In this document: piece after piece, positions 1 to 64,000 of the stretch
How the letters are laid out: every line of letters starts with the position of its first letter
How positions within the stretch are numbered: the first letter of the stretch is position 1
Assembly: GCF_001580045.1 (NCBI RefSeq)
Contig: NZ_LSZP01000032.1
Location: 1 to 64,000 of the forward strand
Direction of reading: 5' to 3'
Origin: Cephaloticoccus capnophilus
GTDB taxonomy: Bacteria; Verrucomicrobiota; Verrucomicrobiia; Opitutales; Opitutaceae
Length of the DNA stretch: 64,000 nucleotides
Notes under the pieces: model-generated
What the model was told of the DNA's origin: nothing
Databases searched by the model: none
Seen by the model: only the letters and a program-made list of their open reading frames with translations
Position numbers and translations under genes: made by a program

Positions 1-1002
1 GAGCTCGGCACTGCTGTAGCGCGGCGCATCGGAGGTGAAAACGAGGTCACCGATGTGCGGAATCGACTCTCCCGCACGGATGCCAAAGTAGACTTGGCAA
101 CTGCTTGTGTTGAGCCGCACGGCCTCGGCAGCCGCTGCATAATCGGGCGCGAAATTTTCCTCTCCGGCCAAACGGAAAATCGTGTTTTTGATGTTGGCGT
201 TGGAGAGGATCGCCTTGGCGCGGATGACGCGGTCGTGGTGCCCAGCGACAACGCCGACCGCACGGCGAATCACCTTTCCGGTGGCCTCGTCGCGCTGCTC
301 CTCGACGACGATTTTTTTGACGCGCACGCGCTTGCGGCACTCCACGCCGTTTCGCTTTAGCTCCTCGACCATCTTTTTAATCAGCGTGTCAGAGCCGCCT
401 TGGAAGGTGTAGACGCCCGCGCCCATGAAGTTGGAAAACACGATGCCGTAGGTAATCGCGGGGTCTTCGGTTGTGGAGCCGTTGGCATAGGCGATTGGCT
501 CCATGAGGAGCCGGTGCACATCGGCGCGGCCCGGGAAAAATCGCTCGAACAACTCGCCCGTCGTCTCGGGGTTATTGTCGTAATAATTCATTTGGCGCAG
601 ATGGTCGTAGAACGCCTCGACCTGCTCGCACGGCACGCCGAACTGATCGACGAGGGCGCGCGTATAGTCCTCGCGCGTAAAAGTCGTGCGCACATCCATC
701 TGCGGGTTGATGAAACGGATGTCCCTTAACTGGTGAATCGAGTCGGCGATTTCCTGCGTCCAGTATTTGCGGCAGCTTTTCTTCATCCCCGAGGGGAAGC
801 CGTGCAGTGAAATATCAAAAATGTGGCCGCCGCGCCGCGTGAACCACGTGGCCAGCCCGCCGAACTGGTAATGGTGCTCAAGGACGAGCACGCGGTGCCC
901 CGCCTTCGCAAGCGTGTTTGCGGCAGTGAGCCCACCGAGCCCGCTGCCGATGACGATGACGTCATACTCATCGTCCACTCCTTTTAACCAGTCGTAAGCC
1001 AT
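1..1002 (-). CDS. FAD-dependent oxidoreductase, phytoene desaturase (CrtI)-like, 3' end beyond window
   Basis: The ATG at 1002 opens a frame that stays open to base 1, giving 334 visible residues; the C-terminus lies outside the window. Near the N-terminus, after [15 protein letters not shown], comes the dinucleotide fold [14 protein letters not shown] with the FAD-binding GxGxxG, followed by an acidic strand end ([12 protein letters not shown]). This is the layout of the CrtI/CrtO/carotenoid isomerase superfamily. Such enzymes desaturate, saturate or isomerise long polyene or acyl chains. It is the last visible gene of a minus-strand group with another CrtI-like enzyme, an acyl carrier protein and a ketosynthase, so an ACP-bound or lipid substrate is more likely than phytoene. 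That is inference from context; the true substrate cannot be read from the sequence. Confidence 0.8.
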
Positions 1003-1187
1003 GCGCGTAAAAGGCGCGGAGAAAACGCACGCCCTCGCCCACTGGCAAGCTCGCGCCGCGTGCACTTAGGAGATTTTGCGTAAGGGCAGCTTAGGACGCT
1101 CAAGCGGTAATCTTCAGCCCAAACCGATGCAGGGGCTTACGCGCCTTAACTCATGGTCTGCATCCTTGGGGCGCAGCTGCCTGTAAC

Positions 1188-2699
1188 TTACTCCTTCGCT
1201 AAAATATGATAGTTGGCCATTGAGATGCCGCTGAGCATTGCGCCGATAATCCCTAAAAAACCTTGGTCGGTGCCGCACAGATATAGGTTTCCCAAATGGG
1301 TGCGCCCACTGCGGATTTTTTCGGGCGAGCCGTAAATCGCTCCGTTTACATGGCCGGTGTATTTGTGAATCGTGCGCGGTGTAAACATATCGGTCGCCAA
1401 AACCTCAGGCGTTTTAGCAAGCGGCGGCAAAAAGCGGCGGGCACTTTTTTCGATTTCGGCGAACCACTGTGCCTTGTCCGCACGATAACGCTCTTCGGGC
1501 AGCCCAAACCATTTTTGCGGATTGGCGAGACAGGTGAAGCGAACGAGTCCTTCGGAGAGTTGCTGGCCTTCGGGATAGGCAAAGTTGTTGGGCAAGCAGA
1601 TAACGCCGCTTCGCACATCGACTTGGGACTCGGGGCAGCCGTAAGCGAATTTTTCGGACTCATTGAAAAACACAATCGTGTCTTCCCCCCAACCCAGCTC
1701 GGCGGGTTGTTCGCGTAGCACGCTAATCGTTTCCACAAACGAATGAGGGCGCGCTGCCTTTCCATTAGGCGCTGCCGCGCCGGAGCCGCCTACGCTTTCA
1801 TTAGGCACGACTGCGCCGGGTGTGACTGCGCTTCCAGCTTCAGAAATTTCCCCCTCTCGGATCATGGAGAAAGTTTCCGGTGCACCTGCCGAGCTAAGCA
1901 CATGCGTGGCGAGCACTTCTTCCCCCGAGTCGAGCACGAGCGCGGCGACACGCCCCCCGCGGGCGATGATTTTTTGTACGCCGCACTTCATTCGGCGGAT
2001 GCCGCCTGCGTCGCGGTATTTCCCTAAAAGCACGCGCAAAATCACACGGACGCCATCGAGTGGCCGCGCAAAGCCTTCAAAAAAGAGCGCTTTGAACATG
2101 ATGACGAACTGGCCGAAATCCATGTCTCCCGCGCTCGCACTGCCATAGTACATGACGGGGCAAAAGAGCATGTCTTCGAGCAGCGGGTCGCTGATATGGC
2201 GGCGCACGATGGCGCGAGCCGAGACAGAGGCTGCGTCTAGTGAGACATCGTCATAGCTGCGGATCGTCTCAACAAGCGCGCGGAAGCCGTCGATTTGCGC
2301 AGGAAAGGTTTTCGCAACCTCGCTCTCTAGGAGCGCAAAATCGTTGTTAAACTGCAGCGTACACTCGCCGCGAGGGCCAAAGCTTACTCGGCTTTGTCGC
2401 TGCTCGCAGAGTGCAAATTCGTCGCGGTCAATACGCAGTTGGCGGAGCAGTTTGGTGAGCGGCGTGCCTTTGACTCCCGGGCGCACGTAGTTGGTCACCG
2501 CGTGCAGGCCCACATCGTATTTGCGCCCGCCAATCGCGTAAAAGCTGTTGAGCCCACCGATCGCGTTGTGCCGCTCGAAGATACAGACGCGCTTGCCGAA
2601 GTGCGCGAGCCGGATTCCGGCTGCGAGCCCAGACATTCCCGCCCCGATGATTGCTACGTCGTAGTGCTCGGGCTGTTGCAGTGAGGTGCTATCAGGCAT
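1188..2699 (-). CDS. FAD-dependent oxidoreductase, phytoene desaturase (CrtI)-like
   Basis: A complete protein of 503 residues when started at the ATG at 2699. An upstream in-frame start at 2819 would add 40 Arg/Pro-rich residues that run through a terminator-like hairpin, so I reject it. From that ATG the protein begins MPDSTSLQQPEHYDV and goes straight into the FAD fold AIIGAGMSGLAAGIRL with GxGxxG and the acidic end of strand 2 (CIFERHNAIGG). The C-terminus has the family's flavin-contacting signature (LYLCGTDQGFLGIIGAMLSG). It is related to, but clearly different from, the CrtI-like gene that follows it. Two such enzymes beside a ketosynthase and an ACP suggest successive desaturation or isomerisation of an acyl chain. 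The pathway is inferred. Confidence 0.85.
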   Translation of the reverse strand: MPDSTSLQQPEHYDVAIIGAGMSGLAAGIRLAHFGKRVCIFERHNAIGGLNSFYAIGGRKYDVGLHAVTNYVRPGVKGTPLTKLLRQLRIDRDEFALCEQRQSRVSFGPRGECTLQFNNDFALLESEVAKTFPAQIDGFRALVETIRSYDDVSLDAASVSARAIVRRHISDPLLEDMLFCPVMYYGSASAGDMDFGQFVIMFKALFFEGFARPLDGVRVILRVLLGKYRDAGGIRRMKCGVQKIIARGGRVAALVLDSGEEVLATHVLSSAGAPETFSMIREGEISEAGSAVTPGAVVPNESVGGSGAAAPNGKAARPHSFVETISVLREQPAELGWGEDTIVFFNESEKFAYGCPESQVDVRSGVICLPNNFAYPEGQQLSEGLVRFTCLANPQKWFGLPEERYRADKAQWFAEIEKSARRFLPPLAKTPEVLATDMFTPRTIHKYTGHVNGAIYGSPEKIRSGRTHLGNLYLCGTDQGFLGIIGAMLSGISMANYHILAKE

Positions 2700-2735
2700 G
2701 CATCTATTCCGACGCAGCCTCTCCCGCTCGCCAGC

Positions 2736-2766
2736 AAAAAGGCCCGACCAAATCTTAGGCCGGGCC
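2736..2766 (-). terminator. Rho-independent terminator-like hairpin after the ACP gene
   Basis: On the minus strand the arms GGCCCG and CGGGCC enclose a 14-nt loop and are followed directly by five T residues. The hairpin lies between the ACP stop (2820) and the chosen start of the FAD oxidoreductase (2699). It would end or attenuate transcription coming from the ketosynthase-ACP pair, and it supports the shorter start of the downstream gene. Confidence 0.7.
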
Positions 2767-2819
2767 AGCAAGGGGGGAGAAACTGGAGGAGGGCGGAGGT
2801 TGCGCGGCGCTTCCGGCAC

Positions 2820-3077
2820 CTATTTTCCGAGCGCAGCAAACTTGGGCGTTAGGTATTCGGCGCAGCTATCGAGACTGGCGAGCTCGGGATAGTCGGCCTC
2901 GGGCACTTCGATGCCGTGGCGTTTGCGCAGCTCCATGACGATGTCCAAAAAGTCCATCGAATCGAGTTCGAGCTGGTCGCGCAGGCGCAGGTCGGGCTTG
3001 AGGTTGCTCAGGTCTTCATCGGGCGCGATATCGGCGATGATTTCGATGACCACCTGTTTGCATTCGTCTTTTGTCAT
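2820..3077 (-). CDS. acyl carrier protein
   Basis: 85 residues from the ATG at 3077, the usual ACP size. An alternative TTG start at 3125 would overlap the ketosynthase stop and add 16 residues with no ACP character. The phosphopantetheine attachment site is the serine in LELDSMDFLDIV (Ser40), followed by the acidic helix II region typical of carrier proteins. The carrier holds growing acyl chains as thioesters for the ketosynthase encoded immediately upstream. The rest of the chain diverges from housekeeping AcpP (for example RHGIEVPEADYPEL), and a dedicated ketosynthase sits beside it, so this is probably a pathway-specific carrier. Confidence 0.9.
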   Translation of the reverse strand: MTKDECKQVVIEIIADIAPDEDLSNLKPDLRLRDQLELDSMDFLDIVMELRKRHGIEVPEADYPELASLDSCAEYLTPKFAALGK

Positions 3078-3121
3078 ATCGGTTAAAGGAGCGGAGGGCT
3101 TCGTGTAAAAGGGGCGCGGAC

Positions 3122-4360
3122 TCAAGCGGTGAAGCGTTTCACAATCAACGCGGAATTTATCCCGAGCATGCCGAAGGAATTGTTCAAAATCGTGTCCACG
3201 CGCACGACTTGGCGCGGCGAGTTGAGGACGAGGTTGGGGAGCGCACAGGCGGGGTCGAGCGCGTCGACGTTAATCGTCGGATGGACGATCCGGTCGTCAA
3301 AGGCAGGCAGGTTTCCGGCGAGCTCCAGCGCACCTGCCGCGCCCATGCAGTGGCCGATGTAGCTCTTCGTGTTGTTAAAATAAGTGTCCGGGCAGCCTTC
3401 GCCAAAGACAGTGCGCAGGGCCTCGCACTCTTGGATGTCGCCGAGCGGGGTCGAGGTCGCGTGTGTATTGACAATATGGATATCGGCGGGAGTGAGCGCA
3501 GCGTGAGCGATCGCCTTGCGCACGCACTGGGCTTGGCGAGTGGGGTTGGGCAACACGTAATCGCTGGCGTCGCTGTTAACGTGGTAGCCCGCGATTTCGC
3601 CGTAGATTTTTGCGCCGCGTGCCTGCGCGTCTTCGAGCCGTTCGAGCGTAAAGAGTGCGCCCCCCTCCGAGACGACAATGCCATTACGCGCGCTATCAAA
3701 AGGGCGGCTCGCCTTGTGCGGATCGGCATGGCTCGCGAGCGCGTTCTGGCTCTTGAAGCCGGCAAAAATCCCAAAGGTGTGAATGCTCTCGCTGACGCCG
3801 CCGCAAATCGCGAAATCGACCTCGCCGAGCCGCAGCATTTGCGCGGCGTGGATTAGCCCGAGGTTTCCCGCCGCGCAGGCCGCCCCGATCGTGTAGGCCG
3901 GGCCGGTCACGCCGAGGTTGAGCGATGCCTCCCCCGCCGGATTATTGGCGACGGTGCGCGGGTTGTGGTAGTGCGACCAATACTTCGTGTCGTAGTTAAA
4001 CTTCGAGATAGCGTAAATCTCGTTCTCCGTCTCGACGTTTCCGTGCTCCGTGCAGCCGATGTAGATGCCCACACGATCTTTGTCCGCTGCTGCAAAGTCC
4101 ACGCCGCTGTCGACCACTGCCTCTTGCGCACAGTAAATCGCGATCGAGCCCGCGCGGGTGCCGACGCGCAGCTCCTTCTTTCGCTGGTATTTGAGCGGAT
4201 CGTAGTGGCACACGCCCGCGAGCTGCTCACCCACGTAGCGGATATCCATCCGCTCAATCCCCGCCACGCCCGCGAGCAAATTTGCGCGAAACTCGGCAAG
4301 CGAATTGCCATTGGGAGCGGTAAGGCCGAGGCCAGTGATGACGATGCGAGTGTGCTTCAT
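3122..4360 (-). CDS. beta-ketoacyl-ACP synthase, FabF-like
   Basis: 412 residues, the length of FabF-type condensing enzymes. The N-terminal core begins IVITGLGLTAPNGNS. The complete catalytic set is visible: nucleophile Cys162 (GAACAAG), His300 (NTHATSTPLGD), Lys332 and His337 (NTKSYIGHCMGAAGA). It should catalyse decarboxylative Claisen condensation of malonyl-ACP with an acyl-ACP. The adjoining ACP and two CrtI-like oxidoreductases suggest a specialised acyl or polyene pathway rather than housekeeping synthesis. The housekeeping gene fabD is 5 kb away in another operon. Which product is made is unknown. Confidence 0.9.
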   Translation of the reverse strand: MKHTRIVITGLGLTAPNGNSLAEFRANLLAGVAGIERMDIRYVGEQLAGVCHYDPLKYQRKKELRVGTRAGSIAIYCAQEAVVDSGVDFAAADKDRVGIYIGCTEHGNVETENEIYAISKFNYDTKYWSHYHNPRTVANNPAGEASLNLGVTGPAYTIGAACAAGNLGLIHAAQMLRLGEVDFAICGGVSESIHTFGIFAGFKSQNALASHADPHKASRPFDSARNGIVVSEGGALFTLERLEDAQARGAKIYGEIAGYHVNSDASDYVLPNPTRQAQCVRKAIAHAALTPADIHIVNTHATSTPLGDIQECEALRTVFGEGCPDTYFNNTKSYIGHCMGAAGALELAGNLPAFDDRIVHPTINVDALDPACALPNLVLNSPRQVVRVDTILNNSFGMLGINSALIVKRFTA

Positions 4361-4428
4361 GTGGGCTCAAAAAGAAGGGGGGAATCGTGCTAGCCAATCG
4401 GCCCAATCTCACAATACAAGGCTTCGCA

Positions 4429-5421
4429 GTGAAAGTTCTCGTCATAGGAGGTGCCGGTTACATCGGCAGTCATTGCGTTCGCCAACTAGTGGCTGCGGGA
4501 CACTCGCCCGTAGTGCTCGACAACCTCGTCTACGGACACCGTGAGGATGTCGCCCCGGACTTGCCCTTTTACAACGCCGACCTTGGCGACGAGGCCACCG
4601 TCACTCGCATCCTGCACGACGAGCAAATCGAGCTCGTCATGCACTTTGCCGCCTTTGCCTACGTCGGCGAAAGCGTCACCGACCCGCTTAAATACTATTT
4701 TAATAACGTTGTCGCGACGCTCCACTTATTGCGCGCGATGCTCAATGCGGGCGTTAAGAAATTTGTCTTCTCCTCGACCTGCGCCACCTACGGCATCCCC
4801 GAGAAAATGCCGATTACTGAGGCTACGCCGCAGTCGCCCATCAACCCCTACGGCCAAACCAAACTCGACATCGAAAACGCGCTCAAAGCCCTCGCACACG
4901 CACACGGCCTGAGCTTCGCCTCCTTCCGCTACTTCAACGCAGCCGGAGCCGCCGAAGACGGCTCGATTGGCGAAAAACACGACCCCGAGACGCACCTCAT
5001 CCCGCTCGCCTTCGACGCGGCGAGCGGTCGCCGCCCCGCCCTACAAGTATTCGGCGACGACTACGACACGCCCGACGGCACCTGCCTACGCGACTACGTG
5101 CACGTCGACGACCTAAGCCGCGCGCACATCGCCGTCTTCCCTAAACTCACCGAGCCCGGCACCGCGCTCTTTTACAACCTCGGCACCGGCACCCCCAGCT
5201 CGGTGATCGAGGTCATCCGCGCCATTGAAAAAATCTCGGGCCGTCCCGTCCCACACACTTTTGCGCCGCGCCGTGCAGGTGACCCACCGGCCCTCTACGC
5301 CGACTCCAGCAAGGCGAAAACCGAACTCGGCTGGACGCCCAAATTTACGAGCATCGAGCCCATCGTGGAAACCGCGTGGAAATGGTATGCGAAAAACGTC
5401 TTGGGCGAAGCGTCTGCGTAA
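4429..5421 (+). CDS. galE: UDP-glucose 4-epimerase
   Basis: Interconverts UDP-glucose and UDP-galactose, supplying galactose units for surface polysaccharide and entry of galactose into metabolism. I start at the GTG at 4429, which gives MKVLVIGGAGYIGSH and 330 residues. A GTG 14 codons upstream is also open but adds residues foreign to the family. The NAD-binding GGAGYIG lies at residues 7-13, the catalytic Ser/Thr region (SSTCATYG) near 115-121, and the YxxxK pair is Tyr141 and Lys145. The later stretch FRYFNAAGA and the C-terminal region RRAGDPPALYAD are typical of GalE. It diverges from the ketosynthase gene across about 70 bp. Confidence 0.93.
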   Translation: MKVLVIGGAGYIGSHCVRQLVAAGHSPVVLDNLVYGHREDVAPDLPFYNADLGDEATVTRILHDEQIELVMHFAAFAYVGESVTDPLKYYFNNVVATLHLLRAMLNAGVKKFVFSSTCATYGIPEKMPITEATPQSPINPYGQTKLDIENALKALAHAHGLSFASFRYFNAAGAAEDGSIGEKHDPETHLIPLAFDAASGRRPALQVFGDDYDTPDGTCLRDYVHVDDLSRAHIAVFPKLTEPGTALFYNLGTGTPSSVIEVIRAIEKISGRPVPHTFAPRRAGDPPALYADSSKAKTELGWTPKFTSIEPIVETAWKWYAKNVLGEASA

Positions 5422-5527
5422 ACCAGCGGCGGCCCCGCTTTGATGCGCACGATAGTGTAATAAATCGCTTGCAATCCGGCGCACATCCTTGATTTTCGCC
5501 GCTTTCCGCTTCGGCGGAACTGGGAAC

Positions 5528-5603
5528 GGGCTCTTAGCTCAGTTGGAAGAGCGCCTCAATGGCATTGAGGAGGTCAGCGGTTCGAACCCGCTAGGGTCCA
5601 CCA
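5528..5603 (+). tRNA. tRNA-Ala (anticodon GGC)
   Basis: All four arms fold. The acceptor stem is GGGCTCT with AGGGTCC and includes two G-U pairs. The D stem is GCTC/GAGC. The anticodon stem CCTCA/TGAGG encloses ATGGCAT, giving anticodon GGC. The T arm is AGCGG-TTCGAAC-CCGCT. The 3' end is A followed by an encoded CCA (5601-5603). Confidence 0.96.
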
Positions 5604-5675
5604 AGGGCACAGCCCCTTGCATTTTTGGCGAGCCGTATTCGCCTACGGTGCCTCTCCCGGTTTCCAAAATACAAA

Positions 5676-5705
5676 AGCCGCCCATTCACTCGGGTGGCTT
5701 TTTTT
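5676..5705 (+). terminator. bidirectional Rho-independent terminator
   Basis: The arms AGCCGCCC and GGGTGGCT (one G-U pair) enclose an 8-nt loop and are followed by seven T residues on the plus strand. Four A residues precede the hairpin, so it also reads as stem plus T run on the minus strand. It would end the tRNA-Ala transcript from the left and the lepB transcript from the right. Confidence 0.85.
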
Positions 5706-5731
5706 ATAAAAACTTCGAGATCGAAGCGAAG

Positions 5732-7054
5732 CTAGCGGGCAATTCCGGTGCGGTGGGTAAAGGGGTAGTAGATGAGGATCGGGCGGCCGACGACTTCGGT
5801 GGCAGGGACGTAACCCCAATAGCGGCTGTCTTGGCTGTTCGCAGAGTTGTCGCCTAAAGCCATGTAGGCGTCTTTCGGTACGGTCATCGTTTTGCCGAGC
5901 GAGAGGGCTTGGAGGTTGCGGTAGCCGACGTAGTCGCCTTCGCGTTTTGCGTTTTTATCAAAGGACACCGAGCCAGTAATGGGCGCACCGTTGCGGTAGA
6001 GTGTGTAGTCTTTGATTTCGAGTGTGTCGCCCGGAAGCCCAGTAAGCCGCTTGATGTAGTATTGGGCGATTTGCTGGCCGTTGCGGTCTTTCATCAGCGG
6101 ACTGTCGATTTTGCCCGTGCGAAAGACGAAGCCTTGGCCGACTTGCGGGCGGACGAAGTGGTAGCTCATCCGATCAACGAGGAGTTGGTCGCCGGTGAGG
6201 ATGTCGAAGCTGAGCACAGCTTGGCCTTTGGCGAGGTTGCGCCCGAGCGGCACGCGTAGGACTTCCGCTGCACGGCTGACGCCGGGGTAAACTTCCAGAA
6301 AGTGACGTTCGATTTTCGTACGATCGCGTTGGAGTGCGCGGAGGTGTTCGGCAAAGCCGCTATCCCCGCCAAAAAGCGTGTCGCGCATGGCTTTGTCTAC
6401 GCCTTGGAGATCCTGCGGTACTTGGATGCGCACGGGCACACCATCCACGTAAAAGGTGTATTCGCGCACGGTGGTCGGCAGGACAAACCAAGAGCGGCCT
6501 TGCTTAAAGGTGTAGGCGAGTTCGAGGTCGTTCCCCCCCGCGCTCACGAAGAAGTCAGCACTGAGCTCACCGCTTCGCGGGGCGACGATTTCGCGACGCT
6601 GTGCGCCGAGGCTGAGTAGGCGCCAGAGCCGCCCTGCCCCGCTGGGCGCGTCTTCGGCGGTCTCGAAGTTGTCGATGGTCATCCCGTAGTAACTCGGCCA
6701 CATGGAGTTGGTAGGGATTTTGAAGGGCTGAATAAAGAAGGCGCGGAAGCCGAGTATCACGATTGCCGCTACGAGGAAGAATTCGACGTTTTCGACGAGC
6801 GAGGTTTTCGGGTAGTGCGTGCCGCTGACTTGGCGCAGGACGGATTCGAGGGCGTCAATCGCGAGTTTGAGCTTCATGGGCTCGCCGCGTTCGCGCAGGA
6901 GTTGGCGCAGTGCGGCACTGTGCGTTTGGAGGCTGCGAAGTTCGTCCGCGCTCAACCTGTCGCGCCGGTAGTGGTAAACTTTTGTGGCGAGCTCCAACCA
7001 TTGTTTGGCACTGCGGCGCATCTTTTGTTTTTGGGAGGCGAAGAGGCTAAACAT
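5732..7054 (-). CDS. lepB: signal peptidase I
   Basis: Membrane-bound Ser/Lys protease that removes signal peptides from secreted proteins. 440 residues, longer than the E. coli enzyme (324). The first 85 residues form a basic, probably coiled cytoplasmic region, then one membrane segment (about 91-107). The nucleophile is Ser117 in PTNSMWPS. The general-base lysine lies in YYIKRLTGLPGD, and the C-terminal box is LGDNSANSQDSRYWGYV. About 130 residues separate the serine box from the lysine box, a longer insertion than usual. It lies just downstream of lepA on the same strand, the classic lepA-lepB pairing, with fabD upstream. Confidence 0.95.
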   Translation of the reverse strand: MFSLFASQKQKMRRSAKQWLELATKVYHYRRDRLSADELRSLQTHSAALRQLLRERGEPMKLKLAIDALESVLRQVSGTHYPKTSLVENVEFFLVAAIVILGFRAFFIQPFKIPTNSMWPSYYGMTIDNFETAEDAPSGAGRLWRLLSLGAQRREIVAPRSGELSADFFVSAGGNDLELAYTFKQGRSWFVLPTTVREYTFYVDGVPVRIQVPQDLQGVDKAMRDTLFGGDSGFAEHLRALQRDRTKIERHFLEVYPGVSRAAEVLRVPLGRNLAKGQAVLSFDILTGDQLLVDRMSYHFVRPQVGQGFVFRTGKIDSPLMKDRNGQQIAQYYIKRLTGLPGDTLEIKDYTLYRNGAPITGSVSFDKNAKREGDYVGYRNLQALSLGKTMTVPKDAYMALGDNSANSQDSRYWGYVPATEVVGRPILIYYPFTHRTGIAR

Positions 7055-7106
7055 GTGGCGGCGTAGGTGTGGGGAAAAGAACGGCAGAGTGGCGAGTGCG
7101 GAAAGC

Positions 7107-8903
<1,797 letters not shown>

Positions 8904-8957
8904 GTGCGGCGGCGGCGGGACTGAAACGATCAGTGCGTAGGGCAAACAATCGGCGGC

Positions 8958-9887
8958 TTACTTCGCCAAATCGTCGAACTCGCTAAAGCTTTTCACGGCC
9001 CAGGATTTTTCGGTGCGGCGGGCCAGACCTGCGAGCACGCCGCCCGGGCCGAGCTCCCAAAACTCGCTCGCGCCCGCAGCCACTGCGCTGCGCATGCAGT
9101 CTTCCCATAGGACGGAAGAGACGACTTGAGCCGCGAGTGCCGCGCGCAGTTCCTCAGGGTCAGAAATCGCGCGGCCCGTCGTGTTGGTAAACACGGTGAA
9201 GGCGGGGCGGGAAAACTCGACCTCGCGCAATACGTCGGCGAAGGCCGCGCGCGCCGACTCCATTAGGCGGCTGTGGTAGGCCCCAGCGACGTTGAGCGGG
9301 ATGACTTTTTTCCCTGCTGCCTTGGAGGCGGCGACGGCAGCAGCGACCTTTTCCCTCTCGCCCGAAACGATGATTTGGCCGGGCGCGTTAAAGTTGGCGG
9401 CCTCGATGTCGAACTCCTTGCAAAGCACCGCGACGGCTTCGCGCGATTCGCCGAGGATTGCCGCCATGCTTCCTACCGTTTGCTCGCAGGCGTGTTGCAT
9501 GAGTCGCCCGCGCTCAGCGACGAGACGCAGCCCAGTTGCAAAATCAAAGACTCCTGCCGCCGCATACGCGGTGATTTCGCCCAGGCTTAGCCCCAGTGCG
9601 TAGCGAGGCGAGGGCTGTGACGCGCCGGCAGCCGTCGCGGAAAGCTTCCCCTGCTCTTCGAGTGCAGCGAGGAGGGCGAGCCCGTGGACGTAGAGCGCCG
9701 GTTGGCAGACTTTTGTCTGCGTCAGCTCCTCCTCGGGCCCCTCGAAACAAGTGCGTGTCAATGACCAGCCGAGGATTGAGTCCGCCTCGTCAAAGCGGGC
9801 GCGGGCCGCCGCTGATTGCTCGTAAAGGCTGCGGCCCATGCCGACTTTTTGCGCGCCTTGTCCTGAAAATAAAAGTGCCAGTGCCAT
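8958..9887 (-). CDS. fabD: malonyl-CoA:ACP transacylase
   Basis: Transfers malonyl groups from CoA to ACP for fatty-acid synthesis. 309 residues from the ATG at 9887 (MALALLFSGQGAQKVGMG). The N-terminal FSGQGAQ motif and nucleophile Ser101 are visible. The nucleophile elbow reads GLSLGE rather than the bacterial textbook GHSLGE; the Leu form is also known in plastid-type MCATs as far as I recall. The catalytic His is in GAYHSRLM, and the substrate-binding Arg is in ERGRLMQ. It diverges from dapA across 72 bp, which must hold both promoters, and heads the lepA-lepB group. Confidence 0.93.
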   Translation of the reverse strand: MALALLFSGQGAQKVGMGRSLYEQSAAARARFDEADSILGWSLTRTCFEGPEEELTQTKVCQPALYVHGLALLAALEEQGKLSATAAGASQPSPRYALGLSLGEITAYAAAGVFDFATGLRLVAERGRLMQHACEQTVGSMAAILGESREAVAVLCKEFDIEAANFNAPGQIIVSGEREKVAAAVAASKAAGKKVIPLNVAGAYHSRLMESARAAFADVLREVEFSRPAFTVFTNTTGRAISDPEELRAALAAQVVSSVLWEDCMRSAVAAGASEFWELGPGGVLAGLARRTEKSWAVKSFSEFDDLAK

Positions 9888-9959
9888 TAAGTAAAAGGAG
9901 CGCAGCGAATCTCTGGCCTTGCGAAAAACCAAGCTCTAAACTTTCACCGCTGCTTACCG

Positions 9960-10856
9960 ATGGCTAAGAAAACCGCTCCCTCCCTCACCGGCACACTGAC
10001 TGCGCTCGTGACCCCATTTAAAAAGCAGCAGGTCGCCTACGATGATCTCAAAGCCCTCATCGAGTTTCAGATTAAAGGCGGGATCGACGGCTTGGTTGCG
10101 GTGGGCACGACGGGCGAGTCGCCCACGCTCACGCACGAGGAGCACATGCAGGTCGTCAAGGCGACGGTGGAGTTTGCCCGGGGGCGTTTACCCGTCGTTG
10201 CAGGCACAGGCTCGAACTCAACAAGCGAAGCCATCGCCTTCACAAAACTCGCACACGAGGCGGGTGTAGACGGCATGCTGCTCGTCGCCCCCTACTACAA
10301 CAAGCCGAGCCAAGAGGGGCTTTTCCTGCATTTTAGCGCAATTGCCGAAGCGACAGACCGGCCTATTTTACTCTACTCGATCCCGGGCCGCTGCGGCATC
10401 GAGATCGGTGTCGGTGTAATCGAGCGGCTGCGTGCGAAGTATCCGCATGTCCGCTACATCAAGGAAGCGGGCGGCTCGGTCGATCGCGTTGACCAAATCA
10501 AACAAGCACTCGGCAGCGACATCACGGTGCTCAGTGGCGACGATTCGCTCACCCTGCCCTTTATCGCGGCGGGCGCGGAGGGCGTCATCAGCGTCGCCTC
10601 GAACCTCTATGTGCGCGAAGTCTGCAAGCTCGTGAGCACCGCGCTCAAAGGCGACTTGCGCGGCGCGGCTAAAGAACACCGCCGCCTCTACCCGATTTTC
10701 AAGACCCTGTTTAACGAGCCGAACCCGGTGCCGATAAAGCTCGCGCTGCACAAAGCTGGGATCATCAGCCGCCCGGATGTGCGACTGCCGCTTTGCCCGC
10801 CGAGTGCGGAAAACCGTAACGCACTCTTCCGCGTGATGGCCGCGCTCGAAAAGTAA
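9960..10856 (+). CDS. dapA: 4-hydroxy-tetrahydrodipicolinate synthase
   Basis: Condenses pyruvate with aspartate semialdehyde, the first step of the lysine/meso-diaminopimelate branch that feeds peptidoglycan. 298 residues, usual length. TIM-barrel signatures: ALVTPF, the GTTGESPTL loop binding the pyruvate carboxylate, Tyr139 (LLYSIPGR) and the Schiff-base Lys168 (YIKEAGGS). The family more often has YNVPGRT; here the segment reads YSIPGRC. First gene of dapA-dapB-ruvA; dapB follows after 49 bp. Confidence 0.96.
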   Translation: MAKKTAPSLTGTLTALVTPFKKQQVAYDDLKALIEFQIKGGIDGLVAVGTTGESPTLTHEEHMQVVKATVEFARGRLPVVAGTGSNSTSEAIAFTKLAHEAGVDGMLLVAPYYNKPSQEGLFLHFSAIAEATDRPILLYSIPGRCGIEIGVGVIERLRAKYPHVRYIKEAGGSVDRVDQIKQALGSDITVLSGDDSLTLPFIAAGAEGVISVASNLYVREVCKLVSTALKGDLRGAAKEHRRLYPIFKTLFNEPNPVPIKLALHKAGIISRPDVRLPLCPPSAENRNALFRVMAALEK

Positions 10857-10905
10857 GCGGGCGGAGCTAGGAACCACACCACAGACCACACACTACACGG
10901 ACGAC

Positions 10906-11739
10906 ATGCCCTCCTCTAATCCGCAACACGACGAACCCGCAACGAGGGCTCGCCCAATAAAAGGGTCTGCGACCCTTATTGGCGCACGCGGACGGATGGG
11001 CCGCACTATCGCCGAGCTCGCGCCCGAGTTCGGTTTCCAGGTTGCTGCTGCACTCGAAGTTGGGGATGACCTTGCCGCCGGAATCGAGGCGGGCGGCGAG
11101 ACAATCATCGACTTCAGCTTTCACGAAACGACTGCCGAAGTCATTTCCCACGCGGTGCGCTTCGGCAAAGCACTCATCATCGGAACGACTGGTCACTCGA
11201 TTGATGCGCGTGCCTCACTGCTCAAAGAAGCGGCCAAAGTCCCCTGCGTATGGGCAGGCAACTACTCTGTCGGCGTCAACCTCCTCAACGCGCTCACCCA
11301 GCGCGCCGCCGCTGTCCTGAGCGACGACTACGACGCTGAAGTCGTGGAGATGCACCACCGCTTTAAGAAAGACGCGCCGAGCGGCACTGCCGCGCGCTTG
11401 CTGGAGATTATTCTCGCGGCGCGCGGGCTCGGCCCCGAGGCACTGCGGCACGGGCGTGAGGGCATCCCGGGCGAGCGCACGCGCACCGAAGTCGGCATCC
11501 ACGCGCTGCGCGGTGGCGATGTCGTCGGCGACCACACGGTGATTTTTGCCGCGCTCGGCGAACGGCTCGAGCTCACGCACAAAGCCAGCGACCGAGCGAT
11601 TTTTGCGCGAGGAGCGCTCCGCGCCGCCCAGTGGATTCGCGGCAAGCGCCCCGGCGTTTACGACATGCAAGACGTGCTCGGGCTGAGCGAGCCAAACGGC
11701 AATACAGCCGCCATGAGCGGCCATTCGTCCAGCCGATGA
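10906..11739 (+). CDS. dapB: 4-hydroxy-tetrahydrodipicolinate reductase
   Basis: Reduces the DapA product with NAD(P)H. 277 residues. The nucleotide-binding GARGRMGRTI lies at residues 26-35 after an N-terminal tail of about 20 residues. Catalytic His150 and Lys154 lie in EMHHRFKKDAPSGTA. The GTTGH segment near residue 93 and the C-terminal region with RAIFARGALRAA match the family. Its stop codon overlaps the ruvA start in an ATGA arrangement, so the two are probably translationally coupled. Confidence 0.95.
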   Translation: MPSSNPQHDEPATRARPIKGSATLIGARGRMGRTIAELAPEFGFQVAAALEVGDDLAAGIEAGGETIIDFSFHETTAEVISHAVRFGKALIIGTTGHSIDARASLLKEAAKVPCVWAGNYSVGVNLLNALTQRAAAVLSDDYDAEVVEMHHRFKKDAPSGTAARLLEIILAARGLGPEALRHGREGIPGERTRTEVGIHALRGGDVVGDHTVIFAALGERLELTHKASDRAIFARGALRAAQWIRGKRPGVYDMQDVLGLSEPNGNTAAMSGHSSSR

Positions 11740-12365
11740 TTACCTCGATTCAAGGCGTATTGGCGGCAGCCACACCGCTGCGCGCAGTAGTCGAGCTCGG
11801 CGGGCTCGGCTACGAGGTAAACATCCCCGTAACCACTGCGGAAAGGCTCCCTGCTGTCGGCGCAGAAGTCCGACTCCACACACTCGTCATTTACCGCGAG
11901 GACTCGCAGACGCTTTACGGCTTCGCGAGTCCGGCAGATCGCGATTTTTTCCGCCTCATGATTGAGCATGTTAAAGGCGTCGGCCCCAAAGTCGCCCTTA
12001 CCATCATGAGCAAGCTCTCGCTGCCTGCGCTCCAAGCCGCAATCGACGCAGCCGACGTGCCCCTACTCGCCAGGTGCCCCGGCATTGGCAAAAAGACCGC
12101 CGAACGACTCGTCATTGAGCTAAAGGGAAAAGTCGGCGTAGGCAGCAGCGCCGCGCTCTCGGCGGCCAGCGCGGGTAAAGGCGACGACGCAGCAGGCGAA
12201 GACGGCGGAGCGGCCCCCGCGCACAACTCGCATCACGATGCGATTCTTGCCCTAGGTGCACTGGGCTACAAACCTGCCGATGCAGACAAAGCTGTGCGCA
12301 CCGCTGCCCTAAAACTCGGTACCGCCGCCACCACCGAAGCCCTCATCAAAGAAGCCCTGAGCTAG
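11736..12365 (+). CDS. ruvA: Holliday junction helicase subunit RuvA
   Basis: Tetrameric subunit that binds four-way junctions and loads the RuvB motor during recombination. 209 residues from the ATG at 11736 (MITSIQGVL). The frame is open 35 codons upstream, but that stretch lies inside dapB. The N-terminal OB fold shows GYEVNIP and LYGF. The two helix-hairpin-helix motifs are VKGVGPKVALTIMSKL and CPGIGKKTAERLVIELK. A Ser/Ala/Gly-rich linker leads to the C-terminal RuvB-binding domain (ALGALGYKPADADKAV). Coupling to dapB by a 4-bp overlap is unusual, since ruvA is more often beside ruvB or ruvC. Confidence 0.95.
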   Translation: MITSIQGVLAAATPLRAVVELGGLGYEVNIPVTTAERLPAVGAEVRLHTLVIYREDSQTLYGFASPADRDFFRLMIEHVKGVGPKVALTIMSKLSLPALQAAIDAADVPLLARCPGIGKKTAERLVIELKGKVGVGSSAALSAASAGKGDDAAGEDGGAAPAHNSHHDAILALGALGYKPADADKAVRTAALKLGTAATTEALIKEALS

Positions 12366-12428
12366 TGAGTTGGGGCATGGGCGCGGCGGCTAGTTTCGCA
12401 CGAGATAACAGCCCGTGCGCGCGCCCGC

Positions 12429-13286
12429 TCAGCGTTGAAACTGGAAGCGGGTCATTTCCACTCGCCCGCCCTCGAAACGCCGCTCTTTTCGGTGATACAC
12501 GCGCGGGCTCGGAGTCACTGAAGGGCGGACGCGGAAAGAGGGCAGCGTAGTTTGCTGCTCCATTATTTCCCTAAGGTCGATGAGCGGCCCCCAATCCAAG
12601 CGCTCGCGCTCCATCGCAGTTGGCCCCGCAGTATAAACTGCAGAGAAATGGAAAGGCGTAGCGGGGTGGCTAGGCTCATATTCCGGACTGTAGGCAGCCT
12701 GCAGTTGTTCAGATGCAGGCGCAGGTGCGGACAGGGCAGCAGCCGTGGCAAATGCGTGCCCCGCAAGGCTGGCCTTATCGCCTCCACCGGCAAGAAGCGC
12801 GCGGCCTTCTCCGGCATGCGCCCTAAGCGGTGTGGCAATCGTCACAGGCGAGGGAGTCGGGCTGTTAAGCGGTGCAGCACGAGGCGCAGCGAGTAAGGCA
12901 GGCGCAAAAGTATCCGTGCCGCCGCTGAGTGCCGGTGCACTCCTATGCTTGTGCGAAAAGACGAAGAACACGAGTGCGCCACAGGCAGCAGCGAGTCCCA
13001 GCCCACCCACCCACGCGCCCCAGCCAAACTTGGCGCGCGAAGCTTCGAGATCGCGTGCGACCTTAGGTGCAAGCGAAGCGCTCTGCGCGGCGGTCATTTC
13101 GGACTGTGGCGCGAAGGTACGCGCGAGCTCGAGGCAGCCTTTGTGCATCGCACAGTACTGGCGATAGAGCGTATGTCGGGCGGGGTTGCTCAAAATCTCC
13201 GCCTCCAGTACGCGAACCTCATCGGCACTGATCTCGTGGTCGAGGTAGAGGTTGAGCAGCTCGATAAACTTTTTGTCGCTGATCAT
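12429..13286 (-). CDS. putative membrane-anchored anti-sigma factor
   Basis: 285 residues. The N-terminal 60 residues are helical, and His38, Cys45 and Cys51 could form a variant zinc-type anti-sigma site, although spacing differs from the canonical HxxxCxxC. A single membrane segment spans about 90-110 (AWVGGLGLAAACGALVFFVF). The remaining 175 residues are Ala/Pro-rich and probably periplasmic. It starts 4 bp after the stop of the ECF sigma gene on the same strand, the standard sigma/anti-sigma layout. The function is inferred mainly from that pairing. Confidence 0.75.
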   Translation of the reverse strand: MISDKKFIELLNLYLDHEISADEVRVLEAEILSNPARHTLYRQYCAMHKGCLELARTFAPQSEMTAAQSASLAPKVARDLEASRAKFGWGAWVGGLGLAAACGALVFFVFSHKHRSAPALSGGTDTFAPALLAAPRAAPLNSPTPSPVTIATPLRAHAGEGRALLAGGGDKASLAGHAFATAAALSAPAPASEQLQAAYSPEYEPSHPATPFHFSAVYTAGPTAMERERLDWGPLIDLREIMEQQTTLPSFRVRPSVTPSPRVYHRKERRFEGGRVEMTRFQFQR

Positions 13287-13290
13287 GGGG

Positions 13291-13905
13291 TTAACGCAGT
13301 TTTACAGAAAAATCTTCCCCGAGCTTTGAGCGCAGGTGTTCACGGGCGCGGGCGATACGGCTTTTCACGGTGCCCACCGAGATTTGGAGGACGCTAGCAA
13401 TCTCTTCGTAAGAGAGGTTTTTCACATTTCTAAGGACGAGTATTTCCCTGTGCTTCCTACCGAGCTTTTCCATCGCTTCGCCAATGCGTTCGACAAACTC
13501 GTGGGTCACCGCGATGTCGTCCGGGGATTCAGTTTGGGAAGGAAGCACATCAGCCAAAGTCATGCTGCCTTCGGGGCTCAGCGGATGATCGAAAGACAGG
13601 TTTTTATCACGCTTTCGCCGCCACCAGTACCAGTAACGGTTACGTGCGACGTTTGTCGCAATTTGGTAGAGCCAAGTCGAAAAGGCCGACTCACCGCGAA
13701 ATTGGGGCAGCCCACGATGCGCACGAATAAAGGCATCTTGAGTGACCTCCTCCGCATCCTGCGTATTGCGCAAGAGCTGGTGAACCATCGCATAGATGCG
13801 TGTCCAGTAGCGACTTACAATCTCGTCGAAGGCCGATTGATCTCCATTTTTAAAGCGATCGACCAACAGCCGATCGAGGGCAACTTCTTGGGCTTTGGCT
13901 GACAT
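13291..13905 (-). CDS. ECF-type RNA polymerase sigma factor
   Basis: 204 residues from the ATG at 13905. In-frame starts up to 14043 exist, but the added residues are not sigma-like. Region 2 runs from DQSAFDEIVSRYW to FSTWLYQIATNVARNRY and includes the DAEEVTQDAFIRA helix that binds core polymerase and the -10 element. Region 4 has the helix-turn-helix LSYEEIASVLQISVGTVKSR. No region 3 is present, as in ECF sigma factors. It is followed after 4 bp by its probable membrane-bound inhibitor. The regulon cannot be deduced here. Confidence 0.93.
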   Translation of the reverse strand: MSAKAQEVALDRLLVDRFKNGDQSAFDEIVSRYWTRIYAMVHQLLRNTQDAEEVTQDAFIRAHRGLPQFRGESAFSTWLYQIATNVARNRYWYWWRRKRDKNLSFDHPLSPEGSMTLADVLPSQTESPDDIAVTHEFVERIGEAMEKLGRKHREILVLRNVKNLSYEEIASVLQISVGTVKSRIARAREHLRSKLGEDFSVKLR

Positions 13906-14162
13906 ACGTTGGACGCCCCCCTGACCAACGTAGTTTTCTAGGGTTCCCTGAGTTATGGGCTGAGTTGTCGAGAGGCGGCGGCTCATTCGGAGGTGCAGAA
14001 CAGCGATAAAGGCAAAGTCACAGCGTGCGGTCAACTGAAGCACAGCGACTTAGCCTATTTTGCACTTCCTACGGCGAAAAACTACGCAGCTCCGAGAAAG
14101 TGCTTGCCATCGCTTCCGGCCAAAAATCTAGTCCGCGACTCCCCTTCTGCGGAGGGCTTCTT

Positions 14163-14237
14163 GGGTTGATAGCTCAACGGTAGAGCAGTTGCCTTTTAAG
14201 CAATTGGTTCAGGGTTCGAATCCCTGTCAACCCACCA
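14163..14237 (+). tRNA. tRNA-Lys (anticodon TTT)
   Basis: Acceptor GGGTTGA pairs perfectly with TCAACCC. The D stem is GCTC/GAGC. The anticodon stem GTTGC/GCAAT encloses CTTTTAA, giving anticodon TTT. The T arm is CAGGG-TTCGAAT-CCCTG. The 3' end is A plus an encoded CCA. It lies in the 317-bp gap between the sigma gene and pal. Confidence 0.97.
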
Positions 14238-14360
14238 CACCAGCGAGCTCCCTATCGGGAGAGATAAGTAACTAAAGGCGGAGTTGGGAAAGAGGCTTGC
14301 CGTGCCAACCTGTGCAGCCCTTTTCTGTGCGCTTTTCCAACCGCACGCTTTTCTCTCTCA

Positions 14361-14921
14361 ATGAATACCATCGCCTTTAAGAAACTCTTTCTCGTCCTGC
14401 TCAGCGCAGCGGCACTTTCCAGCGGCTGCTTAAAGAAGCCGCAACGGCCCGATCCGAGTGCGACGGTTTTGGGAGGCGGTGCGGGTAGCGGCTACGACTC
14501 TTCTCTCGACCCGATAGACCTCTCGCTGCTCGCGCCCGGCACAGGGCTCGAAGGACGTGGCGCGGGCTTTGACCTAAACGGCCAAATGCGCGGCGTGCTG
14601 GAGGCGGTCTACTTCGACTTTGACAAGTCCAGCATCAAAGCGGAAGAGCGCGCCAAACTCCAAGCCGCCGCCGAGCACCTGCGCAACAATCCCTCCCACC
14701 GTCTCCTCCTCGAAGGGCACTGCGACTGGCGCGGTACCGCCGAGTACAACCTCGGACTGGGCGACCGCCGCGCAAATGCCGCCCGCCAATACTTGGGCAC
14801 GCTGGGCATCGCCCCGAACCGCTTAGAGACGCTTTCTAAAGGTAGCCTCGAAGCGGTGAGAAATGCAGATCGTGAAACCGCCGCACGCGACCGCCGTGTT
14901 GAGTTGGTGGTCATCCAGTAA
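14361..14921 (+). CDS. pal: peptidoglycan-associated lipoprotein (Pal/OmpA family)
   Basis: 186 residues. A lysine-bearing hydrophobic signal (FKKLFLVLLSAAALSSGC) ends in a probable lipidated Cys23; the lipobox is atypical, with Ser at -3. A flexible linker of about 55 residues follows. The OmpA-like domain has YFDFDKSSIK, the peptidoglycan-binding segment LLEGHCDWRGTAEYNLGLGDRRA, and a conserved RDRRVELVV end. It should anchor the outer membrane to the cell wall. No tol genes are visible nearby. A strong terminator follows at 14960. Confidence 0.92.
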   Translation: MNTIAFKKLFLVLLSAAALSSGCLKKPQRPDPSATVLGGGAGSGYDSSLDPIDLSLLAPGTGLEGRGAGFDLNGQMRGVLEAVYFDFDKSSIKAEERAKLQAAAEHLRNNPSHRLLLEGHCDWRGTAEYNLGLGDRRANAARQYLGTLGIAPNRLETLSKGSLEAVRNADRETAARDRRVELVVIQ

Positions 14922-14959
14922 CGGCCATCCGGCTTCCGCTTTATTTCAGCCTAACGAAA

Positions 14960-14990
14960 CGCCCCGATTTTCATCGGGGCGCTTTTTTTT
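14960..14990 (+). terminator. Rho-independent terminator after pal
   Basis: Nine-base arms CGCCCCGAT and ATCGGGGCG enclose a short T/C loop and are followed by eight T residues. It lies 38 bp after the pal stop and would also face transcripts from the convergent acs gene. Confidence 0.92.
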
Positions 14991-15104
14991 CCTACGCACG
15001 GACGGGCTTGCTCCAAGACTCGGCCCCGCCTGCTAAGCGGGGAGAGTCTGTTGCGTGCTTCATCGCGCTCGCACGAGCGTGACTATCAGCGGCGACACGC
15101 CGCC

Positions 15105-17054
15105 TCACTCTTCGGATTGGAGGCTGGCGACGACATTGAAGTCTTCGAGCGTAGTGATGTCGCCTTTCACGTCTCCGCCGGCAGCAATTTCCTTAAGAAT
15201 CCGGCGCATGATTTTGCCCGAGCGGGTCTTCGGCAGGGCGGCGGCGAAGCGAAGCGCGTCCGGTCGAGCGATTGCCCCGATCTCCTTAGCGACATGAGCG
15301 CGGAGCTGATCTTTCAGCTCGTCGCTCGCAGTTTGGTTGCCCTTGAGTGTCACGAAGCAAACGAGGGCTTGGCCCTTCAACTCGTCGGGGCGGCCAACCG
15401 CAGCGGCCTCGGCCACGGCGGGATGCGAGACCAGCGCACTTTCCACTTCTGCCGTGCCAATGCGATGGCCGGAGACGTTGAGCACGTCGTCGATGCGGCC
15501 CACGACCCAGAGGTAGCCGTCTTTATCAAAACGCGCGCCGTCGCCCGCAAAGTAGAGTCCGGGGACTTCGCTCCAATACTGCTTTTTGAAGCGGGAGTCG
15601 TCGCCCCAAAGCGTGCGCAACATTGAGGGCCAGGGCTGCGTGAGGAAAAGTTTCCCGCCTTCGCCGCGCCGCACTTCTTTGCCGTTTTCGTCCAAGATTT
15701 TTGGGACAACTCCGAAAAAAGGCCGCGCGCAAGAGCCGGGCTTGGTCGGCGTGACGCCGGGGAGCGGAGTGACCATGATCGCGCCGGTTTCCGTCTGCCA
15801 CCAAGTGTCCACAATCGGACAGCGTTTTTTGCCAACCATCTTGTGATACCACATCCACGCTTCGGGATTGATAGGCTCGCCAACGGAGCCGAGAAGCCGC
15901 AGCGAGGCGAGGCTGTGCTTGGCCAGATACTCGTCGCCCCAGCGCATGAAGGAGCGGATGGCAGTCGGCGCTGTGTAGAAAATCGTGACGCCATGCCGGT
16001 CGATGATTTCCCAAAAGCGGTCGGGTGCCGGCTGGTTGGGCGCACCCTCATACATGAGAACGGTCGCGCCGGCGGAGAGCGGCCCGTAGACGACGTAGCT
16101 ATGGCCGGTGATCCAGCCGATGTCGGCAGTGCACCAGTAGATGTCGGTTTCCTTTACGTCGAAGACGTAGTGCGTCGTCATCGTCGCTCCGAGCAGGTAG
16201 CCCGCTGTCGTATGGAGAACGCCCTTGGGCTTTCCAGTGGAGCCGCTGGTATAGAGAATAAAAAGCGGATGCTCACTCGGAAGCGGCTTAGCTTTGTGCA
16301 CGGCAGGCGCGGCGGCCATCAACTCGTGCCACCACAGGTCGCGCCCCTCCTGCATGGCGACAGTGTTTCCGGTGCGCTTGAGCACGACGACGTGCTCGAC
16401 GCTCGGGCTCGAGCTGAGCGCACGGTCGACGCTCTCCTTTAGCTCAACAATTTTCCCGCGCCGCCATCCGCCATCGGCGGTGATGACCAACTTCGCATTA
16501 CAGTCGTTGATCCGATCTTTGATCGCTTCGGAGCTGAAGCCGCCAAAAATCACCGTATGCACGACGCCGAGCCGCGCACAGGCGAGCATGGCGACGGCCG
16601 CCTCAGGCACCATCGGCATGTAAATCGCGGCGCGCTCGCCTTTGCGTAGTCCGAGCGATTCGAGGACGTTGGCGAACTTACAGACTTCGCGATGCAGCTG
16701 CTTGTAAGTGAGTGTGCGGATGTCGCCCGGCTCGCCCTCAAAAATAATCGCCGCTTTATTTTCACGCGCCGTGCCAAGGTGACGGTCGAGACAGTTTTCA
16801 GCGGCGTTGAGCATGCCACCGGTGAACCATTTGGCGTGCGGGGTCTTCCATTGGAGAGTTTGCGAAAAGGGTTTTCGCCAAGTCAGGAAGTCCTTGGCCT
16901 GTCGGCCCCAGAAACGCGCTGGGGAGTTGACAGACTCGGCGTAAAGCCTCTTGTAGGCGGCTTCACTCCCAAGATTTGCTTGGGCCTTGAACTCGGCAGA
17001 TGGCTTGAAAACCCGACTTTCTCGGGACACGGAAGTAATCGTCTGATCAGTCAC
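15105..17054 (-). CDS. acs: acetyl-CoA synthetase
   Basis: AMP-forming ligase that activates acetate to acetyl-CoA. 649 residues from a GTG at 17054 (MTDQTITSV), the normal length. Signatures: P-loop [16 protein letters not shown], the acetate-pocket region [17 protein letters not shown], the adenine/AMP motif WWQTETG, the hinge region [20 protein letters not shown], and the C-terminal catalytic lysine in TRSGKIMRR. That lysine is the usual target of reversible acetylation. It is divergent from rho, with 120 bp between the starts. Confidence 0.97.
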
Positions 17055-17174
17055 AAATGCTGGCGGGATTGGGGGTTACGGAGGGGTAAGGAAGACGAAC
17101 GGGTAGTTCGGTCAGCTTTATCCCAGTGCGATTTTCGAGCGTCAAGAGCGAGCCACATTTTTAAACAACTCTGT

Positions 17175-18413
17175 ATGGATACCAACACCCCGTCCGCGAC
17201 TGCGGAGACCAACGAAGAGCCCGTGCGTCATGGCGCGACGGATACGCCTGAAATCCCTAGCCAAGCCGAGCCAAATCCCCCCGCTCCTACGCCCGCAGAA
17301 AACATGCTCCGTGTCGAAGGGGTGCTCGATATCGACCGCCAGCGCGGTGGGAACGGCCAACTACTCGACCTGTCGCGCGGCGGGAAACGCAGGCCAGACG
17401 ATACCTTTGTCCCGAAAGAATTGATACGCCGCTTTAAGCTCCGTGAGGGCAGCTTGATTGGAGGCACCGCGTTTCCCCCCGAGGGACGTTTCCCAAATCC
17501 AAAGATGCGCTTCATCGAAACGGTCGATGGGGTGCCACTAGAGGAGCGGCGCAGCAAATTTGAATTTACGACGCTCACCACAATCTCGCCCGAAAAGCAC
17601 TTGAAGCTCGAAACCAAAGACGGGCGCATGACCACGCGTGCGGTCGATTTATTTTGCCCCATAGGCAAAGGCACGCGCGGACTCATCGTCGCGCCGCCGC
17701 GCACAGGTAAGACCACACTCTTGCGCGACATGGCACTGGGCGTTCTCGAAAACAACCCCGAGTGCCACGTTATGATTTTGCTCGTTGATGAGCGCCCCGA
17801 AGAAGTGACGGACTTTCGCCGAAATGTGCCGGCCGAGGTTTGGGCCTCCTCCAACGACGAGCAAATCGACAACCACATCCGCGTCGCCGATCTGTGTATT
17901 GAGCGCGCCAAACGGCTCGTCGAGGTCGGGCGCGATGTCGTGCTCTTCGTCGATTCGATTACGCGGCTATCCCGCGCACACAACACGCTGCGCAACTCAG
18001 GCCGCACCGGCTCGGGTGGTCTCGACGTCCGCGCACTCGAAAAACCGCGCCAACTCTTTGCCGCTGCGCGTAACACCGAAGAGTCCGGCAGCCTGACAAT
18101 CGTCGCCTCCGTCCTCGTCGAAACCGGCAGCCGGATGGACGATGTGATTTTCCAAGAGTTCAAAGGCACCGGTAACATGGAGCTCGTGCTCGACCGCAAA
18201 TGCGCAGAGATGCGGCTATGGCCCGCGATCAACGTAGCGGCCTCCGGCACGCGACGCGAAGAACTCCTCATCGATCCGAAGCTCTTAGACGGCATCCACT
18301 TTTTCCGCCGCGCTCTCGTTCAACAGCGTATCGAAGACGCGACCGAAACGATGATTACGCGGCTCTCGAAAACGAAGACCAATGCCGAATTCCTTAAGCT
18401 CATCGCGCAATAA
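17175..18413 (+). CDS. rho: transcription termination factor Rho
   Basis: Hexameric RNA helicase that ends transcription. I use the ATG at 17175, giving 412 residues. The frame is open for another 160 codons upstream, but those lie opposite acs and are not Rho-like. After about 45 disordered Pro/Glu-rich residues comes an RNA-binding OB domain (GVLDIDRQRGGNGQLLD), then Walker A (PPRTGKTTLLRDM), the Q loop (SNDEQIDNHIRVADL), Walker B (VVLFVDSITRLSRAHN) and the R-loop/secondary RNA site (EFKGTGNMELVLDRKCAE). The usual N-terminal helical subdomain seems replaced by the disordered tail. Confidence 0.95.
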   Translation: MDTNTPSATAETNEEPVRHGATDTPEIPSQAEPNPPAPTPAENMLRVEGVLDIDRQRGGNGQLLDLSRGGKRRPDDTFVPKELIRRFKLREGSLIGGTAFPPEGRFPNPKMRFIETVDGVPLEERRSKFEFTTLTTISPEKHLKLETKDGRMTTRAVDLFCPIGKGTRGLIVAPPRTGKTTLLRDMALGVLENNPECHVMILLVDERPEEVTDFRRNVPAEVWASSNDEQIDNHIRVADLCIERAKRLVEVGRDVVLFVDSITRLSRAHNTLRNSGRTGSGGLDVRALEKPRQLFAAARNTEESGSLTIVASVLVETGSRMDDVIFQEFKGTGNMELVLDRKCAEMRLWPAINVAASGTRREELLIDPKLLDGIHFFRRALVQQRIEDATETMITRLSKTKTNAEFLKLIAQ

Positions 18414-18588
18414 CACCGCGTGCTCCTGCGCGCCGAGTCGCCCACGCACCACTGCACTTCTTGTAATTCCCTAGATTCTCTTCTTGCCGCGCCCCACGAC
18501 GGCGCGTCACAAACTCCCTCCCCAGAGCGACGGCCCGCTGCCCAAGCGGACGCGCCGCCCGAGTCAGACGACATAAAACCTACCACGA

Positions 18589-20352
18589 ATGCATAGCTTC
18601 TCCGAGCAGTGTCTCGACATGGCCCGCTCAATGTTGGCCCACAACATTGATTCCATCCAACCCAACGGCACTGTCCTCCCCGTCCCCGGCGAACAATCCC
18701 GAAGCGATGAGCCCGGCCACGTCGCCTTCGCCCTTGGCGAATATTACCGAAACACTGGCGAGACTACGCTTGGCGGGCACGACCTGATCGACCTCGCCGC
18801 GCGCTGCATCACCGCGCAAATGTTTACCGAGCCCGCCGCGGAAAACGGCCTCGCCTACGCGGCACTCGGACTCCTCGCCTTCGGCCCCTCCAAGGAGCGC
18901 AACCCCATCTGGGAACGCCTCGTAGACGAGACCAAAGAGCGCATCGACAAACAGCTCCTGCACCGCAGCGACTACGACAACCACTGGCAGTCCTTTAACA
19001 TCGCCAAGGCCGTCGCGCGCTTCAGCCTCGGACTCTCTAAGAAAGACGAAACCTCGCGACTCATTGAGCGCATGGTCGACAGGGTGCAGCACACCAGCTC
19101 AACCGGATTTTTTGACGACGCCGCGCCCGGCCTCGGCGGTCACTTCAACCTCTACGGCGTGCTCGCCTTCGTCTTTACGCGCTCCGCACTCCAGCTCCAC
19201 GCCAACAGCGGCGTGCGCGACCGCAAACTGCCCACGCTGCGCACCTACGCCGAGAAATACATTAAAATGATGCCCGACCTCGTCCGCGCTGACGGGCTCG
19301 GCTGGGCCTTTGGCCGCGCCGCCGGAGCCTACGGGCAAATGCACTGCATCAGCCTAATCCTCCAAGGCCTGCGCGACGGCTGGATCGCCGATACGGATAA
19401 GCCCAAATACTTCGACATCCTTCGCCGCCTCTTCCTGTTTTTCTACCAAACTTACCTCGACCAAGAACACGGCTTCCTCGACCTGCGCGACGACGAGCGC
19501 ACCGCCTACGAGCCGCACACCACACGCATCGCAAACTTCGATGCCGCACGCTACTTGTGCCAATGGTCACGACTCGCCCAGACGGTGCAAATGCCCGCCG
19601 GTGCGGCCGCCCAAGTCCCCCCCCAAGGCAACAGCGGCCGCTTCGTCGTCTTCGACAAAAGCAACCGTAAGGAGCAAGGCGTCTTCCTCTTCCGCGACGC
19701 AGCGAGCGGCCTACACGCGCAAATCCCGCTCATCAGCGCAGGCTCGACCGTCACCAGCGACTCGCTCCCCTTCCCGCACTGCCCGGGCGTCTTCGATTGG
19801 CCGAACAACGTTTACATGCCCGTCATGGTGCCCGAACTCACCTTCGGCGATAAAGTCACCACGCCCGCCTTCTATGGTCGCAACTGCGTAACAGGACTAG
19901 GACTACGCAACAGCTTTTTCTTCCGCTACGAGCAGCCCGACCTCATCACCACTGAGGAAGAAATCCTAAAAGGGCTCGGCAGCGTAAAGGTGCAGTGGAA
20001 CTTCTCTGGCCGCCAAATCAGTTGTGAATACGCCTACACTGTCCGCCAGCAAGTCACGCTCAACCGCTTCCGCTACATGCTCGTGATTGCCGCGCCTCAC
20101 TCCCAATACCGTGTGGGTGGCTCGCTCGCACTCGGCACCGAAGGCCACCGCTGCACCGTTTCCAAAAACGATTTCCAGGCCAACTGGGCGGAGACCGAAG
20201 TCGTCAGCACCGACCCGAACTACCGCACTAACTACGGAAAAATTCACTACGTGCAAACGCTGCTACGCGACCATCCGCTCATCATGCGTCCCGGCCAAGT
20301 CTACCGCCTCGCGGTTAACTTCGACCCCGACGTGGCGCAAATCGAAGCCTAA
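18589..20352 (+). CDS. unrecognised 587-residue protein, possibly (alpha/alpha)-toroid plus beta-sandwich
   Basis: I do not recognise a named family. The first 330 residues are helical with repeated aromatic/His patches (GGHFNLYGVLAF, RAAGAYGQMHCISL, YDNHWQSFNIAKAV), resembling (alpha/alpha)-barrel sugar-active enzymes such as heparinase- or alginate-lyase-like proteins. From about residue 345 the sequence is beta-rich (GRFVVFDKSNRKEQGVFLF), as in the C-terminal sandwich of those enzymes. No signal peptide is visible (MHSFSEQCLDMARSML), so it is probably cytoplasmic. It follows rho by 175 bp on the same strand. Carbohydrate binding or cleavage is a guess from fold-like features only. Confidence 0.6.
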   Translation: MHSFSEQCLDMARSMLAHNIDSIQPNGTVLPVPGEQSRSDEPGHVAFALGEYYRNTGETTLGGHDLIDLAARCITAQMFTEPAAENGLAYAALGLLAFGPSKERNPIWERLVDETKERIDKQLLHRSDYDNHWQSFNIAKAVARFSLGLSKKDETSRLIERMVDRVQHTSSTGFFDDAAPGLGGHFNLYGVLAFVFTRSALQLHANSGVRDRKLPTLRTYAEKYIKMMPDLVRADGLGWAFGRAAGAYGQMHCISLILQGLRDGWIADTDKPKYFDILRRLFLFFYQTYLDQEHGFLDLRDDERTAYEPHTTRIANFDAARYLCQWSRLAQTVQMPAGAAAQVPPQGNSGRFVVFDKSNRKEQGVFLFRDAASGLHAQIPLISAGSTVTSDSLPFPHCPGVFDWPNNVYMPVMVPELTFGDKVTTPAFYGRNCVTGLGLRNSFFFRYEQPDLITTEEEILKGLGSVKVQWNFSGRQISCEYAYTVRQQVTLNRFRYMLVIAAPHSQYRVGGSLALGTEGHRCTVSKNDFQANWAETEVVSTDPNYRTNYGKIHYVQTLLRDHPLIMRPGQVYRLAVNFDPDVAQIEA

Positions 20353-20499
20353 TACGCGTCGGGCTGCGTGTGTGCGCAGCGAAGGGGGGTAACCCGCTTG
20401 GGCGCGGCGAAAAATTCACGCGCTCAAACTCGTCTCTCTCGCGAATAAGCCGCACAAAGCCCTTCCTCTCCTGCGCGCAAAACTGACAGTCTGCCTCCT

Positions 20500-21282
20500 A
20501 TGCTCAGCCGCCGGATAATCCCCTGCTTCGACGTTCACAACGGCCAAGTCACACGCGGCGTCCAATTCGGCAAAGCCGAGGCGGGAGAACTCACTAACGT
20601 GGGCGACCCGATCGCGATGGCGCAGCGTTACGACGCACAGGGGGCCGATGAGTTGATTTTTTTGGACATCACCGCCTCAAGCGAAGGCCGCAGCATCATG
20701 CACGACCTCGTCCGCGCAACCGCCGAAAAGTGCTTTATGCCGCTGACCGTCGGCGGCGGACTGCGCAACACCGACGACATCCGCGCCATGCTCAACTCAG
20801 GCGCCGATAAGGTCTCGCTCAACACGGCAGCCATTACCGAACCCGAGTTTATCCGCGCGGCGGCGAGCAAGTTTGGCAGCCAATGCGTCGTCGTCGCCAT
20901 CGATGCGAAACGCGCACCGGACGGCGGCGACTCTTGGCAAGTCTACACGCACGGCGGACGCAAGACGACCGGACTCGACGCGATCGAGTGGGCGCGCCGC
21001 GCCGTCGCACTCGGTGCAGGCGAGATTTTGCTCAACAGCATCGACCGCGATGGGACCAAGGCCGGCTTCGACATCGCACTCACGCGCGCAGTGAGCGACG
21101 CCGTGCCCGTGCCCGTCATCGCCAGCGGCGGCGCAGGCTCGCTCGACGACTTGGGAGATGCCTTTATTGACGGACACGCAAGCGCAGTCGTCGTCGCCAG
21201 CCTCTTCCACTTCGGCACCTACACCGTGCAGCAAGCGAAAGACGCCCTCCACGCACGCGGCGTGCCTGTCAGGCTACCTTAA
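20500..21282 (+). CDS. hisF: imidazole glycerol phosphate synthase cyclase subunit
   Basis: Uses ammonia from HisH to convert PRFAR into imidazole glycerol phosphate and AICAR, linking histidine and purine synthesis. 260 residues, standard length. TIM barrel with catalytic Asp11 in [11 protein letters not shown] and the second catalytic Asp (135) in VVVAIDAKR. Phosphate-binding loops TVGGGLRN and [11 protein letters not shown] are present. No other his gene is in the window, so it is apart from hisH and hisA here. Confidence 0.96.
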
Positions 21283-21303
21283 AGCCAAGTCGCCAAACTA
21301 CAC

Positions 21304-21894
21304 ATGGATTTAAACCTACAGCCTTTGGCGACGACGTGTTTTGTTTCGGGCGAGCGCTTTGAGGAAGGCAGCCGCGTGGTCAGCCTGCTTGTGCGCAATC
21401 CGCAAATGGAGGTCGCCCGTTACGATCTGCTCGAAACGCAGCGCGGCGAACTGGCAGTCGAGGGCACGCTGGTGTGCAGTTGGGTGCAGCCCTACAAGCC
21501 GCGCCAAAAACAGGAAAATCCCGACAGGGCGTTAAAGATGACGGCGGAGAATCTTTTTCTCACGCTCGCGGACCCGAGTAACGAACCGGAGGAAGAGACA
21601 CTGCGGTTGATTCAATTCCTTGCGCTGATGCTTGAGCGTAAACGGATCCTCCGCCCGAAGGGGACGCTCAAAGATGGCGAAGACGTGTATCGCGCTCGCT
21701 ACGAACACGCAAAAACCAAACAAGTCTTTGACTTTCCTCAGTCGGATTTCTCGCCCGAATTTTTCCTCGCAGTCCAAGCGCAACTCAGCGTGCTGCTCGG
21801 CGGAACAAGCAAGCAAGAAGTGCCAGAAGCAGGAAAGACACACGCAGAATCTGCCGTTAAAGAGCCAGTGGCTGACGCTGAAACGGTTTCATAA
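21304..21894 (+). CDS. conserved hypothetical protein
   Basis: 196 residues; no named family recognised. It starts 21 bp after hisF and is probably co-transcribed. The N-terminal 50 residues (LQPLATTCFVSGERFEEGSRVVSLLV) look like a compact beta-rich module with one Cys, followed by a predicted helical middle. The C-terminal 30 residues are charged and probably disordered. No signal peptide or membrane segment. I infer a soluble cytoplasmic protein of unknown role; codon usage is like its neighbours. Confidence 0.7.
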   Translation: MDLNLQPLATTCFVSGERFEEGSRVVSLLVRNPQMEVARYDLLETQRGELAVEGTLVCSWVQPYKPRQKQENPDRALKMTAENLFLTLADPSNEPEEETLRLIQFLALMLERKRILRPKGTLKDGEDVYRARYEHAKTKQVFDFPQSDFSPEFFLAVQAQLSVLLGGTSKQEVPEAGKTHAESAVKEPVADAETVS

Positions 21895-22064
21895 ACAGCG
21901 CAAACACCTCTTGCTTTTCTTTTTGGAATTAGAAGCGTGCCGGCTGTTTCTCTCATGGCCCCTCCGCGCGCCATTTCCCCCACAAAAAACATAATCCCTC
22001 TCATGTCTATCCAAGTAACTGTCTTCTCCAAACCGCGTTTCGGTAACATAAAGGAGGATGCCAA

Positions 22065-23123
22065 ATGAGCACTCCCAAGCCTATCCGCCTTCTTATCGTA
22101 GGCACTGGCAGCATGGCTGCCTACCACGTTGAGGCTTTCAAAAAAATACCTAATGTCGAAATCGTCGGCGGTGTCGATGTGCGTGCAGAACAACTCGCTG
22201 CCTTCAACGAAAAACACGGCATCGCTAACGGCTTTGCGTCTGTCGAAGAAGCGATCACTTGGGGCCAGTTCGACGCGGCAAGTAATGTAACGCCAGATCG
22301 TTTCCACTACCCTACGACGCTATCGCTCCTCGCTGCAGGTAAGCACGTCCTCTGTGAGAAACCTCTGGCGACCAATGCGGCCCATGCACTCGAGATGGCC
22401 GAGGCCGCCGCCAAAGCGGGTGTTGTAAACGCTGTTCACTTCTCATATCGCAGGGGAGCAGCGCTGCAGAAGGCCGCTGAGTTAGTGAGCGAAGGTGCGA
22501 TTGGCGAAGTCCGTTTCTTTGAGGCTAGCTACCTGCAAAACTGGCTACATCTGGAATGGCAGACGCGCCCAGAGTGCCTGTGGCGACTCTCGACTGCCCA
22601 CGGGTCAAGAGGTGCACTCGGTGATACCGGTGTGCACATCGTAGATTTTACTACCTATGTCGCGGGCCAAGCAGTGACTTCGGTCTCTGGACTGTTAACC
22701 ACTTACGACAACAAAGCTCCCGGAGGGAAAGTCGGTGACTACGTCCTAGACGCCAATGACAGCGCGACGATGCAGCTTAAGCTGGCCAACGGAGCGGTGG
22801 GCACTATCACTACGACCCGTGTCGCCAGCGGCCACGGCAACGACCTTCGCCTAAGGATTTACGGCACTAAAGGTGGCCTAGAAGTCTCAGATAAAGATGG
22901 AGCTAGCCAAATGCGTGCCTGCATCGGCGCCGACATGGAAACGTCGGAGTGGCGAGTCGTAGACTGCCCGGCAATAACGCCGATCCACGAACGCTTCATT
23001 GCGGCTATTCGGGGTGAGAAGACTCCCCTTCCTCCTAATTTTGCACGTGGAGCGGAAGTTCAACGCGTCCTTGATGCGGCTGAGGAATCCGCAGCGAAAG
23101 GCTCACAAATCATAACTTTGTAG
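22065..23123 (+). CDS. Gfo/Idh/MocA family oxidoreductase
   Basis: 352 residues with a strong Shine-Dalgarno AAGGAGG 10 bases before the ATG. The N-terminal Rossmann fold shows LLIVGTGSMAAYHVEAF (GxGxxA-type), and the family signature HVLCEKPLATN carries the catalytic-region lysine. The C-terminal alpha/beta domain has the GDTGVHIVDF segment with the His expected near the substrate. Such enzymes oxidise or reduce sugars, inositols or their derivatives with NAD(P). The exact substrate is not evident. A terminator-like hairpin follows within 25 bp. Confidence 0.88.
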   Translation: MSTPKPIRLLIVGTGSMAAYHVEAFKKIPNVEIVGGVDVRAEQLAAFNEKHGIANGFASVEEAITWGQFDAASNVTPDRFHYPTTLSLLAAGKHVLCEKPLATNAAHALEMAEAAAKAGVVNAVHFSYRRGAALQKAAELVSEGAIGEVRFFEASYLQNWLHLEWQTRPECLWRLSTAHGSRGALGDTGVHIVDFTTYVAGQAVTSVSGLLTTYDNKAPGGKVGDYVLDANDSATMQLKLANGAVGTITTTRVASGHGNDLRLRIYGTKGGLEVSDKDGASQMRACIGADMETSEWRVVDCPAITPIHERFIAAIRGEKTPLPPNFARGAEVQRVLDAAEESAAKGSQIITL

Positions 23124-23147
23124 GGCTCGCATCGGCCGTTATTTCTC

Positions 23148-23181
23148 AAAATGCCCGCACCCTTTCTGGTGCGGGCATTTT
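23148..23181 (+). terminator. terminator hairpin after the Gfo/Idh/MocA gene
   Basis: Eleven-base perfect arms ATGCCCGCACC and GGTGCGGGCAT enclose CTTTCT and are flanked by AAA on the left and TTT on the right, so it can act in both directions. It separates the oxidoreductase from the exonuclease gene and contradicts a start of the latter at 23151. Confidence 0.8.
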
Positions 23182-23291
23182 CCGTTTGCAGGCCCAAACC
23201 TTATTGTAAGGCACTGAGCCGCCGAGCACACTGGGGTCTGTTCCCCTGCGAAACCAATCGCTCTTCACTTCGCGACACGCAGTTTAGCGCT

Positions 23292-24353
23292 ATGTCCGCC
23301 GAAACCACAACGCCCACAGCCTTACTCTCCGTCTCTCGCTTAAAGGACTACATCGAGGCGGATCGGGGACGCACCTTTGTGAGCCTACTCATTGCCCGCC
23401 GCGTCACTCACAAAACTGCGGCCAACGGAAATCCGTTTTGGAGCCTCGAACTTGGAGACCGAAGCGGCTCCTTTCGCTGCACCCTCTTTGGCGATAGCCC
23501 AGTGTGCGCTTCGCTGTCCCCTGCACTCGAAGGCAGTGCGCTGCGTTTTGAGGGAAAGGTCGATTTTTACCAAGGGACTTTTTCGCCGCGTCCTACCCAC
23601 ATCACCCCGCTTTCTGAAGCCGAACTCGCCGCGCTCCCGCCCGACGCACTCGACGAACTAATAGAGAAAGCTCCAGAAGAGGCCGCCCAACTTCGGGCCG
23701 AGTTTGAGGACTTCATCAAAAAAATCAGTCACGACGAACTGCGGATGACTCTACGCCAAGTGTTCGACGCAATCGGCGAAGCGTTCTACGCCTGCCCTGC
23801 CGCAATCGCCATGCACCACGCCTATCGACATGGGCTCCTAGAGCACACTGTGCACATGGCACGAGTGGCGCGCGCGACTCTGCCGCTTTATCCCGAAGTC
23901 GATCCCGACCTCGCGATGGCGGGAATCCTCGTCCACGACATCGGCAAGGTAATCGAATACGAAGGCACGCTCGCTGCGCACCGCAGTCGGCGGGGCGTCC
24001 TTCAAGGCCACGTCGTTCTCGGCTACCAACTGGTGCGACGCGCTGGGCTAAAAGCCGGGCTCGACGAAGACCGACTCGAACGGCTCGAGCACATCGTGCT
24101 TAGCCACCAGGGCGCCCCCGAGTGGGGAGCCGCCGTCTACGCCGCCACACCCGAAGCCGTTTTCGTCTCAATGATCGATAACCTCGATGCGCGGATGGGC
24201 ATGGTCCAGCGCGCACTCCGCCAAGCCAGCGACCAAAGCGAATTTTCCGAGCGTATCCCCGGACTCAATACTACACTGCTCACCGCCCCAATCGGAGGCG
24301 CCCCGCCTACCCCTTCACAAAGGGAGTCGCTGCTCACCCCAAAGACTGGATGA
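23292..24353 (+). CDS. 3'-5' exoribonuclease YhaM family (OB fold plus HD domain)
   Basis: 353 residues from the ATG at 23292 (MSAETTTPTALLSV). The frame is open back to 23151, but that stretch is inside a terminator hairpin. The N-terminal OB fold (FVSLLIARRVTHKTAANGNPFWSLEL) is followed by a metal-dependent HD phosphohydrolase domain: HGLLEHTVHMARVA, then VHDIGKVIEY (the HD pair), then LSHQGAPEWGAA and MIDNLDARMG. YhaM-type enzymes trim RNA or DNA 3' ends. The 3' end overlaps the convergent gspF by 20 bp. Confidence 0.9.
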   Translation: MSAETTTPTALLSVSRLKDYIEADRGRTFVSLLIARRVTHKTAANGNPFWSLELGDRSGSFRCTLFGDSPVCASLSPALEGSALRFEGKVDFYQGTFSPRPTHITPLSEAELAALPPDALDELIEKAPEEAAQLRAEFEDFIKKISHDELRMTLRQVFDAIGEAFYACPAAIAMHHAYRHGLLEHTVHMARVARATLPLYPEVDPDLAMAGILVHDIGKVIEYEGTLAAHRSRRGVLQGHVVLGYQLVRRAGLKAGLDEDRLERLEHIVLSHQGAPEWGAAVYAATPEAVFVSMIDNLDARMGMVQRALRQASDQSEFSERIPGLNTTLLTAPIGGAPPTPSQRESLLTPKTG

Positions 24354-25602
24354 TCTGCATAATTGGCAGGAACAACGCGATGACGATCGTCCCGACCATG
24401 ACCGCCATGATCACAATCATGACGGGCTCTATGAGCGAGGTGAGCGCGTTAACCGAATTATCGACCTCCTCGTCGTAGTTGTCGGCGATTCGGATCAGCA
24501 TTTCCGGTAGCGCGCCAGTCTCTTCCCCCACCTCAATCATGCTCGGAACCATATCGGGGAAAACCCGCGTCGCGCGTAACGGATCAGCGACCGAGTCGCC
24601 CTCCTTCACGCGATCATGCACGAGTGTAATTGCCTCGGCGATACGCATGTTAGCACTCGTATCGCGCGCAATCCGCAGCGCATCCAGGATAGGGACGCCG
24701 CTCGGCAGCAGTGTGCCAAAGGTGCGCGCGAAACGGGCAATCGCCGTTTTGAGCAACAAATCCCCCAGCACCGGAATCCGCAGCGAAATCGTATCGATTA
24801 AACGAATACCGCGTTTGCTTTTAGTTGCGAAGCGGAAGGAAACCGCGAGCACTGCAGTCAGCCCGACCGCCAGTAGCGAGTGGTCTTTAAAAAAATTACT
24901 CGTCCCGATGACGACTTGGGTGAGCCGCGGCAGCGCTTGGCCTTTGAGAGTAGTCGCAAAAATGGCCTCAAACTTTGGCACCACAAAGACCATCAGTGCG
25001 ACAACGATGGATACGGCCACTAGGATAATGACCATCGGATAAGTCATGGCCGATCGGATACGCCCGTGTAAACGCAGTGACTTTTCCTGAAATTGAGCCA
25101 AGCGCTCCAATACCACCGCGAGCACTCCTCCTGCCTCACCCGCGCGGACCATGTTTACATAAAATCGCTCAAAGACTTTGGGGTGCTGCTGTAGCCCTTC
25201 CGAGAAAGTCCCACCACCGCGAATTAGATCCCCAAGTGCAGCGATAATCAGGCGGAAGTGCCTATTGCGCTCCTGCCGCTCCAGCACCTCAAGACTGCGC
25301 AAAAATGGCATCCCCGCTTTGATCAGCGAGCTAAGTTGACGTGTAAAAACCGCCAATTCCTTCGGGCGCACACTACGACCAATGGTGAAAGCCGATTTCT
25401 TTTTCAGGCTAGCCGCAGGCCTCGGCGAAACCTCCTGTGACCCAGCGCCCGACTTCCGTGTTTCGCTCCGCTTAATTTCTAGCGGCACAAGCCTGAGCCG
25501 TTTCAACTCGAGGACAGCCGCCTCTTGTGACCGAGCTTCAAGCTCCCCCGACACCTCTCTGCCGGTGTGCTGCTCGATGGCACTATAAGCAAAGCTCGGC
25601 AT
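24334..25602 (-). CDS. gspF: type II secretion/type IV pilus inner-membrane platform protein (GspF/PilC)
   Basis: 422 residues from the ATG at 25602 (MPSFAYSAIEQHTGREVSGELEA). It has the family's N-terminal domain, two related T2SSF helical domains (FTRQLSSLIKAGMPFLRSLEVL and FARTFGTLLPSGVPILDALRIA) and three membrane segments (YPMVIILVAVSIVVALMVFV; the middle one near SLLAVGLTAVLAVSF; the C-terminal PVMIVIMAVMVGTIVIALFL). It forms the platform on which the GspE/PilB ATPase acts. The partner ATPase is 1.1 kb away on the same strand, with an esterase gene on the other strand between them. Pilins and secretin are not in the window, so pilus versus secretion cannot be decided. Confidence 0.92.
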   Translation of the reverse strand: MPSFAYSAIEQHTGREVSGELEARSQEAAVLELKRLRLVPLEIKRSETRKSGAGSQEVSPRPAASLKKKSAFTIGRSVRPKELAVFTRQLSSLIKAGMPFLRSLEVLERQERNRHFRLIIAALGDLIRGGGTFSEGLQQHPKVFERFYVNMVRAGEAGGVLAVVLERLAQFQEKSLRLHGRIRSAMTYPMVIILVAVSIVVALMVFVVPKFEAIFATTLKGQALPRLTQVVIGTSNFFKDHSLLAVGLTAVLAVSFRFATKSKRGIRLIDTISLRIPVLGDLLLKTAIARFARTFGTLLPSGVPILDALRIARDTSANMRIAEAITLVHDRVKEGDSVADPLRATRVFPDMVPSMIEVGEETGALPEMLIRIADNYDEEVDNSVNALTSLIEPVMIVIMAVMVGTIVIALFLPIMQIIQSLG

Positions 25603-25654
25603 CGGCGAGAATCCCAGTCCCACTTAGAAAAAGCGTCAAGTCAGTGGGCTTAAA

Positions 25655-25692
25655 CTAGGTCTGTTCGCGTTTCAAACACGAACAGACCCTAG
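25655..25692 (+). repeat. dispersed palindromic repeat, GTTTCAAAC-centred, copy 1
   Basis: A near-perfect inverted repeat: CTAGGTCTGTTCG, a 12-nt centre containing GTTTCAAAC, then CGAACAGACCCTAG. It sits in the 141-bp gap between the divergent gspF and esterase starts. Related elements lie at 32818 and, inverted, at 40275. Its position upstream of two genes would also suit an operator, but the recurrence in unrelated gaps favours a dispersed repeat. Confidence 0.7.
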
Positions 25693-25743
25693 GGCTTCTC
25701 TTAGCTTGTTTGGCGGAAAAAGTACCACAAGCTACGCAATACT

Positions 25744-26715
25744 ATGCCCCTAATTGATAAGCCCCTCGCTGAACTCTACACCTATCAAGGCCTTAATCCG
25801 CGCCCTAGCGATTTTGACGCGTATTGGGACGAGGCCTTGCGCGAGCTTGATGCCACTGACCCGCAGCCCAAACTCGTTCCCAGCACTGCAATCGCACCAC
25901 AAAACGCTGAGGTCTTTGACCTGTGGTTTACCGGCGTGGGTGGGGCACGGATCTACGCCAAATACCTTCGTCCGAAAAATCGTGCGGCGGGTAAATGCCC
26001 GGCCGTGCTTCAGTTCCACGGCTACTCGGGTAATGGCGGCGAATTCTCGCCCAAACTCGCTTACACCGGCGAAGGATTTTGCGTCGCATCGCTCGACGCG
26101 CGCGGCCAAGGCGGGCGCTCCGAAGACATCGGCGGGGTGCAAGGCTCGACCTTGGCTGGCCAAATTATTCGCGGCCTCCCCGACCCCGATCCGCGCAAGC
26201 TACTCTTCCGCCAAATATTCCTAGACACCGCACAACTCGCTCGCGTGGTCATGGGTTTCGACGAAGTCGACCCCGAGCGCGTCGGTGCGATGGGCCCATC
26301 GCAAGGCGGAGCCCTTACTCTGGCCTGTGCCGCACTCGAACCCCGAATCAAACGCGCCGCGTCCGTCTATCCCTTTCTCTGTGATTACAAACGCGTTTGG
26401 GAGATGGACTTGGCCTATGGCGCGGCCTACGAGGAGCTGGGGAGGTACTTCCGCACCTTCGACCCGCGCCATGAACGCGAAGAGGAGATCTTTACTCGGC
26501 TGGGCTATATTGACTGCCAATACTTGGCCCCGCGCATCAAAGCCGAAGTACTCATGTATACCGGCCTGATGGACACCATATGTCCGCCCTCTGCCCAGTT
26601 TGCCGCCTATAACAAAATCTCTTCTAAGAAGGACGTCGTGATCTACCCGGACTTCGGCCACGATCACCTGCCCGACGAAGCCGACAAGACCTTCGACTTC
26701 ATGCGCGGTCTTTGA
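25744..26715 (+). CDS. acetyl xylan esterase / cephalosporin-C deacetylase family (CE7)
   Basis: Alpha/beta hydrolase of 323 residues, typical of CE7. N-terminal signature LNPRPSDFDAYWDEAL. Nucleophile Ser186 in GAMGPSQGGAL. The acid and base are Asp277 (TGLMDTICPPSAQFAAYN) and His306 (DFGHDHLP). The oxyanion region is FHGYSGNGGEF. No signal peptide, so it would deacetylate small acetylated oligosaccharides inside the cell after uptake. This fits a polysaccharide-using lifestyle together with the LacI/TonB receptor pair downstream. It interrupts the gspF-gspE pair on the opposite strand. Confidence 0.93.
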   Translation: MPLIDKPLAELYTYQGLNPRPSDFDAYWDEALRELDATDPQPKLVPSTAIAPQNAEVFDLWFTGVGGARIYAKYLRPKNRAAGKCPAVLQFHGYSGNGGEFSPKLAYTGEGFCVASLDARGQGGRSEDIGGVQGSTLAGQIIRGLPDPDPRKLLFRQIFLDTAQLARVVMGFDEVDPERVGAMGPSQGGALTLACAALEPRIKRAASVYPFLCDYKRVWEMDLAYGAAYEELGRYFRTFDPRHEREEEIFTRLGYIDCQYLAPRIKAEVLMYTGLMDTICPPSAQFAAYNKISSKKDVVIYPDFGHDHLPDEADKTFDFMRGL

Positions 26716-26737
26716 GCGACCTTCGCGGCAGCTGCGC

Positions 26738-28477
26738 TCACGTATAACGCAGCAGTTCGTCTAAGGTCGTTTCCCCATCAAGGGCGGCCCGAAGCCCATC
26801 TTCGCGCAAGGTGAACATACCTTGTGCGATTGCGGTTTTGTGCAGCACCAAGGTCGGCTCGCGCATCAAAACTTGCTCGCAGATCTCCTCCGACATCGGC
26901 AGCCATTCAAAAATCCCCAGCCGCCCGAGATAGCCCGTGTTATGGCAATGCGAGCAACCGCGCCCGCGATAAAACGGCCTCCCTGCAACCGCTCGCGGGT
27001 CGATTCCTTCGCTCGCAAGCAGCTCCGTGCTCGGCTGGTAGCTCGTTTTGCAATGTGGACAAATCCTCCTTAGAAGCCGTTGCGCCAACACTGCCGAAAC
27101 CGTCGAGCTAATCAAAAACGGCTCCACGCCCATATCCACTAGCCGCGTAATCGCGCCCGCAGCGTCATTCGTGTGTAAGGTCGAGAACACCAAGTGCCCG
27201 GTCAACGCAGCCTGAATCGCCACCTGTGCAGTCGCCAAGTCGCGAATCTCGCCGACCATGATCACATCGGGATCTTGCCGCAAAAACGCCCGCAACGCAG
27301 AGGCAAAAGTCAGCCCTATCGGTGCATTTACCGGCACCTGCATAATGCCGTCGATTTCGTATTCCACCGGATCTTCCACACTCAGCAGCTTCGCCTCGGT
27401 CGTGTTAATCGTGCGCAATGCGGCGTAAAGCGTCGTCGTCTTCCCCGAGCCTGTCGGCCCCGTAACAATCAAAATTCCGTTTGGCCGTCGGATGATTTCG
27501 CTGAGCGCGTCATGAATCCTTATGGGCAGACCAAGCTGCGAAAGGTCGAGCTGCACCGCCGCCCGGTCGAGCACGCGCAACACAATACTCTCTCCAAACT
27601 GCGTCGGCAGCGTCGATACGCGCAAATCGACTGTGCGTGCGCCCTGCCCTGCCAGCGTAAACTGAATTCGCCCATCCTGTGCCACGCGACGCTCCGCGAT
27701 ATTGAGGTTCGCCATCACCTTCAGCCGAGACGCGATCGGCAAGGCGAGTTGGCGCGGCGGCGGCGTCATCTCGTAGAGCGCACCATCAATCCGATACCGA
27801 ATCCGAAACTCGTGTTCGAAAGGCTCGAAGTGAATATCCGACGCTTTGTCGCGAATCGCCTGCGTCAGCACCAAGTTCACAAAATGGATAATCGGAGCTT
27901 GCCCCGCCATCGCCTCCAAGTCGCGCTCCGCCAGATCGGTCTCCGCAGCCGCCCCCTGCTCGTAATGTCGTATATCAATCGACGTAAGCAGATCCTCCAG
28001 CGAACTCGCCCCCTCCCCATAACAACGCTCAACCAGCTTCCTCACCTCATCGGGATCAGCCACCACGAGCCGCACCTCTTTCCCGAGTGCAAACCCAAGG
28101 TCATCAACCACCTGCGTATTAAATGGATCGGTTGCCCAAACTTCCAGCAAGTGCGACTCGGCGTGATGCGGAAAAGCGCCATAACCTCGCGCAAGCTCTG
28201 GGCTCAGTGCGCCCAGCAATTCGGGAGAAAACTCGCTCTGAGCGATTTTGGAAAACTGGAATCCCAAACCCTTTGCCACCGCGACCAACAACCCATCCCG
28301 AGTAATCAATCCGCGCGCCAAGACGATATCCGCCAAAGGCTGCCCGGTCGCCTGATGAACTTCCCACGATTCTTTCAGTTTTTCCCGGTCAATTCCGACT
28401 CCACCGCCATCACTAGTCCTTGCCCCTTGATCCGCATTGAGAATCTCGAAGAGTTCTTGGCTGCGCTCGTCGAACAT
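26738..28477 (-). CDS. gspE: type II secretion/type IV pilus assembly ATPase (GspE/PilB)
   Basis: 579 residues. Two N-terminal T2SSE-N-like parts (LADIVLARGLITRDGLLVAV) precede the ATPase core. Core motifs: Walker A VTGPTGSGKTTTLYA, Asp box LLSVEDPVEYEIDG, Walker B ALRAFLRQDPDVIMVGEIRD, His box STLHTNDAAGAITRL. A tetracysteine zinc site is formed by CPHC and CSHC near the C-terminus. It drives pilin or pseudopilin polymerisation together with the GspF protein. Confidence 0.94.
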   Translation of the reverse strand: MFDERSQELFEILNADQGARTSDGGGVGIDREKLKESWEVHQATGQPLADIVLARGLITRDGLLVAVAKGLGFQFSKIAQSEFSPELLGALSPELARGYGAFPHHAESHLLEVWATDPFNTQVVDDLGFALGKEVRLVVADPDEVRKLVERCYGEGASSLEDLLTSIDIRHYEQGAAAETDLAERDLEAMAGQAPIIHFVNLVLTQAIRDKASDIHFEPFEHEFRIRYRIDGALYEMTPPPRQLALPIASRLKVMANLNIAERRVAQDGRIQFTLAGQGARTVDLRVSTLPTQFGESIVLRVLDRAAVQLDLSQLGLPIRIHDALSEIIRRPNGILIVTGPTGSGKTTTLYAALRTINTTEAKLLSVEDPVEYEIDGIMQVPVNAPIGLTFASALRAFLRQDPDVIMVGEIRDLATAQVAIQAALTGHLVFSTLHTNDAAGAITRLVDMGVEPFLISSTVSAVLAQRLLRRICPHCKTSYQPSTELLASEGIDPRAVAGRPFYRGRGCSHCHNTGYLGRLGIFEWLPMSEEICEQVLMREPTLVLHKTAIAQGMFTLREDGLRAALDGETTLDELLRYT

Positions 28478-28766
28478 AGCACAGCGACCCTAGACGCCAT
28501 GCGCATTGTCTCAACTCAAACTCTAGACTATTTGGGTTTGTGGAATAGAGGAGCGTCCGCACTCACGCGTCGATCGGCCGACTCCGCTACCACGGCAATG
28601 ACTAAAGTTTACGACGCCAAATTAGCGAGCGGCATACACGAGCGAATCGTGCTCAGCTTCCGCCACAGCAAAACGCAGGCACAGGGAGTTAGCTGCAGTC
28701 TTTGACTCTGCGAGCATTCAGTCCGAGAGGCGGGCTTAGGCTGTTTTATTTTGGCAGCGGCAGCGG
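28478..28766. other. 289-bp intergenic gap between smc and gspE
   Basis: Lies after the smc stop and before the gspE start, both on the minus strand. I see no convincing gene, RNA, strong hairpin or known regulatory site. It presumably contains the gspE promoter. Confidence 0.4.
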
Positions 28767-31700
28767 TCACTGCCCGGCCCGAGCGGCGACGACGGCTTCA
28801 GCGATGTTTGCCGGTTGGGGGCTGTCGCCGTCGCTGTGCGGGTGGTGGCTGAAGCGCATGGAGACGATTTTCGACACGCCGCGCTCCTCCATTGTCACGC
28901 CGTAAATCGCCTGCGCCGCCGACACAGTGCGTTTGTTGTGCGTGATGATGATGAACTGAGAATTGTCCACAAACTGCTTCAAGAGCGTGGTAAAGCGGCC
29001 AATGTTTGACTCGTCGAGCGGCGCGTCGAGCTCGTCGAGCAAGCAGAAGGGCGAAGGTTTGACCATGTAGAGCGCGAAGAGCAGCGCGACCGCCGTCAGG
29101 GTCTTTTGCCCGCCCGAAAGCAGCGTAATGCTCTTGAGTTTCGTGCCGGGCGGCTGGGCCACGATTTCGATGCCGCTCTCCAAGATGTCGTCGGTCTCGA
29201 TTAGCTCCAACTCCGCCCGGCCCCCGCCAAAGAGCGTCTGGAAGGTTCCCGCGAAGTTTTTCCGAATCTGCTCAAAGGTGAGTTCAAACTGTTGGCGCGA
29301 GGTTTGGTTAATCTCGTCAATCGCGCCAAGCAGCTCGGCTTTCGCGCTGCTTAGGTCAGCCACTTGTTTTTTGAGGAAGTCGTGCCGCTCTTTGAGTTCG
29401 GCGTATTCCTCAATGGCGACGAGGTTCACCGCGCCCAAGCTACCGAGCCGCTGACGCAGTGCGTCAGCTTCGTGTTTAACCGCCGCCCAGTCGGTCGCGT
29501 CGAGCGCCGCCAAATCGGCCTCAGTCGGCTCGCCACGTTGCTCTTTTTTCTTCCGGCGGCGTTTCGGGGCAACTGCCGCAGCAGCACCGGAAGCCGCCTC
29601 GCTCCCCTCGCCTTCGGGTTCAGTCTCCGCAGCAGCCTCGCTGGACTGCGGGGTAGCCGCTTCGCTTGGCTGCCCGCCCTCGTCCTCTTCGTCGAGGTCG
29701 AGTGCTTGGATGCCTTCGGGCTCATCGTCGGCGCGCCAAAGCGAGAGCCGCCAATCCACCTCGCCGATCTCGATCGAGAACTCGCGCTGCACTTCCTCGA
29801 CCAAGAACGCGACGCGCTGCCTCAACTCAGCCAGCTTGACCTCGTGGCGGCCGAGCTCGCTCTGCGCGGCGTCGGCCTGCTGCCGCTCGCTGTGCTGCGT
29901 GCCTTCGATTTGGGAAATCACACGCTCAAGCTCCACGAGTTCCACGCGCAGTGTCTCCACCTGTTGCTGCGCAGTTGCTAGGCTGGCCTCTAAGTCCTTC
30001 GCACGCACTTGGGCCGTGGCGGCTTCTTTTTCCAAATCGGCAATCTGCGTCGTGCAAAATCCGATCTCGTCGCGACGCTGTTTAAGCACGGCCTCCAACT
30101 GCTGGCGGCGGCGCTGCATTTCGCCAAGCCCGCGATCGAGGACTTCGACCTTTTGGCGGTGCTCAGCGAGATCGAGCCGGGCTTGGGCGAGGGCCTCGCG
30201 CTTGGCGTCGCGCGACGTGCGCACTTCGAAGGAGCGGGCTTCGGCGCTTTGGATCGTGTCGCGCTGCGACTGGACTGCGGCCTCGGCTTCCGCAAGGGCG
30301 GCCTGCGCTTTTTCCCAGCGCAGCTGCGCCTCGCGGCTCGCCTGTTCGAGCGAGCCGAGCTCGCGTGTCATCCGCTCAATCCGTCGGGCCACCTCTTCGC
30401 TGGCTTGGGTCGCGCTACGCTGCTCGGCTTGGGCTTGGGCGAGTTGTTGGGTTGCCGCGAGGACGGCGGATCGCGCTTGCTCAAGCGCGGCCTCGGCTTC
30501 GGCAAGCGAGGCGGCGATTTTTTCGATAACTGCCTTTTGCGCGTCGTGCGCCTTTTGCTCTTCGGCGAGGGCCTTAGCGGTTTCGCGCAAATCGATTTCG
30601 CGCTGCACGATGCTGTTAGCGGGTTTCTTACTCGTGCCTCCGTAAATGAGGCCGCGCCGGTCAACGAGTTCGCCTTTGGCTGAGGCAACGGCAAGGAAGC
30701 TAAACTCGGGATTCGCTTTCCAGTAATCGAGAAAGGCGGGCAGGTCGTCGGTGATGTAGCAGGCCGAGAGAATGCTCAGTGCGGGGTGCCCGGGCTCGGG
30801 CGCGATGAGGGCTTCGCTCGCCGCTTTAATGCAGTCGCAGGCTGTTTTATTTTGCGAGGCGACGTCGTCTCCTCGTCCCTTAAAATCACCGACATGGAGC
30901 ACGGCGGCCCCGAGTGATTCGGCTTCGAGCTGGGCGAGGACGCGCTGGGCAGTCGCCGTATCGCTGACGCGAATCGCTTCGGCGGCTGCACCGAGCAGGG
31001 CCTCTATCGCGCGAGCGTGAGCGGGGCGGACTTCGAGCCCTTGGGTAATCGGCAGCGGCTTCTCCGCCTCGGCGTTTTGCTCGGTTTCGCCCGTTACATC
31101 AGAGCCCTGCGGCCCCTCGCCCGCGCGGGTAAACGCTTTGTTGAGTCGGCCTTGGAGGATAGCCTTCGCGCCTTCGCCAAAGCCTTCCCATTTTTCCTGC
31201 AATTGTTGAAGGAGCCGGAGTCGGGCACTGCGTTGAGCGAGTGCGCGGTCGATTTCCTGCTGCTTGCGTTGGGCTTCGCGAAACTCGCTGGTGAGCGCGG
31301 CGATCCGCTGCTGCGCGGCGGCGACGGATTCGGTCGCCTTCGTTTTTTCGGTGCTGGCTTCGGCAACGCGGGTGTCGAGTTCGGCGACGCGCTGGGTGCT
31401 TGAGGCCGATTGCTCGCGGGCTTGGGCAAGCTCGGCGGCGAGTGTCTCGTGCCGGTGTGCGCTGGTTTTTTGGTCGACTTCGTAGCGGGAGCAATCGGCG
31501 CGGAGGCGGGTGACGCTGCTCTCGGTTTGGAGAAGCGCAAACTTGGCTTGGCGGAGCTGTTCTTCGACTTTGCTTAGCTCGCCTTCGACGATGCCGAGCT
31601 CGCGGTTGCACTGTTGAAACACGTCGTCGGAAGAGCCGAGGAGCGTGAGTTGCTGCTGCTTGTCTTGCGCGCCGGTGTCGGCCTGTTCGGAGACTTCGCG

Positions 31701-32696
31701 GAGCTGCATTTCGAGCTCGCCGAGCGTGTTGCGCGAGCCGGTGAGTCGGTCTTCGAGGCCGCTGCGTTTGGTTTGCGCGAGGTTCGCTTGGTTTTCAGCC
31801 GCTTCCTTTTGCGAACGCAGATCGTAGGCGGCTTGCTGGGCGTCTTGGACGCGCTGGTTGAGTTGGGCGCGGGCGGCTTTCTTTTCGTCGAGGGAGCCTT
31901 GCTGCGATTCGAGCTCGCGGCGGCGGGTGTCCGCCTGGGCGCGAAGCGCGGTCACTTGTACGTCGAGCTCGCCGAGTGTCGCGGAAAGCGCGGCGTGTTG
32001 ATGGCTGTTCCACGCGAGCGCGAGGTGGCGCATCCGGTGGTTGAGCCGCTTGTAGCGGAGGGCTTTGGCGGCTTGACGGCGGAGGCTACCGATTTGGCGC
32101 GAAACTTCGCCCACGACGTCGGCGACACGCGAAAGATTTTGGTCGGTGAGCGCGAGCTTGCCGAGTGCTTCGCGCCGCTGCGCTTTGTATTTGGTAATGC
32201 CTGCGGCTTCCTCAAAAACGGCGCGCCGCTCCTCGGGTTTTGAGGAGAGGATTTGGTCGATTTGGCCTTGGGCCATAATCGAGTAACTCATCCGGCCCAC
32301 GCCGGTATCCATGAAGAGCTTGTGAATGTCTTTTAGGCGGCAGGCGCGGCCATTGAAGAAATACTCGCTCGCACCGTCGCGGTGGACGCGGCGCATGATC
32401 TCGATCTCGTGAAACTCGCTGCCGAGCTGTTTTTCACAGTCGGTGAGCAGCAGCGAGACTTCGCAGAGTTGGGCGGCCTTGCGCGCGTCGCTACCCTCGA
32501 AGATGACGTCCTGCATCTTGCCCCCGCGCAGTGCTTTGGCAGACTGCTCACCGAGCACCCAGCGAATCGCATCGGCGATGTTCGACTTTCCGCACCCGTT
32601 GGGGCCGACGACTGCCGTGACGCCGGGCTCGAGATTGAGGGTCGTGGGGTCGGAAAAGGACTTAAAGCCGTGCAGTTTGAGTGCCTTGAGATACAT
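28767..32696 (-). CDS. smc: chromosome segregation protein SMC
   Basis: Condensin ATPase that compacts and segregates the chromosome. 1309 residues from the ATG at 32696 (MYLKALKLHGFKSF), somewhat longer than usual (about 1190). Walker A is VVGPNGCGKSNIADAI. Long coiled coils flank a hinge (about 545-700, LEVRPAHARAIEALLGAAAE and GGTSKKPANSI). The C-terminal head carries signature LLSGGQKTLTAVALLFA and Walker B PFCLLDELDAPLD. At about residues 987-1058 lies a low-complexity insertion: an acidic Glu/Ser/Ala stretch followed by the basic run KRRRKKKEQRG. No scpA or scpB is visible nearby. Confidence 0.95.
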   Translation of the reverse strand: MYLKALKLHGFKSFSDPTTLNLEPGVTAVVGPNGCGKSNIADAIRWVLGEQSAKALRGGKMQDVIFEGSDARKAAQLCEVSLLLTDCEKQLGSEFHEIEIMRRVHRDGASEYFFNGRACRLKDIHKLFMDTGVGRMSYSIMAQGQIDQILSSKPEERRAVFEEAAGITKYKAQRREALGKLALTDQNLSRVADVVGEVSRQIGSLRRQAAKALRYKRLNHRMRHLALAWNSHQHAALSATLGELDVQVTALRAQADTRRRELESQQGSLDEKKAARAQLNQRVQDAQQAAYDLRSQKEAAENQANLAQTKRSGLEDRLTGSRNTLGELEMQLREVSEQADTGAQDKQQQLTLLGSSDDVFQQCNRELGIVEGELSKVEEQLRQAKFALLQTESSVTRLRADCSRYEVDQKTSAHRHETLAAELAQAREQSASSTQRVAELDTRVAEASTEKTKATESVAAAQQRIAALTSEFREAQRKQQEIDRALAQRSARLRLLQQLQEKWEGFGEGAKAILQGRLNKAFTRAGEGPQGSDVTGETEQNAEAEKPLPITQGLEVRPAHARAIEALLGAAAEAIRVSDTATAQRVLAQLEAESLGAAVLHVGDFKGRGDDVASQNKTACDCIKAASEALIAPEPGHPALSILSACYITDDLPAFLDYWKANPEFSFLAVASAKGELVDRRGLIYGGTSKKPANSIVQREIDLRETAKALAEEQKAHDAQKAVIEKIAASLAEAEAALEQARSAVLAATQQLAQAQAEQRSATQASEEVARRIERMTRELGSLEQASREAQLRWEKAQAALAEAEAAVQSQRDTIQSAEARSFEVRTSRDAKREALAQARLDLAEHRQKVEVLDRGLGEMQRRRQQLEAVLKQRRDEIGFCTTQIADLEKEAATAQVRAKDLEASLATAQQQVETLRVELVELERVISQIEGTQHSERQQADAAQSELGRHEVKLAELRQRVAFLVEEVQREFSIEIGEVDWRLSLWRADDEPEGIQALDLDEEDEGGQPSEAATPQSSEAAAETEPEGEGSEAASGAAAAVAPKRRRKKKEQRGEPTEADLAALDATDWAAVKHEADALRQRLGSLGAVNLVAIEEYAELKERHDFLKKQVADLSSAKAELLGAIDEINQTSRQQFELTFEQIRKNFAGTFQTLFGGGRAELELIETDDILESGIEIVAQPPGTKLKSITLLSGGQKTLTAVALLFALYMVKPSPFCLLDELDAPLDESNIGRFTTLLKQFVDNSQFIIITHNKRTVSAAQAIYGVTMEERGVSKIVSMRFSHHPHSDGDSPQPANIAEAVVAARAGQ

Positions 32697-32817
32697 GAAA
32701 AGCCGCCGAGTGTGAAACCGCGTAAGTCGCGGGCAATCTAAACTGCGGGATTTCCCCATTTTGTGGCCGTAGGTAGGTTTTAGTCAGCGCGCCACCCGCT
32801 GGCTGCGCGACACGCGC

Positions 32818-32852
32818 CTAGGGTCTGTCCCCGTTTCAAACGTGGCCGCGAC
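32818..32852 (+). repeat. dispersed GTTTCAAAC-centred repeat, copy 2
   Basis: Reads CTAGGGTCTGTCCCC, then GTTTCAAACGTGGCCGCGAC. The same order of blocks occurs, inverted and with about four differences, at 40275-40312, and a palindromic version at 25655. It lies upstream of smc. Confidence 0.75.
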
Positions 32853-32866
32853 GATACGCTTTTTTC

Positions 32867-32898
32867 CCACTACGCGTGGGGCGGCAGCGTGTCGCTGC
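32867..32898 (+). repeat. TACGCGTGGGGC repeat, copy A
   Basis: Begins CCACTACGCGTGGGG and ends in the small hairpin GCAGCG-TGT-CGCTGC. It matches 55103-55134 in 30 of 32 positions. Its first 15 bases recur inverted, with one mismatch, at 33177-33191, so the two could be the ends of one 325-bp element. Confidence 0.7.
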
Positions 32899-33040
32899 AC
32901 CCATTTACAGAGCCGCTTGGCCGCCGTGCATGCGCACAATAGCCAAGCGTTCGGTAGAAAGGAACCCAAACTTGGAGGCGGGAAGTTTACTGGTGATTTC
33001 CCCCACCTCGCCCAAGCGGGTTATCACTCTACTTTCCCCT

Positions 33041-33061
33041 CCCTGTCGCAACGCGACAGGG
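33041..33061 (+). repeat. hairpin
   Basis: Perfect nine-base arms CCCTGTCGC and GCGACAGGG around a 3-nt loop, extended by a few further C/G pairs. One of the stems inside the 32.87-33.19 kb element. Confidence 0.7.
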
Positions 33062-33073
33062 GGAGTGCTTTCA

Positions 33074-33122
33074 AATTTGGGATTTCGCTTTCGCGCGATA
33101 GCGCGTCGCGAAATCCCAAATT
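33074..33122 (+). repeat. large nested palindrome
   Basis: Perfect 15-base arms AATTTGGGATTTCGC and GCGAAATCCCAAATT enclose 19 nt that themselves contain CGCGC-GATA-GCGCG. It could form a cruciform or a long RNA stem. No T run follows, so it is not a standard terminator. Confidence 0.75.
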
Positions 33123-33130
33123 GAATGGAC

Positions 33131-33150
33131 GGCGGGCCAACGAGCCCGCC
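33131..33150 (+). repeat. hairpin with conserved loop
   Basis: Arms GGCGGGC and GCCCGCC around CAACGA. A stem with the same loop on the other strand (GCGCGGC-TCGTTG-GCCGCGC) lies at 34431-34450, and a looser relative near 38431. A small repeat family is likely. Confidence 0.6.
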
Positions 33151-33176
33151 GCCAAATAAAACAGCCTACGGCTGCG

Positions 33177-33191
33177 CCCCACGCGTAGGGG
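33177..33191 (-). repeat. TACGCGTGGGGC repeat, copy B (inverted)
   Basis: CCCCACGCGTAGGGG is the inverse of the first 15 bases of copy A with one mismatch. The flanking bases also partly match copy A in inverted orientation (T/C-rich run on one side, GC-rich hairpin on the other). Confidence 0.6.
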
Positions 33192-33301
33192 GAAAGTGCT
33201 CCGGCGAGCGTGCGCAGCACACGTGAGTGGCGAGCTTCTAGCCAGATGCCCTGCCCCTTCGGGCTGCGCTCAATCACCGCATGGCCGATTTTTTAGGTCT
33301 T

Positions 33302-34363
33302 TTACCTCTCTATTCTCCGCGCGGTTTCGCCTTCGCACCAGTAGGCGTGCAGCAAAATCGTGCGCGGGATCGCGGGGATGCCGCGTTCGCCGAGGCGCAA
33401 CTTAGTCATGCACAAGTCCACACCGGCAGCGGAAATCTCGTCGCTACTTTGATCGAGCCCAGCCCAAGGCAAGGGCACGAAAGAGCGGTCGAGCGTCGCG
33501 ACGGCCACCTCGCCGGGACAGGCTACTCCCGCTTCCTTGAGCCAGCGCAGCATCGGATTTTGGCAGCGGTGCATAATCGAGATCGTCATCACCGCGTCGA
33601 TGCGGTGTTTGCGCAGCCAAGCGATGAAGGCCGCTGCGCCCATCTCCGCCTCAATTAAGGGCGGGATGTCGCCTAAGTGCGGATGTCGCTGCTGGAGGAG
33701 ATGAAAGCCATCCACCCATGCGCCGTTGGTATCGGCGACGTGACGTTCTTCGAGCGCAAGTCCGATACGGCGGTAGCCGCGCTCTAGAAGTTTTTGGCCC
33801 GCCAGGAGCACGCCGCGACTATGGTCACTGACCACACAGTCGAGCCCCGGGCTGCGCAGCGCATGGCCCACTAAGACGCTCGAAAACTGCCCCCACGGGA
33901 AGCTCTCTACAAATGCCTTACCGGGGAAGACCTCCAACACCACTCCCTCAATGCCGCGAGCTAAGAGGATTTTGGCGAGCCGCTCGGGCTCAAAGTCCGG
34001 CACTCCGAGCGGGAATGGGGCGACGCCAAAGTTGTAACGCAGCGCGTGCGCCTTGACTGCCGGGCCGTAGCGCCCGAGCCGATTCTTGCTGCCGGCTTCC
34101 CAAAACTCGGGCTCCACGAGGTGGGCCAGTGTGCCGAGGAGCCGATCGGGCGCACGGCGGCGCACAAAGCGCATCACCTCGCCGAGGAGCGGGTTACTCT
34201 TATAGCCGAGCGCACGCGCGGCAGCCCGCACCCGAGCCTGCGTAGTGGCCCGGACATTACCGACTGTGCCCTGTCGCAAGCAGCGCGACGCCGTGGCAAG
34301 CGAGACTCCGGCCCGAGCTGCGACCTCGCGCAGCGTGGCCTTTCGTGATGGGGCAGAAAGCAT
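33302..34363 (-). CDS. LacI-family transcriptional regulator
   Basis: 353 residues. The N-terminal helix-turn-helix and hinge run from ATLREVAARAGVSLATASRCL to ARALGYKSNPLLGEVM, with the usual LacI spacing. A periplasmic-binding-protein-like sensor domain follows (VLVGHALRSPGLDCVVSDHSRGVLLAGQKLLERGYRRIGLAL). It most likely senses a sugar or oligosaccharide and controls local uptake. The gene for a very large TonB-dependent receptor lies just upstream on the same strand, which makes that receptor the obvious target. The operator is not identified. Confidence 0.9.
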   Translation of the reverse strand: MLSAPSRKATLREVAARAGVSLATASRCLRQGTVGNVRATTQARVRAAARALGYKSNPLLGEVMRFVRRRAPDRLLGTLAHLVEPEFWEAGSKNRLGRYGPAVKAHALRYNFGVAPFPLGVPDFEPERLAKILLARGIEGVVLEVFPGKAFVESFPWGQFSSVLVGHALRSPGLDCVVSDHSRGVLLAGQKLLERGYRRIGLALEERHVADTNGAWVDGFHLLQQRHPHLGDIPPLIEAEMGAAAFIAWLRKHRIDAVMTISIMHRCQNPMLRWLKEAGVACPGEVAVATLDRSFVPLPWAGLDQSSDEISAAGVDLCMTKLRLGERGIPAIPRTILLHAYWCEGETARRIER

Positions 34364-34430
34364 GGCCGATTATCTGCACGAAATACGTAGCTGCCGCAAG
34401 TGGGGGCAGTGCGCCCGCATCCAGTTATGC

Positions 34431-34450
34431 GCGCGGCTCGTTGGCCGCGC
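34431..34450 (-). repeat. hairpin between the receptor and LacI genes
   Basis: Perfect arms GCGCGGC and GCCGCGC around TCGTTG, 25 bp after the receptor stop. It may slow or end receptor transcription, but no T run follows. The loop matches that of the stem at 33131 on the opposite strand. Confidence 0.55.
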
Positions 34451-34474
34451 GCCGGTTTACAGAAACACCCTCCA

Positions 34475-37400
34475 CTAAAAACTTAGCGTATTAATGAGGC
34501 TCCAGCTTTGGCCGGTGGTGATGCGGTAGGCGGCGGGACGGCCATTTGGATTATAGGTGATCGGGACGAGGCCGGGCCGCTCAAAGGCGTCCTTCAAGTT
34601 GAGCTGCACTTTCCAATGCAGCTTACGCGTGAGTTGGCGCGAGTAGCCAATCCATAGGTCGAGGTTGGTCTCGGCGGGGCCTTTGTAGGGACGGCTAAAG
34701 TCATATTCGATTTTCAGCGGGTCGTTCGGGTCGCCAGTCGGCGGGTAGCCGAGTGCGATGCTTGACTGGTAGCGGACGCCGCCGCCGATGTTTACGCCTT
34801 TGAGCGCAGTTTTATCGAACTCGTAGTTGGTAATGACGTTAACTCGCCACTCGCGCAGCTCGGGAACGGTGGTGTTTTCGTAAAGCTGGGCACGCCGCCA
34901 CTCGCTGCCGGGCGCACCGGAAAGCCCCTCGCCGTCGAACCAGTTTTTGCCCGCCGTAACGACGTCTTCGGTGCCGTAGTAGTGGTGCATGCGGGCGACG
35001 CCATTCGGGATTTTGAGCGCGTCGTTTATGAGGCCCATCAGTTCGCGCATGTTGGCATTGCCGACGTTTACGCGCCGCGCCTCGGTCTGGCTCGCGTTGA
35101 GCATTACGCGCCAGTTTTTGGTCGGCTGTGCGCTGAGCTCGATTTCCCAGCCCTCGGAAATATTGTCTTCGGTAATGGAGAATCCAGCGGGCACGCTGTA
35201 GGGTGTTTGTCCATCCGGCGGGCCGAAGTCGCCGAAGGTATTAATCCGCCAGGCCTGCCAGAAGCGCGGGTCAACGCTGCGCTGAAAGGCGCGAGTCGCG
35301 TCGACGACCGCCTTCTCGCGTGCGGGCGAGACAATCCACTTCCCATCTCCGGAGAGGAATTCTCCGGGCTCGAGTGGGCGGTTGGCGAAGAAGTGGAAGT
35401 TGTAGCGCATGGCCGACTCGTCGCCGGTCGCCGAGTCGTAAATGTCGGTATCGCTGCCTGTCGCACCGGGGGCGGTCGCATCGAAGGCCCAGGGCTTGAT
35501 GTTATACTCGAAGACGTTGGCGAAGTTCTGGGTAAAGGCCATCCACTGACCGATTGAGGCGGCGTTTATCTGTGCACTGCTGGCATTGGAATTGCTCGTG
35601 CGGTAGCGCGTCACGCGCAGCGAGTAGCGACCGTCCTTGGTCTCGATGCGCAGACCGCGATCTTCGGTTTTTCCGGCGGGCGCGGGAAGCGGCTCACCGT
35701 AGATGCCCACGCGGCTGGCATCGGGCTTGAAGTTTTGCGAGCGGTTATGGAAGAGGCTCACGTTTACCGGCAACCACGCGAGCGCGTCGCGCAGGCCGGG
35801 CAGGTCATTTAGGTGGGCGACGAAGCTGTAGGACTTTGACTCGACGGCGATACGCGACGCGTCATTGCCCAGCCGGTAGTTGCCAAAGTCGAGTTGGCCG
35901 CGATTGGGCAAAACCGGGAAGTCGCTGGGCGTCATGTCGAAGCTCCACGCCTTGGCGATGTCGCGCCGCCAGCCGATGGTCGAGATGAGCGCGTTATCGA
36001 GCCACTTGCCCTGCCAAACGAGTGCACGCGACTCGACCGTGCTTTTGTCTAAGGTGGCACGGCGAGTGAGGCGGGCGCGGTTGGCGGCGGATTGATCCGC
36101 ATCGACGATGTTGAGCTGCGTAGTCGTCCAGCCGACGTAGTTGGCGGGATTTTCCGACTGCGTGGAGCGTTGCGCCGATGGATCGAGGTAGAACCCGTTT
36201 AGCCACGGGTCGCCCGGGTTTACCCCGACGGCATTCCAAGTGGAGTCGAAGTAACGAATCGGCCCGCTCGTAAGCACGTTACCGTTTCCGAGTGTGGGAA
36301 GGCTCGCGCCGGCCAGGTCTCGCCCGAGAAGCGAATCGCCAAGGTAGAGGATTTGCAGCGGCGCAAAGGTGTCGAATCGATTTCCGGCGCGGCCCGAAAG
36401 CGCATAGTAGTCGTTGTCAAAAAGGCCGTAACGTTGCCACTCGCGGGCATCACTTTTAGCGCGTTCGCGGCCCACGAGGCCGGTGAGCGTGTGTTGCCCG
36501 AGCGCGCGAGCCCACCAAGAGGCAGCGCGGCCCTTGTCGCTAAAATCGTGTTGGGCAAAGGCAGTTGCGCGGGCGGCGGTCTGCTCGGTTTCGCTCCTGC
36601 GGTTTCCTTGCGTGTTATTGGTGGCGGTAAAGACACGACCGAGATTGGGGTTGGGCGTGCCATCGGCATAAGGGCGCTGGCCGGGGATGAGTCCGGTGTC
36701 TGGCGAGCCATCGCCGAAGACGCGGATCGGGTCGATTTGGAGAACGACTTCGCCGGGGAGCGTAGCGCGTTTCTCGCTGTCGTAGCTTTCCTTGGAGAGG
36801 TCGATCGAGAGCCCGATCCGGTTGTCGAAATAGGTTTGCGAGAGGCTAAGGTTGCCCACGCCGAACTTTTGGCGTTCGCGCTTGGTGTCGCCGTCGATGA
36901 GCCGGTTATGAAAATCGAACACCGAGGTGTCGGTGAGAACGTTGTTTTTCCAAACGCCCGCCGCGGCATAGGGCGCGTTTGCGTTGATGGCCCACTGGCC
37001 GGTGGGCGTTATGGTGATTAGCCCATTGTCTGGGATGGAGGCGAACTGGCCGTCGAGCGCGCCGCTCGCATCGAGCCCACCGCGCAGGAAGGCGCCGGTG
37101 ATCGCCGTCACCCAGCGGTCTTGTGCGCCATTGCCCGGGCTGAAGACTGTGGTGCCATTACCCGCGGTAAAGATCGCCGCCCAAGGTTCGTAGTCGGGGT
37201 TGGGCCCACCGGTCGTGAAAAGATTGCGCCGCCATTGGCCGCTGACGGGGCGACCCGAGAGGTGGTCAAAGGCTTGGAATTGGTCATACGTGCGCTGGCC
37301 GAGCTCGGTAAACCAAGGCGTCAACCCGTCGGTGGGCGGGAGCATGCGCGGGGCGTTGCTGCGGATGCGCCCGCTCTCGAAGTTGGCTTTGATGGTCGTG

Positions 37401-38233
37401 CGCACGCCACCGCGATTGAGCGCGCGCGGCTCGTATCGAAGCGCGGCATACACGCGGCTATCCTCCGAGAAGGCGGGTTTTTGGCGATACCTCTCATCGC
37501 CGTGCAGGAGCGAGACGCGCAGCGCGAGTTCCTTGGGGAGCAGCACGCGATTTACGTCGAGCGTGCTGCGCGTCGTCCCGTGGCTGCCGACTGTGAAGGC
37601 GGCCTCGCCGAAGTTGCGAAACTGCGCGCTTTTTAGGCCGGTATTGATAATGCCGCCCGGGCTGCCTTGCCCGAAGAGGATAGAGTTTGCGCCACGCTGA
37701 AGCTCGACGCGGTCAATATTGTAGGCATCCCAAGGGATGGAGCTTCGGAAGTAGTCGCGTGTGTTATCCGCCGCCGAGAGCCCACGGACACGGGTGTTAC
37801 TGTTTTGCGCGAGCAGGTCTTCGGAGAGTGCCGAGCCGTCGCCCAAACCGGCGAAATTACCGCGCAGGCCGCCGACTTCGGTTCCGACCGTGTATTGGAG
37901 GAGCGAGCGGTTATCCGTTGCGCCGATGTCGCGCAAAAGCTCCTCAGTCACGACCGTCACCGCGCTTCCCACATCGCGAAGCTGCGTGTTGAGCCGGTTG
38001 CCCGCCAAGGTCGTCGCCGCCGTGTAGCCAGTCGTCTCGTTACCCGTGGAAACCTCAAAGGGAGTCAGGATAAAAAGCTCATCGTCGGCTGCGTGAGCTG
38101 CCGCAGCGCGCTCGGGCGGCAGCGCTTGGGCGGAGGCCGGAGAAGTCAGCCGCGCAGAAAACAAAAGCGCACAAGCCGCAATTGCGGCGCAAGCGAGCCG
38201 CGCGCCGCGCACTCTAAAAAGAAGCGTAGTCAT
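34475..38233 (-). CDS. TonB-dependent outer-membrane receptor
   Basis: 1252 residues from the ATG at 38233; an ATG four codons earlier is also possible. A signal peptide (RLACAAIAACALLFSARLTSPASAQA) is followed by DELFILTPFEVSTGNETTGY, a mature N-terminus I associate with Opitutaceae receptors. The plug domain contains RLNTQLRDVGSAVTVVTEELL and VELQRGANSILFGQGSPGGIIN. A long beta-barrel follows, ending in the aromatic INTLSF expected for BAM-dependent insertion. It should take up oligosaccharides, siderophores or other bulky ligands with TonB energy. The adjacent LacI regulator and the intracellular CE7 esterase make a carbohydrate ligand more likely. Confidence 0.93.
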   Translation of the reverse strand: MTTLLFRVRGARLACAAIAACALLFSARLTSPASAQALPPERAAAAHAADDELFILTPFEVSTGNETTGYTAATTLAGNRLNTQLRDVGSAVTVVTEELLRDIGATDNRSLLQYTVGTEVGGLRGNFAGLGDGSALSEDLLAQNSNTRVRGLSAADNTRDYFRSSIPWDAYNIDRVELQRGANSILFGQGSPGGIINTGLKSAQFRNFGEAAFTVGSHGTTRSTLDVNRVLLPKELALRVSLLHGDERYRQKPAFSEDSRVYAALRYEPRALNRGGVRTTIKANFESGRIRSNAPRMLPPTDGLTPWFTELGQRTYDQFQAFDHLSGRPVSGQWRRNLFTTGGPNPDYEPWAAIFTAGNGTTVFSPGNGAQDRWVTAITGAFLRGGLDASGALDGQFASIPDNGLITITPTGQWAINANAPYAAAGVWKNNVLTDTSVFDFHNRLIDGDTKRERQKFGVGNLSLSQTYFDNRIGLSIDLSKESYDSEKRATLPGEVVLQIDPIRVFGDGSPDTGLIPGQRPYADGTPNPNLGRVFTATNNTQGNRRSETEQTAARATAFAQHDFSDKGRAASWWARALGQHTLTGLVGRERAKSDAREWQRYGLFDNDYYALSGRAGNRFDTFAPLQILYLGDSLLGRDLAGASLPTLGNGNVLTSGPIRYFDSTWNAVGVNPGDPWLNGFYLDPSAQRSTQSENPANYVGWTTTQLNIVDADQSAANRARLTRRATLDKSTVESRALVWQGKWLDNALISTIGWRRDIAKAWSFDMTPSDFPVLPNRGQLDFGNYRLGNDASRIAVESKSYSFVAHLNDLPGLRDALAWLPVNVSLFHNRSQNFKPDASRVGIYGEPLPAPAGKTEDRGLRIETKDGRYSLRVTRYRTSNSNASSAQINAASIGQWMAFTQNFANVFEYNIKPWAFDATAPGATGSDTDIYDSATGDESAMRYNFHFFANRPLEPGEFLSGDGKWIVSPAREKAVVDATRAFQRSVDPRFWQAWRINTFGDFGPPDGQTPYSVPAGFSITEDNISEGWEIELSAQPTKNWRVMLNASQTEARRVNVGNANMRELMGLINDALKIPNGVARMHHYYGTEDVVTAGKNWFDGEGLSGAPGSEWRRAQLYENTTVPELREWRVNVITNYEFDKTALKGVNIGGGVRYQSSIALGYPPTGDPNDPLKIEYDFSRPYKGPAETNLDLWIGYSRQLTRKLHWKVQLNLKDAFERPGLVPITYNPNGRPAAYRITTGQSWSLINTLSF

Positions 38234-38537
38234 GGGGTATAGCACTCCGCGAGCGCACGCAGAGCGGGCGGGCGGAGAAAGAGTTGGGGTTAGGGGTAAA
38301 ACTAAACAGCGAGGGGTCGCCGATTAGCGGGGTAAGAGGGAGTAATGCGTTTTCCAATACACACCGCGCACGCAATCTAATTTCGCTGCGCTGCACGCAT
38401 TACGTAGGGAGCGCGGCTCGCTTTTTTTGTGGGGCGGCTCGTTCGTGGCCCGCCAAGAAAGCCCCAAGGCCTCTACGCAGTTTCACAATTATACGTGGTG
38501 TTGATTCAGGCACGCGACCGCATAGCCCTTTTGCCTA

Positions 38538-39989
38538 GTGTCTTCCGCATCCGCAGAGCAGCTCTCCGAGTCACCCGCGCCCTCCGACTCCGCAAAGCGC
38601 ATCCTCCCTTGGCTAGTCGCCATTGCGCTATTTATGGAGCACCTCGACTCCACGATTTTAAATACGGCCATCCCCGCCATGGCGCAGAGCCTGCATGTCG
38701 CGCCGCTCGCACTACGCAGCGTTTCCACAAGCTACATGCTGGCACTGGCGGTCTTCATCCCGATTAGCGGTTGGATGGCCGACCGCTTTGGCACGCGGCG
38801 CGTGTTTTTCGCGGCAGTCGGGCTCTTCGCGCTCGGCTCACTCGTCTGCGGGCTCTCGCTCAATGTGCAGATGCTCGTCGCCGCGCGGATCCTCCAAGGC
38901 ATGGGCGGTGCGATGATGACGCCCGTGGGACGCGTCGCGCTCGTGCGCACCTTTCCGCGCTCCGACCTGCTGCGCACCATGAACTACGTGATCGTCCCCG
39001 CGCTCGTTGGCCCGATGGTCGGCCCGCTGATCGGCGGGCTAATCGTTCACTGGCTGCATTGGCGGATCATTTTCTTCCTCAACCTGCCGCTCGCGATCTT
39101 CGGGCTCTGGCTCGTGCACCGCACCATGCCCAACTATCTCGAGTCCGATACGCCGCCGCTCGACCGCACGGGCTTCCTCCTCTTTGGCGCAGGCATCGCA
39201 CTGCTCTCTTATGCGCTCCAAGTCTTTGGCGAACACACAATGGCTACTGCGCCACTTAGCCTGTTGACCGCGCTCTCGCTGCTGCTCCTTGCGCTTTACG
39301 GCTGGCACTCGCGCCGTGTGGAAAACCCTGTCTTGGCACTCTGGCTGCTGCGCGCACGCACGCTCCAAGTCTCGGTCATCGCGGGCGGTGTCTCGCGGCT
39401 CGGGATAGGCGGCATGCCCTTCTTACTTCCCCTGCTCTATCAAATCGGGCTCGGGTTCACGCCGTGGGAAGCCGGGCTGCTCATGATGCCCAATGCGGTG
39501 GCAGCCATTCTCATGAAAATCAGTAGCGGGCGCGTGCTCGCCCGACTCGGGCACCGCACGACGCTCATTAGCAACACCGCGATCGTGGGGCTAACCATTG
39601 GGTGCTTCTCGCTCGTCGGCCCAGGCGTTTCGGTCTGGGCGCTCGCCGCGCTAAGCTTCGTGCAGGGCTTCTTCATCTCGCTGCAGTTCACAAGCATCAA
39701 CTCACTCGTCTACGCCGAGGTCGAAGACCGTGACGCCGCCAAAGCCAGCAGCATCGCCAGCACCGCCCAGCAACTCACCTTTAGCTTTGGGACGGCACTG
39801 GCCGCACTCTTGGCCGGCTGGTTCTTGAGCGGACTCGACCAAACTAACCCTGCCCAAATCCTACCCGCCCTCCATCGCGTATTTCTGACAATGGGCATAC
39901 TCACGATTCTCTCCTCGCTGTGTTATCTGCGGCTCCGGCCCAGCGACGGGAGTAACATCAGTGGGCACGGCCAAGGACGCAGACAGTGA
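38538..39989 (+). CDS. MFS transporter, DHA2 (EmrB-type) family
   Basis: 483 residues from a GTG at 38538. Many hydrophobic segments fit 14 helices. The loop signature GWMADRFGTRRVFFAAV lies after helix 2, the acidic residue in helix 1 is in MEHLDSTILNTAIPAM, and motif C-like glycine/proline runs occur in IVPALVGPMVGPLIGGLIV. The family exports drugs or small metabolites using the proton gradient. No substrate can be named. It is divergent from the TonB receptor with 304 bp between the starts, and is the last native gene before the accessory region. Confidence 0.88.
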   Translation: MSSASAEQLSESPAPSDSAKRILPWLVAIALFMEHLDSTILNTAIPAMAQSLHVAPLALRSVSTSYMLALAVFIPISGWMADRFGTRRVFFAAVGLFALGSLVCGLSLNVQMLVAARILQGMGGAMMTPVGRVALVRTFPRSDLLRTMNYVIVPALVGPMVGPLIGGLIVHWLHWRIIFFLNLPLAIFGLWLVHRTMPNYLESDTPPLDRTGFLLFGAGIALLSYALQVFGEHTMATAPLSLLTALSLLLLALYGWHSRRVENPVLALWLLRARTLQVSVIAGGVSRLGIGGMPFLLPLLYQIGLGFTPWEAGLLMMPNAVAAILMKISSGRVLARLGHRTTLISNTAIVGLTIGCFSLVGPGVSVWALAALSFVQGFFISLQFTSINSLVYAEVEDRDAAKASSIASTAQQLTFSFGTALAALLAGWFLSGLDQTNPAQILPALHRVFLTMGILTILSSLCYLRLRPSDGSNISGHGQGRRQ

Positions 39990-40459
39990 AGAGGCGGACA
40001 ATCTGCGATTGTGAAGAACTCCGACCCTGCGGTCGGAGCTTCTCCTCCACAAGCTAGGGGAGCCTTCGGCTCCATATGACGATGACCTCGCTTGACCTCG
40101 CCGTAAACGGCGAGGTGCGCGCTTGGATTCGTGGTCACGACCGCCAGACGCGGCGGCAGCAACTATCGCGTCAAATCAATCCACTCGTAAAGCAGTCGGC
40201 CAATTACGACTCCCTCGCTCATTTGCATGAGCAAAATCGCTACTCACGCCTTGCTGCGCGAAAAATCTGGCTCCGTCGCGGCCACGTTTGAAACAAGAAC
40301 AGCCCCTAGGGTAAGCATCACGCCGTTAACCCTCGTGTTGATCTGCTAATTCCGGCTTGGCAAGCTGCCGACACAAGTAACGCTGAGTCTATCGAAGCTA
40401 CCGCCCCAGCCCCCCACTGACAATCATCAGGCCAAATACGCCATTAAAGAGCAGATTTT
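39990..40459. other. 470-bp gap with three tandem hairpins and a dispersed repeat
   Basis: No gene is supported; a 71-codon frame at 40076-40291 overlaps the hairpins and has no protein character. Hairpins: 40019-40038 (CTCCGACC/GGTCGGAG), 40059-40073 (GGAGCC/GGCTCC, TTC loop) and 40096-40115 (CCTCGCCG/CGGCGAGG, TAAA loop). Copy 3 of the GTTTCAAAC repeat lies at 40275-40312. Base composition drops to the right, marking the left edge of the foreign segment near 40.3 kb. Confidence 0.55.
40275..40312 (-). repeat. dispersed GTTTCAAAC-centred repeat, copy 3
   Basis: On the minus strand it reads ACCCTAGGGGCTGTTC, a short variable part, then GTTTCAAACGTGGCCGCGAC. The last 20 bases equal those of copy 2 exactly. 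It lies at the boundary between native and AT-richer DNA. Confidence 0.75.
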
Positions 40460-41116
40460 ATGACCACTTTTCTTAAAATATTGAGGCGTTTGACCATGAT
40501 TGCCGCAGCCGTAGCTGGAGCTGGTCGCAGTCCAGAAATAAATGCCCAAGGAGCCAATATGACCCTGACAGCCAGTAATGAACAGTCCGTGAAGTTACCG
40601 CGCCCGCCACTCAAAATCCCGATGCCGCTGGGCAAGGCCGGATACAAGGTCGATGTGATGTTTGAGGTGCCACGGTTACCCAGGAGGGCAACGCACCTGA
40701 GCCATTTGATCGGGTTACGCATTTTATTCACTACGGGAGATCTAAGTTTACGAGACGCCTTGGAAGCGCATCCCGTTAAAGTGCGCCTTTCTCTGCATCG
40801 TATCGAAGACGGCAAGGAAGTTAGAATTCCATTGTTCGACTCAAAAAGGGTTTCTGGCTTTGGTGAATATCCTTATCGATATGAAACATTTGAGATTCCA
40901 GAAGGAATAGCGACGGCATCTGGATATTACGCCGACCACTCCGGCGCACCGGAAGGGACGCCCAATGGTTCGACCAGGGTACTGAATTTGGCTCACGCGA
41001 GTACGGCCGTTACCCCTGGTGTTGATCGATTTCAAGTCGAAACCTTGGAGGATATTCCCGCGCTGAGTGGCTTCACCTCATTTTTTGTATACGAAAAATA
41101 CCTGAAAGCTAAATAA
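40460..41116 (+). CDS. putative secreted protein, possible DUF5625-like immunity protein
   Basis: 218 residues. The N-terminus (MTTFLKILRRLTMIAAAVAGAG) looks like a signal peptide without a lipobox Cys, so a periplasmic location is likely. The mature part is beta-rich: KIPMPLGKAGYKVDVMFEVPR near the start and VDRFQVETLEDIPALSGFTSFFVYEK at the end. This order of strands reminds me of DUF5625 proteins, which often accompany toxin systems; this is from memory and weak. Composition is AT-richer than the genes to the left, and it heads the array of repeated-domain genes that follows after 55 bp. Both points suggest transfer from another lineage. Confidence 0.55.
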   Translation: MTTFLKILRRLTMIAAAVAGAGRSPEINAQGANMTLTASNEQSVKLPRPPLKIPMPLGKAGYKVDVMFEVPRLPRRATHLSHLIGLRILFTTGDLSLRDALEAHPVKVRLSLHRIEDGKEVRIPLFDSKRVSGFGEYPYRYETFEIPEGIATASGYYADHSGAPEGTPNGSTRVLNLAHASTAVTPGVDRFQVETLEDIPALSGFTSFFVYEKYLKAK

Positions 41117-41171
41117 TACGACGCACTGTTATTGTTAAGGGCACTGTTCTGTCACAACTAGGGGATACGTA

Positions 41172-42773
41172 ATGGAAAATAAACAAATAATGACCATTGT
41201 GTCGGCAGATGGACTCTACTGGCTTCGTAATTTCGCCGACCTAGATTCAATTGAGGAAAAAATAGACATTTATGCTGAGTCTATTTTACCAAGGATAAAC
41301 ACTGAAGACCTACCGGAGGGATGGAGCCTGATTTTACAAGTCAACTGCCAATGCACAGACCGTATTGCAATTAATAAAAAACTTTATCAGTATCCTTCTC
41401 CAGGAGAATACGGGATTACGATTGAAATACCTATCCCCGATGCTACGCAAGCGCCTTATGGCCTGCCGCTCGACGAAGACGGAACAATTGGCCATTTTTA
41501 TCGAGCAGAAAGCGGCAGCGCCTATCTTTTGGATCCTGAGTATGACAAATATGCCAATCTTGAACAATATATTCTCGTATCAGCAATAACGGCTATAGAA
41601 CTTGGCCTCAGCAAAGGTTTCCCTTGTAACGGTAAAGAACTAAAATTTTCACGATTGATAGACACTCCCCCATTAATCCCCCCTCATAGTAAAGACGTAA
41701 TAAAACACAATCAAGTAAGGGCCCGTGTGCCGATTGAAGTCCCTGAGCTTGATAATTTTGTTGATATAGATTCAATTAACGAAAGAATAAATAACTTTCT
41801 TGAAACTATTCCATCAAGGATAAACATCGAAGACCTATGGGGGTGGAGGCTAAGTTTCCGCATTAACTCCTTCTGCACAGACCTCATTGCAATTTATAAA
41901 AAAATCTGGGTAAACGAGACAGCAAAGGAATACATAATTCCAATTGCCATCCCCCTCCCCGATAATACGCAAGCGCCTTATGGCCTGCCTCCTGGAGGAA
42001 ATGGTAGAAGTGGCGCTTTTCCTCCAGTAGAAAGCGATCACTTCTACCCTTTGGCCCCTGAGTATGATAAATATGTCAGTCTTGAACAATATATTATCGT
42101 GTCAGCAATAAAGGCGATAGACTTTGGCCTCACCAAAGGCTTCCCTCGCAATGGGAAATCAATAAAATACTCAGACTCGAGGTATAATCGCAGACCACCT
42201 CGCAGGGAATTCGTGATAAAATATAAGCAAGTAAGGGAGCGCATGCCGATCGAAGTCCCTAGGCTTGGTGATTTTGCTGACATAAGTTCAATTAACAAAA
42301 AAATAAATACTTATGTTGATTCTATTTTGCCAAGAATAAATACTGAAGTCCTATCGGGATGGAGGCTGTTTTTACTCACTAATTATGCATGTACAGACTT
42401 TATTGGAGTTGACAAAGAACTCAAGCAGTATGCTCCAGTTAGAGAATACGGAGTTTCGATTACGATCCCCATCCCCGATAATACTCAAGCGCCTTATGGC
42501 GTACTGCCTGACAAGGATGGAAAAATTGGCCATTTTCACCCAGGGAAAAGTAAATACTCCCATCTTTTGGATCCTGAGTATGATAAATATGTCAATCTTG
42601 AACAATATATTATTGCGGCGGCAATAAAGGCTATAGACTTCGGCTTCACCAAAGGCTTCAACTGTGATGGGAAGGAAATAAAATTTCAGGATTTATGGCG
42701 ACTCGCAAATTACTCTCCTCCCCATATCAACTCTCAGCGAGGAGGGGGCTTGGGGGGAAAGCGTAAAAAATAA
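41172..42773 (+). CDS. three-domain tandem-repeat protein, candidate poly-immunity protein (Imm9-like)
   Basis: 533 residues made of three copies of one domain, about 8-170, 178-350 and 358-515. Each copy has the same landmarks: an N-terminal helix (SIxxKIxxYxxSILPRINxEDL), GW, a Cys-Thr-Asp segment, IPIPDNTQAPYG, LDPEYDKY, LEQYIxxxAIKAIDFG and TKGF-x-GKEIKF. No signal peptide or membrane segment, so cytosolic. The domain resembles, from memory, the Imm9-type immunity proteins of polymorphic toxin systems, which block a toxin delivered by a rival cell. Tandem fusions of one immunity domain are known as poly-immunity proteins. No toxin gene is visible. The AT-rich composition differs from the native genes. 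Confidence 0.65.
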   Translation: MENKQIMTIVSADGLYWLRNFADLDSIEEKIDIYAESILPRINTEDLPEGWSLILQVNCQCTDRIAINKKLYQYPSPGEYGITIEIPIPDATQAPYGLPLDEDGTIGHFYRAESGSAYLLDPEYDKYANLEQYILVSAITAIELGLSKGFPCNGKELKFSRLIDTPPLIPPHSKDVIKHNQVRARVPIEVPELDNFVDIDSINERINNFLETIPSRINIEDLWGWRLSFRINSFCTDLIAIYKKIWVNETAKEYIIPIAIPLPDNTQAPYGLPPGGNGRSGAFPPVESDHFYPLAPEYDKYVSLEQYIIVSAIKAIDFGLTKGFPRNGKSIKYSDSRYNRRPPRREFVIKYKQVRERMPIEVPRLGDFADISSINKKINTYVDSILPRINTEVLSGWRLFLLTNYACTDFIGVDKELKQYAPVREYGVSITIPIPDNTQAPYGVLPDKDGKIGHFHPGKSKYSHLLDPEYDKYVNLEQYIIAAAIKAIDFGFTKGFNCDGKEIKFQDLWRLANYSPPHINSQRGGGLGGKRKK

Positions 42774-42784
42774 GGGAATCCGTA

Positions 42785-43267
42785 ATGAAACCTAAACAGA
42801 TAAGTGCCCTCATGTCGATTAAAGTCCCTGGGCTTGGCAATTCTGCTGACATGGACTCAATTGAGAAAAAAATAAATACTTATATTGAGTCTATTTCGCC
42901 GGGAATAAGCATTGAAGACCTGTCGGGGTGGAGGGTGACTTTCGACATTAATTCCTTCTGTACAGATCTTATCGCAATTTATAAAAAATTCTGGGGCTAT
43001 CCTTCAGATAGAGAATACGTAATTTCAATTGCCATCCCCCTCCCCGATAATACGCAGGCGCCTTATGGCATGCCGCCTGGCGAAAATGGTAGAAGTGGCT
43101 CTTTTCCTCCAGTAGAAAGCGACCACTTCTACCCTTTGGCCCCTGAGTATGATAAATACGCCAGTCTTGAACAATATATTATTGTGTCAGCAATAAAGGC
43201 TATAGATTTTGGCCTCACCAAAGGTTTCACTTGCGATGGGAAGGAAATAAAATTTCAAGACTTATAG
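42785..43267 (+). CDS. single-domain homologue of the repeat protein, candidate immunity protein (Imm9-like)
   Basis: 160 residues, equal to one repeat unit of the preceding gene and closest by eye to its second unit: both share FCTDLIAIYKK, IAIPLPDNTQAPYG and PPVESDHFYPLAPEYDKY. It begins 11 bp after the preceding stop. The leader AAGGGAATCCGTA before the ATG recurs almost unchanged before the next copy (AAGGCAATCCGTA), so whole genes including ribosome-binding sites were duplicated. Role inferred as for the triple-domain protein. Confidence 0.65.
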   Translation: MKPKQISALMSIKVPGLGNSADMDSIEKKINTYIESISPGISIEDLSGWRVTFDINSFCTDLIAIYKKFWGYPSDREYVISIAIPLPDNTQAPYGMPPGENGRSGSFPPVESDHFYPLAPEYDKYASLEQYIIVSAIKAIDFGLTKGFTCDGKEIKFQDL

Positions 43268-43352
43268 CGACTCGCACATTGCTCTCTCCTGATATGGCCT
43301 TTCAGCGCCGAGCAATTTTTTTGATAAATCGTAAAAAACAAGGCAATCCGTA

Positions 43353-43835
43353 ATGAAATCTGAACGCGTAATAGTCCACACCTGGGCTGAAGTCACTGCG
43401 CTTAGTGATTTCGCTGAAATGGACTCAGTTGACGAAAAAATAACTGCCTATATTGAGTCTATTTTGCCAAGAATAAACACTGAAGACCTATCGGGATGGA
43501 TCCTAGTATTCAGGGTTAATTACCGATGTGCAGAGTTCATTTCAATTGATAAAAGGTTCACTCGTGTTCCTTCAGATAGAGAATGCGGACTTACGGTCGG
43601 TATTCCCATACCCGATAATACTCAAGCGCCTTATGGCATACCGCCTGTCGAAGGTGGAAAACTTGGCTCTCGTTATCCAGCAGTCCCCAAGCACTTCCAT
43701 CTTTTGGATCCTGAGTATGATAAATATGCCAACCTTGAAAAATATATTTTTGCGGCCGCAATAAAGATTTTAGATTTCGCCTTCACCACGGGCTTCACTT
43801 GTTATAAGAAGAAAATAAAATTTCAGGATTTATAA
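43353..43835 (+). CDS. single-domain homologue of the repeat protein, candidate immunity protein (Imm9-like)
   Basis: 160 residues, fifth copy of the domain. It keeps the N-terminal SILPRINTEDLSGW, IPIPDNTQAPYGIPP and LLDPEYDKYANLEKYI, but its end has diverged (TTGFTCYKKKIKFQDL). Divergence is spread along the chain while landmarks remain, as expected if copies are selected to neutralise different toxin variants. It ends the left foreign segment; the next gene, on the other strand, has native composition. Confidence 0.65.
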   Translation: MKSERVIVHTWAEVTALSDFAEMDSVDEKITAYIESILPRINTEDLSGWILVFRVNYRCAEFISIDKRFTRVPSDRECGLTVGIPIPDNTQAPYGIPPVEGGKLGSRYPAVPKHFHLLDPEYDKYANLEKYIFAAAIKILDFAFTTGFTCYKKKIKFQDL

Positions 43836-43918
43836 TTGCTCGCGCATGACTCTCCCCTCATATAGCCTTTCGGCGATGGGGGAATTTTTTGGCGAAGCGT
43901 AGGTCACTGACTGCCGCC

Positions 43919-45358
43919 TTACTTATGGTCCCAAGGCAGTTTCAAATTGAGCTTCTCTTGTTTCCAGACCTCGAAGACATCGAACATCTTTCCGGGGTTA
44001 AGAATGCCGCGCGGGTCGAGTGCGGCCTTGACCGCCTGCATGGCGCGCACTTGCGCGGGCGAGTGCTGGATTCGCAAGAACGGCGTCTTGGCGAGCCCGA
44101 TGCCGTGCTCACCCGAAATCGCGCCCCCGAGCTCCACGACCTTGCGCATCAAGCGCTCGACCGCGGCCTCGGCCCGTCGCGCTTGGTCGGCATCCTCACG
44201 GTTAAACATGATGTTCACATGCAGGTTGCCATCGGCTAAATGCCCAAAGGTCGGAATGTGCAGCCGCGAACTCTTCTTTAGCTGCGCGAGGAAACGCATG
44301 AAGCGCGAATAGGCCCGCATCGGCACGACGATGTCCTCGTTTAGCTTGCTGTCTCCAAGCTCGAACATCGCTCCCGAGCACTTCCGCCTCACCTCCCAAA
44401 GTTGCTCGGCCTCTTCGCGATTTTTCGCGACGCGCTGCGCCACCGCGTGCGTCTTCGCCCAGGCGAGTAGCTTTTTCGACTCCTCGCGCACCTCACTCGC
44501 ACTGCCTGCCAACTCAAAGAGCACCACCGCGCGGTCGCGTTGCCCCACAAACACAGGCCGCCCCGTCGCCCGCTCCGCACAGTGCACGCTGTCGCGATCG
44601 AGAAACTCGCAAATCGCAGGCTGCACCCGCACCTCACGAAACAGCGCACGCACGGCCTCGACGGCCTCGACCTCACTCGCAAACGCAGTGAGCAGCGTCC
44701 AGCGCGCAGCAGGCGCAGGCACCAGCCGCAGCACCGCATCGGTCACCACGCCCAGCATCCCCTCACTGCCGATCCACAAATCGCGCAGATTAAACCCAGC
44801 GGAAAACTTCCGCGTCGCCACGCCCCACTGCACCCATTCGCCAGTCGGCAGGTAGCCGCTAAGCGCGATCACGAAGTCCCGCGTCACCCCGTATTTTCCT
44901 CCATGCATCCCGCCCGCGTTGCACGCGATATTACCGCCGATTGTGCAATACGCCTTCGAGGCCGGATCCGGCGGATAAAACCAGCCCGCCGCCGCCGCCG
45001 CACGCTGCACCTGCGCATTCACTGCACCTGCCTGCACATGCGCCATACCTGCCTCGGCATCAATTCGGACTTTGTTGAGCCGCAACATGTCGATCACCCA
45101 GCCGCCCGCGATCGGAGCCGCCGAGCCCATAAGCGTTGTCCCGCGCCCGCGCACAGTCACCGGCACGCCCTGCGCATTGGCCAACTCCAGCACCGGCCCG
45201 ATATCTTCGTGCCGACGCGGCATGATCACCGCCTCCGGCAAAAACGACAATTTACTGCTGTCGAAAGAGGCCGCCCAACGGCCCTCCTCCGAGGTATCAA
45301 CAAGCGCAGGCCCGAGACGGCGCACAAGGGCACGAGTGGCTTTGGCAAAAGGTAGCAT
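43919..45358 (-). CDS. FAD-linked oxidase, glycolate oxidase GlcD / D-lactate dehydrogenase family
   Basis: 479 residues. The N-terminal FAD-binding (PCMH-type) domain has VPVTVRGRGTTLMGSA and TIGGNIACNAGGMHGGKYG. The C-terminal substrate domain has the metal/active-site histidines of HIPTFGHLADGNLHVNIMF and the family end GEHGIGLAKTPFL with LDPRGILNPGKMF. It oxidises a 2-hydroxy acid such as glycolate or D-lactate, passing electrons to an acceptor protein. GlcE and GlcF partners are absent, which favours a stand-alone D-lactate dehydrogenase-like role. High GC content marks it as native, between two foreign segments. Confidence 0.88.
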   Translation of the reverse strand: MLPFAKATRALVRRLGPALVDTSEEGRWAASFDSSKLSFLPEAVIMPRRHEDIGPVLELANAQGVPVTVRGRGTTLMGSAAPIAGGWVIDMLRLNKVRIDAEAGMAHVQAGAVNAQVQRAAAAAGWFYPPDPASKAYCTIGGNIACNAGGMHGGKYGVTRDFVIALSGYLPTGEWVQWGVATRKFSAGFNLRDLWIGSEGMLGVVTDAVLRLVPAPAARWTLLTAFASEVEAVEAVRALFREVRVQPAICEFLDRDSVHCAERATGRPVFVGQRDRAVVLFELAGSASEVREESKKLLAWAKTHAVAQRVAKNREEAEQLWEVRRKCSGAMFELGDSKLNEDIVVPMRAYSRFMRFLAQLKKSSRLHIPTFGHLADGNLHVNIMFNREDADQARRAEAAVERLMRKVVELGGAISGEHGIGLAKTPFLRIQHSPAQVRAMQAVKAALDPRGILNPGKMFDVFEVWKQEKLNLKLPWDHK

Positions 45359-45448
45359 AGGCTACGACATGAAGAGCCCCTTAGACTCAACATTCAAGTG
45401 CAACACTTGTCCTTTTGGCTGTGGCTAGGCCGACCGCCTCGCATCACC

Positions 45449-45468
45449 TGAGCCGCGCAGGCGGCTCA
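45449..45468 (+). repeat. hairpin next to an IS remnant
   Basis: Perfect arms TGAGCCGC and GCGGCTCA around GCAG, just before the IS3-type remnant and upstream of the glcD-like gene. No T run follows. Confidence 0.5.
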
Positions 45469-45482
45469 AGGCGATGCCCAGC

Positions 45483-45516
45483 GCCTCGCGGGTTGAAATC
45501 GCCGATGACCTTGAGC
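45483..45516 (+). repeat. 34-bp direct repeat, left copy, flanking the restriction operon
   Basis: Starts GCCTCGCGGGTTGAAATCG and ends TTGAGC; it matches 51771-51804 in 32 of 34 positions, same orientation. Read on the minus strand it encodes the NVIDDFN-type region of an IS3 transposase. The two copies bracket hsdM-hsdS-hsdR. Confidence 0.75.
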
Positions 45517-45700
45517 GCGTTGTCCGTACCCTTAACCAGATCGTGGATTGGCGCGGCAAACCGGCCAGCATCCGGTGTGACAACGGGCCAGAATATCAGA
45601 GCCGCGCAATCACCGAGTGGGCCAACGCCAAGCAGATCAAATTGGCCTATATCCAGCCCAGACAGCCGCAACAAAATGCGTATATCGAACTGCTCGACAG
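45513..45700 (+). pseudogene. IS3-family transposase (OrfB) fragment
   Basis: About 60 codons of the DDE integrase core: ERVVRTLNQIVDWRGKP, then IRCDNGPEYQSRAI with the second catalytic Asp, WANAKQIKLAYIQPRQPQQ and NAYIE with the third acidic residue. Both ends are missing: upstream it runs into the 34-bp repeat, downstream it breaks off after NAYIE into the leader of hsdM. No start codon or inverted ends belong to it. A scar of an insertion or recombination at the left edge of the restriction operon. Confidence 0.85.
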
Positions 45701-45799
45701 GAAGTCGCTACGTGCGTTTCCTGTAAAGACAATGCCCCATTTTCTTGGTTCAAGCCCCATGCTTGAGCCAAACCAAAAACTTGAAACAGGAAAAACCCT

Positions 45800-47356
45800 A
45801 TGACCAGCACCCAGCAACGCGCCGCCCTGCAACGCCAGATATGGCAAATCGCCAATGACGTGCGCGGCGCAGTCGATGGCTGGGATTTCAAGCAATACGT
45901 CCTCGGCACCCTGTTCTATCGCTTCATCAGCGAGAATTTCACCGCCTACATCGAGGCCGACGATGACAGCATCCAGTACGCCAAGCTGTCCGACAGCGTC
46001 ATCACCCCGGAAATCAAAGACGATGCCGTCAAAACCAAAGGCTACTTCATCTACCCCAGTCAGTTGTTCGCCAACGTGGCCGCCAGTGCCAACACTAACG
46101 AAAGCCTGAACACCGATCTCGCCCGTATCTTTGCCACCATCGAAAGCTCTGCCAATGGTTATCCATCAGAGCGTGACATCAAAGGCCTGTTTGCCGACTT
46201 CGACACCACCAGCAACCGCCTCGGCAACACCGTGGCCGACAAAAATGCCCGCCTGAGCGCCGTACTCAAAGGTGTCGCCGGGCTGGATTTTGGCAATTTT
46301 GAAGACAACCATATTGACCTGTTTGGTGACGCCTACGAATTCCTCATCTCCAACTACGCCGCCAATGCCGGCAAATCCGGCGGCGAATTTTTCACCCCGC
46401 AACAAGTTTCCAAACTAGTGGCGCAACTGGCCATGCACAAACAAACCCGCGTCAATAAAATCTATGACCCTGCATGCGGCTCAGGCTCGCTGCTGCTCCA
46501 AGCCAAAAAACACTTTGACGCGCATATCATAGAAGACGGGTTTTACGGCCAGGAAATCAACCACACTACGTATAACCTAGCGCGGATGAACATGTTCCTG
46601 CACAACATCAACTACGACAAGTTCAATATCCAGCTTGGCGATACGCTGCGCAACCCGCATTTCGGCGATGAAAAACCCTTTGATGCCATCGTCTCCAACC
46701 CACCGTACACGCTCAAATGGATCGGCAGCGATGACCCAACGCTCATCAATGACGACCGCTTTGCCCCGGCTGGCGTACTCGCCCCGAAATCAAAAGCTGA
46801 CTTCGCCTTTGTGCTGCACGCGCTGCACTATCTATCAGCCAAAGGCCGCGCCGCCATCGTGTGCTTCCCCGGCATCTTTTACCGGGGCGGAGCCGAGCAG
46901 AAAATCCGTCAATATCTGGTGGACAACAACTATGTCGAGAGCGTGATTTCTCTCGCGCCAAACCTGTTCTTCGGCACCACCATTGCCGTAAACATTCTGG
47001 TGCTCTCAAAACACAAACCCGATACCACCACCCAGTTCATTGATGCCAGCGCCCTGTTCAAGAAAGAAACCAACAACAACACCCTGCTTGACACGCATAT
47101 CGATAAGATCATGCAGATATTTGACAGCAAGGCGGATGCGGCACATTTTTCCAAATCGGTAGCATTTGAAGCCATCGCCAAGAATGACTACAACCTTTCC
47201 GTCAGCAGCTATGTTCAAGCTAAGGACACCCGCGAGGTGGTGGATATTGCCAAACTTAACGCCGAACTGAAAACCACCGTCGCCCGGATTGACCAACTGC
47301 GGGCACAGATCAACGCCATCGTCGCTGAGATTGAAGGCGAGGAGTTGAAGGCATGA
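45800..47356 (+). CDS. hsdM: type I restriction-modification system, DNA methyltransferase subunit
   Basis: 518 residues. N-terminal HsdM helical domain ([33 protein letters not shown]), then the N6-adenine methyltransferase core with SAM motif [13 protein letters not shown] and catalytic NPPY. A C-terminal helix pair contacts HsdS. With two HsdM, HsdS forms the methylase that protects host DNA. Closest in type to EcoR124-like (type IC) enzymes, as far as motifs and length show. It overlaps hsdS by 4 bp (ATGA). Codon use and lower GC differ from the surrounding native genes, and it follows an IS remnant, so it was probably acquired. Confidence 0.95.
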
Positions 47357-48540
47357 GCTTCTTGAAACGGCTACTAAATGAGGTTGAAGTGCAGTGGAAG
47401 CCACTTGGCGACGTAGCCGAGATTAAACGCGGCACGTCAATCACTCAGAAGAACGTAACACCCGGCGATATACCCGTGATCGCAGGCGGACGCACGCCCG
47501 CCTACTACCACAACGCCAGCAATCGCACAGGCGAAACGATCGTCATTGCAGGATCAGGGGCATATGCAGGCTTTGTTAGCTGGTGGGATCAGCCAATCTT
47601 TGTGTCCGACGCATTCACTGTAAAACCCCACGCCGAGTTGGTGCCGAGATATTGCTTTTATTGGCTTGAGGGCATGCAACAGCAATTGCATGAGTTAAAG
47701 AGCGGTGGCGGCGTCCCCCATGTTTATCCACGCGATGTGGCACCCTTGCAAATCCCCATTCCCTGCCCTGACAACCCCAAAAAATCGCTGAAAATCCAGG
47801 CCGAAATCGTTCGTATTCTGGACGCTTTCACCGAGCTTACTACCGAGCTTACTACCGAGCTTACTACCGAGCTTACTACCGAGCTTACTACCGAGCTTAC
47901 TACCCGCAAAAAACAATACAACTATTATCGTGACCAGTTGTTGAATTTTAAAAACGGGGATGTTGAGTGGAAGGCTCTTGGGTCTGTTACGACAATAAAG
48001 ACAGGCCAGTCCGTAAATAAGCAAATAATTTCTGCTTACCCTGGTGCTTACCCTGTGATTAACAGCGGTCGCGAACCCCTTTGATTCATCAACGTGTGGA
48101 ATACTGATAACGATCCGATCGGAATCACGACACGGGGCGCTGGCGTGGGATCAATTACATGGCAGGAAGGAAAATACTTTCGCGGAAACTTGAATTACTC
48201 CGTCACCATCAATAGTAACCATGAAATTAGTAAAAGGTATCTTTATCACCTATTGCTTGAAATGCAATCAGAAATTCAGGCTTTGTGCACGTTTGATGGG
48301 ATTCCTGCTTTAAATGCAGGCAATTTAAAAGAAATGCAAATCCCCATTCCCTGCCCTAACAACCCCAAAAAATCGCTGGCAATCCAGGCCGAAATCGTCC
48401 GTATTTTGGACAAATTTGACACCCTGACCACCTCCATCAGCGAAGGCTTGCCCCGCGAGATCGAATTGCGTCAAAAGCAATACGAGTACTACCGTGATCT
48501 GCTGTTAAGCTTCCCCAAACCGGATATCGCACATGGTTGA
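47353..48540 (+). pseudogene. hsdS: type I specificity subunit with an in-frame stop (may act as a half-subunit)
   Basis: The reading frame is continuous from 47353 to 48540 except for one TGA at 48082-48084. Part one (243 residues) contains target-recognition domain 1 and the central conserved region, with six ELTT repeats (residues 161-184) followed by RKKQYNYYRDQLL. Just before the stop the second domain reads GREPL, and it resumes in the same frame as FINVWNTDNDPIGITTRGAGVGSITW. In relatives I recall a Gly codon here (EPLGYIN), so GGA to TGA is the simplest change. Part two holds the rest of domain 2 and the second conserved helix ([15 protein letters not shown]). Truncated HsdS proteins with one recognition domain can dimerise and still work in EcoDXXI- and NgoAV-type systems. 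Confidence 0.85.
47833..47904 (+). repeat. six tandem 12-bp repeats inside hsdS
   Basis: Six exact copies of GAGCTTACTACC, encoding ELTT each. They lie in the central conserved helix that spaces the two DNA-recognition domains. In EcoR124I and EcoR124II a change from two to three 12-bp repeats (TAEL) alters the spacer in the recognised site. Six copies is more than those examples, and such identical repeats are prone to slippage. Confidence 0.95.
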
Positions 48541-51500
48541 CTTCAGCAAGCCGATTGCCGAATCGAACAACTTCATCGTCCTCGACAGGTACGTCAAAGA
48601 GTGGAAGGTTGCTGAAAGCTACCAAAGCGAAGGCGACCTAGAACGCGAGTTCATCCAGGATTTGGTCAATCAAGGGTATGAATATCTGCCGGAACTGAAA
48701 ACCCCGGAAGCGCTACTAATCAACGTGCGCGAACAGTTGCAGGCGCTGAACCATGTTCGCTTCTCGGACGGCGAATGGGCACGTTTCATGGAAACCTGGC
48801 TGGACAAGCCTGGCGATGGAATCGTCGAAAAAACCCGCAAGATTCATGACGACTATATCCATGACTTCGTGTTCGACGACGGCCGTATCCAGAACATCAC
48901 CCTGCTCGACAAGAAGCACATCACCCGCAACAAAGTGCAGGTGATCAAGCAGTTCGAGCAAACTGGCAGCCATGTCAACCGCTATGACGTAACGGTGCTG
49001 GTCAACGGCCTGCCGCTGGTGCAGGTAGAGCTGAAAAAGCGCGGTGTCGCCATCCGCGAGGCCTTCAACCAGGTGCATCGCTACAGCAAGGAGAGCTTCA
49101 ACAGCGAACATTCGCTGTTCAGATATTTGCAGTTGTTCGTTATCTCCAACGGCACCGATACCCGTTATTTTGCCAATACCACCCAGCTCAGCAAGCACAG
49201 TTTCGATTTTACCATCCACTGGGCCAAAGCTGACAACAGTCCGATCACTGATCTGAAAGACTTTACCGCGACTTTTTTCCAACAGCACACGCTTGTCAAT
49301 GTGCTGCTGACCTATTCGGTGTTCGACGTCGGCAATGCCCTGTTGGTGATGCGCCCCTACCAGATTGCCGCGACCGAGCGCATCTTGTGGAAAATCAAGA
49401 GTGCCTATCAGGCTAAGCATTGGAGCCGCACCGAGGGCAGCGGCTACGTCTGGCATACGACGGGATCGGGCAAAACCCTGACCAGCTTTAAGGCCGCGCG
49501 TCTGGCGACGGCGCTGGAGTTCATCGACAAGGTGTTCTTCGTGGTGGACCGCAAGGATCTGGATTACCAGACCATGAAGGAATACCAGCGCTTTTCGCCC
49601 GGGAGCGTCAACGGTTCAGACAGCACGGCGGGCCTGAAGCGCAACCTGGGCAAGAACGACAACAAGATCATTGTCACGACCATCCAGAAGCTCAATAACC
49701 TGATGCGCAGTGAACACGACTTGCCGGTGTATCGCCAACAGGTGGTGTTTATCTTCGACGAGTGCCATCGCAGCCAATTTGGCGAGGCGCAGAAAAACCT
49801 GAAGAAGAGGTTCAAGAGGTTCTACCAGTTCGGTTTTACCGGTACGCCGATCTTCCCGGATAACGCACTGGGCGCAAAGACCACCGCCAGCGTGTTCGGC
49901 TGTCGGTTACACTCCTATGTCATCACCGATGCCATCCGCGACGAAAAAGTGCTCAAATTCAAGGTAGATTACAACGATGTACGTCCGCAGTTCAAAGCCA
50001 TCGAAAGCGAACAGGATGAAAAGAAGCTCAGTGCGGCGGAAAACCGGCAGGCGTTGCTGCATCCTGAGCGCATTCGTGAGATCACCCGCTATATCCTGAA
50101 CAATTTTCAACAAAAAACCCATCGCTTGCAAGCGGGCAGTAATGGTTACAATGCCATGTTTGCGGTCAGCAGTGTGGATGCGGCCAAGCTGTATTATGAG
50201 TCATTCAAAGTCTTGCAAAAAGATGGCGATAAACCGCTCAAAGTCGCCACCATCTTCTCGTTTGCCGCCAATGAAGAACAACATGCGAAAGGTGATATTG
50301 CCGATGAGAGCTTTGAAATTTCGGCGCTGAACAAGAGCGCCAAGGAGTTTTTGAGCGCCGCCATTGCCGATTATAATACGCTGTTCAAAACCAATTTCGG
50401 CGTAGACGGCAAAGGATTCCAGAATTACTACCGGGATATTGCCAAGCGGGTCAAACAGCAGGAGGTTGATTTGCTGATTGTGGTCGGCATGTTTCTGACC
50501 GGCTTCGATGCGCCCACGCTGAACACCTTGTTTGTGGACAAAAACCTGCGCTACCACGGCTTGATCCAGGCCTATTCGCGTACCAACCGTATCCATGATG
50601 CCAGCAAGAGCTTTGGCAATATTGTGACTTTTCGTGATCTGGAACAGGCCACCATCGATGCCATCACCCTGTTTGGCGATAAAAATACCCACAATGTCGT
50701 GCTGGAAAAAAGTTACCGCGACTATATGGAAGGTTTTACCGATGCCACCACCGATAAAACACGGCGCGGCTTTATGGATGTGGTCAGTGAATTGGAACAG
50801 CGCTTCCCCGACCCCGCCCAAATCATCAGGGAGTCTGACAAGAAATCCTTTGTCAAATTGTTCGGCGAATATTTGCGGCTTGAGAATGTGCTGCAAAACT
50901 ACGATGAATTCGCCAGCCTGAAAGCCCTGCAAAATATCGACATGAATGATGTTCAGGCGGTTGAGGCATTCAAAGCGCGATATTATTTGAGCGATGCTGA
51001 CCTGACGGCACTGCAAGCCATCAAGCTCCCTTCCAAACGCACGATTCAAAACTGCAGTTCAACCTATCACGACATCCGCGAGTGGCAACGCCAGAAACGC
51101 TTTGCAGCGGAAAAAGAAAGCTCCTCGATTGACTGGAATGATGTGGTGTTTGAGGTGGATCTCCTCAAATCACAGGAAATCAATCTTGATTACATCTTGG
51201 GGTTGGTTTTTGAAAACAACAAAAAGATCAACAACAAAGATGCCTTGATCGAAGATATCCGCCGGATGATTCGCGCCAGTCTTGGCAACCGCGCCAAGGA
51301 AACACTGGTGGTTGATTTCATCCACCAAACCGACCTTGACCAGCTTGGCGACAAACCCGAGATGATTGCCGCCTTTTTCAGCTTTGCCCAGGCCGAGCAG
51401 CAACGCGAAGCGCGGGCGATCATCGATGCGGAAGGTTTGCAACCTGAAGCGGCGACACGTTATCTTCAAATTTCACTCAAACGCGAATGTGCCAGCGAGA

Positions 51501-51634
51501 ACGGCACCGAACTCAATGCCCTCCTGCCCAAGATGAGCCCGCTCAATCCGGCGTACCTGACCAAAAAGCAAAGCGTCTTTCAGAAGATTGCCGCGTTCGT
51601 CGAAAAATTCAAAGGGGTAGGTGGGCAGGTGTAA
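48533..51634 (+). CDS. hsdR: type I restriction-modification system, endonuclease/translocase subunit
   Basis: 1033 residues, complete. An N-terminal PD-(D/E)xK nuclease has Asp in [11 protein letters not shown] and the pair ELK in [12 protein letters not shown]. Two RecA-like helicase domains follow, with Walker [21 protein letters not shown]-like [10 protein letters not shown], motif [12 protein letters not shown] and later [21 protein letters not shown] and YSRTNR. A helical C-terminal region binds the methylase core. The ATG overlaps the hsdS stop by 8 bp. It cuts unmethylated DNA after ATP-driven translocation. Intact, so the state of hsdS decides whether restriction is active. Confidence 0.96.
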
Positions 51635-51761
51635 GCGACCAGAGCTATCGCACAGGCGGTAAAGCTGCTTGGTCGACGTACAGACCCCGTGGAGATACTT
51701 GGTGTGAGTAGCAAAAAATTGATCCTCAACAGCACCGCCGAGTTTTTGATTTTCACTGGCC

Positions 51762-51868
51762 AGGCTGGCCGCCTCGCGGGTTGAAATCGTCGATGACGTT
51801 GAGCAAGCGAATACTGCGACCATCGGCGAGCGGGTCGTGCATGAAGCCCATCGACCAGGTCCTAGGAC
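51762..51868 (-). pseudogene. IS3-family transposase (OrfB) fragment
   Basis: Minus-strand translation gives [19 protein letters not shown], then NVIDDFN. This is the start of the integrase core of IS3-type OrfB, where family members read WSMDFxxDxLxxGRxxRxLNVxDDFxRE. The catalytic first Asp (WSMDF) has become Gly, and the frame shifts after DDFN. Only about 35 codons remain. It marks the right edge of the restriction operon, in inverted orientation to the left remnant. Confidence 0.8.
51771..51804 (+). repeat. 34-bp direct repeat, right copy
   Basis: Matches 45483-45516 in 32 of 34 positions and same orientation. It lies within the minus-strand IS3 fragment. Recombination between the two copies would delete the complete hsdMSR operon. 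Confidence 0.75.
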
Positions 51869-51878
51869 AGGATCGACT

Positions 51879-52727
51879 TTAGCGATCTGTGCTTACCGGG
51901 GGCACGACCTTGTAATTTTGATTTATCGTGCGCCTATTTAAGCCGTACGTATGCCGCCCCAGCAACTTGGCAAATTGGCTGTCGTAAGTCTCGCCATTAA
52001 AAATAACTGGATTCAGCTCTAATCGTGGTCTGCCAAAACCAAAACGCGGCGGCAACACTTTCCCCCAGCTAAACGCTTCGGCAGGCACCTTAGTCCCTGC
52101 TGGCTCAATCAGCAATATCACGGCGCCCTCGCGCTCAATAATAATAGTCAAATAATCGTCGCTGTATAAATCAGCAATGGGTGAGTTCGCGCAGATAATC
52201 AGATCAATCTCATGCGGCTTGTAATGCGAAAGCTCAGTCCGGGTTGACACTAGACCAAATGAAAATTTCCCAAAAATGTTTTTGTATGAGGCTTTTTCCA
52301 GCTCCCATTGATTGGCATTGATACAAGCGGCCACGCGGGCAACCTCATCCGCGCCAAACTGCTCAGGCGGGAAATACAACGTAAACCCCGAACGGGTAAT
52401 CTGTTCACGAAGCTCAGGATCCACCTGGTGCAGATACTTAAGCAGATACTTGTCATAGCCGTTGTAACTAATTCCTGTTAGCACAACACCGCGATAACGA
52501 TAACGAATATCTAAAAAAGCAGTCCCGGCCAGGCTAGGGTTATAAGGTCGTACATCAATCACAAACTCACCATCTGGGCAATCAAGACGGGCAATCAACT
52601 GATACCTAACCGGAATAACTTCCGGAAACATCAAGACGAGCATTAGCAAAAGCAACGCGCAGAATAATACCAAAACAGTCATGATCATTGACATCATCGG
52701 CTTTCCACGTAGAATAATTTTTTTCAC
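51879..52727 (-). CDS. unrecognised membrane-anchored protein
   Basis: 282 residues from a GTG at 52727. One N-terminal membrane segment (SMIMTVLVLFCALLLLMLVLMF) is followed by a soluble, mixed alpha/beta domain probably in the periplasm (RYQLIARLDCPDGEFVIDVRPY, then YLTIIIEREGAVILLIEPAG). I recognise no family. The start codon overlaps the stop of a 28-codon ORF in a GTGA arrangement, so translation is probably coupled. Composition is lower in GC than native genes. Its place beside a restriction system and downstream of an EamA transporter suggests accessory cargo, but the function is open. Confidence 0.65.
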   Translation of the reverse strand: MKKIILRGKPMMSMIMTVLVLFCALLLLMLVLMFPEVIPVRYQLIARLDCPDGEFVIDVRPYNPSLAGTAFLDIRYRYRGVVLTGISYNGYDKYLLKYLHQVDPELREQITRSGFTLYFPPEQFGADEVARVAACINANQWELEKASYKNIFGKFSFGLVSTRTELSHYKPHEIDLIICANSPIADLYSDDYLTIIIEREGAVILLIEPAGTKVPAEAFSWGKVLPPRFGFGRPRLELNPVIFNGETYDSQFAKLLGRHTYGLNRRTINQNYKVVPPVSTDR

Positions 52728-52810
52728 TGGTCGTTGATTGACGCGAGCTCAGGGGTTGCTCCCGCTTCAAACATCTCAAGTAAGACCTCATGAATATTGA
52801 ATATCGGCAT
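52724..52810 (-). CDS. 28-codon small ORF coupled to the downstream membrane protein
   Basis: Encodes MPIFNIHEVLLEMF followed by EAGATPELASINDQ. A Shine-Dalgarno-like GGAGAG lies 7 bases before the ATG, and its stop overlaps the GTG of the next gene (GTGA). It begins 23 bases after the EamA stop. It may be a leader peptide that couples translation, a small protein, or the remnant of a longer gene. It is too short for the coding case to be firm. Confidence 0.45.
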   Translation of the reverse strand: MPIFNIHEVLLEMFEAGATPELASINDQ

Positions 52811-52832
52811 ATCAAATCTCTCCATTTCTCAA

Positions 52833-53714
52833 TCATTTTTTTCTACAAAGTCCCACACCTAACAGCGCAAACCCAAAGCCGAGTATCTGCAGCGCAGTGA
52901 GCTTGTCGCCAAACAACAACCAAGCCTCCAATGCAGCCAGCGGTGGGGCAAGCAGCATCAAGGATGTCGTTTTCGTCGCGCTCCCACCGCGAACCAACAA
53001 GACAAGAAGATAGGTTCCAAGCCCGGACAGAATGAGCACAGCCCACGAGAGCGCAACCAGGAACTGGGCGTTAAGCGATAATCGGGACTCGCCCAGCAGC
53101 AATGCCAGCGCAATGGCAGTAAGCGTGGCCGATGCGTTCTGGATCGCCAGGGACGGCAATAACTCAGATTTCGCGATAGACATTTTCTGCATGATGGTTC
53201 CCCAGGTTATGGACAACACGGAAACCAGTGCGATGATCGGAACCACGAAGGTGTAGCTTTGTGTTCCTTGCAGGCCGATGGTTGGAAAAAGCACCATCGC
53301 AACGCCAGCTAGACCGACAAGAATGCCCGCAGTCTGGATGGGCTTGACGTTCTCGCGCATAAACGCGACGCCGATCACCATGGTGAATGCTGGCTGCAAG
53401 GCCCCTAGCAGCGCCATGAGCGCGGCAGGAAACCCCTGTGATATGGCCCAATAGCTTCCACCAAGGTAGATGCCATTGATGAATACGCCCGCCAGCGCAT
53501 GTTTGTGCCACTCGGTAACAGGGGGAAACTTCCTCCTGAGTACCATCGCGATGACCGCGAAAAGCAGAAATGAAAGAAAAAACCTGATCGCCAGGAATAT
53601 GTTTGGAGAGGCTGAATCTACGATCAGCCTGCCAACAATAAACCCTGTGGACCAGAGCAGCACAAAGAGGCCGGGGATCAGTAAAGCGGCGCCTGCGTTT
53701 TTATTTTCTGTCAT
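52833..53714 (-). CDS. EamA/DMT-family transporter
   Basis: 293 residues with about ten hydrophobic helices in two EamA repeats (LLIPGLFVLLWSTGFIVGRL opening the first; IIALVSVLSITWGTIMQKMS the second). The family signatures are the Gly/Trp-rich first helix and the small-residue stretch AALMALLGALQPAFTMVIG. Members export metabolites such as amino acids or nucleosides. The ending LGFGFALLGVGLCRKK is typical. Codon use and composition resemble proteobacterial genes more than its native neighbours; probably acquired. Confidence 0.88.
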   Translation of the reverse strand: MTENKNAGAALLIPGLFVLLWSTGFIVGRLIVDSASPNIFLAIRFFLSFLLFAVIAMVLRRKFPPVTEWHKHALAGVFINGIYLGGSYWAISQGFPAALMALLGALQPAFTMVIGVAFMRENVKPIQTAGILVGLAGVAMVLFPTIGLQGTQSYTFVVPIIALVSVLSITWGTIMQKMSIAKSELLPSLAIQNASATLTAIALALLLGESRLSLNAQFLVALSWAVLILSGLGTYLLVLLVRGGSATKTTSLMLLAPPLAALEAWLLFGDKLTALQILGFGFALLGVGLCRKK

Positions 53715-53733
53715 GCGTACATTCTGGTGTGTG

Positions 53734-53838
53734 TCAGAGCGTGCGATCGGTCATGAAGTACACGGCGGGTGGTTCAGGTAGCCTTGAGAAGGCAGGGAAA
53801 TCGAGAAGTTTCATCGCGATATCGACAACGGCCATCAT
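53734..53838 (-). pseudogene. possible C-terminal remnant of an unidentified protein
   Basis: Minus-strand frame of 34 codons reading MMAVVDIAMKLLDFPAF, then SRLPEPPAVYFMTDRTL and a stop. It continues upstream as AWAKRKA to an in-frame TAA, so no full gene exists. The composition and hydrophobic pattern look protein-like. It sits at the right boundary of the foreign segment, directly before the EamA start. Confidence 0.35.
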
Positions 53839-53866
53839 CGCCTTGCGCTTTGCCCAAGCTTACCGA

Positions 53867-53897
53867 GGTCAATGGGAGGCGGTCATTGACCGCCTCC
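53867..53897. promoter_or_regulatory. overlapping palindromes before the sugar kinase
   Basis: A perfect 23-bp palindrome (GGAGGCGGTCA, T, TGACCGCCTCC) at 53875-53897 overlaps a second inverted repeat GGTCAATG/CATTGACC at 53867-53891. Only one can form at a time. It lies 93 bp before the kinase ATG and could be an operator or an attenuator; it may also be a scar of the island edge. Confidence 0.5.
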
Positions 53898-53989
53898 GCA
53901 ATGAATCGCATAGGCACTCCCTTGACTGTCCTGCACGGGCTTTCTTGCTTCGCGCCTCACACGTTAAGCCCCCCAACCCCAAATCCCCC

Positions 53990-55087
53990 ATGAGTCTTCC
54001 GATTAAGCCCGCGTCAGCGTGTCACTTTGACCAAATCTCGCTCGGCGAGGTTATGCTTCGGCTCGACCCCGGCGATGGCCGCATCCGCACCGCACGCCAC
54101 TTCACCGCGTGGGAGGGCGGCGGCGAATACAACACCTCGCGCGGCTTGCGAAAGTGCTTTGGGCTAAAAACCGCCGTTTGCACCGCCTTCGTCGATAACG
54201 AGGTAGGCCACCTCATTGAGGACTTCATCGCTCAAGGCGGCGTGGCGACCGACTTTATCCAGTGGCGAGAGGATGACGGCATAGGCCGCAGCGTGCGCAA
54301 CGGGCTCAACTTTACCGAGCGCGGCTTCGGCATTCGCGGCGCAGTCGGCGTGCCCGACCGTGGTAACACCGCCGCCTCGAAGCTCCGTCCGGGCGACTTC
54401 GACTGGGAGCACATTTTCGGCAAGCTCGGCGCGCGCTGGTTTCACACCGGCGGCATCTTTGCCGCACTCTCCGAGAGCACCGCCGCACTTACCATCGAAG
54501 CGGTCAAAGCCGCCAAGAAGCACGGCACCATCGTGTCCTACGATCTCAACTACCGCCCCTCGCTCTGGAAAACCATCGGCGGACTCGCCAAGGCCCAAGA
54601 GGTCAACCGCGAGATCGCCCGCTACGTAGACGTCATGATTGGCAACGAGGAGGACTTTACGGCCTCGCTCGGCTTCGAAGTGCGCGGGGCCGACCACGCG
54701 ATTTCCAAAATCGAGGTCGATGCGTTTAAGGAAATGATCGAAGCGGCAGTCGCCGAGTTCCCAAACTTCAAGGTCGCCGCGACGACGTTGCGCCGCGTCA
54801 TCACTGCCACGAAAAACGACTGGTCAGCCATCCTCTGGCACGCGGGCCAGTTCTACCGAGCCCGGCAATACGCCGAGCTCGAAATCCTCGACCGCGTGGG
54901 CGGGGGCGACTCCTTCGCCTCGGGCCTGCAATTTGGCTTCCTCGAATTTAATGACCCGCAAAAAGCAGTAGACTACGGCGCCGCACACGGCGCACTCGCC
55001 TCGACCACCCCCGGCGATACCTCGATGGCCACCCGCAAAGAAGTCGAAAAACAAATCGCAGGTGGCGGAGCCCGCGTCGTGCGGTGA
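53990..55087 (+). CDS. PfkB-family sugar kinase, probably 2-keto-3-deoxygluconate kinase
   Basis: 365 residues from the ATG at 53990. An 87-codon open extension upstream covers the palindromes and is not kinase-like. Sugar-binding N-terminus with GEVMLRLDPGD and WEGGGEYNTSRGL (the GG motif of PfkB kinases). ATP/anion-hole motif DRVGGGDSFASGLQFG with catalytic Asp near the C-terminus. KdgK feeds 2-keto-3-deoxygluconate from uronates into the Entner-Doudoroff path. The KDG assignment is by likeness, since fructokinases share the fold. No kdgA aldolase is next to it. GC content is native again. Confidence 0.82.
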   Translation: MSLPIKPASACHFDQISLGEVMLRLDPGDGRIRTARHFTAWEGGGEYNTSRGLRKCFGLKTAVCTAFVDNEVGHLIEDFIAQGGVATDFIQWREDDGIGRSVRNGLNFTERGFGIRGAVGVPDRGNTAASKLRPGDFDWEHIFGKLGARWFHTGGIFAALSESTAALTIEAVKAAKKHGTIVSYDLNYRPSLWKTIGGLAKAQEVNREIARYVDVMIGNEEDFTASLGFEVRGADHAISKIEVDAFKEMIEAAVAEFPNFKVAATTLRRVITATKNDWSAILWHAGQFYRARQYAELEILDRVGGGDSFASGLQFGFLEFNDPQKAVDYGAAHGALASTTPGDTSMATRKEVEKQIAGGGARVVR

Positions 55088-55102
55088 TCGTGCGCCTTCT
55101 CT

Positions 55103-55153
55103 CCACTATGCGTGGGGCAGCAGCGTGTCGCTGCCGCCCCACGCGGAGTGGAT
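55103..55153 (+). repeat. TACGCGTGGGGC repeat, copy C, inside a long hairpin
   Basis: Positions 55103-55134 match 32867-32898 in 30 of 32 places. Here the inverse arm follows directly: CCACTATGCGTGGGGC pairs with GCCCCACGCGGAGTGG (two mismatches), with the inner hairpin GCAGCG-TGT-CGCTGC. It sits between the convergent kinase and TOPRIM-like genes and may act as a terminator for both. Confidence 0.7.
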
Positions 55154-55168
55154 GATTTTTTCCCGCGG

Positions 55169-55807
55169 TCACTGACCGAGACAGGCCTTCAGGTCGCGCG
55201 CCAATGCACCGAAGCCGCCGGGGAAGTCCGCCTCCAGTCGGCGCATATCTCCGCGATGGCGGGCGAGTTCGCGCCGTGCGCATTCGATTTCCAATTGCAG
55301 CGAGGGCCGTGAAGTCCCGTAGACGCGCTCCTTAAGCTCGACCCGCGTATAAGGCAGCTGCCCGCGCTCCTGCCCTGCAAGCCATGCGGCCTCGCCCACG
55401 CTCTCGTCGCGCCCGCACAAATACCACGCCTCCATCGTGGGCACTGCTAGCCCGACACCGCGCAACACGCGTTGCCGCCCGCGCGCCGGAGGTAGGTTCT
55501 TTGTCGCCCGCCGAAAAATCGCCCGCAATTGGCACAGGCGACACTGCGGATGATGATACCCTGCGGCCTCGTGCTCGACCGTGTGCACCACCGAATCATC
55601 GGCATCGACCGAGACGACCAGCCCCACTGCGTCCGTATTAAAATGCAGGTGGTGAATGATTGGCGGGAGCACCTGCGCGACATTGGGCCAGCCGCGCGCG
55701 CGCAAGTTGGGCAAGACTCGCCGCACGCGCTCGCCCAGCACCGCTTCTGCCAGAATTTGCAGCGCGACCTCGTCAGCGGGCGACTCCCCCAGAAAGGCCA
55801 GTTTCAT
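55169..55807 (-). CDS. TOPRIM-like protein paired with the AAA/ABC ATPase, possible defence nuclease
   Basis: 212 residues. The opening MKLAFLGESPADEVALQILAEAVLG has the strand-Glu-helix of TOPRIM-type folds, and VVSVDADDSVVHTV supplies the DxD acidic cluster. A CxxC with two preceding His (HHPQCRLCQL) may bind zinc. Such small proteins (for example DUF4276- or DUF4435-like) sit beside ABC-type ATPases in OLD-like or PARIS-like defence pairs. I cannot assign it to a named family. It starts 50 bp after the ATPase stop on the same strand, so they are probably one operon. Confidence 0.55.
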   Translation of the reverse strand: MKLAFLGESPADEVALQILAEAVLGERVRRVLPNLRARGWPNVAQVLPPIIHHLHFNTDAVGLVVSVDADDSVVHTVEHEAAGYHHPQCRLCQLRAIFRRATKNLPPARGRQRVLRGVGLAVPTMEAWYLCGRDESVGEAAWLAGQERGQLPYTRVELKERVYGTSRPSLQLEIECARRELARHRGDMRRLEADFPGGFGALARDLKACLGQ

Positions 55808-55857
55808 AATAAAGGATTTCCCTAAAAATGTGTCACACAGTTTTCATTACACAGCTT

Positions 55858-56946
55858 CTAAAACGCCTCCTCCTCCGGCACTCCGCCGAGGATACCGCTA
55901 AACCACAAGTCACCGAGCGACGCCTCGCCCAGTAGCGCGCCCAAGTCGGCGCGGTCACTCAAGCGCTCAAAGTGTGCGCTCAACCCGCATTTTTGAGAAA
56001 TGATGATTTCCTCGGGGTGATCTTTGAAGAGGTCGAGCAAGTAGGGCGAATGCGTCGTAGCCAGCACCTGCACGGGGGCACGGCTTTGACCAAAGTCACG
56101 CGGATAGCTCAGCCGATAGAGCAAATCACGCAGCGCACGCAACCAACGCGGGTGCATCCCTCGATCAATTTCCTCAATGCACACGACGCTCGGCGGCGCG
56201 GGCTGAAAAACGAGGAAAAGCACGGCCAATAAATACAGTGTGCCCTGCGAAAGATTGTCTGCGGTCACCACTTCACCGCGCCCACCCGGCCCGCTGCCCC
56301 CGCGCAAGCGCAATCCGAGCTCGAGCGTTTCGCCACTCTCTGCCACGCCGCCGCGCCGCGAAACCTCAATCCCCGCAAACTCCGGCACAATCTGCCGAAA
56401 CTCGGCTTCCAGTTGAGCAAAGTTTTCCGGATGACGCTCGTGCAAGGCCGCCAGCGCCGCCGCGAGGTTTCCGCCATTGCTCGCTAGGGTATCAGACCCG
56501 TTTTTTTCGCGGGCCTCTCGCTGTCGGCCCGCCTGACTCTGCGCTTCAACAGGCGTGTACAAACTCGGCTCCGCCATCGCGTAATGGTCGAATAGATACG
56601 CGCGAATTCCTTCGATTTTGCCTAAAAGTGCGCCGCGCTCGGAGTCGGCGACTCCCGAAAGCTCGATTTGGTCGCAGACGATTTGCTCGACGCACGACAG
56701 CCGCGCTAACGCAGCTTCATACGGAGCGGTGAACCGGAACTCTAAAACCGCGCGCTCTACATTCACCGACTCGACAGTGCCTGCGCCCCCAGCATGTAAC
56801 CGGGCCAAGGTCCGCAGCCGGAGCAGCGCTTGGATGAGGCTCGTCTTCCCGCTGCCATTGGGCCCGACGATTAAGTTAAATGGCCGCAACTCCACACGCG
56901 CCTCGCGCAGTGCCTTAAAATTGTGAAACGCGACAGAGGAAATCAC
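55858..56946 (-). CDS. ABC-type AAA ATPase (OLD/RecF-like)
   Basis: 362 residues from a GTG at 56946 (MISSVAFHNFKALREARVEL). Walker A GPNGSGKT at 28-35. A signature-like LSQGTLYLLAVLFLVF is followed by Walker B SVVCIEEIDRGMHP and the H-loop LATTHSPYLLDLF. A middle region of about 150 residues replaces a long coiled coil, so it is the AAA15/AAA21 kind rather than SMC. Such ATPases act as sensors in two-gene phage defence with a TOPRIM or other effector. The gene behind it fits that role. Composition is native-like, so recent transfer is not evident. Confidence 0.8.
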   Translation of the reverse strand: MISSVAFHNFKALREARVELRPFNLIVGPNGSGKTSLIQALLRLRTLARLHAGGAGTVESVNVERAVLEFRFTAPYEAALARLSCVEQIVCDQIELSGVADSERGALLGKIEGIRAYLFDHYAMAEPSLYTPVEAQSQAGRQREAREKNGSDTLASNGGNLAAALAALHERHPENFAQLEAEFRQIVPEFAGIEVSRRGGVAESGETLELGLRLRGGSGPGGRGEVVTADNLSQGTLYLLAVLFLVFQPAPPSVVCIEEIDRGMHPRWLRALRDLLYRLSYPRDFGQSRAPVQVLATTHSPYLLDLFKDHPEEIIISQKCGLSAHFERLSDRADLGALLGEASLGDLWFSGILGGVPEEEAF

Positions 56947-57036
56947 AGTGAGGTAAACCTACTTACCCGCGTAGCCGCTTCGAGCCTTTTCACGCCTCGA
57001 CTCCACCAACACGCGCCCCTAGCCCTTCGCTCCATC

Positions 57037-57534
57037 ATGCGCCGCCTTTCTCCCCTGCCCCTGCTCGCTCTACTCGTACTGCTCTGCGCCCCGCGCTCAG
57101 CTGCCGCCAAATCCGAGACGGCCGACAATGACGATGGGCCGCCAAGGCCAGCGCACACGTCGCCAAATGAAAAGGGCGAAGACCGAGTGCAGCAGCTCCC
57201 CGAGCTGGTGATTAGCAGCAGCCGAATCACCGCGCTCGACGTGCAGATCGGTAAACTCACCAAGAAAATCGACCGCGCGAGGAGACGGCTAAAGAAGAGC
57301 AGCTCACTCGACGAATCGCTCAATACCGACGACATCCCGAAGCTCCTCTCAATCCTCGGCGGCTACACGACGGGCCAACGCAAGAGTCTCGCCCGCGAGC
57401 GACTCATGCTAATGGAAGCCGAGCGCAGCATCTTGGAAGCGATGAAACACGTCCGCAGCTACCGCGAAGAGCAAGAGCTCAAAACCCAACTGCACACCCT
57501 CAAATCGATGGCGCTACTCCTCGAACAGTCGTGA
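57037..57534 (+). CDS. secreted coiled-coil protein of unknown function
   Basis: 165 residues from the ATG at 57037 (MRRLSPLPLLALLVLLCAP), a clean signal peptide ending near RSAAAKS. The frame is open to 56923, but that part overlaps the divergent ATPase gene. The mature protein starts with an acidic, Pro-rich linker, then a Lys/Arg/Glu-rich helical part (ALDVQIGKLTKKIDRARRRL and RSYREEQELKTQLHTLKSM) likely to form a coiled coil. No enzymatic motif. A periplasmic structural or scaffold role is possible. Confidence 0.65.
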   Translation: MRRLSPLPLLALLVLLCAPRSAAAKSETADNDDGPPRPAHTSPNEKGEDRVQQLPELVISSSRITALDVQIGKLTKKIDRARRRLKKSSSLDESLNTDDIPKLLSILGGYTTGQRKSLARERLMLMEAERSILEAMKHVRSYREEQELKTQLHTLKSMALLLEQS

Positions 57535-57576
57535 GGGGAAGGCCTTGTCGGACGAGTACGGAAGCCCTGTCTCCCG

Positions 57577-58059
57577 TCAGTTTTTCCCCGCAGGAAATAG
57601 CATTTCTTCGGCTTTGGCGATTGCCGCGATAAAGGCCTCTGCACTCGCGGCCATCAGCAGGGCGGCCCGGTTCTCCGCCGAGGCCAAAATCTTGCACAGC
57701 GTGCTCACCACGCGCAGGTAATCGCCCGGGCTGGATGGCGGCGTGCCCAACACGAAAAGCAGGTGCACCGGCTCTTCGCAGTTTTCAAAATGTAAGCCCT
57801 CTGCACTACGGCCCACTGCTAAAACGACTCGTTTCACATGCGCCGTCCGCGCGTGAGGCAGCGCGACGCTGTTTCCGAGGTACGTGCTATCCAGCCGCTC
57901 GCGCTCGATGACTTGCTCAAAGAAAGGCTCGAAGCCGCCCACATCGGGATGCGTGCGGAGCGGCTCGGCCGCTTCGCGCAACGCGGCTTCGTGCGTGGTC
58001 GCGCGCAAATAGAGCGTCACCAATTCGGGAGCAAGCAGGGTAGAGAGGCGGGCGTTCAT
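57577..58059 (-). CDS. PTS EIIA-type protein (PtsN/fructose family)
   Basis: 160 residues, one EIIA domain. The phosphorylated His69 lies in GNSVALPHART after the LDSTYLGN stretch, as in PtsN/EIIA-Fru. LLFVLGTPPSSPGDYLRVVSTLCKIL matches the domain's second half. PtsN-type proteins regulate nitrogen, potassium and carbon metabolism rather than transport. No PTS permease is in the window, which supports regulation. It follows gyrA by 33 bp on the same strand. Confidence 0.85.
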   Translation of the reverse strand: MNARLSTLLAPELVTLYLRATTHEAALREAAEPLRTHPDVGGFEPFFEQVIERERLDSTYLGNSVALPHARTAHVKRVVLAVGRSAEGLHFENCEEPVHLLFVLGTPPSSPGDYLRVVSTLCKILASAENRAALLMAASAEAFIAAIAKAEEMLFPAGKN

Positions 58060-58092
58060 TGGGGCAAGGGGCTTTCGTTTAGTCAGGCCAAC

Positions 58093-60693
<2,601 letters not shown>

Positions 60694-60785
60694 GGGCGAG
60701 AAAAGGGAGACAGTGGAGTGCGGCAGGGATTACGACGGTGACAGGCGCGTGGTGTGCGCAGCGCGGGAGAGCGGCCAGTGTGAGT

Positions 60786-64000
<3,215 letters not shown>

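Follow-up and report, generated by a model that had tools for sequence, protein, structure and literature searches.

Structure of the repeat unit between smc and the lacI-type gene

The window analyzed here, a stretch of 64,000 nucleotides, carries at positions 32867–33191 one copy of a dispersed repeat, which lies between smc (28767–32759, minus strand) and a lacI-type gene (33302–34363, minus strand), both named from their translations. Gene predictions were made with a simple purpose-made gene finder, and no predicted gene in the window overlaps the segment, as a first-pass annotation of the same DNA had stated. The inverted ends that it described are formed by two arms (32863–32883 and 33175–33195; 21 nt, 95% complementary), and its three strong hairpins correspond to P1, P3, and P4, the last of which has the reported 15-base perfect arms (33074–33088 and 33108–33122) around an inner stem. 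The proposed span held only in part: the element is real, but it has no neat ends at 32867 and 33191, and repeat modules continue over approximately 32818–32866 and 33192–33245. The features are as follows:

32818–32866 (+): outer left repeat modules (CTAGGGTCTGTCCCCGTTTCAAACG..., ...GATACGCTTTTTTC), which also flank other copies; boundary approximate
32867–32883 (+): 5' end motif CCACTACGCGTGGGGCG, with a 4-bp stem and a TACGC loop; 287 exact sites in the genome
32884–32898 (+): 5' end hairpin GCAGCG-TGT-CGCTGC (type S), read in the sequence
32905–32957 (+): hairpin P1, with a 5' arm of type b (ACAGAGCC) and a 3' arm of type a (GTTCGGT), from the alignment and pair counts
33010–33031 (+): conserved internal block GCCCAAGCGGGTTATCACTCTA, with 98.4% column identity in 38 copies
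33041–33061 (+): hairpin P3, CCCTGTCGC-AAC-GCGACAGGG, the best-conserved part in both species
33074–33122 (+): hairpin P4, with 15-bp perfect outer arms and an inner stem, from inverted-repeat and pair counts
33123–33174 (+): double-hairpin module (GGCGGGC-CAACGA-GCCCGCC, AAATAAAA, CAGCC-TAC-GGCTG), from the sequence and alignments
33175–33195 (−): 3' end motif, an inverted copy of the 5' end, from the inverted-repeat match
33196–33245 (+): outer right repeat modules (GGCGAGCGTGCGCAGCACACGTGAGTGGCGAGC...), which also flank other copies; boundary approximate
55103–55151 (+): solo mini-element that lacks the core and has a single end hairpin between two end motifs; a 49-nt palindrome that folds as a single hairpin

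The P1 hairpin of the window copy, with arms of two types, reads as a recombinant with a broken stem base, and the double-hairpin module stands in for the usual single 3' end hairpin; related modules occur in a congener. The type S stem is the 5' end stem in 30 of 40 scored copies of the host genome. The recurrence of the end sequence at 55103 was also borne out, the motif there having an inverted partner at 55137–55151 with which it forms the 49-bp palindrome, while loose matches to the motif within the window are near chance (8 versus 4.1 expected at 3 mismatches). Elsewhere in the window, positions 41134–43901 share long internal repeats (67–82% identical) with L060 10549–15008 and L069 11637–12854; these are probably genes for repeat-rich surface proteins.

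Copy number and distribution

The window's own genome (G000) comprises 2,092,503 bases in 66 contigs, and the congener used for comparison (G006) is 98% complete, the genome sizes being 2.1 and 2.4 Mb, respectively. The genome-wide search for copies that the first-pass annotation had proposed found a core 17-mer at 134 sites in G000 (at most 2 mismatches; 67 on each strand; control 0), and the end motif at its 287 exact sites (reversed control 0). The contrary case that had been considered, a single copy without relatives, was not what we found: the repeat is a high-copy family. A first-look search of G000 gave 322 candidates, 40 of which were scored, and 60 core copies of at least 80 bits lie in a 445-kb sample (21% of 2.09 Mb) that was picked for its element copies. 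Several listed copies are at contig starts, and the actual copy number is probably higher than counted; because repeats lie at several contig ends, the short-read assembly of both genomes was probably limited.

Among 38 genomes in the nearest-relatives search, including the window's own, two matched the repeat, G000 and G006, and none of the seven other congeners searched did. A 22-mer of P3 occurred in 2 of 150 genomes of the family (137 sites in G000 and 120 in G006, at most 2 mismatches) and, across the phylum, in 2 of the 387 genomes that were sampled (124 and 60 sites, at most 1 mismatch). The plasmid and phage collections contained no match to the repeat, and the viral contigs no exact match of a 25-mer; these searches detect sequence-similar relatives only, in collections that may omit records close to the window. 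Intergenic bases resembling at least three other intergenic regions make up 28% of the G000 sample versus 15% of the G006 sample, although the genome-wide shares are probably lower. The open-access literature searched holds no description of this repeat family, which appears to be new, its broad kind (small bacterial interspersed repeats) being already known.

Exchange of whole hairpins among copies

Alignments of 30 and 38 copies gave the same order within the unit: the end motif CCACTRCGCGTGGGGCG is followed by a hairpin of 6 bp with a loop of 3 nt, then by P1, the spacer, P3, and P4, and finally by another end hairpin and the end motif in inverted form. P1 (approximately 23–26 bp) occurs as three unrelated stems, each self-complementary (types a, b, and c), and P4 as two; the 5' end hairpin has two stem types, and the 3' end hairpin has three or is the double-hairpin module. 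The copies in G006 are built likewise but from different stems. Column identity is 98.5% in P3 and 84% in P1, and the consensus of either species shows CGCCCAAAYGGGT, P3, and the base of P4 in recognizable form. Because the conserved block and P3 are best conserved and these parts are recognizable across species, some constraint on the block and P3 is indicated. In one copy (L061 5286–5558), near an apparent tRNA gene, the flanks lengthen the palindrome by approximately 25 bases on each side.

When five module states were considered (P1, spacer type, small insert, P4, and 3' end), 27 combinations were present in 38 copies, and all four combinations of P1 types a and b with P4 types a and b were found; the units are composites of recurring modules in permutations, as BOX-type repeats are. 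Standard pairs account for 96.5% of P1, P3, and P4 together in 38 copies, and 18 of 49 pairs overall had changed on both sides (16 of 25 in P1, none in P3, and two in P4). The covariation score of the whole structure was 0.211, compared with 0.093 after shuffling, and no shuffle in 500 scored as high. Because the stems are swapped as blocks, the covariation counts reflect a few events tallied in many copies. If dispersed copies undergo homologous recombination or gene conversion with one another, whole hairpins would be swapped in this manner, and each hairpin would stay self-complementary despite the change in its sequence.

End hairpins differ within a copy in 39 of 40 copies in G000 and 23 of 24 in G006, counts that cover copies with a readable hairpin at both ends and omit 9 of 49 and 4 of 28 copies, respectively. 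In G000, like end stems were found in 1 of 40 copies, whereas shuffling predicts 5.7 (a count this low arose in 0.3% of shuffles), and in G006 in 1 of 24 versus 1.0 expected. An earlier count over 47 copies included 12 in which the 5' hairpin was scored and the 3' end was of type S' or T'; none of these was a like pair. The outer end motif shows the opposite tendency, towards complementary ends (p = 0.04). Because the copies are related, these probabilities are too small. A preference of REP dimers for unlike partners has likewise been reported (PMC3116915 and PMC3733652). In a possible but less favored account, DNA hairpin cassettes would spread and recombine by host replication and repair alone, through template switching and gene conversion, without a dedicated transposase, and would be kept viable by a rule against matching end hairpins within a copy. 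We also considered whether the inverted layers outside the end motif form one long transposon arm. Same-copy flanks matched no better than flanks of different copies, so the layers are separate modules.

Genomic location and presence or absence in the sister species

The copies lie almost entirely in intergenic DNA: overlap with predicted genes is below 10% in 57 of 60 copies in G000 and 25 of 29 in G006, in DNA of which approximately three quarters codes for proteins by the same predictions. Gaps between convergent genes are enriched among those that hold copies (26 of 78 versus 68 of 379 gaps; pooled p = 0.003, with p = 0.11 in G000 alone and p = 0.01 in G006). This excess would be expected if the repeats were transcript-end or chromosome-organizing sites retained for the benefit of the host, but the avoidance of promoters yields the same bias, the positions compared are mostly unshared between the sister species, and the seven other congeners have no match; retention for host benefit therefore seems quite unlikely. 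A host function is unnecessary to explain the repeat, although effects on transcript ends are possible.

The gap between smc and the lacI-type gene, whose comparison in relatives had been suggested, is 52 bp long in G006, with the same gene order and without the element, versus 613 bp in G000. Gap contents were judged by eye at four G000 copies, three of which (the window copy, L060:2683, and L060:7215) correspond to sites without the element in G006, whereas the fourth (L063:6569) corresponds to a core fragment, indicating that some positions are common to both species; a further site (L051:8947) was dropped, its flanks matching two G006 loci at different distances. Conversely, G000 lacks a counterpart of the G006 copy at L079:10266. 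Flank identity between the two species is only approximately 65–86% at the compared sites, so that exact breakpoints are unreadable. From this presence and absence at a handful of sites we infer insertion itself, and a deletion in G006 would equally explain each of the three G000-only sites singly.

Target sites and mobilizing enzymes

The first-pass annotation had likened the segment to a miniature inverted-repeat transposable element (MITE), and as a non-autonomous mobile element it agrees with the dispersed copies, the inverted ends, and the two-way presence and absence between species. In its classical form, a MITE is a deletion derivative of a transposon, with terminal inverted repeats, that is moved in trans by a target-duplicating DDE transposase; the inverted ends, high copy number, and intergenic spread would fit such an origin. 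However, the check for target-site duplications that had been called for revealed none, immediate direct repeats averaging 0.825 versus 0.775 in shuffled flanks (40 copies). The genome-wide enzyme search covered four Pfam families (DDE_Tnp_1, rve, RVT_1, and Y1_Tnp) and found DDE_Tnp_1 transposases in neither G000 nor G006. The rve family was represented in G000 only, by one partial match inside the window and one below the cut-off, and no multi-copy insertion sequence was present in the G000 or G006 sample. The match in the window (45492–45668; domain positions 42–102 of 102, in a 124-aa open frame) looks like a transposase remnant.

In the G000 sample, 47 pairs of end sites surround a core, and 20 of the 120 sites are unpaired; of the three remaining pairs, one makes up the 49-bp mini-element at 55103, another has its sites 227 bp apart with no scored core between them, and the third encloses a gene. 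Only one inward pair among the 120 sites is 500–6000 bp apart, and what it spans is a gene of the PEP-CTERM type rather than a transposase, and no transposon with the same ends carrying a transposase was found in the 445-kb sample of the 2.09-Mb genome. Considering these results together with the missing duplications and DDE_Tnp_1, the classical MITE is an unlikely explanation. A 1.3-kb end-flanked segment of L058 looked like a composite element, but this was rejected, since the segment is better read as a gene duplication accompanied by remnants of the element. Two diverged (80%) copies of a PEP-CTERM-type gene lie beside element remnants (L058 3441–4686 and 11518–12778), and in both a C run close to where the reading frame starts could make phase variation possible.

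Retrotransposition, as of a SINE-like or group II intron-derived repeat, at which a larger number of 5'- than 3'-truncated copies had hinted, was rejected because the profile search found no RVT_1 reverse transcriptase in either genome. A further candidate mover is the REP-associated Y1 transposase (RAYT), which would mobilize the repeat as a REPIN-type element. The inverted paired hairpins, intergenic location, and high copy number would suit this, and for O. terrae, also of the Verrucomicrobia, a 2013 survey reports a high enrichment of GTAG-tagged REPs (PMC3733652). Nevertheless, G006, with 98% completeness and 120 sites, has no Y1_Tnp match, and the single match in G000 belongs to an IS605-type pair. 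In addition, the ends alternate between CCACTA and CCACTG (CCACTACGCG / CCACTGCGCG), so there is no fixed GTAG tag, and mobilization by a RAYT is highly improbable. The IS605-type pair is the only one of its kind observed (L070, approximately 4500–5600), its Y1 transposase adjoining a gene that we take to be TnpB-like. The searches of these four families thus yielded no enzyme that could move the repeat.

DNA element or RNA

Structured RNAs were the other class that the first-pass annotation had named, and the repeat could be a family of structured non-coding RNAs that serve the cell and are encoded at many loci. Strong folding, the compensatory changes in P1, and the 98% conservation of a spacer block and of P3, both of which are recognizable in G006, all favor this, as does the lean of G000 mismatches towards G-T over A-C in P3 (11:0) and P4 (36:1), although these are mostly a few inherited changes. 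In P1, by contrast, the G000 mismatches are symmetric (36 G-T and 41 A-C), and distinct events in all helices of both genomes stand at 23:12 (p = 0.09). Relative to co-directional neighbors, 17 copies have the same and 14 the opposite orientation, showing no bias. No Rfam family came near its gathering score (the best by E-value reached 21 bits, with 181.5 needed), and no clear structure common to the cores emerged from RNA consensus folding. The wholesale replacement of P1 stems is explained by DNA recombination. The RNA reading is thus unsupported by the Rfam search, the P1 mismatches, and the orientation counts, and we hold it to be very unlikely; we read the repeat as a DNA-level element for which an RNA role is possible.

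Relationship to known repeats and a model for propagation

The family resembles BOX of Streptococcus pneumoniae and S. suis, as PMC3049150 describes it, in being small and composite, with permuted modules, stem-loops, and many copies in a genome of approximately 2 Mb, and in having spread within one lineage. Unlike BOX, most modules here are near-perfect hairpins swapped whole, and the family is G+C-rich with a host of another phylum, the two being compared by description only. High-copy intergenic hairpins in inverted pairs are shared with REPIN and REP-RAYT systems (PMC3116915 and PMC3733652), but G006 has no RAYT, there is no fixed GTAG tag, and the hairpins are separated by a conserved core of approximately 220 bp; the likeness of the double-hairpin module to a CGTC-tagged repeat is limited to one end. 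The definition of MITEs in PMC3049150 fits in its non-autonomy, inverted ends, and strong secondary structure, whereas the present family shows no target-site duplication, no matching transposase was found, and it is not A+T-rich. Palindromic or double-hairpin repeats of mitochondrial genomes have also been described as mobile; these belong to organelles, and the likeness is one of description. The best reading is that the family is BOX- or REPIN-like in style, consisting of modular, non-autonomous palindromic repeats shuffled by recombination between copies.

We therefore consider it probable that these non-autonomous modular palindromic repeats multiplied in the common ancestor of the two sister species and have been turning over since, through insertion, as deduced from the site comparisons, and the exchange of hairpins by recombination. 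In this model, copies would insert into intergenic DNA via a folded single-strand or cruciform intermediate with the help of a putative enzyme. Because more than 100 copies in each genome trade whole hairpins, and at least one of the two genomes lacks the mobilizing enzymes that were searched for, G000 and G006 form a good natural setting in which to ask whether a transposase is needed at all by palindromic repeats of bacteria.
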